A DNA stretch of 28,569 bases. Source: a virus. Numbering within the stretch: the first letter of the stretch is position 1; each line of letters begins with the position of its first letter. Positions 1 through 28,569 of this stretch are shown here, in pieces. The notes below the pieces were generated by a model that was given only the letters and a program-made list of their open reading frames with translations, was not told the origin of the DNA and ran no database searches. Position numbers and translations under genes: made by a program. The stretch is taken from the IMG/VR virus record IMGVR_UViG_3300030107_004985, positions 1 to 28,569 of that record, one strand, 5' to 3'.

Positions 1-128
1 ATGTCGCTTACCGGCGGTGGCGGTCCTGAAGGCGTCGACTATGCAAGGAAGCACGAATTGGGCGAAGGCATCCGCCCGCGGCCGTTTTTGCGTCCAGGGC
101 GGGACGATGCAGTAGAGCACGCACCGCG
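1..128. repeat. Overlap of circular contig, left copy
   Basis: Equal to 28442-28569 except for G51 versus A28492. That mismatch is the third base of a Lys codon (AAG/AAA), so it is silent. The repeat is best read as the closing overlap of a circular or terminally redundant genome of about 28,441 bp. Confidence 0.9.
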
Positions 129-183
129 CATCTTTACCGCTGAACTCGGCGAGAGTATCCGGCGCGGTCTGGGGGTTACCTAA
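1..183 (+). CDS. HK97 gp10-like head-tail/tail completion protein, C-terminal part
   Basis: This is the last 60 residues of the gene that starts at 28211; the window is cut inside it. Bases 1-128 repeat 28442-28569, and joining the ends keeps the frame: 77 residues from 28211-28441 plus 60 here give 137 residues, a usual size for this family. The stretch ARKHELGEGIRPRPFLRPG matches the pattern of phage gp10-like proteins, where a conserved His-Glu is followed by a Pro/Arg-rich PFL motif. These proteins act at the head-tail junction. The ATG at position 1 is an internal Met, not a start. The stop TAA (181-183) overlaps the next ATG by one base. Family assignment is fairly secure; the exact role is inferred. 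Confidence 0.8.
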   Translation: MSLTGGGGPEGVDYARKHELGEGIRPRPFLRPGRDDAVEHAPRIFTAELGESIRRGLGVT

Positions 184-647
184 TGCCCAGCAAAGAACGC
201 CAGATCCTGGAACGGGTAAAGACTCAGATCCAGAACGTGAACGGCTCCGGGTCGTACAGCTACGATCTAAGCTCATCGGATCGGGTGGTGTTCGGTGACC
301 GGTTCGCACCTGAAGCGCTCCCGTGTGCCTACGTCAACCTGATCGACATCAACACAGCGCAAGACCCAGGGCGCACGGTGCTTACGCGGTACGATCGAAC
401 GATGCAAATCCAGATCGAAGCGTGGACGGCGGTTACCTCTTCGACGGCTGGGCAATCGATCCTGGAAGGGTGCGACCTTATGGATGACATCATGAGGGCA
501 CTAGAGGACGATCGCACGCTCAACAATTTAGCCCGCGACGTTGAGATCAGAGCCTCAGCGTTTGACGGTCAAGCGCACGAACGGCCAGGGCTTGCCCTTG
601 CGATCATCGTGTGTTCTATTTTCTACACTGAGAGGGCAGGCGCGTGA
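183..647 (+). CDS. Tail terminator / tail completion protein
   Basis: A 154-residue protein directly after the gp10-like gene and before the tail tube gene, the usual place of the tail terminator (lambda gpU-like) in siphophages. Its start overlaps the upstream stop (TAATG), which suggests translational coupling. The N-terminal helix (RQILERVKTQIQNV), a central strand-rich region with YDRTMQIQIEAWTA, and a late helix with LMDDIMRALEDD resemble the alpha/beta layout of gpU-type proteins: a helix, strands carrying a conserved R-x-x-x-x-x-I-x-x-W-like segment, then a helix. Terminators cap the growing tail tube and dock it to the connector. Assignment rests on position, size and general pattern. 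Confidence 0.65.
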   Translation: MPSKERQILERVKTQIQNVNGSGSYSYDLSSSDRVVFGDRFAPEALPCAYVNLIDINTAQDPGRTVLTRYDRTMQIQIEAWTAVTSSTAGQSILEGCDLMDDIMRALEDDRTLNNLARDVEIRASAFDGQAHERPGLALAIIVCSIFYTERAGA

Positions 648-1429
648 GTTGGTATAGTTCATCCTGGACGCATAGAGCGCCGTTTTCAGTCGACAACCAC
701 GCTAGCGCGCAAGCCTCAGCGGATGTTTCGATTGTGCTCCCTAACGATTGGCCCGAATTCTGGGACAATGTGCAGGCCAACGGCAATGACATCCGAGTAA
801 CCCGCCAAGACGGGGGAACGCTGGAAGTGTTCGATCTTGAGAGTTTCAACGCTACGACGCGCGTGGGCACCATTGAAATTCAAGACAAGAGCCTAGTAGA
901 TCTGGACAGCAGCACGGCCGTGAGCGCTGTGGCTGGTTTCATCTATTGGGGGAACTCCGACGCTAGCAACGGCGAGACTACGTTTACCATCAACGGCAAC
1001 GCTAAAACCGGCAGCGTAGTCGTGGGCATACCTGGGTCAGGTAGTCAGCGAACGGTCAACTGTCGGCCCGAAGCGCCAGGGGCTACAAACCCGCGAACCG
1101 AGATCGCCAAAATATCAGGTGAGGAGATTCACCTGTGGTGGGACCTGTCCGGGGTGTTGGCGCGGCGTCGAATGCCGTTCCAAAATAATACAGCGTTTGA
1201 AGAGATCCACAACGTTACTTACCAAGTAGACGACAACGGCAGCGCACAATCTGGGATGATTACGACGTCGGACATCCGCATAGCTAGCCCGTCTTTCGTT
1301 AGAACGACCATCAAGGCCGGGTCATCCGGCACCAATTACGTCGCTCGGTTGCTAGTTGAAGTGACCGGTGGCCGCAAGTTAGAGTTTCAATGCACTATCC
1401 GGGTTCAAGATCCGGTTGAACCATCATAA
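644..1429 (+). CDS. DUF2341-like structural protein
   Basis: A 261-residue protein with a GTG start that overlaps the previous stop by 4 nt (GTGA), so it is probably translationally coupled. Residues about 1-105 match the layout of DUF2341: an opening W-x-H/Y-R-x-P segment (WTHRAPFSVDNH), a mid-domain DIRVTRQDGGTLEVFDLESF, and a closing IYWGNSDAS. DUF2341 is a beta-sandwich domain common in large surface and fibre proteins. The rest is also strand-rich with no motif I know. Between the tail terminator and the tube gene it is likely a virion protein, perhaps a tube decoration or adhesion module. No signal peptide is visible. Function unproven. Confidence 0.6.
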   Translation: MSWYSSSWTHRAPFSVDNHASAQASADVSIVLPNDWPEFWDNVQANGNDIRVTRQDGGTLEVFDLESFNATTRVGTIEIQDKSLVDLDSSTAVSAVAGFIYWGNSDASNGETTFTINGNAKTGSVVVGIPGSGSQRTVNCRPEAPGATNPRTEIAKISGEEIHLWWDLSGVLARRRMPFQNNTAFEEIHNVTYQVDDNGSAQSGMITTSDIRIASPSFVRTTIKAGSSGTNYVARLLVEVTGGRKLEFQCTIRVQDPVEPS

Positions 1430-1445
1430 TTAAAAGGGGCCCAAA

Positions 1446-2402
1446 ATGGCATCGATCTATCACGGAAGAGGGGCCGCTGTCGGCATCGCAGAAGAGGACA
1501 CATGGGGAACCGCCAAAAGCACGGCCGTTGGGGACGGCGGGGTTTGGCGTCCGCTCATATCGTCTGGATTGACGCGCACAATTGAGAAGGTCCCACGGCC
1601 CACGCTTAAGGTGGGCAGCGCGGGCGCTATGCGGCGTGCTCACTTTGTACAGGCCGATAATGCAGGTGGAACCTTCCAAATCGAGGCATCTTACCGGTCA
1701 ATGGGCATGCTGTGTAAGCACCTGATGGGCGCTGTGGCGACTAGCGGAACAAACCCATATACCCACGTTTATACCTTCGCGGATGACGTCCCGCTGGGGC
1801 TGACAATTGAAAACGTACGCGGCACCGGTACCAGTGAGAAGTTTGAGGGCTGCCGTCTGAACTCCGGCACCTTCGCAGTTTCGGCCGGTGGTGTCATGAC
1901 GTGCGAATTTGACGTCATTGCCCAGACATCGGCGACACGGGGCAGCGCCACGACGATAACGTATGGGGGAACTGATGCCCCGATTTTGCACAGTCAAGCG
2001 GGCCAGTTCACGTTTAACGGCGCGACCTATGACTTGATCGACATGTCGCTGGTAGTAAACAACGCCCTTGCAACACGGCAACACCTGGGATCAGCGGTCA
2101 CCGCGAAGCCTCTTCGCTCCGACTTTCAAAGCGTTGAAATGTCGATCACCGTGGAAGTCGAGGACGCGCTTTACGCGGCGTTTATCGCAGACACCGAAAG
2201 CGACGCCCACATCACATTCACCGACGGAACGCGGTCGTTCCGCATTGACCTGCAAAACGCCTATCTGTCCGCAGCATCGGACCCGGTAAGCGATGCCAAC
2301 GTGATCCGGCAGACTATCACGCTAGTCGGTCAATCAGACGGCACAGACGAGGGTCTGAAGTTGACAGTGATTAACGGGGACAGCACCGGTATCGGCAACT
2401 AA
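1446..2402 (+). CDS. Major tail tube protein
   Basis: A 318-residue protein just before the tail chaperone and tape measure genes, the standard place for the tube subunit. The start has an A/G-rich site (AAAAGGGGCCC) 4-5 nt upstream. The N-terminus (GRGAAVGIAEEDTWGTAKS) has the G-x-E-x-T-x-G-T pattern typical of siphophage and Mu-like tube subunits. The body alternates strands, with segments such as FEGCRLNSGTFAVSAGGVMT and FTFNGATYDLIDMSLVVNN, also typical of tube folds. It should form hexameric rings stacked along the tape measure protein. The C-terminus is Asp/Gly/Thr-rich and short, without an obvious Ig domain. Confidence 0.8.
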   Translation: MASIYHGRGAAVGIAEEDTWGTAKSTAVGDGGVWRPLISSGLTRTIEKVPRPTLKVGSAGAMRRAHFVQADNAGGTFQIEASYRSMGMLCKHLMGAVATSGTNPYTHVYTFADDVPLGLTIENVRGTGTSEKFEGCRLNSGTFAVSAGGVMTCEFDVIAQTSATRGSATTITYGGTDAPILHSQAGQFTFNGATYDLIDMSLVVNNALATRQHLGSAVTAKPLRSDFQSVEMSITVEVEDALYAAFIADTESDAHITFTDGTRSFRIDLQNAYLSAASDPVSDANVIRQTITLVGQSDGTDEGLKLTVINGDSTGIGN

Positions 2403-2428
2403 ACCAAGCTCAAACGGAGGGAAACCAT

Positions 2429-2929
2429 ATGAGCCTAATTCACGCAATTAGAAACGCATCAATTGATGAGGTCGAAGCGGCCGGTCTTGTTTTTAGGGTT
2501 CGTCGCATATGCTCCGCAGACCTGGCGAAAGTTGGGTTTGCAGCGCTCGCAATGGCAACACCAGAAACCTCAGAATCAGACGCCGACATCGATGCAGCGA
2601 TGAAACGACTGAACCCAAAACAAGCGGCTGACCTGGCAAGCCTTCAGGAAGCCACAGTAGCGGCCGGCACGATGGCAGTAGGCGACGGAGAAGGCCAATG
2701 GGACGATCTATTGTTGGTAATAGACAAAAGCCGTGAGGACGCTGATAAGGGCGTTCTGTGGGTTGGGTCGTTGCCTGCTGGCGTTGCGGATGTTCTCTTC
2801 TCGCGCATTATGGAACTTTCAACCGATCAAGATGAGGCGGCGAAACGCCTTGCCGGGTTTTGCGGAAAAGCCGGAGACGCTGCAAGTGGTGGGGGAGTTG
2901 GCGCGGATGTTCGGAAAGTGGCCCCATGA
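2429..2929 (+). CDS. Tail assembly chaperone, short form (lambda gpG-like)
   Basis: A 166-residue protein between tube and tape measure genes, preceded by a strong GGAGGG ribosome site (2416-2421). The N-terminal part is strand-rich (VEAAGLVFRVRRICSADLAK) and the rest is helical, as in gpG-type chaperones that coat the tape measure protein before the tube polymerises. The last 22 residues after Phe144 are Gly/Ala-rich with no family look (GKAGDAASGGGVGADVRKV), whereas the +1 frame from the same point reads as a good helical domain. I therefore think this is the unshifted product of a frameshifted gene pair. Role inferred from place and architecture. Confidence 0.75.
   Translation: MSLIHAIRNASIDEVEAAGLVFRVRRICSADLAKVGFAALAMATPETSESDADIDAAMKRLNPKQAADLASLQEATVAAGTMAVGDGEGQWDDLLLVIDKSREDADKGVLWVGSLPAGVADVLFSRIMELSTDQDEAAKRLAGFCGKAGDAASGGGVGADVRKVAP
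2858..2861 (+). other. Putative +1 programmed frameshift site (TTTT)
   Basis: The zero-frame codons are GGG-TTT-TGC-GGA. A Phe tRNA on TTT (2858-2860) can re-pair with TTT at 2859-2861, moving the ribosome to the +1 frame where GCG-GAA-AAG follows. The next zero-frame codon, TGC (Cys), may be slow, which would favour the slip. No -1 heptamer of the X-XXY-YYZ type is visible in the overlap. The exact slip point is an inference. Confidence 0.5.
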
Positions 2930-3071
2930 AGTGCTTGAGCTTGATCCCTACGAATTGGGGCTATGCGTCCAAGTGTGGGCCGAGCGGGATCGGTTGCAAA
3001 ACCAAGCGCTGGACACAATTGCAAAACAGAACCTGCCCGTCTTTCCGGCGGTCATAGTCAAGGGGTCTTAG
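2862..3071 (+). CDS. Tail assembly chaperone, frameshift extension (lambda gpT-like)
   Basis: This stretch is open in the +1 frame relative to the short chaperone and gives 69 residues if entered by a +1 slip at TTTT 2858-2861. The joint then reads RLAGF-AEKPETLQVVGELA, continuous amphipathic helix. It goes on with MFGKWPHEVLELDPYELGL and VWAERDRLQNQALDTIAKQ, typical of the C-terminal domain of tail chaperone fusions. The fusion would be 213 residues. No well-placed start with a ribosome site precedes the conserved part; an ATG at 2913 would drop the first helix. The stop (3069-3071) lies 1 nt before the tape measure GTG. A -2 slip would reach the same frame and cannot be excluded. Confidence 0.65.
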   Translation, partial: AEKPETLQVVGELARMFGKWPHEVLELDPYELGLCVQVWAERDRLQNQALDTIAKQNLPVFPAVIVKGS

Positions 3072-3072
3072 A

Positions 3073-5199
3073 GTGGCGTCGAACGTCGTACAAATGGTGC
3101 TTAAAATCAAGGACGGCGCTACGCCTGCTTTGGAGAGCGTAAGCGATGCAGCCGACGACGCGACCGCAAGCGCCGGGGGTGCTGCAAAACAGTTTAAGAT
3201 CACCGGCGAATCAATGGCCAAATTTGGCGCGGCTGCCCTTGCTGCCGGGGTAGCCGTTGGGTCGCTCATTAAGAGCGTGGTCGACGCCAGAAACGAACTG
3301 ATCGACACATCAACCCGAACGGGCCTAACAGCGGAAACGATCGCAGGACTCAAGTTAGCCGCAGAGGGATCGGGGTTACAGTTGGCAAACCTTGCAACCG
3401 GGTTGCAACAGTTACCAAAGAGAATGGCAGACGTAGCGCGCGGAACCGGTGAAGCTAAAATAGCGTTTGAACAATTGGGAATTTCAGTAGTCAACGCCGA
3501 CGGTTCGCTTCGATCGGCCGACGATGTTCTTCGCGAATCGCTTAACGCATTGCAGAACGTAGAAAGCGCCACGGAACGATCGGCCCTTGCGACTCAATTG
3601 TTCGGTGAAGCTGGGACGGGTTTGCTCCAGGCGTTGAGCGGTTCACAGCTAGAGGAATTCGTCAACCAGGCCGAACGGTTCGGCGTAAAAGTTGGACCGG
3701 ACGCGGCAAAGGCTGCCGGTGACTTTCAACGCGAATTGGCGAACATGGAATTAATGGCCGAAGGGGCGAAAGAAACGTTTATTTCGGCGTTTGGCGATGG
3801 GCCCGACTCCGCTGGCACGGTGATGAAAGCGTTTGGAGCGCTTACTATTGGATTGTCTACCACGATTAAGGTGAATTTCGATAACATGCGCCAAATTTTG
3901 GGCGCGTTTACTGGCCATCTTGGCGAGATTACGGGTGAAGTGGCTAACCTTGGCCGAGTGTTTGACCTGCTGGCTAACAAGAAATTCAAACAAGCAGCAG
4001 ACATAGCAGCAGGGTCGGCCAAACGCATGGCCGATGCTTCGCTTCGAGCGGGCGATCAGTTGCGCGCTGGGCTTGGCGATATGTTTAGCTTGGCCGCAAT
4101 TAGAAAAGGGTTTGACGAAGGAATGGCTGCCTTTAACGCGGTAACCGCGGGAACTGGGGGGCAGCCTCAATCAGGAGGCAGAACGCAATTACAGCGAGCC
4201 ACCGAAGGCGCAGACACGGACGACACAGCAAAACAAAGCGCCAAAAAAGCCGACGATCAACTCAAGCAATTGCAACAGATGCTGTCAACGTTGCAGGGCG
4301 TAGAGAAGGGAATTGACAGACAACTAGACGAACTAGAACAACTTCCGCACGATGTCGCTTTAGCTATGCTCGACAGCGTTACAGGGCCATTACTGAAGCC
4401 GACAGAAACACTGCGCAACAGCCTATCTAAAATCCTCGGGCCGGGTGGAACGTTGATCGGAGCGTTCGCTGACATCGGAGCCCAGAACCCCAAACAGATA
4501 GCCAAAGAATTCGCGGGCTTTTTTAAGAACATCGTGCGCGCGTTCACAACCGTACTACCCGAATTGATTGTGATGATTCCGCAGGTATTGATCGAGTCGT
4601 TGCCCCAGGTGTTGGGCGGGTTGCTCAAGGCGCTTCCTAAGTTGATCGGATCCGTGGTGTTCAAATTGCCGGCCATGCTGATCAAGGTCTTCGGTCGGTG
4701 GCTGGTCAAATCGATCGGCGGGTTCTTCGACGTGTTCATCAACGACTTGCCCAGCAAATTCGTGAAGGGTTTGCGGCGATGGTTTAAGGGTGCCCTCCGC
4801 AAAATCCGAGACATCTTTAAGCCTGGCAAAATATTCAAGCCGGAAACGCAAGCAGGCCGCAGACGGTTGGCAGTTGCGACCCTTGGCGTCTCAGAGGTCG
4901 TGCGAGGCGTGCGCAAGATAGCCGGCAAAAAGCACAGCGGCGGGTTCATTGGTATGGATGGACTTTTCAACCTCCAAAAGGGTGAGCGCGTAATTCCAAA
5001 CAGCGGGATCGGACCCCAGACAATCGAGGCAGCCGGCAACATTGGAGGGGGTCAAGTTATCAACATCCATACGAATGTCGTCGACCCAAACGCCATACGC
5101 CAATTGGGGATGCTGCTGAACCGGGAATTTGGCAGCAAAGGCCGATCGCGCGGAATGTCTATTTTCAACACGATCGATCCGGTTGCGGGGGCCGTCTAA
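3073..5199 (+). CDS. Tape measure protein
   Basis: At 708 residues this is the longest gene, directly after the chaperone pair, with a GTG start 1 nt past the upstream stop. The N-terminus (MVLKIKDGATPALESVSDAADDA) is the common opening of tape measure proteins, followed by a hydrophobic segment near residues 53-68 (FGAAALAAGVAVGSLI) and long Ala/Gln/Glu/Lys-rich helical regions. A second hydrophobic block near residues 490-560 (ELIVMIPQVLIESLPQVLGG) may help DNA cross the inner membrane. The C-terminal end carries the motif HSGGFIGMDGLFNLQKGERV seen in many tape measures. At roughly 1.5 angstrom per residue the tail would be about 100 nm. Confidence 0.92.
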   Translation: MASNVVQMVLKIKDGATPALESVSDAADDATASAGGAAKQFKITGESMAKFGAAALAAGVAVGSLIKSVVDARNELIDTSTRTGLTAETIAGLKLAAEGSGLQLANLATGLQQLPKRMADVARGTGEAKIAFEQLGISVVNADGSLRSADDVLRESLNALQNVESATERSALATQLFGEAGTGLLQALSGSQLEEFVNQAERFGVKVGPDAAKAAGDFQRELANMELMAEGAKETFISAFGDGPDSAGTVMKAFGALTIGLSTTIKVNFDNMRQILGAFTGHLGEITGEVANLGRVFDLLANKKFKQAADIAAGSAKRMADASLRAGDQLRAGLGDMFSLAAIRKGFDEGMAAFNAVTAGTGGQPQSGGRTQLQRATEGADTDDTAKQSAKKADDQLKQLQQMLSTLQGVEKGIDRQLDELEQLPHDVALAMLDSVTGPLLKPTETLRNSLSKILGPGGTLIGAFADIGAQNPKQIAKEFAGFFKNIVRAFTTVLPELIVMIPQVLIESLPQVLGGLLKALPKLIGSVVFKLPAMLIKVFGRWLVKSIGGFFDVFINDLPSKFVKGLRRWFKGALRKIRDIFKPGKIFKPETQAGRRRLAVATLGVSEVVRGVRKIAGKKHSGGFIGMDGLFNLQKGERVIPNSGIGPQTIEAAGNIGGGQVINIHTNVVDPNAIRQLGMLLNREFGSKGRSRGMSIFNTIDPVAGAV

Positions 5200-6087
5200 A
5201 TGGGCACGTCGAAAATTTACTACTTCCCAACCTCGCCCGATGTCGCAGGCCGTCAAGAGATAGACTTTGGCGAAATCATCAGCGACCTTCAGATCAGCCC
5301 CTATCGCGTCGTCTCCGATGCCGTCAGCATTGGCGGCCGGTTCTCACGGGTTGCCAGGCGGTCAGGAATGCGGGTGCGCATTGTCCACGAACGATTCACG
5401 GACCAAGCCTTAGCGCGGAAACTGTACAGCCTGCAAAGCCACCTTGAGGCCGGTGGTTCGATGTCGTTCGCGGTCGATTCCTCGAATGCCTACGCGGCCT
5501 TTGTGTTTGGAACGGGCGTGATCTTCTCAGGGTCCACGCCGACTTATACTATGGAACCGGATCTATTCAGCAGCTACGGCGGCGGTGCACCGACCAACGG
5601 CGACGTGATGCACGTGGAATCTTTTGGAGCCAACCCCCGGCGCGAAGAGGTAACGTGTAACAGTTTCCAAGCGCCCCTTAGACAGTTGCAATTGGCCGCT
5701 GATCTTAAGTACAACCACAGCAAGCCATTCATGATCCGACACCGTGACTTTTTCCCGGCGTTGTATTGGCCAGAAGATCAAACCAGCACGCCCATTCTCA
5801 CGCACGACCGGCGCATCAATTACAACCTTGACATGACTCTGGAAGTGTACCCGGCACACCTGGCAACGATGGCAGGCGCGGCAAGTCAGGACGGGTTGCC
5901 GATTGGTGGAACGCTGCCGGACCCGACAGCCCAAGATCTCGACTCGGTAACCCTTGGTCCTCTGGGGTCGGCCGGCGCGGGCGTTGAAATGCGAGGACCA
6001 AAAGATCCCGACATCGCCGGCGCGGGCATGCCTGGCGCGCTTGATCCGTTATCAGAGGCCATCGCTAAGATCGAAAAGGTTCTCTAG
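5200..6087 (+). CDS. Distal tail-like protein
   Basis: A 295-residue protein whose ATG follows the tape measure stop with no gap. It sits where siphophages keep the distal tail (Dit) protein that links tube and hub. The N-terminal part is strand-rich (IYYFPTSPDVAGRQEIDFGE, ISPYRVVSDAVSIGGRF) and contains an Arg-rich strand pair (RRSGMRVRIVHERF). The middle has aromatic strands (MIRHRDFFPALYWPEDQ). The C-terminal 60 residues are Gly/Pro/Asp-rich and probably flexible. No enzymatic motif is seen. Assignment rests on position and strand pattern only. Confidence 0.5.
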   Translation: MGTSKIYYFPTSPDVAGRQEIDFGEIISDLQISPYRVVSDAVSIGGRFSRVARRSGMRVRIVHERFTDQALARKLYSLQSHLEAGGSMSFAVDSSNAYAAFVFGTGVIFSGSTPTYTMEPDLFSSYGGGAPTNGDVMHVESFGANPRREEVTCNSFQAPLRQLQLAADLKYNHSKPFMIRHRDFFPALYWPEDQTSTPILTHDRRINYNLDMTLEVYPAHLATMAGAASQDGLPIGGTLPDPTAQDLDSVTLGPLGSAGAGVEMRGPKDPDIAGAGMPGALDPLSEAIAKIEKVL

Positions 6088-6089
6088 TC

Positions 6090-7673
6090 GTGGCGTGGTC
6101 GGCCGATTTTATGGCGCGGTTAGGCATGGGTGGCGAACCCATGTTCGCGCTCGATTTTGCCGACGCGCCAAACCCTGACGCCTTCGACTATCGCCCGGAA
6201 CGGTACATTCTGCACACCCACGGCATAGGGGGCGGCAACCATATAGCGCACGCGCTTAACAGCGTCTCAGGGCCTACACAGAGCGTGCAGCTACGGACCT
6301 GGCAGCCACACATCGGCGCAGTGCGGGCGACGTTAAGCGGCGTTGACCAGGCCTACTGGATCGCGCGGGTGATACCTCGCGGCATGTTGTGCCGGTTGAA
6401 GATTGGGTTCGCCGGCATGGAATACAGCGACTGGGGCGACGTTGGGATCTATCAATACAAAGGGATCAGCGGAGCGCGGAACAATTGGCAGATGGAATTT
6501 GGCGACTTCTTCGCGTACCTTCGCAGCCGTTACGCATCCGCCAGCTATGACGACCTGTTCCCGGACGCCGGCGAGCAAACAGAACTAACCGCCAGTTATG
6601 CCACGGGTGACACGTCGTTGACTGTAGCGAGCAATTCCAAATTCACGATGGATTCCGATTCGGGCGCGCGGGGTCTGCTTCAAATGAACCCCGAAAGCGG
6701 CGACCCGTTCTATCTCAAATTCTCCGCTACGCCGGGGTCCACTACCATCAACGTGGACGCTAGCGACGTCATAGGAACGACCCGATCAGCGATCACGGTG
6801 TCGGGGTCAACAGACCACCAAGTCACCGCGCTTGGATACGTAAACGATGACTTGCCAGACATCATGGAAAAGCTATTGTTTCGGAGCACGTCAAGCGTCG
6901 GAACGATGCCAACCAATTCAAACGTTGGTTTGCACTACGACAGAACGCAAGTGGACCAAGCTGACTGGGTGAGGCATTCAAACCGATTCGCCACGGCCGG
7001 CGGGTTCACCGCTGACTTTATAGCGTCGCAACCCCTGACGAATCCATGGGCGGCGATCTCGGATTTCTTCGGGTCGTTTGGAATGTGGTTAGTCATGAGG
7101 CAGGGCGCACTGTCGTTCCGGGCCGTGTCTGATATTGCCGCGGATAGTTCGCACCCTATCTTTATCGATGACGAGATCACCGATGCCGACATAGTGAGCG
7201 TGGAAAATCAGCAGCTATACCACCCGGACGCCCCCGAAGAGTTTATACAAGTTACGTTCCCGCTGACGGCATACAGCGACGAAAGCAGCGCAGCCACAAC
7301 GATGCCAGCGAACAAAAACCACAGCCACAGCAGCAGGGCGCACGTCTACGATGTCGGCACGGCCACGACCAACCGAAGCAACGCCAGCGTCCATCTGCGC
7401 AAGCGCCTATTGAAGTGGTACACCCGGATCCCGATGTCGATGACCTTAAACCTCGTAGGATGGCGCTGGGCCTCTTTGGTTCCGGGCGACGTGGTAACGG
7501 TTCGATCGGACTACATTGTCGATCTGATGTCTCCTGTGGCGTCTCTTGTGACACAATACAAGAAACTCGATCGCGTTACGTTCCTCGTGACATCGGTAAC
7601 CCCTGATTTCCTAAACTTCACCACATCGGTCGAACTGGCACGGCTGCCGGATCGGCCCAATATCTACACATAA
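6090..7673 (+). CDS. Tail hub / minor tail protein
   Basis: A 527-residue protein with a GTG start 2 nt after the previous stop. Position after the Dit-like gene and a strand-rich sequence suggest a baseplate hub protein. Residues about 160-240 contain Ser/Thr/Asp-rich repeats of the kind found in inserted beta domains (TASYATGDTSLTVASNSKF and DPFYLKFSATPGSTTINVDA). The later part (VENQQLYHPDAPEEFIQVTF, SLVPGDVVTVRSDYIVDL) resembles the C-terminal portions of hub or tail-associated proteins. I see no lysozyme or peptidase catalytic motif. The hub identity is an inference. Confidence 0.5.
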   Translation: MAWSADFMARLGMGGEPMFALDFADAPNPDAFDYRPERYILHTHGIGGGNHIAHALNSVSGPTQSVQLRTWQPHIGAVRATLSGVDQAYWIARVIPRGMLCRLKIGFAGMEYSDWGDVGIYQYKGISGARNNWQMEFGDFFAYLRSRYASASYDDLFPDAGEQTELTASYATGDTSLTVASNSKFTMDSDSGARGLLQMNPESGDPFYLKFSATPGSTTINVDASDVIGTTRSAITVSGSTDHQVTALGYVNDDLPDIMEKLLFRSTSSVGTMPTNSNVGLHYDRTQVDQADWVRHSNRFATAGGFTADFIASQPLTNPWAAISDFFGSFGMWLVMRQGALSFRAVSDIAADSSHPIFIDDEITDADIVSVENQQLYHPDAPEEFIQVTFPLTAYSDESSAATTMPANKNHSHSSRAHVYDVGTATTNRSNASVHLRKRLLKWYTRIPMSMTLNLVGWRWASLVPGDVVTVRSDYIVDLMSPVASLVTQYKKLDRVTFLVTSVTPDFLNFTTSVELARLPDRPNIYT

Positions 7674-7683
7674 AGGATCGGCC

Positions 7684-7998
7684 ATGGCTCAAACATTCGA
7701 CGGAGCACAATTTCCTGACGCTTTGCGGTTCACCCTTGGGGGCGTAAACGTAGCGACCCAGGTGGTGATTCCCCAAACGGCATCAAAAGTGACAATCAAG
7801 TTCAGCACTAACGCCGGGAAACTAGCATTTGAAGGCACCGACGGCGCAGCAATTAACGCCAATTATGCGGACATCAGCGCTGACGCGTTCGCGGAACTTA
7901 GCTTGGCCGACGGGATCCGGGAATCCAAAGGCGTGGGCTCTATCTTTGTGGCGTCGGCTACTGGGTCAACTGTCTGCACTTGCATCATCGAGGGCTAA
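7684..7998 (+). CDS. Small structural protein next to the tail fibre
   Basis: A 104-residue acidic, strand-rich protein (VATQVVIPQTASKVTIKFST and GVGSIFVASATGSTVCTCII) with an AAAGGATC ribosome site ahead of ATG. It lies between the hub gene and the fibre gene and stops 3 nt before the next ATG, so it is surely co-expressed with them. It has no signal peptide or transmembrane segment. It could be a fibre base, a fibre chaperone or a decoration protein. I do not recognise the family. Confidence 0.6.
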   Translation: MAQTFDGAQFPDALRFTLGGVNVATQVVIPQTASKVTIKFSTNAGKLAFEGTDGAAINANYADISADAFAELSLADGIRESKGVGSIFVASATGSTVCTCIIEG

Positions 7999-8001
7999 AC
8001 A

Positions 8002-9726
8002 ATGCGCGAATTTGGCGGCAATTCTTTCTCTAGCCTGACAGTTACGGGCGATCTTGAAGTACACGACACCACCACGGGCAGCGCGAGCACCGGCGGATCG
8101 CTTCGCCTGTCTGCGAACGATGGCGCGCCCATGGGCGACAGTCACCGGCTGGGGGTAATCGAGTTTACCGGGGCCGAGGACAGCAGTAATACGCAGGTGG
8201 TAGGGGCTCGCATTGAGGCTCTCACCGATGCAGCCTGGACGAACGCCGAGAATGGGTGCGCGTTGTATTTCTACACGACCGACGGCAACGCGTCCCAGAC
8301 GAACGTGCTTAAGATCGACAGCAACCAAAAATCAACGTTCACGGGCAACGTGCAGGTGAATGGCAACATTGATCTGACAGGCGGTTTGTCGTTTGATGCG
8401 GGAACTGCGGTGACGTCGATTGACACGGACCTGTCCAGCGTCAGCGGATCGGATGACACCTTAGCCAGTGCTAAAGCGGTGAAGGCATACGTTGACAGCG
8501 TGGCCGGCGCGGCGGTTGATCTGACTTCAGACGTTACAGGCACGCTACCAGTCGGAAACGGAGGCACCGGGGCGACCACGCTAACCGATGGCGGCGTCTT
8601 GCTGGGGTCAGGCACCGGAGCGATCACCGCTTCGGCCGTGCTCGCGAACGGTGAACTCTTGATCGGTGACAACAGCGGCGATCCCACAGTGGCCACACTA
8701 AGCGCCGGCGATGGCATCGACATTACCAACGGCGCGGGCAGCATTACAATTGCAGCCGAAGAATCGAGCGCCAGCAATAAGGGCGCGGTGATTGTAGCCG
8801 GTGGCACCGACTGCACTGTCACCTATAGCAGCGGCACAGCAACCGTAGCAGTCGACAACCTGGGAACCGCCAAGATCACAAGCGGCACGTTTGCCGATGC
8901 ACGGATCGCGGCGTCCAATGTTACTCAGCATCAAGGATCGATCACCGGAACGGGGGCGCTGAATAGCGGTTCGATTACTAGCGGGTTTGGAAACATCGAT
9001 GTCGGCAGCAGCACGATCGACACAACCGGCGCAGTGGGCACCGGGAACCTGACAGCAGCCGGCGACATTATCGCGACCGGTGGCGATCTCACCTTGGGAA
9101 CGTCAGCAGATAGCGCCGACGCCAGCGTCAAGGCCGCCGACGAAAGCGGAACCGATACGGCCGGTAAGAAGCTGGCGATCCAGGGTGGATTGGGTACCGG
9201 TAGCGGGGCATCGGGAGCAGTTGAGATCAGCGTCGGCGTCCCAGCGGGCAGCGGGTCAAGCGTACAATCGGCAGCCCTTGCCGTTAAAGTAGAGGCGGCG
9301 GGAACGTCCACGTTCTACGGTGGGACGGCGAACTTGGCGAATGATTCGGGCGTCGGCGAGATCGTGACGTTTGGAACTGAAGACGGAACCGATACCCTAG
9401 CCGCGGGCCGTTTGATGGTGCTCAATTCGTCGGGCGTTTGGAAGTACGCCGACGCGGACGCCGAAGCAACAACGATTAACCTGCTCGCTATTGCGCTCGG
9501 AACGGCTGTCTCGGATGGTTTGCTAGTGCGCGGTTACTTTAAGCTGAACACGTACATAGAGGGATCATTCGCCAAGGGTGCGCCTTGCTTTGTGTCGGAA
9601 TCACCGGGCGAGGTGGATTTCACAAAACCCAGCGCGGCCGGTGATTTTGTCCGCATCTTGGGCCATGGAACGGACACCACAAACGTGATTATGTTCAACC
9701 CCTCCGGCAACTGGATCGAATTGTGA
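8002..9726 (+). CDS. Tail fibre protein, Gly/Ser/Thr-rich with NGGTG motif
   Basis: A 574-residue protein rich in Gly, Ser, Thr, Ala and Asp, with a GAGGG ribosome site before ATG. Near residue 187 it has GTLPVGNGGTGATTL; this NGGTG-TT element is a hallmark of phage tail fibres, where it precedes repeated beta-rich segments. Other beta-helix or triple-stranded fibre signs are LTVTGDLEVHD, FTGNVQVNGNIDLTGG and DGIDITNGAGSITIA. The C-terminal part (about 450-574) is less repetitive and may be the globular tip. It probably forms a trimeric host-recognition fibre. Function is well supported as a class; the receptor is unknown. Confidence 0.8.
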   Translation: MREFGGNSFSSLTVTGDLEVHDTTTGSASTGGSLRLSANDGAPMGDSHRLGVIEFTGAEDSSNTQVVGARIEALTDAAWTNAENGCALYFYTTDGNASQTNVLKIDSNQKSTFTGNVQVNGNIDLTGGLSFDAGTAVTSIDTDLSSVSGSDDTLASAKAVKAYVDSVAGAAVDLTSDVTGTLPVGNGGTGATTLTDGGVLLGSGTGAITASAVLANGELLIGDNSGDPTVATLSAGDGIDITNGAGSITIAAEESSASNKGAVIVAGGTDCTVTYSSGTATVAVDNLGTAKITSGTFADARIAASNVTQHQGSITGTGALNSGSITSGFGNIDVGSSTIDTTGAVGTGNLTAAGDIIATGGDLTLGTSADSADASVKAADESGTDTAGKKLAIQGGLGTGSGASGAVEISVGVPAGSGSSVQSAALAVKVEAAGTSTFYGGTANLANDSGVGEIVTFGTEDGTDTLAAGRLMVLNSSGVWKYADADAEATTINLLAIALGTAVSDGLLVRGYFKLNTYIEGSFAKGAPCFVSESPGEVDFTKPSAAGDFVRILGHGTDTTNVIMFNPSGNWIEL

Positions 9727-9735
9727 GGGTGAAGC

Positions 9736-10935
9736 ATGCCTGATTACGCGAAAATTAACGGGATCGAAGCGGAAAACATCGTCAAAATCGACGGCGTCGA
9801 ACGTGCCAGCGTTGCCAAATGCAACGGCATAACCACACCGGCCACCAGCACGGGCGCGACGCGGTGGGCTATTGCGGGCATGAACGGCAATTTCTCGTAT
9901 GCGTCAGCGTCGGATCTCACGAGCTGGACCAATTACGATAGCTATAACGAAGGGAGCGGCAGCAATACCGACGGCGACGGGGAGCATATCGCATTCGGGA
10001 AAAACGGCAGCGGAGCGGGTATCTACATTGCAACCCGCGCCACACACCTCAATGGAGGCACCCAAACACGCGAAATTCACGTGTCCACGAGCGATATTAC
10101 TAGCACTTCGGAATGGAGCAACGTCGACATCGACTCCGACTCGGGCTCGATGAATGTAATTATGCACGTGCATTGGGGCGCGCGCGCCGATGGTACAGCC
10201 GCGGGCACCTGGATGGCAGTCGGTAAACAGGCGTCTCAGGAAGCGTTTCGCAGTATTGACGGAGGGGCTACCTGGTCCGCGATTGACCTGTCCGGGCTTG
10301 CCGGTCATGACGGCGGGAGCGCAAACGATGATTACTTAAACGCGATCGCGTCGGACGGCCAAGGCAATTGGATGTTCACCCAGGACAACCGCATATACAG
10401 CAGCACTAACGACGGCGCAAGCTTTGCAGTGTCCACGCCGTTTTCAACCAATGCACCCGGCCGCGCGCAAAGCGTAGCCTACACGATTGGTAACGGTTCT
10501 TCGGCGTCGTCTTGGGTCGTGGCATACAGCCGATCAAGCGCGATTCGGTTTCGCAGTTGCGACGCGTCCGACATCACCGATTGGGGCAACGAAGTAAACG
10601 CGGACGGCATGACACACACCACGCAAAACGGTGTATGTGTCAAAATGGCGGCCGGCGCTGGGCACGTGGTAGCGATTACCGAAGGCAGCAAGGTCCTGAA
10701 CTACTTTACGGTAGACGGCAAAACGATCGGCACAATTAACAAGGTGACGCTGACCGACACCGGGCAAGCCAAATGTATCGCCACCGACGGCCACACCTTC
10801 GTGATCGGCTGCCGGAACGGGGATCTCTGGTCTAGTACCATTGATGACCTGTCCAGCTGGACCCAGCGCCTTGACAACTTCAACAGCGGGGGCGACATCG
10901 TAGGCGTTACCTGTGACGTCGTGTTGCCTGTCTGA
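9736..10935 (+). CDS. BNR/Asp-box-like beta-propeller tail protein
   Basis: A 399-residue protein after the fibre gene. The N-terminus (MPDYAKINGIEAENIVKIDG, then VAKCNGI) has the repeated K-I/V-x-G-V/I pattern common at the start of phage tail appendage proteins. The body repeats a propeller-blade theme: near residue 172 RSIDGGATWSAIDL is a good Asp box (S-x-D-G-G-x-T-W), near 221 SSTNDGASF is a weaker one, and LTSWTNYD and LSSWTQRL are related D-L-x-S-W strands. Such propellers bind or cut surface sugars in sialidase-like proteins. No catalytic set can be assigned, so receptor binding is the safer reading. Its stop overlaps the endolysin ATG. Confidence 0.65.
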   Translation: MPDYAKINGIEAENIVKIDGVERASVAKCNGITTPATSTGATRWAIAGMNGNFSYASASDLTSWTNYDSYNEGSGSNTDGDGEHIAFGKNGSGAGIYIATRATHLNGGTQTREIHVSTSDITSTSEWSNVDIDSDSGSMNVIMHVHWGARADGTAAGTWMAVGKQASQEAFRSIDGGATWSAIDLSGLAGHDGGSANDDYLNAIASDGQGNWMFTQDNRIYSSTNDGASFAVSTPFSTNAPGRAQSVAYTIGNGSSASSWVVAYSRSSAIRFRSCDASDITDWGNEVNADGMTHTTQNGVCVKMAAGAGHVVAITEGSKVLNYFTVDGKTIGTINKVTLTDTGQAKCIATDGHTFVIGCRNGDLWSSTIDDLSSWTQRLDNFNSGGDIVGVTCDVVLPV

Positions 10936-11552
10936 TGTCGTTGGTCGTCTACTTAGATCGGCAGCATAGCGGCAAGCCAGGACGCAAAGCCAAGGACCGG
11001 GGCGCGTCGGCTGACATTGACGGCGACGGGTTGATCGGCATTGAAGAGCGCGAAGCGATGATGACCGCGCGGTATCTGCTCGCGTGCGAAATTGCGCTGT
11101 TGCAGATGGGCCACACAGTGATCCCGATTGCGGATGGGTGGTATTCGGACCGCCACCGCAGGGTCAATCAATACGCGGGAACGTTTCCGCCTGGAACGGT
11201 GCAGGTGTACTGCTCGGGCCACATTAACGCGGGCGGGGGCGACTATGGGGCAGCGTTCTATTCCTACCAGTCGCGAACCGGCCCAGAGTTAGCCGCGCGC
11301 GTGGCAACCCAATTGCGGATGGTAGCGCCCGAATTGAACGGGGTTAAAAGTATCGCCGCGCGGCCCGATGACTGGACCCGAAACGCCTACGCGACGATTG
11401 GCGGCGTGGTTCAGCCGATCTGTCTTTGTCTCGAACCCTTTTTTATAGACCAACCCAAACACGCGGACTTGATGACGCGCGAGGGCTTGACCGCTGTAGG
11501 TCGTGCCATTGCGAGCGGGATCGACGCGTGGGCTAACACATGTGAGGTGTAA
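10935..11552 (+). CDS. Endolysin: N-acetylmuramoyl-L-alanine amidase (Amidase_3-like)
   Basis: A 205-residue protein that should cut the amide bond between muramic acid and the peptide stem. Zinc ligands of the Amidase_3 type can be placed: His11 in LDRQHSGKPG, a Glu of the block EERE (residues 37-40), His96 in CSGHINAGGG, and catalytic Glu167 in LCLEPFF, followed by the usual C-terminal helix EGLTAVGRAIASGI. There is no signal peptide, so release would need a holin. Residues 27-38 fit an EF-hand loop exactly (Asp27, Asp29, Asp31, Gly32, Ile34, Glu38), right beside the second zinc ligand. Its start overlaps the preceding stop (TGATG), and the holin candidate follows 2 nt later. Confidence 0.85.
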   Translation: MSLVVYLDRQHSGKPGRKAKDRGASADIDGDGLIGIEEREAMMTARYLLACEIALLQMGHTVIPIADGWYSDRHRRVNQYAGTFPPGTVQVYCSGHINAGGGDYGAAFYSYQSRTGPELAARVATQLRMVAPELNGVKSIAARPDDWTRNAYATIGGVVQPICLCLEPFFIDQPKHADLMTREGLTAVGRAIASGIDAWANTCEV

Positions 11553-11554
11553 CC

Positions 11555-11749
11555 ATGGCAGCGATTTTCAATAGCCTTTTCAATAAGACCGAGCGCATTA
11601 GTTATCGGCGTTTGCTGGTGTTTGTTTCGGCGTGCGGTTTGCTTCTGGTCGATAAGCTGACCGGGGACCAGTGGGTGTACGTGGCGATTGCCTACATCGC
11701 AGGGCAGGCCATGCCCGCGGCAATGAAAGCGATCAAGGCGAACCCATGA
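11555..11749 (+). CDS. Holin candidate, small two-helix membrane protein
   Basis: A 64-residue protein directly after the endolysin gene with a GAGGTG ribosome site. Two hydrophobic segments are visible: RLLVFVSACGLLLVDKL (about 19-35) and VYVAIAYIAGQAMPAAM (about 41-57), separated by a short polar loop (TGDQ). The C-terminus is basic (KAIKANP). Size, topology and place fit a class II holin that opens the inner membrane for the amidase. No specific family is recognised. The stop overlaps the next ATG by 4 nt (ATGA). Confidence 0.65.
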   Translation: MAAIFNSLFNKTERISYRRLLVFVSACGLLLVDKLTGDQWVYVAIAYIAGQAMPAAMKAIKANP

Positions 11750-12003
11750 CCGAGTCAATTGGATGGATATTGGCGGCCGTGGTTGCTGCCCTGGTAGCGG
11801 CTGCCCGTTTGGTATCCAAGCCAAAGAAAGCGCCACAACTGCCCCAGAAGCCACCCGAAGACGTCGGGGCGGCCCATGCACGGGACGCAATAGAAACGGC
11901 AGCACAGCGCAACATGGGCGACATTGACAACGCCTTGAAGGGTGATGACGCGGTCGGCTCGCTCGCACGGTTGGCAAATCTTGCCCAAAAGCGGCGGTTT
12001 TAA
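11746..12003 (+). CDS. Small membrane protein of the lysis cassette
   Basis: An 85-residue protein. The ATG at 11746 is chosen because it forms an ATGA overlap with the holin candidate; an upstream start at 11671 would only add a shadow of that gene. The N-terminus is a single transmembrane helix (IGWILAAVVAALVAAARLV), followed by a Lys/Pro linker (SKPKKAPQLPQKPPED) and a soluble helical tail ending in KRRF. It could be a second holin, an antiholin or a spanin-like partner; the sequence does not decide. Its stop overlaps the next ATG (TAATG). Confidence 0.6.
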   Translation: MTESIGWILAAVVAALVAAARLVSKPKKAPQLPQKPPEDVGAAHARDAIETAAQRNMGDIDNALKGDDAVGSLARLANLAQKRRF

Positions 12004-12425
12004 TGTTGGGCGCGCTGCTGCTGGTATCGGTTGGATCGGCTGGTTCGCTCACCGCTCCGATAGTGTCGGAGGCTTTCCCCGGTGACTGTGATCAATCGAT
12101 CGCCATTCGGGCCGGCGATCCCCTGCACTCTCCGATCGTCGGCTCGAATGGCCTTGCCGCATGCAACGCGGTTGCAATGCCCCCGGCTCAGGTGGCCTAT
12201 CTGCTGAAGTTGGAAGAATACCACCACGCCCGCGAACGTTTGCACGCGCTCGATGTCGAGCTACTGAAGACCGAGCGCAATTGGTATCGTGACGAACTCG
12301 CCACACAGTTGCAGCCGGTGCCGTGGTATCAAACAACAACGGCCGCCAGGTGGGGCGGTCGGCTTGAAGTGTTAGCGGTTGCCGCTATCTTAGGCGCAGG
12401 AATGGGTTACTATGTCCACAGGTGA
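12003..12425 (+). CDS. Membrane/periplasmic protein of the lysis cassette (spanin-like candidate)
   Basis: A 140-residue protein with a hydrophobic N-terminus like a signal peptide (LGALLLVSVGSAG), a short domain with two cysteines (GDCDQSIAIRAGDP and LAACNAVAMPP), a charged helix (about 68-95, LKLEEYHHARERLHALDVEL) and a C-terminal transmembrane segment (LEVLAVAAILGAGMGYYVHR). Small phage lysis-region proteins with a Cys-containing head, a helix and a membrane anchor are often spanins. No lipobox is present, so it is not an obvious outer-membrane lipoprotein. It overlaps the previous gene by one base. Spanin role is a guess from context. Confidence 0.55.
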   Translation: MLGALLLVSVGSAGSLTAPIVSEAFPGDCDQSIAIRAGDPLHSPIVGSNGLAACNAVAMPPAQVAYLLKLEEYHHARERLHALDVELLKTERNWYRDELATQLQPVPWYQTTTAARWGGRLEVLAVAAILGAGMGYYVHR

Positions 12426-12429
12426 AGCC

Positions 12430-12717
12430 ATGACGACCAAATTGCTAATTGCCGGGGTGCCGTTTTTGATCTCCCTGGGTGGCGCGTTGTTTACGTTGGA
12501 AGCAACAGCGCAAGCAACCGACGAGATCGAGGAACGCGTGCGCGTGCTCGAAGTCAAGGACGCAGAAAGCGGATCAACCGAAGTCATGGTTAAGCAAAAC
12601 ACCGAACGCCTAGAACGCCTGGAAGCCATAGTCGAAAAGATGGCCGATCAGCAAATTAAGATGCTGGCCAACCAGGCCGCTGTATGCCAGAAACTCGACG
12701 CTAATTGCAGCCGATAG
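12430..12717 (+). CDS. Membrane-anchored coiled-coil protein (inner spanin candidate)
   Basis: A 95-residue protein: an N-terminal transmembrane helix (LLIAGVPFLISLGGALFTL) followed by a long charged coiled coil (TDEIEERVRVLEVKD, NTERLERLEAIVEKMADQQI) and two Cys near the end. I chose ATG 12430 because AGGTGA lies 4-5 nt upstream; an in-frame ATG at 12412 has no ribosome site and would overlap the previous gene. The same signal, ACAGGTGARGCNATG, precedes the gene at 16509. The layout fits an inner spanin (Rz-like) but no outer partner is evident. It is the last gene before the 12.7 kb intergenic region. Confidence 0.6.
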   Translation: MTTKLLIAGVPFLISLGGALFTLEATAQATDEIEERVRVLEVKDAESGSTEVMVKQNTERLERLEAIVEKMADQQIKMLANQAAVCQKLDANCSR

Positions 12718-12754
12718 CCGCGCAAAGTTTGGGCCGTTGTTCGTCCTCCGGCCC

Positions 12755-12787
12755 GGCCCTCACCGTTTACGAGGCGGTTTGAGGGCC
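12755..12787 (+). terminator. GC-rich hairpin after the lysis cassette
   Basis: GGCCCTCA (12755-12762) pairs perfectly with TGAGGGCC (12780-12787), and inner CCG/CGG can add three pairs with a small bulge. It lies 38 nt after the stop at 12717, before the next promoter. No U-tract follows, so it may be a weak or factor-assisted terminator or an mRNA end stabiliser. Confidence 0.4.
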
Positions 12788-12796
12788 CTTGCGCGC

Positions 12797-12830
12797 CATG
12801 GGTGATCGCGTTTGATCGCATGGGTGATCG
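12797..12830 (+). repeat. Short direct repeats, iteron-like
   Basis: CATGGGTGATCG occurs at 12797-12808 and again at 12819-12830, 22 bp apart. Between them CGTTTGATCG repeats the TGATCG core at 12813-12818. Together they give three TGATCG cores spaced 10 and 12 bp, about one helical turn, ending where the 26-bp element begins. It may be a regulator-binding array. Confidence 0.5.
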
Positions 12831-12855
12831 TTTTCTAAACGCTGGACGCAAAGCC
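12830..12855 (+). repeat. 26-bp inverted element, left copy
   Basis: The 26 bases starting GTTTTCTAAACGCTGG and ending GCAAAGCC are the exact reverse complement of 14258-14283. The copy ends 27 bp before the -35 box of the promoter at 12883. The element is not itself a palindrome, but its core AAACGC...CGCAAA is a mirror repeat. Confidence 0.85.
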
Positions 12856-12882
12856 AATTGCAAAGAATCGTATTAAAAACCC

Positions 12883-12911
12883 TTGCCTTGAATATTCCGC
12901 TGCGGTATAAA
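12883..12911 (+). promoter_or_regulatory. Sigma70-type promoter P1
   Basis: -35 TTGCCT (12883-12888), a 17-bp spacer, and -10 TATAAA (12906-12911). Predicted start near 12918, giving a leader of about 38 nt before ATG 12956. The AT-rich motif TCGTATTAAA (12868-12877) lies 5 bp upstream of the -35, as in the promoter at 14311. Confidence 0.7.
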
Positions 12912-12955
12912 TAAGGTAAGGCAAACAAGCCGACACCAACCGAGGACGAAAGACA

Positions 12956-13177
12956 ATGAACACTAGGACCGGCCGAAAGCTCTACATGCTGAACACTACC
13001 AAGACAGAAAACGGTTTTTCGTTTACTTTGCGCGAGTTTACTCAAACCGCCGAGCCACAAGAAAACGGGCACTACGGTGTCACCGTGACCGTGAAACACA
13101 AAGACGGATACCGGAGCCGAGCCCGCGCCGCATCTGCCGGCGTAAAGTGGAAAATGTACTTTAAGCGCGCCGTGTAA
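12956..13177 (+). CDS. Small unknown protein, first gene of the 12.9-14.2 kb block
   Basis: A 73-residue basic protein, the first gene after promoter P1. Its ribosome site is in ACCGAGGACGAA, the sequence shared by five genes in this region. The protein alternates short strands (NGFSFTLREFTQ, HYGVTVTVKHKDGYRSR) and ends WKMYFKRAV. There is no membrane segment, Cys motif or clear DNA-binding motif. A small early inhibitor of host functions is plausible from its promoter-proximal place, but nothing in the sequence shows it. Family not recognised. Confidence 0.6.
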   Translation: MNTRTGRKLYMLNTTKTENGFSFTLREFTQTAEPQENGHYGVTVTVKHKDGYRSRARAASAGVKWKMYFKRAV

Positions 13178-13185
13178 GCCAACCC

Positions 13186-13203
13186 GGCCCCCTACGGGGG
13201 GCC
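13186..13203 (+). ncRNA. Intercistronic UNCG-tetraloop hairpin 1
   Basis: GGCCCCC (13186-13192), loop TACG (13193-13196), GGGGGCC (13197-13203): a perfect 7-bp GC stem closed by C(UACG)G, an extra-stable RNA tetraloop. It starts 9 nt after the upstream stop; GAGGA follows 6 nt after it. Bases 13180-13215 are identical to 13580-13615. Confidence 0.8.
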
Positions 13204-13223
13204 ACAACCGAGGACAAAACATC

Positions 13224-13574
13224 ATGGGAGCCAAACTACTTTTTATCGACGGATCGACGTTTACCCTTCCAACAGGGCACACCATCAAGCGTGGCATGTA
13301 CATCGACATCTACGTCGAACACATTAACCGCTACAGCGGCGCAATTATTGAAGGATGGTCTAAGACAGGCCGCACGCTTACGATCCGGCGCGTCATTCCC
13401 ACATTGCGCGGCTCCCATACCGCCGTAGACAGTAACGGGAACGCGGTCCGCGTAGCATTCCGATATAACCGCAACAATATTGCAATTACTCTGCGCCTTA
13501 ACGCGGATACTGGCGAATACGAAAGCAACGAATGCCACGGCATTAGCACCGACTTGGAACCGTTGGATAAGTAG
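13224..13574 (+). CDS. Unknown protein, 116 residues
   Basis: The second gene of the P1 block, with GAGGA 9 nt before ATG and the UNCG hairpin before that. The protein is strand-rich and basic: KLLFIDGSTFTLPTGHTIKR, GMYIDIYVEHINRYSGAIIE, TLTIRRVIPTLRG, RNNIAITLRLNADTGEYES. It has one His-Cys region near the end (NECHGIST) but no zinc motif. It looks like a compact beta protein. No family recognised, and no function should be inferred beyond its likely expression from P1. Confidence 0.6.
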   Translation: MGAKLLFIDGSTFTLPTGHTIKRGMYIDIYVEHINRYSGAIIEGWSKTGRTLTIRRVIPTLRGSHTAVDSNGNAVRVAFRYNRNNIAITLRLNADTGEYESNECHGISTDLEPLDK

Positions 13575-13585
13575 ACCATCAACCC

Positions 13586-13603
13586 GGCCCCCTACGGGGG
13601 GCC
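13586..13603 (+). ncRNA. Intercistronic UNCG-tetraloop hairpin 2
   Basis: The same 18-nt hairpin as at 13186 with a TACG loop, exactly 400 bp downstream. The identical stretch runs from 13580 to 13615 and includes the ribosome site GAGGA, so hairpin and ribosome site were copied or conserved together. Confidence 0.8.
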
Positions 13604-13623
13604 ACAACCGAGGACGAAAAACG

Positions 13624-13761
13624 ATGTCTAAAGACACGAAAACAAAGAAGCCCCAGAAGCCCCAGCAGCCTGAGGAATTGGGACCCCTTGCGGAGCATCG
13701 CAAAGAGCAGGCCGAAATTCTCGCAATGGCGTTGCGAAGTAGCGCGCACCCGTTGAAATAG
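13624..13761 (+). CDS. Small charged unknown protein, 45 residues
   Basis: The ATG at 13624 follows the shared leader (hairpin, then CCGAGGACGAA). The product is highly charged: MSKDTKTKKPQKPQQPEELG then AEHRKEQAEILAMALRSS. It has a Lys/Pro/Gln-rich start and a short helix. An in-frame start far upstream (13480) would run over the previous gene and is rejected. No membrane or metal motif. The stop TAG overlaps the ribosome site of the next gene (TAGGAG). Confidence 0.55.
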   Translation: MSKDTKTKKPQKPQQPEELGPLAEHRKEQAEILAMALRSSAHPLK

Positions 13762-13769
13762 GAGCTAAG

Positions 13770-13853
13770 ATGACGACGAAAGAAAAGCTGAAAGATTACG
13801 CGGGGGCGGTGGTTATCGCTGGGCTTGTTGTTCTGGTTATGGTGCTCTCATGA
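13770..13853 (+). CDS. Single-pass membrane miniprotein, 27 residues
   Basis: ATG 13770 is preceded by TAGGAGCTAAG, a good ribosome site. The product has a short charged start (MTTKEKLKDYAG) and then one hydrophobic helix (AVVIAGLVVLVMVLS) that fills the rest. The stop TGA overlaps the next ATG (ATGA, 13850-13853), so it is probably a real translated unit in a coupled chain. It may be a membrane-acting regulator or toxin-like peptide; this is speculation. Confidence 0.55.
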   Translation: MTTKEKLKDYAGAVVIAGLVVLVMVLS

Positions 13854-14017
13854 ATGGCGATTCGAGATACATCGACGAACGTCCGGGATCGTGGGAAATG
13901 GAACGATTGGAAGAGGCTGGGGCACGGATGCGCGCGAGGGCGCTGCAACGGGCGCAAGAAATACCCGCGCCACAAAAACAGGACCAGGAAGCCGAAGAAC
14001 CGAAGGAGGGCGAATAG
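13850..14017 (+). CDS. Small acidic/charged protein, 55 residues
   Basis: It begins at ATGA, overlapping the stop of the membrane miniprotein, and ends TAG overlapping the next GTG (TAGTG). The product is mostly one charged helix: ERPGSWEMERLEEAGARMRA then RALQRAQEIPAPQKQDQEAE, with an acidic end. It lacks motifs. The double overlap supports translation and coupling with the membrane miniprotein and the zinc-ribbon protein. Confidence 0.6.
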   Translation: MNGDSRYIDERPGSWEMERLEEAGARMRARALQRAQEIPAPQKQDQEAEEPKEGE

Positions 14018-14190
14018 TGCCCCTCTATGAGTTCAAGTGTCCCCAGTGCGGGGCGAAGGTGGAGCGCTTGCAAAAACACAGCGACAGCGCGCCACAGTGC
14101 ACCAAGGACGGCGAAACCATGCAACGGCAGATCGGGCGCACGTCGTTTAGGCTGCTGGGTGGCGGCTGGGCGTCGGACGGGTATCGGTAG
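14017..14190 (+). CDS. FmdB-like zinc-ribbon protein
   Basis: A 57-residue protein starting at GTG 14017, overlapping the upstream stop, with AAGGAGG 8 nt upstream. The N-terminus MPLYEFKCPQCGAKVERLQK and the C-terminus FRLLGGGWASDGY are the two conserved ends of FmdB-type zinc-ribbon proteins. The second metal knuckle is incomplete: Cys28 is followed by Thr-Lys-Asp where the family normally has Cys-Pro-x-Cys, so only Cys8, Cys11 and Cys28 remain, with Asp31 in the fourth place. Role in phages is unknown; transcription regulation is suggested by the family name only. Confidence 0.75.
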   Translation: MPLYEFKCPQCGAKVERLQKHSDSAPQCTKDGETMQRQIGRTSFRLLGGGWASDGYR

Positions 14191-14199
14191 GGGCCAATA

Positions 14200-14219
14200 G
14201 CGCGACCGGGAGATCGCGC
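14200..14219 (+). terminator. Hairpin after the FmdB-like gene
   Basis: GCGCGA (14200-14205) pairs with TCGCGC (14214-14219) around an 8-nt loop, 10 nt after the stop at 14190. No U-tract follows. It could end or protect the P1 transcript before promoter P2; support is weak. Confidence 0.3.
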
Positions 14220-14257
14220 GCGTCATCGGCTAACGGGGGCCGGTGGCGCTTTTGGCA

Positions 14258-14283
14258 GGCTTTGCGTCCAGCGTTTAGAAAAC
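14258..14283 (+). repeat. 26-bp inverted element, right copy
   Basis: It begins GGCTTTGCGTCCAGCG and is the perfect reverse complement of 12830-12855, 1,402 bp away. As with the left copy, it ends exactly 27 bp before a -35 box, although its orientation relative to the promoter is opposite. Confidence 0.85.
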
Positions 14284-14310
14284 TATTTTCACAATTCGTA
14301 TCAAATAGGG

Positions 14311-14340
14311 TTTACACACAATATATCGACGGGCTATAAA
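14311..14340 (+). promoter_or_regulatory. Sigma70-type promoter P2
   Basis: -35 TTTACA (14311-14316), an 18-bp spacer, -10 TATAAA (14335-14340). TCGTATCAAA (14296-14305) lies 5 bp upstream of the -35, as TCGTATTAAA does in P1. Predicted start near 14347, so the transcript would begin at the stem-loop at 14348. Confidence 0.65.
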
Positions 14341-14347
14341 CGTAGTG

Positions 14348-14365
14348 GTTGGCAAGGGAGCCAAC
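14348..14365 (+). ncRNA. 5'-terminal leader stem-loop
   Basis: GTTGGC (14348-14353) pairs with GCCAAC (14360-14365) around AAGGGA. It would lie at or within 1-2 nt of the predicted 5' end of the P2 transcript, with the ribosome site CCGAGGACGAA shortly after. Such 5' stem-loops can protect mRNA from decay. Confidence 0.55.
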
Positions 14366-14384
14366 ACAAACCGAGGACGAAGAC

Positions 14385-14714
14385 ATGGACCCATCAAAAG
14401 CATACGACACGCTCATTTCAGCAACCTACACCATCATTGGTAGGGTTATTGGCGCGGGTTATTACGATCCGTCCGCTCCAAACGTGGATTTGCAAATGGC
14501 CGCTCGCCTGTCGGCCATTACGGACGCCCAGACTAAGCCGGTAAAGCGTTCACGGGCCAACGCTGGCCAACTTGCCAAACAGATCAAAGCAGAGGATTTG
14601 CGACTGGTTCTGTCTCGCCGTAACGGTGGACCCAATCCGGTCGGAGAGTTCAGCGAGGAGCAAGCTAAACAAGTGATCACGGCCATCAATACCATCGCCA
14701 ATTTGGCATCTTGA
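14385..14714 (+). CDS. Unknown protein, first gene after promoter P2
   Basis: A 109-residue protein. ATG 14385 follows CCGAGGACGAAGAC; an in-frame upstream start (14349) would lie inside the leader stem-loop and is rejected. The sequence is helical and basic in the middle: DLQMAARLSAITDAQTKPVK then RSRANAGQLAKQIKAEDLRL, ending in a second helix (EEQAKQVITAINTIANLAS). The basic helical core could bind nucleic acid, but no defined motif is present. No family recognised. Confidence 0.6.
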   Translation: MDPSKAYDTLISATYTIIGRVIGAGYYDPSAPNVDLQMAARLSAITDAQTKPVKRSRANAGQLAKQIKAEDLRLVLSRRNGGPNPVGEFSEEQAKQVITAINTIANLAS

Positions 14715-14729
14715 CCCCGCCCCCAACCC

Positions 14730-14747
14730 GGCCCCCTCCGGGGGGCC
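14730..14747 (+). ncRNA. Intercistronic UNCG-tetraloop hairpin 3
   Basis: The same 7-bp stem as the other two copies (GGCCCCC / GGGGGCC) but with loop TCCG instead of TACG. Both loops belong to the UNCG class, so the change keeps the special fold. It starts 16 nt after the stop at 14714 and is followed by ACCGAGGACGAA. Confidence 0.8.
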
Positions 14748-14766
14748 AAAACCGAGGACGAAACAA

Positions 14767-15132
14767 ATGGAAGCAATTCTAATGTACCGCAGAGCGCACC
14801 CTGACGGCCACGGGCCCGAAGTGGTCGACGTTGTGTGTCCAGCATGCAGCGAAACCCGAACGCTCAACTATCACGGTTGGACAGAGGTGAAGTGCAGCGG
14901 ATGCGGTGAGGACATCACCCGCCCAGACGATGGGCTTCCGGCAGTAAGCCCGGCCGACGCGTTCGCAATCAAAATTCGGGTGATCTGCGAAGGCATGGAA
15001 ACCGATCACCGGGTGATGACATCACCGAACGGAAACGAGCCCGACGGCTACGCCTCGCGGCTTGACGTTTGGGTCCGTTTATTGTCGGACGCTATAGCGC
15101 GTTACGATGACTCACAACCAAAGCCATTTTAG
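14767..15132 (+). CDS. Zinc-ribbon protein, 121 residues
   Basis: ATG 14767 follows the shared hairpin and GAGGACGAA leader. A four-Cys zinc ribbon is clear: Cys24-Pro-Ala-Cys27 and Cys43-Ser-Gly-Cys46. The remainder (about 60-115) is a small mixed domain with RLDVWVRLLSDAIARYDD. The last residues, DDSQPKPF, recall the acidic-PF tip of SSB proteins, though without the Ile. The stop codon lies in a sequence (CCATTTTAGGAGG) that recurs at 18324. Probably nucleic-acid or protein binding; function unknown. Confidence 0.65.
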   Translation: MEAILMYRRAHPDGHGPEVVDVVCPACSETRTLNYHGWTEVKCSGCGEDITRPDDGLPAVSPADAFAIKIRVICEGMETDHRVMTSPNGNEPDGYASRLDVWVRLLSDAIARYDDSQPKPF

Positions 15133-15151
15133 GAGGACGAACGACATGGCA
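15124..15151 (+). repeat. Gene-boundary repeat, copy 1
   Basis: CCATTTTAGGAGGACGAACG through ACATGGCA spans the end of one gene (PF-stop), the ribosome site and the next start (ATG 15146). The same sequence recurs at 18324-18352 with a single extra A. It marks two equivalent gene boundaries 3.2 kb apart. Confidence 0.75.
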
Positions 15152-15796
15152 CCAGCAAAAGCAAAAACAAACGAACCGATCACAATGGACGCGCTACCGG
15201 CGGGATCCGTTGTTGAACTTCAGGGCAAACAGTACCCGACTCACGCGGGCCTGCTGGCACTGGCACACGCTCACGGGATGACCAGTATGCAGACGGACGT
15301 GCTGAGCTATCAGGACGGTGAAGCGGTCGTGAAGGCGACCGTGGAAGGCAGCCGGGGCACGTACACCGGACACGGCGACGCGAGCCCGGCCAACGTGAAC
15401 CGGAACATTGCCAGCGCGGTCCTGAGGATGGCCGAAACTCGGAGCCAGAACCGGGCGATCCGTGCTTACCTGGGGCTCGGTGCTACTACCTTAGAAGAAA
15501 TGCCCCCAGAGGCCCTTCAGGGCGGCGGCAACCGTCGACCAGCACCCAAGGCCCAGAGCAAGCCACAACGGCAGGCAGACGCCAACACAGCGCCAGCCAG
15601 CAGCCCATTAGACGGAGTGTTCACAGCGTGCCCCAAATGCGGCGGCAGAATTTGGGATAACGGCAAAAGGAAGCAGGCGGAGCCCGATTGGCGCGGGCCG
15701 TGGTTCTCGTGTCGTGACAAGGACGGCTGTGGGTGGGCTACCTGGGACGCACCAACAGCAGCAGCGGAAGGGGGCGACGATGGGATCCCTTTTTAA
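15146..15796 (+). CDS. Putative ssDNA-annealing/binding protein with zinc finger and SSB-like tip
   Basis: A 216-residue protein; ATG 15146 is chosen for its GGAGG site, over an in-frame start at 15107 inside the previous gene. Residues about 18-118 form a conserved phage domain with GTYTGHGDASPANVNRNI then LRMAETRSQNRAIRAYLGL. The Gly-x-Gly-Asp turn followed by a helix of the A-x-x-R-A-x-R type recalls Rad52-fold annealing proteins. A Pro/Ala/Gln linker leads to a C-terminal zinc-binding block (CPKCGG ... CRDKDGCGW). The last residues, GGDDGIPF, closely match the acidic DDDIPF tip that SSB proteins use to recruit repair enzymes. With RusA and the O-like initiator nearby, a recombination/replication role fits. 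The Rad52 link is a tentative inference. Confidence 0.5.
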   Translation: MAPAKAKTNEPITMDALPAGSVVELQGKQYPTHAGLLALAHAHGMTSMQTDVLSYQDGEAVVKATVEGSRGTYTGHGDASPANVNRNIASAVLRMAETRSQNRAIRAYLGLGATTLEEMPPEALQGGGNRRPAPKAQSKPQRQADANTAPASSPLDGVFTACPKCGGRIWDNGKRKQAEPDWRGPWFSCRDKDGCGWATWDAPTAAAEGGDDGIPF

Positions 15797-16247
15797 TGGT
15801 GACACGCTCCAGGCCGCGCGGCGCGAGATACGCGAACAAATCGACGAGGGGGTAACGTGCCCATGCTGCGGGCAGTATGCGAAGCGATACAAGCGCGCGA
15901 TCCATTCAACGATGGCGCGGTGGTTGATCTGGCTAGTTAGGGAGTCGAAGCGGACCCCTGGCGGTTGGGTTGACATCAAACGCGCCCCGGTTCGCGGTGG
16001 TGACTATGCGAAGCTAGGCCACTGGGGGATGATAACTCAGGCCGAGCCAAGCGGAGCCAGTAAGCGATCGGGACTGTGGCGGCCTACCGAGAAAGGAATT
16101 CAATTCGCGTACAGTGCGATCCGGGTGCCGTCCCATGTGTTTTTATTCAATGGCACCGTCGACGGATGGTCAAACACGACAGTCGACATCCGCGAGGCCT
16201 TAGGTCATCGTTTCGATTATCTCGAATTGATGGGGATCAACCCATGA
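15780..16247 (+). CDS. Winged-helix-like protein with CPCC motif
   Basis: A 155-residue protein starting inside the previous gene (17-nt overlap). Cys27, Cys29 and Cys30 in VTCPCCGQYAKRYKR suggest a metal site, though a second cysteine pair is missing. The middle (STMARWLIWLVRESK, then DYAKLGHWGMITQAE and SGLWRPTEKGIQFA) has the helix/helix/wing look of a winged-helix domain, ending with a strand pair (VPSHVFLFNGTVDGW). This type recurs in phage early regions as conserved hypothetical proteins. Its stop overlaps the next ATG (ATGA). DNA binding is inferred. Confidence 0.6.
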   Translation: MGSLFNGDTLQAARREIREQIDEGVTCPCCGQYAKRYKRAIHSTMARWLIWLVRESKRTPGGWVDIKRAPVRGGDYAKLGHWGMITQAEPSGASKRSGLWRPTEKGIQFAYSAIRVPSHVFLFNGTVDGWSNTTVDIREALGHRFDYLELMGINP

Positions 16248-16504
16248 AGACCGGCACATTGATGCGAGGTAAGACGCCTTTGGGCGTGTTGGAAGTTGTG
16301 TGTTCTTGGGACGTGTCAGCCAAGGAGATAGCCGAAGAACTGCACCGGCCGCGCTCGGTAGTGTGGCGAGCGATAGTGCTGCTGAGACAGCGCGGATGGG
16401 TCGAAGACAAGAAGCCGCGGCGGTGGAATCAGATAATAAGACCCACCGAAGCAGGCCGCGCGGCGTTGTCGCGGTTTTTGGCAGGCGGTAAAGATGACAG
16501 GTGA
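16244..16504 (+). CDS. Winged-helix DNA-binding protein, 86 residues
   Basis: Starts at ATGA, overlapping the upstream stop. The sequence fits a winged helix of the MarR/DUF-type: first helix LGVLEVVCSWD, HTH VSAKEIAEELHRPRSVVWRA, then the helix/wing (LLRQRGWVEDKKPRRW) and IIRPTEAGRAALSRFL. Such R-x-T-x-x-G-x-x-A ends are typical of wHTH proteins. Likely a transcription regulator of the early genes. It is the second of four consecutive DNA-binding-like genes. Confidence 0.7.
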   Translation: MKTGTLMRGKTPLGVLEVVCSWDVSAKEIAEELHRPRSVVWRAIVLLRQRGWVEDKKPRRWNQIIRPTEAGRAALSRFLAGGKDDR

Positions 16505-16508
16505 GGCA

Positions 16509-16769
16509 ATGGCAAGCAACTCGATCGATCCGCATATGCTGCCCTTGGCTGTGCTGATGGCGATCGGCACTACCGATGTCGGACTGTGGGACGATATCAG
16601 GATCGCGCGCGCGTTCGATGTCCTACCCAGCGAGGCGCGGCAGGTACTGAACGATCTGGAGGATTGGGGAATGCTGAGGGCTGACGGCCGCGAAAACTAC
16701 CACATCACATACCGGGGAACGCAGAATTTGCGCGTCTATTTACCCGGCGGGATAATCCCGAAAGCATAG
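16509..16769 (+). CDS. Winged-helix-like protein, about 86 residues
   Basis: I chose ATG 16509, which has GGTGA 4 nt upstream and the same ACAGGTGARGCNATG context as the gene at 12430; an in-frame ATG at 16494 would add five residues and overlap the previous gene by 11 nt. The product has helices (LPLAVLMAIGTTDVGLWDDI, VLPSEARQVLNDLEDWG) followed by a wing-like strand pair (MLRADGRENYHITYRG), a small winged-helix arrangement. No metal site. DNA binding is inferred from this layout and from the neighbouring HTH genes. Confidence 0.55.
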   Translation: MASNSIDPHMLPLAVLMAIGTTDVGLWDDIRIARAFDVLPSEARQVLNDLEDWGMLRADGRENYHITYRGTQNLRVYLPGGIIPKA

Positions 16770-16778
16770 GAGGACGAC

Positions 16779-17006
16779 ATGAAGACAGGAACGATATTGC
16801 GAGTGCTCCGGCAGGCGGCAGGACTCACCCAGCAACAGCTAGCAGAACACACCACAGCGCACGGTCTAAAGCAGCCCCGGATCTCATTGATTGAGGCAGG
16901 GCAGGCGATGCCCTCAGCGGTTCAACTGGCGGTTATGCTGGACGCTGTGAAGGCATCGGACGATCAACGGTTGGGGATTTTGCGGGGGTTAAGCCGTGGC
17001 CGGTAG
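16779..17006 (+). CDS. XRE/Cro-CI family HTH regulator
   Basis: A 75-residue protein with a perfect TAGGAGGACGAC ribosome site. Residues about 4-58 form a standard XRE domain: LRVLRQAAGLTQQQLAEHT, then LKQPRISLIEAGQAMPSA and LAVMLDAV. It is a single small domain without the CI-type protease region, so it resembles Cro or a host-type antitoxin HTH. It probably represses a promoter in this region. Its end overlaps the RusA start by 11 nt. No repressor partner on the opposite strand, so a classical lysogeny switch is not visible. Confidence 0.8.
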   Translation: MKTGTILRVLRQAAGLTQQQLAEHTTAHGLKQPRISLIEAGQAMPSAVQLAVMLDAVKASDDQRLGILRGLSRGR

Positions 17007-17463
17007 CTGGGTGGAAATCATACGCGACACGATACCAGGGCAACCGGTCCCAAAAGGCCGGCCCCGGTTCTACATGCGCGGCAAGTCGCCACGGGTGCAC
17101 ACGGACGCAAAGACGAGGGCCTTTGAGTCGTTAGTCGCTCAGGTGTTAGCCACCAGCCCCCAAACCAGGGGGCAACCCCGGCCCATGTGCCCCGATCGGT
17201 CACCGGTTCGCGTTGACATTGTGGCCATCTTTCAAAGGCCGGTCGCAATGCATGCGCGCAAATACCCTGATTCGCTATTGCCGCATGCCTGCAGACCCGA
17301 CCTGGATAACGTTATCAAATCTTGTGTTGATGGCATCCAAGCCACCAACGGGTTGATATGGAAAGACGATGGCCAAGTTCAATGCATCCGGGCCGAGTCG
17401 TGGTACGCCGAAAAGGGCGGTATTCCACGAACCGAGATCGCGATCTATCGGTGGAACGGTTAA
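16996..17463 (+). CDS. rusA: RusA family Holliday junction resolvase
   Basis: A 155-residue protein with a GTG start inside the XRE gene. It carries the RusA signatures: PVPKGRPRF (17-25), a first acidic residue in VRVDIVAIF (Asp74), the main motif RPDLDNVIKSCVDGI (100-114; Asp102, Asp104, Lys108, Asp112) and WKDDGQV (122-128). RusA dimers cut Holliday junctions formed during phage recombination and replication before packaging. The length is close to the family norm. All catalytic acids are present, so it should be active. It sits with the annealing-like protein and replication genes. Confidence 0.92.
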   Translation: MAGSWVEIIRDTIPGQPVPKGRPRFYMRGKSPRVHTDAKTRAFESLVAQVLATSPQTRGQPRPMCPDRSPVRVDIVAIFQRPVAMHARKYPDSLLPHACRPDLDNVIKSCVDGIQATNGLIWKDDGQVQCIRAESWYAEKGGIPRTEIAIYRWNG

Positions 17464-17474
17464 ACCTTACACTG

Positions 17475-17551
17475 TCGGGGTAGCTCCCCGATTGAACGCT
17501 TTGCCTGTAGTGTTCCGCTCCCCCGCCCAAACGGGGGGGCGCTTACAGGCA
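17475..17551 (+). promoter_or_regulatory. Structured leader before the initiator gene
   Basis: Three pairings can form: TCGGGG (17475-17480) with CCCCGA (17486-17491); a 10-bp stem with one G-U pair, 17516-17525 with 17532-17541, loop CCCAAA; and an outer TGCCTGTA (17502-17509) with TACAGGCA (17544-17551) enclosing the second hairpin. It fills most of the 116-bp gap before ATG 17580. It could be a terminator of the upstream operon or a control element for initiator synthesis. Confidence 0.6.
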
Positions 17552-17579
17552 CAAACACACCAAACAGGAAACAGGCAAC

Positions 17580-18332
17580 ATGAAGCAATGGCACCCCGTC
17601 CCGCGGGCAATGATTGACGACGAATTACTAAGGCGGTGGGACCGCGATAACCCCGCGCCGGATCTAGTGGTCCACATGGTTTTAGTGTCTCGCATACTCA
17701 GCGGGAACCCATGGGGCCGGGCCAAATTAGCCGCCTGGTCAGGGCTCACAAAACACTCCGCGACGAAGGCAATCAAGGCCGCGCAACAGTGGGTCAATGA
17801 GTGGAATTCGGGCACTTTTCAGCCAGTAGACGATCGAGCACACGGGCAGCAGTCACCAACGATTACCGACAGTTACGGCGACGAATCGGGCAACATTCGG
17901 GCAGAAACCGGGCACAAATCGGGCACAAATCGGCATCACGCGCGCGGAATTACAGATACAAACACAAAACAAAACAATACAGATCCATCAATTAAACCCG
18001 TCGGAAACGAACAAGTCCGCCAGCTATGGGCAGACCTCAACTCACGGCGAGCCATTGACAAGGGCGGCAAGGCGCGCACGCTGAAGCTTACGCCGCAGAT
18101 AGCGCGAGCACTGCGCGAGGCGTTGACGTATTCGCAGCCGGTGGATGTGCTTAGGGCCTATGAGTGGTTTCTAACGGCAGCCGACGCCCGATGGTGGCAA
18201 GATAACGGGTGCGACTTGGTGACGTTCTGCAGACAGAAACACATTGGGGAGTTCATCAATAAATCGCAGGAATGGACCCCGGAGATCGAAGCAAAACAAC
18301 AGGCTGAAGCGGCCAACGTGATACCATTTTAA
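17580..18332 (+). CDS. Replication initiator (lambda O-like)
   Basis: A 250-residue protein after the structured leader, with GGAAACAGG as ribosome site. The N-terminal half has a helix-turn-helix (NPWGRAKLAAWSGLTKHSAT, about 43-62) as in phage replication proteins. A low-complexity linker (about 95-145) contains the DNA iteron array. The C-terminal domain (LRAYEWFLTAADARWWQDNG, FCRQKHIGEFINKSQEW) is typical of phage initiators that recruit the helicase loader, encoded just downstream. It ends AANVIPF. By analogy with lambda O it should bind the iterons and open the AT-rich stretch. Initiator role is well supported by architecture and context. Confidence 0.72.
   Translation: MKQWHPVPRAMIDDELLRRWDRDNPAPDLVVHMVLVSRILSGNPWGRAKLAAWSGLTKHSATKAIKAAQQWVNEWNSGTFQPVDDRAHGQQSPTITDSYGDESGNIRAETGHKSGTNRHHARGITDTNTKQNNTDPSIKPVGNEQVRQLWADLNSRRAIDKGGKARTLKLTPQIARALREALTYSQPVDVLRAYEWFLTAADARWWQDNGCDLVTFCRQKHIGEFINKSQEWTPEIEAKQQAEAANVIPF
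17884..17938 (+). repeat. Five tandem 11-bp iterons (putative origin)
   Basis: Units start at 17884, 17895, 17906, 17917 and 17928: AATCGGGCAAC, ATTCGGGCAGA, AACCGGGCACA, AATCGGGCACA, AATCGGCATCA. The period is exactly 11 bp, not a multiple of three, so the encoded peptide is not repetitive and selection must act on the DNA. Lies inside the initiator gene, as in lambda. Confidence 0.75.
17948..17996 (+). other. AT-rich stretch next to iterons (putative unwinding element)
   Basis: 49 bp with only 12 G/C (about 76% AT) in a GC-rich genome, starting 10 bp after the last iteron. In lambda an AT-rich segment also lies beside the iterons inside gene O and is where the duplex opens. Confidence 0.6.
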
Positions 18333-18352
18333 GGAGGACGAACGACATGGCA
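18324..18352 (+). repeat. Gene-boundary repeat, copy 2
   Basis: The same PF-stop/ribosome-site/start sequence as 15124-15151, with one extra A after CCATTTTA. It joins the initiator gene to the loader gene. Shared boundary sequences of this kind can serve as joints for module exchange by homologous recombination. Confidence 0.75.
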
Positions 18353-18865
18353 ACGACAGAAAAGGTGCGGGCAATGCTGCGCACGTATGGCAAAAACTAC
18401 GGCAAGCCTGAACGGTGGGCTGACGATGCTTTCGGGCTTTGGTTTAACGCGCTGAAGTCATACAGTGACGAGGACGTTAGCCGCATAGGGCGCGACCTTA
18501 TGGCTAAACGCCACAGAATGCCTACTGTAGCGACGTTTCTGGAGGTACTGAAGGCTGACCCCCTGACGACGCGCCCGGAGGCGGCACAGGGCTGTGGGGC
18601 GTGTTCTGGCACTGGATGGCGTGAGGTGTCTTGGCATCGATGGAACGATCAACGGCTGCAGGTCACCAGCTACGCGGCTGGGTGCGACTGTCCAAAGGGG
18701 CGACGGTTGACCGGTGGCGCAGCGCTTCCATGGTCGGAGGTTGTCGAGCGATACAAGGCCGACCCCAGCACCGAAGCGGTCTACCACACCACAGCAGCAC
18801 ACCCGGCGCTAACGACTGAAGAACGATATCACCCTGACATTGTGGCGCGGCTCCGCAATCGGTAG
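18347..18865 (+). CDS. Helicase loader-like protein with Cys-rich insert
   Basis: A 172-residue protein right after the initiator, with an AAGGAGG site. Residues about 10-70 (YGKPERWADDAFGLWFNALK, SDEDVSRIGRDLMAKRHRMP, VATFLEVLK) have the helical W-x-x-x-L-x-x-Y/F-x-D-x-x-V-x-x-A-type pattern of phage helicase loaders of the G39P kind. Residues 83-119 add Cys83-x-x-Cys86 and Cys113-x-Cys115, a DnaJ-like CxxCxGxG fragment (CGACSGTGW) that may bind zinc. The pair would load the host replicative helicase, since no phage helicase, primase or polymerase is encoded. Loader role is inferred from context and pattern. Confidence 0.6.
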   Translation: MATTEKVRAMLRTYGKNYGKPERWADDAFGLWFNALKSYSDEDVSRIGRDLMAKRHRMPTVATFLEVLKADPLTTRPEAAQGCGACSGTGWREVSWHRWNDQRLQVTSYAAGCDCPKGRRLTGGAALPWSEVVERYKADPSTEAVYHTTAAHPALTTEERYHPDIVARLRNR

Positions 18866-18925
18866 CCGTTAGCGGTAGACCGGCGCGGCGTCGGCTGATA
18901 CCGTAAAGCAAACAGGGGGCCACCA

Positions 18926-19237
18926 ATGGAAGCGATAGTGGATCAACTAATGGCGGGGGGTCACCTGGGGCTTTTTGCGGCGTTCCTTGTTTGGCAGTTC
19001 ATCGCGTTACAAAAGCGGCTCGATCGGTTGGTTGAATCGTTCCAATCACAACTGAAGGACATCAACGACAATTACGATCAGAGGCTGGTAAGCATGCGCG
19101 AGCGATACGACACAGTAATTCGCGAGGCTCGCACCGAGCGTGACGCCGACGCGCGCGAGTTCATGGCGACACGGGCCAAGATTCAGGAACAGATAACCGC
19201 CAAGCTTGATCGGCTGATTGCGACTGTTAAGAATTGA
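18926..19237 (+). CDS. Membrane-anchored coiled-coil protein (BhlA-like layout)
   Basis: A 103-residue protein: an N-terminal hydrophobic helix (HLGLFAAFLVWQFIALQ, about 13-29) followed by a long charged coiled coil (KRLDRLVESFQSQLKDIND, RLVSMRERYDTVIREARTER). The layout resembles BhlA-type holin-like proteins, but it also fits an inner spanin. It is separate from the lysis cassette and just upstream of the packaging genes. A GGGGGCC stretch precedes ATG; the ribosome site is AGGGGG. Function unknown. Confidence 0.6.
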   Translation: MEAIVDQLMAGGHLGLFAAFLVWQFIALQKRLDRLVESFQSQLKDINDNYDQRLVSMRERYDTVIREARTERDADAREFMATRAKIQEQITAKLDRLIATVKN

Positions 19238-19268
19238 CGGGCGCGGTGGGAATAGATAAACTACCACC

Positions 19269-19742
19269 GTGGGACGTAAACACACTGACGAAGAAGTAAG
19301 GGCACGCCGTGAGGTCGTTGAGGCGTGTTTGGTGCGGGGTGAATGGACCCTGACCAGACAGGCCCAGGTGGCCGATCAATTCGATGTGAGCCCCAACCAA
19401 GTCAGGAAGGATGCGGCGCTGATTCGCCGGGAGTGGGCAAGCCAAGACCAAGAGCAAACGACCGAGGAGATCCGTAGCGATTGGCGGCAGCGGGTGCAGG
19501 CCACCATCAACCAGGCCATGGACCTGGGGCACACCACCACGGTGGCCCGGCTGCTGGCTACTGAAGCGCGCGTGTTGGGCTTGGAGGCTCCGCAGCAGGT
19601 GGACATCCGGGCGCAGGTCCATACCATCGATGACGCGCCACGGCTGGCCGCTGAGCTACTCAAGGCGCTGCCGGCGGCGTGTGACTTGCTGGGGGTTGAT
19701 GCACCGGCGCTGCCAATGATTCAACAACAGGAGGACGAATGA
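19269..19742 (+). CDS. Terminase small subunit-like protein
   Basis: A 157-residue protein with a GTG start. An N-terminal helix-turn-helix (TRQAQVADQFDVSPNQVRKD, about 29-48) and RREWASQ are followed by a helical middle (VQATINQAMDLGHTTTVARL, then LATEARVLGLEAPQQVDIRA). The A-x-x-x-L-G-L-x-A-P-x-x-V-D sequence is typical of TerS proteins, which recognise the packaging site and regulate the large subunit. It lies upstream of TerL but separated by two genes. The stop overlaps the next start (ATGA). HTH certain, TerS role likely. Confidence 0.7.
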   Translation: MGRKHTDEEVRARREVVEACLVRGEWTLTRQAQVADQFDVSPNQVRKDAALIRREWASQDQEQTTEEIRSDWRQRVQATINQAMDLGHTTTVARLLATEARVLGLEAPQQVDIRAQVHTIDDAPRLAAELLKALPAACDLLGVDAPALPMIQQQEDE

Positions 19743-20176
19743 TGTCGGAGAAAAGAAAACCAGAAACACCTACCTCGATGCGATTGCCGCAGGAATGGAT
19801 CGATCGTGCCGATGAGGTAGCAGAGAAGCTGGAGAACGGGGGAGAGTTGGCAGCATTTGGAACGGTGACACGGGCGACCGTGCTTCGGCTGGCGTTAGAG
19901 CGTGGGCTCTCGGGCTTGGAAAGTGACGTCTACTACAACGCGCCGGGCTGGGTGTTCTATCAGGGCCCGACGTTGACCAGTTCTATCGAGTGGCAATTAG
20001 AGCGAGAGCGAATCAACAAACACAACGACGCTATTCGGTCAGGCGGTATATGCGACGGGTCGTGCGGTGGTCGTTGCGGCGATGTTGCGGCGATAGTTAA
20101 AACCGAAGCGGACATAGATTCAAAGTGGTCAGTCTTACAACTTGATAGAAATCAGCTTTCAAAGTCTACCGAATGA
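19739..20176 (+). CDS. Ribbon-helix-helix-like protein with Cys-rich segment
   Basis: A 145-residue protein with AGGAGG 6 nt before an ATGATG start; the first ATG gives a 4-nt overlap with TerS. The first 60 residues (PTSMRLPQEWIDRADEVAEK, then TRATVLRLALERGLSGLE) fit a ribbon-helix-helix DNA-binding domain: one strand, helix, turn, helix. A short Cys-rich piece (ICDGSCGGRCGDV, near 104-116) may bind a metal. The end is polar. It is placed between TerS and the methyltransferase with 4-nt overlaps on both sides. It may regulate this block. Function inferred from the fold only. Confidence 0.6.
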   Translation: MMSEKRKPETPTSMRLPQEWIDRADEVAEKLENGGELAAFGTVTRATVLRLALERGLSGLESDVYYNAPGWVFYQGPTLTSSIEWQLERERINKHNDAIRSGGICDGSCGGRCGDVAAIVKTEADIDSKWSVLQLDRNQLSKSTE

Positions 20177-21378
20177 AGGCAACACTATACCGGGGCGATT
20201 GTCTGGACGTGCTCGCAGCGATGGAGCCCGAGAGCGTGGACGCTATCGTGTGTGATCCACCGTATGGATTGGGCTTCATGGGTCGCAAGTGGGATGCCTT
20301 GCCGCCGGGCGTGGACTGGGCGCGGCTATGTCTGCGGGTATTGAAACCGGGCGGTCACCTTGTGGCGTTCGGTGGGACGCGGACGGTTCACCGACTGGCG
20401 ACGGCTATCGAGGATGCGCAATTCGAGATCCGCGATATGATCTCTTGGCTGTACTGGTCGGGGTTCCCGAAGTCGCTCGACGTGTCGAAAGCTATCGACC
20501 GGGCAGCGGGCGCGCAGCGGCAGGTGGTGGGCCATCAAAAAATGACAGGGACAGCAAGAAAAAGAATCGACGGCGGATCGCACGGGGCAGCAAGAACAAA
20601 TGCTGCGGATGATGTAGAACGTATTGCAACAACGATCGAGATCACAGCGCCCGCCACCGAAGCAGCCAAGAAGTGGAACGGCTACGGCACGGCGTTGAAA
20701 CCCGCACAGGAGCCCGCTGTGCTCGCGCGTAAGCCGTTAGCGGGTACAGTGGCGGGAAACGTAATGGAGCACGGTACAGGGGCGCTCAACATCGACGGGT
20801 GCCGGTTTGCGTATGGTGACGAGGCGTGGCCGGGGCCATGTGATGGCTCGAACCCCGGGACGGTATACGCTGGCGACTTTGGTAAAAACGGAATTCTCAA
20901 CCAAGGAACGCGGAAAGTTGACTGCGGCGGCCACGACTTAGGCCGCTGGCCCGCCAACATCTACGCTCACGCGAAAGCATCCCGATCAGAACGCGAGGCA
21001 GGGTGCGAACGGTTGCCGGGTCGAACGGGTGCAGAAGCCACAGACCGCACAGCGGGATCGGCGGGGCTGGACAATCCGAGGGCGGGCGCGGGGCGCACGG
21101 CGGACAGGGTGAAGAACCACCACCCGACGGTAAAGCCGATCGGGGTGATGCGGTGGCTGTGCAAGCTCACCGGGGGCCAACGGGGATCGGTGATTCTGGA
21201 CCCGTTCATGGGCTCAGGTACCACGGGATGTGCGGCGGTGTTGGAGGGCTTTGACTTTATCGGGATCGAGCGTGAACCGGAGTATATGCAGATATGCGAA
21301 GCGCGGATCCGGCACCATATGGGGGCGCTGTTTGCTCATGGCGTGCAAGTCATCGAGACAGACAAGGCCGCAAAATGA
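20173..21378 (+). CDS. DNA methyltransferase, beta-class (N6-adenine or N4-cytosine)
   Basis: A 401-residue protein. Catalytic motif IV DPPYGLGFMGRKWD starts at residue 28, and the S-adenosylmethionine motif DPFMGSGTTG lies at 343-352, so the order is IV, target domain, I: the beta class. DPPY favours N6-adenine. The middle has the family blocks DMISWLYWSGFPKSLDVSKA and GTALKPAQEPAVLARKPLAG. No restriction enzyme is nearby, so it is an orphan, probably protecting phage DNA or changing its reading by host proteins. It is wedged between the terminase genes with ATGA overlaps on both sides. The target site cannot be read from the sequence. Confidence 0.88.
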   Translation: MKATLYRGDCLDVLAAMEPESVDAIVCDPPYGLGFMGRKWDALPPGVDWARLCLRVLKPGGHLVAFGGTRTVHRLATAIEDAQFEIRDMISWLYWSGFPKSLDVSKAIDRAAGAQRQVVGHQKMTGTARKRIDGGSHGAARTNAADDVERIATTIEITAPATEAAKKWNGYGTALKPAQEPAVLARKPLAGTVAGNVMEHGTGALNIDGCRFAYGDEAWPGPCDGSNPGTVYAGDFGKNGILNQGTRKVDCGGHDLGRWPANIYAHAKASRSEREAGCERLPGRTGAEATDRTAGSAGLDNPRAGAGRTADRVKNHHPTVKPIGVMRWLCKLTGGQRGSVILDPFMGSGTTGCAAVLEGFDFIGIEREPEYMQICEARIRHHMGALFAHGVQVIETDKAAK

Positions 21379-22760
21379 ACAGCGCGGCCCAGGTGCTGGC
21401 AGCGGCCCCAGCGTTAGAAGCATTGGCACAGCTACGAGCAGAACACCCGTTAGCGTTCGCCACGTTGTGGCACAATGAACCACCACGAACCAGCCAGCGC
21501 GCACCATTGCAGCGGGCCGGCGTTGATTCGGTTCTGGCTGCTGGCGGTAATGGTAGCGGCAAGACGGAACTGGGCGGCCAAGTGGCGTGCGCCGTGGCCA
21601 TGGGGCGCAGTCACCCATCGGTGGCAACGTGGATTAAGCGCAACCAGGTTGAACCGTCGCTAATACCGCCGAAGCCTGGGATCGTGTTGGCGTCCTCGCT
21701 CAATTCTACGATGTCGATCAACATTCAACGGGCAGCGGTGGAGCGATACGCCCCAGCGGGTACCGAGTGGCGAAACCGTGACGGGCCGGGGTTCAGTGAG
21801 GCTCGATTTCCCGGCGGGGGTCGGGTGCGGTTCCTTACCAACGATGCGGGAGCAAGGGCCATGCAGGGGTATGCTGGGCACTGTTTGTGGCTGGATGAAG
21901 AACACGACGAATCGATCTATCGAGAAGGGATGCAACGGCTGACCCGTCGTGTGTGGGAAGGCCGATCAGGTTGGTGTCTGCTGACCATGACACCGCTTAA
22001 GGGCTTTACGTGGGTTCACCGCGCGTTCATCGCAGACCCAGAACCAGGATCGGCGGTGTTCTTCTTGCACGGTGGCGACAATCCGCACATCGACCAGGCC
22101 AAGCGCGCGCGGCTGTTGCGCGGTGTCAATGAAGGCGAGCGGGCAGCGCGGGACCGCGGCGAGTTTACGCAGTTAGAAGGGCGCGTTTTCACCGAGTGGT
22201 CACGACCGGCGCACGTTGTGCAATCTCACGCGGTGCCCGATGATTGGCCGCTATACGCGGGCTGGGACTTCGGAACCAGGGCACCTACGGCGATTGTTCT
22301 GTGCGCGCTGGACCCGTCGGACGATACGCTACACGTTATATCGGAAGTGTACCAGGCACAGCGCACGACCAAAGAAAACGCGGCCGCCTATCGGCGCATG
22401 TTGGCAGGGCGCGAGGTTGAGTGGTTGGTTTGCGACCCCGAAGACAAGGCCGCGCGGATGGCATTAGGCCGGGAGTATGGCGTGCCCAACATACCAGCAA
22501 AGAAGGGCCCCGGCTCAGTGCGGAAGGGCATCAACGATCTATCTGAACGGCTAGCCATTAACCCAATCAGCGGACGGCCGGCGCTCGTGGTGCATGACTG
22601 TTGCACCAATCTAATAAGGGAGATCGAAAGCTATGTATGGGCCCCAACCCGAAGCGGTGAAGTAAAAGACGCACCTGCCCCACGTCAGCAGGACCACGCG
22701 ATCGACGCCTTGCGCTATCTGGTTTCGCGCCTGGCTGGATCGTCGTTTGGCGTAGGGTAA
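21375..22760 (+). CDS. terL: Terminase large subunit
   Basis: A 461-residue protein. The ATG at 21375 overlaps the methyltransferase stop (ATGA); an earlier in-frame start would lie inside that gene. Walker A AAGGNGSGKTE at 55-65, Walker B CLWLDEE at 169-175 with Asp173 and Glu174, and a coupling motif near LLTMTPLKG (201-209). The nuclease half has GWDFGT at 295-300 (Asp297), VCDPED further on and QDHAIDALRY near the C-terminus. All ATPase and nuclease residues expected are visible. It packages DNA into the prohead through the portal encoded next. Length is normal for the family. Confidence 0.95.
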   Translation: MNSAAQVLAAAPALEALAQLRAEHPLAFATLWHNEPPRTSQRAPLQRAGVDSVLAAGGNGSGKTELGGQVACAVAMGRSHPSVATWIKRNQVEPSLIPPKPGIVLASSLNSTMSINIQRAAVERYAPAGTEWRNRDGPGFSEARFPGGGRVRFLTNDAGARAMQGYAGHCLWLDEEHDESIYREGMQRLTRRVWEGRSGWCLLTMTPLKGFTWVHRAFIADPEPGSAVFFLHGGDNPHIDQAKRARLLRGVNEGERAARDRGEFTQLEGRVFTEWSRPAHVVQSHAVPDDWPLYAGWDFGTRAPTAIVLCALDPSDDTLHVISEVYQAQRTTKENAAAYRRMLAGREVEWLVCDPEDKAARMALGREYGVPNIPAKKGPGSVRKGINDLSERLAINPISGRPALVVHDCCTNLIREIESYVWAPTRSGEVKDAPAPRQQDHAIDALRYLVSRLAGSSFGVG

Positions 22761-22771
22761 AAACAGAAATT

Positions 22772-22799
22772 CTAAAAATTCCCAATTGCCTAAAAATTC
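22772..22799 (+). repeat. AT-rich direct repeat upstream of the portal gene
   Basis: CTAAAAATTC occurs at 22772-22781 and at 22790-22799, 18 bp apart. The second copy overlaps the -35 box and spacer of the promoter at 22786, so the repeats could be an operator or an UP element. Confidence 0.5.
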
Positions 22800-22814
22800 T
22801 AAACCGCCTACACT
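22786..22814 (+). promoter_or_regulatory. Sigma70-type promoter P3 (head genes)
   Basis: -35 TTGCCT (22786-22791), the same hexamer as P1, a 17-bp spacer and -10 TACACT (22809-22814). The expected start, 6-8 bp downstream, is about 22821, exactly the portal GTG. It could drive the head and tail genes. Confidence 0.6.
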
Positions 22815-22820
22815 GGCCAC

Positions 22821-24920
22821 GTGGGCACTAACGATCTAACGATTCGGAACGGTTGGTTTGCGCGCGTTTTGCGTGCGCTGTCCCTTGTTGATGTCAAAGA
22901 CGACGGCACAACCACCCACGTCGCCGGGTCCGATTTCGTCAACGCCTACGCCTCACGGCCGGACTACTCGCAACTAAACAGCATGTCAGCGCTTGCGGCG
23001 TTTCCATGGGTCCGCGCGTGTGTTGATGCCATAGCTTCCGAGATCACCAAGTTACCAATTCGAGCCATTAGCGGGCGCGGCGTCGATGCTGTAACCGTTG
23101 AAGATCACCCGGTGCTGGATCTGTTAGAGCGTCCATCCTCGCGGGTATCGGGGATCCTGATGCGTCGGCAGTTGGTGACTGACCTGGCGCTAACCGGGAA
23201 CGCGTACCTTCTGATTGGCGGCAGCCCAGAGCCCCGCGCGTTGATTCGATTGCACCCGGAACGAATGCGAATCATACCCAGCGCCGACGGGCAGCCGGCC
23301 GAGTATGAACACGACGGCCACGGCAACGTCACCCGCTACGGGTTCGACCAAGTTCTGCACATTCGGAACACGTCATGGAGCGCCAACCCGAGTAACCTAT
23401 ACGGGTCTGGGGCGATTCAGGCGCTACACAATGACCTAATGACGGACCTTGCAGCGTCTAAACTGGCGGCTGAAAGCGCCGAAACAGGGCTTCCGACTGG
23501 CATCCTTAGCCCCTCCGAAGAGGGCGACCGATGGACCCAGAACCAAATTAAGCAATTGCGAGAAGGCTTTGAGAAGCAACTCAAAGCGAAGTCGGGCACC
23601 GTAATTTTGGGGGCAGGTGTTGATTATCGCCAGGTATCGCAAACCCTCCGAGATATGGAGTATCAAAACACGCGATTAATGGCCCGTGAGGCCGTCTTGG
23701 CTGCCTTTGGTGTTCCTCCGGTAGTCGTAGGGCTACCCAACGCCAACTTCGCCACAGCGCAAGCGCAGCGCCGACAGTTCGCAGAGTCGATACAAGCCAA
23801 GGCCGCGCAGATTGACAGCGAGCTAACGCGCCTTGCGCGGATGTTCCCCGATTCGGATAGCGTCCGCATCGTTCACGATTTCGCCGAGGTAGACGCGCTC
23901 CAGGAATCACGCACTGAACGCGTCAACCGGGTGCAGTCGTGGTATTTCATGGGGCTACCGTTGGCCGATGCCGCAGCGCTTGAAGGGTTCGACGAAATCG
24001 ACGCTAACGACATTGAGCCCGAACCAGTCGAAGACGAGCCCGAACCGCAAACCGAAAGCCTGATCCGTTTAATGTGCGACGACGACAAGGCCGAACCCGT
24101 TACGCGTTGGCTGTCAGACGACGTCCAGACCATGGATATGGAGACAGCCGACGGCCGCAACGCGGTTTGGCGTAACTTTATTAACAAGGTGCAGGGCCCC
24201 GGTGAAAAGCGGTTAGCCGCCTTGACCCGTAAGTATCTGAGGCAATACGGCGCGCGCGTGGCAACTCGATTTGAGAAGCACACACCACAGGGCAAGGGCG
24301 TAAAGCGGTCGATCGATTCGGTGACGTTAGACAAAATCCTTGACGTCGCTCTTGAAACGCAAGAGATCGCGCGGGTGCTGCTGCCAACGTACCGAATGAT
24401 TCTGCAACGGTCATTGCTTGAGGCCTACCGCACCATCGACCTGGACGCCGGCATCGACCCGCAACGCATCCAAGAGGCCGCAAACGCTGAGGTCTTGCGG
24501 ATGACGCGGCAAATTCAAGCGACCACCAGCGACCAAGTAGCGGCCATCCTTCAGGACGGGTTCAGCCAAGGCGCATCAATTGCCGAAATCCAAACCAACC
24601 TGGTGCAGTCGTCAGCGTTCAGCCCACAACGGGCGCTGACCATCGCACGCACTGAGGCGACACGGTTGGCCAATCAGGGCGCGGCTGACGGTTACCGCGA
24701 GGCCGAACGGCTCGGGATTGAACTTGAAAAGCAGTGGCTACACAGTCGCGACGAAAAGGTCAGAGATTCACATCGAGAGCTAGAGGCGAAAGGATGGATT
24801 CCGCTAAATGCTCCATTCGAAAGCCGGGGAAGCCTTGCCGATGTTCCCGGTGGTTTCGGAGTTGCTCGCGAGGACATCAATTGCCGCTGCACTATAGTAT
24901 CCAGAAGGGTGAAGAAATGA
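22821..24920 (+). CDS. Portal protein fused to Mu F-like head protein
   Basis: A 699-residue protein with a GTG start. Residues about 1-400 are an HK97-type portal: AFPWVRACVDAIASEITKLP, then LALTGNAYLLI, LIRLHPERMRII, NLYGSGAIQALHNDL, and FGVPPVVVGLPNANFATAQA. An acidic linker (EPEPVEDEPEPQTES, near 400) joins a Mu gpF-like domain: ALTIARTEATRLANQGAADG then KQWLHSRDEKVRDSHRELE and NCRCTI at the end. Mu F-like proteins are minor head proteins that may enter the host with the DNA. The two are separate genes in most phages. No stop or frameshift separates them. No ribosome site precedes the GTG. The stop overlaps the protease start (ATGA). Confidence 0.92.
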   Translation: MGTNDLTIRNGWFARVLRALSLVDVKDDGTTTHVAGSDFVNAYASRPDYSQLNSMSALAAFPWVRACVDAIASEITKLPIRAISGRGVDAVTVEDHPVLDLLERPSSRVSGILMRRQLVTDLALTGNAYLLIGGSPEPRALIRLHPERMRIIPSADGQPAEYEHDGHGNVTRYGFDQVLHIRNTSWSANPSNLYGSGAIQALHNDLMTDLAASKLAAESAETGLPTGILSPSEEGDRWTQNQIKQLREGFEKQLKAKSGTVILGAGVDYRQVSQTLRDMEYQNTRLMAREAVLAAFGVPPVVVGLPNANFATAQAQRRQFAESIQAKAAQIDSELTRLARMFPDSDSVRIVHDFAEVDALQESRTERVNRVQSWYFMGLPLADAAALEGFDEIDANDIEPEPVEDEPEPQTESLIRLMCDDDKAEPVTRWLSDDVQTMDMETADGRNAVWRNFINKVQGPGEKRLAALTRKYLRQYGARVATRFEKHTPQGKGVKRSIDSVTLDKILDVALETQEIARVLLPTYRMILQRSLLEAYRTIDLDAGIDPQRIQEAANAEVLRMTRQIQATTSDQVAAILQDGFSQGASIAEIQTNLVQSSAFSPQRALTIARTEATRLANQGAADGYREAERLGIELEKQWLHSRDEKVRDSHRELEAKGWIPLNAPFESRGSLADVPGGFGVAREDINCRCTIVSRRVKK

Positions 24921-25774
24921 ACGCCAAATTCAAAACGCTAATTTGCAAAGCCTCCAAAGACACCGACGGGACAATTACCGCCGTCGCATCTACGCCAGAC
25001 GTCGATCGTTATGGCGACGTGGTGGCCCCGTCCTGGGACCTGGCAGCGTTTAAGGCTAATCCCGTAATTATGCACGGCCACGATTATGATGGGCCGGTAG
25101 TCGGGCGCGCGTTGGAGATCGAATTGGTCGGTGAGTCGCTGATGATGTCGGTTGAGTTTGATGAAAGCGACACCAACCCAGTTGGCCAGCGAATCGCTAA
25201 CCAGTTTCGATCGGGCTTTATGTCGGCGTTCAGCGTTGGATTCGCACCCGGCAAGAGCACGCCACGCGCGGAACTACCCAAAGACCACCCGGCCTACGTC
25301 GAAAAAGGCGCGGGCCAATACTTCGAGGAAAACCAATTGCTTGAAGTTAGCGCGGTGGCCATCCCTGCGAACCCTCACGCGTTGGCAGTACGCGCCAAGC
25401 GCTGGGGCCTGGATGTCGGGCCGACTGTTACGGACAGCATCATAGAGGCCCAAAAGCACGTTCTAAGCGTTGAAGACAACGGAGAAACCGTCGTTGTGAC
25501 TTATGCCAAGATGCCAGCCGAGGAAGCCGAAGAGCCAGAAGCGCACGACGACGAAGCGCCACCGGAAGCGGAAGCAGAAGAAGAGCGCTACGGCTACGAT
25601 GACGAGGACGAAGAGAAGGCGCAAACGTTGCGATCAATTGTACGGTCGGAACTGCTGGCGCTGATGGGCGACCAAAACGACGAACCAGCGCAAAAGGCAA
25701 TCGACTGGTTCACAGACTCACAACCCGCCAACAAGTCAGACGACTTCGCGGCACTTTTCAACGAGGCCGAATAG
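24917..25774 (+). CDS. HK97-type prohead protease
   Basis: A 285-residue protein. ATG 24917 overlaps the portal stop; the longer frame from 24734 is a shadow of the portal gene. The serine protease features are PVIMHGHDYDGPVVGRA (His53 or His55), SGFMSAFSVGF with Ser106 as the likely nucleophile, and LLEVSAVAIPANPHA. It should remove the N-terminal delta part of the capsid protein and itself. After about residue 185 there is an extra, very acidic tail (EEAEEPEAHDDEAPPEAEAE, then YGYDDEDEE), longer than in many homologues, perhaps a scaffold-like part. It is next to the capsid gene. Confidence 0.92.
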   Translation: MNAKFKTLICKASKDTDGTITAVASTPDVDRYGDVVAPSWDLAAFKANPVIMHGHDYDGPVVGRALEIELVGESLMMSVEFDESDTNPVGQRIANQFRSGFMSAFSVGFAPGKSTPRAELPKDHPAYVEKGAGQYFEENQLLEVSAVAIPANPHALAVRAKRWGLDVGPTVTDSIIEAQKHVLSVEDNGETVVVTYAKMPAEEAEEPEAHDDEAPPEAEAEEERYGYDDEDEEKAQTLRSIVRSELLALMGDQNDEPAQKAIDWFTDSQPANKSDDFAALFNEAE

Positions 25775-25801
25775 GCCACCAGTCCACTAGGAGATCACAC
25801 C

Positions 25802-27214
25802 ATGGACATTCAAACGAAGAGCGACGCTATTAAGGTCCTGGCGGACATGAAAGCCGAGCAAAAGCGACTCTCAGAGTCAAACCGCGAACTGACAGAAAAC
25901 ACCATTCAAAAGATGGCTGCAGACCTGAAGGACGCCCAACAAAAGATCGCCGAATTGGCCGCGCCAAAAGTCGAAGCAGTTTCCGAAAAAGAAGCCACCC
26001 TTCGCCAGCACGTCCGCGAAGACGGATCGATCGACGTTGCCGGCCTCATCAACGACGAAGCCGATCGCGGTGAATGGCACGCAGAATTCAAGCGCATCGT
26101 TGACGATCGCAACTTCTGCCGGATGCTGACCAAGGACGGCAAAGGCTCCGACAAGCTCGAAGCCAAGATGCACGAACACATCGCAAAGGCTCCGGCCATG
26201 ATCAAGAGGGCATTTTCGGATGCCGGATCAGTAGGAGAAGATTTTATCCCGGATCTTCTTCTGCCTGAACTGCACAAAAAGCTTTACGTGCCCACAGCAC
26301 TTGAAGCGGCGTTCCCTGCTTTTGAAATGAGCGGGAAAGAATTGCGGGTGCCGTTCGCATCTGCAGCCGTGGCCCCGTATCTCAAAAATTCAGCAACTTG
26401 GTCGAGCATTAGCGCCACCGATGACACCACCAGCCAAATCAGCGCCACCGCAAAGTCATTCGCGGCCCGTATTACGGCCGATGAAGACACAGTAGCCGAC
26501 TCGATTGTGCCGGCAATGGGTTACTTCCGTGACTCGCTGTTGGACGCGTTGCAGTCCGGCGTTGAGGATGCGATCCTGAACTCTGATACAAATTCCACGC
26601 ACGCCGACATCAACACAACCGGGTCGCCCCGTCTGTGGAACGCTTCCGGGCGTTGGAACACATCAAGCGTAGCATCCACAGCAGCGGATCACCGTCGTTC
26701 GTGGGTAGGTCTTCGCGCACTGGCTAACGACCGAGCAACGGCTCGTGACGCTAACGCCATGACCTACGCCGACATCATGACCACACGGGCCACACTCGGC
26801 GCTGGATATCAGGCAGCCGGGGATCTCGTGATGATCGTTAGCCCGGTCGTTATGACGAAATACCTGCTTCAACTTGCCGAAGTTAAGACCTTAGATGTCT
26901 TTGGTCCAAATGCACCGATTTTGAGTGGCAGTCTAGCCAAGCTCGGGGGAATGGACGTCTTAATTTCGGGCTTTATGACTCAGGATCTTAACGCTTCCGG
27001 TAACTACGACGGCAGCACCACAACCAAGACCGGCTATGTCATCGCACACCGCCCCTCGATCCGCATGGGCAACTACAAGCCACAAACCGTGGACGTTGAC
27101 CGCGAGATCACCAAGGGCCAGATCGAGATCGTCGCAACCCGTCGCTGCGCCCTCGTCGATATGTCCGGCGGCAACAAGTGCGTTGCCTACGGCTACAACG
27201 TCGCTACCAGCTAA
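25802..27214 (+). CDS. Major capsid protein (HK97 fold)
   Basis: A 470-residue protein with TAGGAGATC before ATG. The first ~130 residues are a helical coiled-coil delta domain (KVLADMKAEQKRLSESNREL, KMAADLKDAQQKIAELA) that replaces a separate scaffold and would be cut off by the protease. The mature region starts around AFSDAGSVGEDFIPDLLLPE and continues with typical capsid blocks (ELRVPFASAAVAPYLK, then DLVMIVSPVVMTKYLLQL and YVIAHRPSIRMGNYKP). The cleavage point is probably just before the AFSDAG segment, by analogy. No accessory Ig domain is seen. Confidence 0.92.
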   Translation: MDIQTKSDAIKVLADMKAEQKRLSESNRELTENTIQKMAADLKDAQQKIAELAAPKVEAVSEKEATLRQHVREDGSIDVAGLINDEADRGEWHAEFKRIVDDRNFCRMLTKDGKGSDKLEAKMHEHIAKAPAMIKRAFSDAGSVGEDFIPDLLLPELHKKLYVPTALEAAFPAFEMSGKELRVPFASAAVAPYLKNSATWSSISATDDTTSQISATAKSFAARITADEDTVADSIVPAMGYFRDSLLDALQSGVEDAILNSDTNSTHADINTTGSPRLWNASGRWNTSSVASTAADHRRSWVGLRALANDRATARDANAMTYADIMTTRATLGAGYQAAGDLVMIVSPVVMTKYLLQLAEVKTLDVFGPNAPILSGSLAKLGGMDVLISGFMTQDLNASGNYDGSTTTKTGYVIAHRPSIRMGNYKPQTVDVDREITKGQIEIVATRRCALVDMSGGNKCVAYGYNVATS

Positions 27215-27223
27215 GGAGCCATC

Positions 27224-27454
27224 ATGCCGATTCTACTGTTCAAAGGTTTTCCACATCTTAAGGTCTACAACGGCCCCGGCGTTTACGTCGAAGCCGGTAA
27301 AGAATGCGAGGTATCTAACGAGAAAGCGGCCTATCTGCTGGACACGTTTGGGAATGCCTTTGAGGCAGTGGGATCGGCTGTGGCCAAGCCTAAGAAGTCA
27401 CGCGCCGTAAAGTCACCAGCCAAAAAGCGCCCAGCAGCTAAGGGGGAAAAATGA
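27224..27454 (+). CDS. Small head-region protein with Lys/Ala-rich tail
   Basis: A 76-residue protein with AAGGAG 6-7 nt before ATG. Residues 1-50 are a small folded part (MPILLFKGFPHLKVYNGPGV, EVSNEKAAYLLDTFGNAF). The end is a basic, disordered, histone H1-like tail (PKKSRAVKSPAKKRPAAKG). Its place between capsid and connector genes suggests a head completion or DNA-contact role. Its stop overlaps the next ATG (ATGA). No named family. Confidence 0.65.
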   Translation: MPILLFKGFPHLKVYNGPGVYVEAGKECEVSNEKAAYLLDTFGNAFEAVGSAVAKPKKSRAVKSPAKKRPAAKGEK

Positions 27455-27609
27455 AACTCATTAGCAGCAAGCGCGGCGAATGGCCCAACGGCGTACACTG
27501 GACACCCGGTGAATGCCGCGAGATTGACGTTCCAAAGGGCGTCGATGTCCCGGCATGGCTTACCCCCGCCAAGGCGAAGAAAACCGCCAAGGCAAAGGGA
27601 GCCGAATAG
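27451..27609 (+). CDS. Very small head-region protein with similar basic tail
   Basis: A 52-residue protein, starting at the ATGA overlap with the previous gene and ending at TAGTG, overlapping the next GTG. The folded part (MKLISSKRGEWPNGVHWTPG, then ECREIDVPKGVDVPAWLTP) is followed by PAKAKKTAKAKGAE. The two tails are alike in composition. The coupling on both sides supports that it is translated. Probably a small virion-assembly protein; function unknown. Confidence 0.65.
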   Translation: MKLISSKRGEWPNGVHWTPGECREIDVPKGVDVPAWLTPAKAKKTAKAKGAE

Positions 27610-28211
27610 TGGCAATCATGACGGCAGCCGAGGCGCGTCTTTACGTGCGAACGATCAGCGGAACCGGGGAGGACACCACCCTGAACACGCTGATCAGTCG
27701 TGCCGACGCGTCTATGGCTGCCGCCATCGGTCTACCGCCACCCACAGCGGGCGGGATTCCTACATTGGAAGACACCGCACACACGTTCTATCTCACCGGC
27801 GAGGGTGGGCAGGAATTGCGGATCCCCTACTCGCCCATCCAATCAATTACAAGCATTCACGACAGCGACGATCGGACGTATGGATCGGGCGACTTGGTAG
27901 CGGCATCCGACTACGAATTGTACGGCCTTGAGGGTATCGTTCGACTGAAGGACAACAGTACCCACGGGTATTGGACGACCGTTCCCAGGGGAATAAAGGC
28001 TGTCGCCGTTATTGGCTGGACGTCGATCCCCGAAGACATCAAACACGCGGCCGGCTTACAGGTGGCCTACTGGTTCAAAAACCGTGACCATATTGGGTAC
28101 ACGTCGGTCAATCAGGGCGGCGGCACTATCCAGATCCAGCAGATGGGACTGTTGCCGGAAGTGCGGCAAATGCTGCGGCCGTATCGGCAGCCGTCCACGT
28201 GGGTGGGCTAA
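27609..28211 (+). CDS. Head-tail connector (gp6-like)
   Basis: A 200-residue protein. I favour GTG 27609 because GGGAG lies about 8 nt upstream and the start overlaps the previous stop; ATG 27618 is the alternative. The N-terminus (TAAEARLYVRTISGTGEDTT, then LNTLISRADASMAAAIGLPP) is the usual helical opening of gp6-type connector proteins, followed by a strand domain (ELRIPYSPIQSITSIHD, GIKAVAVIGWTSIPEDIKHA) and a helix (GLQVAYWFKNRDHIG). The I-P-x-x-I/L-x-x-A block is typical. It should form a ring under the portal. The stop overlaps the next ATG by 1 nt. Confidence 0.82.
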   Translation: MAIMTAAEARLYVRTISGTGEDTTLNTLISRADASMAAAIGLPPPTAGGIPTLEDTAHTFYLTGEGGQELRIPYSPIQSITSIHDSDDRTYGSGDLVAASDYELYGLEGIVRLKDNSTHGYWTTVPRGIKAVAVIGWTSIPEDIKHAAGLQVAYWFKNRDHIGYTSVNQGGGTIQIQQMGLLPEVRQMLRPYRQPSTWVG

Positions 28212-28569
28212 TGGCTACCATTACGCTGGAACAGTTTAACGATCGCCTGTCGGACATGGTTAGGACGGGCGAACTCGGTCAGGCCTTGCACCGAGCGACC
28301 GCTGAGGTAGGGATCCTTGCCGTTGAGTTTACACAGCGCGGTTACCTAAGGGGGCCACGCCCGGAAAGATTGGGGCGGGTCACGGGTGCGCTGGCGCGGT
28401 CTATTCGATTCAAAACCCGACCGACAAAGAGCGCGATCTTTATGTCGCTTACCGGCGGTGGCGGTCCTGAAGGCGTCGACTATGCAAGGAAACACGAATT
28501 GGGCGAAGGCATCCGCCCGCGGCCGTTTTTGCGTCCAGGGCGGGACGATGCAGTAGAGCACGCACCGCG
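28211..28569 (+). CDS. HK97 gp10-like head-tail/tail completion protein, N-terminal part
   Basis: ATG 28211 overlaps the connector stop by one base. The window ends inside the gene; the C-terminal part is at 1-183, because 28442-28569 repeats 1-128. The N-terminus is helical (MATITLEQFNDRLSDMVR), then TQRGYLRGPRPERLGRVTGA and LARSIRFKT, the G-x-L-R/S-x-S pattern of gp10-like proteins. The full protein is 137 residues. It would act in head-tail joining or tail completion, next to the connector and tail terminator genes. Confidence 0.8.
   Translation, partial: MATITLEQFNDRLSDMVRTGELGQALHRATAEVGILAVEFTQRGYLRGPRPERLGRVTGALARSIRFKTRPTKSAIFMSLTGGGGPEGVDYARKHELGEGIRPRPFLRPGRDDAVEHAP
28442..28569. 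repeat. Overlap of circular contig, right copy
   Basis: Second copy of bases 1-128, one mismatch at 28492. It may be a purely assembly-derived overlap, or reflect terminal redundancy of packaged DNA; the sequence cannot tell the two apart. Confidence 0.9.

Follow-up and report, generated by a model that had tools for sequence, protein, structure and literature searches.

Phased 11-bp iterons within an initiator gene form a probable replication origin in a phage contig

Does a row of 11-bp repeats in the middle of a phage gene, followed by AT-rich DNA, serve as an origin of replication, or does it control transcription, belong to the encoded protein or bind some other factor? This question is raised by an IMG/VR virus contig of 28.6 kb, the whole of which (28,569 nucleotides) was analysed and is called the window here. 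Its genes run from a tail terminator at the left end to a head–tail adaptor at the right end, an order that suggests a permuted and perhaps complete genome. Origins made of repeats within the initiator gene are known from Tuc2009, TP901-1, SPP1 and lambda, and those of SPP1 and lambda include AT-rich DNA (PMC8965321, PMC6316719, PMC3349717, PMC7466680). From sequence and predicted structure, we conclude that positions 17809–17996 are very probably a replication origin inside an initiator gene, at which iterons would be bound, the AT-rich tract melted and host DnaB loaded.

An iteron array and an AT-rich tract inside one gene

The gene at 17580–18332 carries CGGGCA cores at 17887, 17898, 17909 and 17920 in strict 11-bp steps. 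The original prediction had counted five tandem units of strict 11-bp period; the period stands, but four cores are exact and the fifth, at 17931, is degenerate (CGGCAT) while still in step. The lag-11 self-match score of the array is 22, compared with a top score of 14.5 when the whole window was dinucleotide-shuffled 200 times (0/200 reached 22), 15 in 1000 codon shuffles of the initiator gene and never more than 11 in seven other long genes checked, and the array is the strongest tandem array of the window. The 49-bp stretch behind it, predicted to be about 76% AT, is 75.5% AT (17948–17996) in a genome of 42% AT and ranks 1 among the 28,521 49-mers of the window; it is probably a DNA unwinding element. 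The element had been bounded at 17884–17996, which proved too short: further cores at 17809, 17820 and 17843 extend it by about 75 bp upstream, to 17809. The features of the locus, all on the plus strand, are as follows.

16996–17463, plus strand: RusA-type Holliday junction resolvase gene (Pfam RusA, 8e-23), adjoining the replication module
17580–18332, plus strand: initiator gene (O-like by layout), 250 aa, with a helical N-terminal domain, a disordered linker and a helical C-terminal domain, as predicted
17809–17848, plus strand: iteron block 1, degenerate in this phage (CGGGCA at 17809, CAGCCA at 17820, CGGGCA at 17843)
17849–17886, plus strand: inter-block spacer, 44 bp from core start to core start
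17884–17938, plus strand: iteron block 2, five 11-bp units (cores at 17887, 17898, 17909 and 17920, degenerate at 17931)
17939–17947, plus strand: short GC cluster (CGCGCGCGG), a GCGCG/CGCGC run, separating block 2 from the AT-rich tract
17948–17996, plus strand: AT-rich, G-poor tract, first in AT content among all 49-mers of the window, probable DNA unwinding element
18347–18865, plus strand: putative helicase loader gene, 172 aa, with a homolog behind the initiator in most relatives

Just past block 2, or at the equivalent place, a GCGCG/CGCGC run was found in 10/10 loci checked. The genome has many such runs, 0.47 per 60 bp, and for this reason the GC cluster is no more than suggestive and was downgraded as a strong element. 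The two-core pattern TCGGGCANNNNTCGGGCA was rejected as a search motif, being too common. GC skew, proposed earlier as a check, is flat, with no turn at the array, which counts against an origin at this site. Two other AT-rich stretches were seen: 22755–22810 (73% AT), located between the terminase gene and the portal gene and containing two imperfect repeats of 18 bp, is probably a promoter or terminator region, and another 49-mer of 73% AT lies at 14275–14323 in the early region, amid small unannotated ORFs.

On plasmids, iteron binding often also represses the rep gene, and what the DNA data strictly show is a conserved protein-binding array. The repeats might thus be an operator through which the initiator or another phage regulator controls transcription of the replication operon, with replication starting elsewhere. 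We consider this improbable: the array lies in mid-gene and not at the promoter, the tract behind it is richer in AT than any other in the window, phage L has an annotated origin with this layout, and an 11-bp array is found in the origin-containing gene of Tuc2009.

Core spacing is conserved as DNA

Two CGGGCA cores fall within 80 bp in block 1 (17809 and 17843; P about 0.001), and the three core positions of this block are also present in the relatives L435 and L436; regular 11-bp blocks occupy the equivalent place in L443, L445 and L446/L447. In the window, exactly 44 bp separate the start of the final core of block 1 (17843) from that of the opening core of block 2 (17887). The gap is likewise 44 bp in L442, L443, L446/L447, L465 and L469, and 43 bp in L445; L465 and L469 were examined after the rule had been seen, and both conformed to it. 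No core lies inside the gap in any of the seven lineages (0/7), and 6/7 have a core at exactly −44, for which a binomial estimate corrected for 108 distances is about 1e-9, an optimistic value because the lineages are treated as independent. These seven two-block lineages span 26–50% N-domain identity. The codon phase in which block 2 starts (0, 1 or 2) differs among lineages and, since all three phases are used, a peptide constraint cannot explain the 44-bp rule. As a general rule of 11-bp arrays the gap was dropped: it was missing from most other initiators in a first scan. A TTAC/TTAG-like motif was also noticed at 17873–17878, 14 bp ahead of the first core of block 2; it stands at 14 bp in 7/7 lineages (ATAG in one, TTG in two), and in some of them it resembles half an IHF site.

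The repeats had been predicted to be kept as DNA, and the relatives agree with this. In two close relatives (90–93% identity), 0 of 29 core columns and 9 of 21 spacer columns were variable (Fisher P = 1.2e-4); several of the spacer changes alter residues, and the cores show no change at any of the three codon positions. The proposed comparison of 11-bp spacing in more distant relatives supports the prediction. Seven of the nine lineages that retain the initiator keep the spacing, with all three frames in use and linker peptides that differ, but the unit sequence common to them is only a loose C-R-G-N-C-A core, and a clear array was sought in five related loci (L437–L441) and found in none. Cores read CGGACA in L443, L444 and L445, CAGCCA in L442, C[AG]GACA in L446 and L447, CRGCCA in L465, and CAGACA in L469, where they are spaced 12/10/11. 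L437–L440 keep the initiator (50–56% identity) with merely a degenerate CCG motif at 10/10/11 bp, and no array was found in the related locus L441; both observations weigh against the origin reading. A homolog scan with a GWIKLHR-type protein returned that protein as the sole match. Because the spacing holds in seven lineages, in three frames and with different peptides, a constraint on the DNA, and an origin in the initiator gene, is the best reading.

Might the repeats instead be a feature of the protein, a low-complexity linker grown by slippage, with the DNA itself having no role? The stretch does encode a predicted disordered linker, and exact tandem repeats found elsewhere in public genomes often have no connection with initiators. 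This reading is nevertheless very unlikely, since a period of 11 yields unlike peptides, the cores are fixed whichever codon position they occupy while spacers and residues vary, a like layout is found in three different reading frames of homologous genes, and exact core spacing persists although N-domain identity falls to 26–50%.

The initiator and its neighbours

The original prediction had placed the repeats in a linker between two domains, and an AlphaFold2 model built with 14 relatives agrees: helices are predicted at residues 9–77 and a helical bundle at 144–245, and pLDDT is below 50 at 82–135, a predicted disordered linker between the two helical domains. The array would encode this linker because it starts at about residue 102. 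By sequence, the protein did not fall in the phage replication protein O family: it had no Pfam match at E 0.1, and its PHROG matches were weak and none of them O-like. A search of INPHARED gave no match, and a PDB sequence search gave no reliable one. Structural matches in BFVD, all modest, were to phage HTH-domain, DnaD and replication-initiator proteins; VIA returned helix-turn-helix and cyclin-like folds with Z below 5 throughout; and Foldseek against PDB gave no match with E below 0.1 for the models of the initiator and of the next gene. The lack of a Pfam match, and of detectable homology to P22 gp18-type O, counts against an origin of this kind.

The next gene, predicted to be helicase-loader-like, has weak fold and profile matches that point the same way. 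The first-ranked VIA match of its model is lambda P in the DnaB–P complex (9oa1_Y; Z 7.0, rmsd 2.9, 71 residues), and its family profile weakly matches SPP1 G39P (1no1; E 0.34); both are helicase loaders. A Z below 8 can reflect a common arrangement, as the tool itself warns, so the loader identity is a lead, and its weakness is a further point against the origin reading. No named Pfam or PHROG function was found for this gene. Elsewhere in the window, a DNA methyltransferase gene (20173–21378; Pfam N6_N4_Mtase, PHROG 67) overlaps the start of the large terminase ORF.

ParB/TubR-type systems also have phased iterons beside the gene for a DNA-binding protein, but the neighbours here are RusA and a loader-like gene and no ParA/TubZ-like gene was found among the genes scanned in the window, which leaves a partition (centromere-like) or other host-factor binding site a very small probability.

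Similar arrays in other phages

Four CRGRCA cores at 11-bp spacing were found at no fewer than 119 loci in IMG/VR. Among the 119 matches listed, 50 lie at residues 70–190 of ORFs of 180–420 aa, and at these 50 loci the downstream DNA is more AT-rich than the upstream DNA (P = 0.0014), which is not so in other arrays or controls. At most 31 of 69 encoded proteins among the matches listed match a single DnaD-like or replication-initiation PHROG, in a sample that is non-random and in which the linker peptide may inflate some PHROG matches. In twelve named phages (lambda, TP901-1 and Tuc2009 excluded), 11 bp was the top period of the initiator gene in five, and it was the second period in the initiator genes of Javan616 and proPhi6. 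A control scan of the full collection at 10-bp spacing gave 75 rows, mainly exact duplications; varied arrays in ORFs of initiator-like size numbered four at 10 bp and at least 34 at 11 bp (34 among the 119 matches listed). The 10-bp variants may also be real, because 4/18 control ORFs match a replication initiation PHROG. Fourfold CGGGCA arrays in bacterial genomes were set aside as evidence: most of those among the matches listed lie outside initiators and are tandem copies, identical or nearly so.

When DNA alone was scanned for the two-block pattern, L495 (514–1200) was also found; there, a different initiator-like protein (GKWVPISKFF N-terminus) is encoded by a gene with CGGACA blocks, 11-bp spacing and a 44-bp gap, adjoined by a DnaB-like helicase gene. 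The two-block 44-bp pattern was further noted in virus contigs L473, L474, L476, L477, L483, L491, L494, L500, L501 and L508. In L474 and L476 the repeats are antisense within an initiator gene whose product is 45–46% identical to P22-type O proteins, and L474 has TGTCCG cores in the coding sense. Separately, 11-bp tandem arrays of A-rich units were observed in the initiator genes of Staphylococcus phage SP6 (L458:1501–2388), Listeria phage vB_LmoS_293 (L459:1492–2409) and Pseudomonas phage KLEP17-4 (L457:1495–2295), which are annotated merely as encoding regulatory, DnaD or hypothetical proteins.

How the origin might work

The case for an origin consists of the DNA layout, conservation at the DNA level, the predicted domain layout and a match in geometry to an annotated origin. 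By analogy with lambda and SPP1, this is where the initiator would bind, the DNA melt, the helicase be loaded and replication start. Initiator copies would use their helical N-terminal domain to bind the CGGGCA-type iterons. With 11-bp steps and a gap of 44 bp, equal to four turns of 11 bp, all heads would sit on one face of the helix and, occupying two phased blocks, may form an O-some-like complex that melts the AT-rich tract directly downstream. Host DnaB helicase could then be loaded at the melted tract by the C-terminal domain together with the product of the next gene.

Comparison with known systems

The DNA-only scan for two blocks also reached O genes of the phage L type. The record of Salmonella phage L, whose O gene is of the P22 gp18 type, has a putative rep_origin annotated inside that gene. 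In phage L, as in HK75, ST160 and HK542, the O gene carries TGTCC iterons at 11, 11, 44, 11 and 11 bp, followed by an AT-rich tract. The window has in common with them two in-gene blocks, 11-bp steps, 44 bp between blocks and AT-rich DNA downstream. Block 1 departs from the P22-type two-block layout in the window, where it is degenerate, while it is regular in the window's relatives. The coding strand carries the core as TGTCC in the phage L type (GGACA on the opposite strand) and as CGGGCA in the window; the next gene encodes a DnaB-like helicase in the former (annotated P in HK542) and a loader-like protein in the latter. The initiators have no detectable homology to each other (hhalign probability 0.3%).

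What is surprising is that the 11/44 spacing recurs in initiators without a detectable sequence relationship. Two further relatives obeyed the strict rule, which is seen again in P22-type origins and in L495. One tentative explanation, which we favour somewhat less than its negation, is that unrelated phage initiators converged on, or exchanged, a single origin grammar. That grammar, itself conjectural, might comprise one-turn 11-bp iterons with a GGRCA-like core, two blocks set apart by whole turns of the helix (44 bp) and an unwinding tract, with iterons in either orientation. If it is true, the fixed geometry of a multi-headed nucleoprotein complex, and not the protein family, defines the origin. 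With the spacing rule, origins of uncultured phages would be findable by sequence alone, and helical phasing between iteron blocks becomes directly testable. Here it places a candidate origin and initiator in a phage group without a Pfam, reliable PHROG or INPHARED relative.

SPP1 oriL, in gene 38, resembles the window in having direct repeats and an AT-rich unwinding element within the initiator gene, and the G39P loader gene lies next to gene 38 (PMC6316719), as a putative loader gene does here; SPP1 has a second origin, oriR. The replisome organizer genes Tuc2009 orf16 (Rep2009) and TP901-1 ORF13 have an origin inside the initiator gene, as the window may (PMC8965321). In orf16, annotated 'contains origin of replication', four CAACCA units stand at exactly 11 bp, whereas TP901-1 has a 15-bp period; the two phages differ from the window in core and initiator, and no 44-bp gap was seen in them.

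Lambda ori was the model of the original prediction, and the general arrangement agrees with it: tandem iterons in the initiator gene, AT-rich DNA downstream of them and a neighbouring gene for a helicase loader (putative in the window). An origin within the initiator gene stands as the best reading of the sequence, but the nearest layout is found elsewhere. Lambda has four 18-bp iterons about 20–24 bp apart in one block (top lag 20); the window, unlike lambda, has 6-bp cores every 11 bp in two blocks. This shorter, phased unit had been taken as a departure; it is not new, because the 11-bp units and 44-bp gap are already present in phages L, HK75, ST160 and HK542. The element is best read as one of the in-gene iteron origins of tailed phages, the already known kind of lambda, P22, SPP1 and Tuc2009, and its closest precedent is the O genes of phages L, HK75, ST160 and HK542, not lambda.
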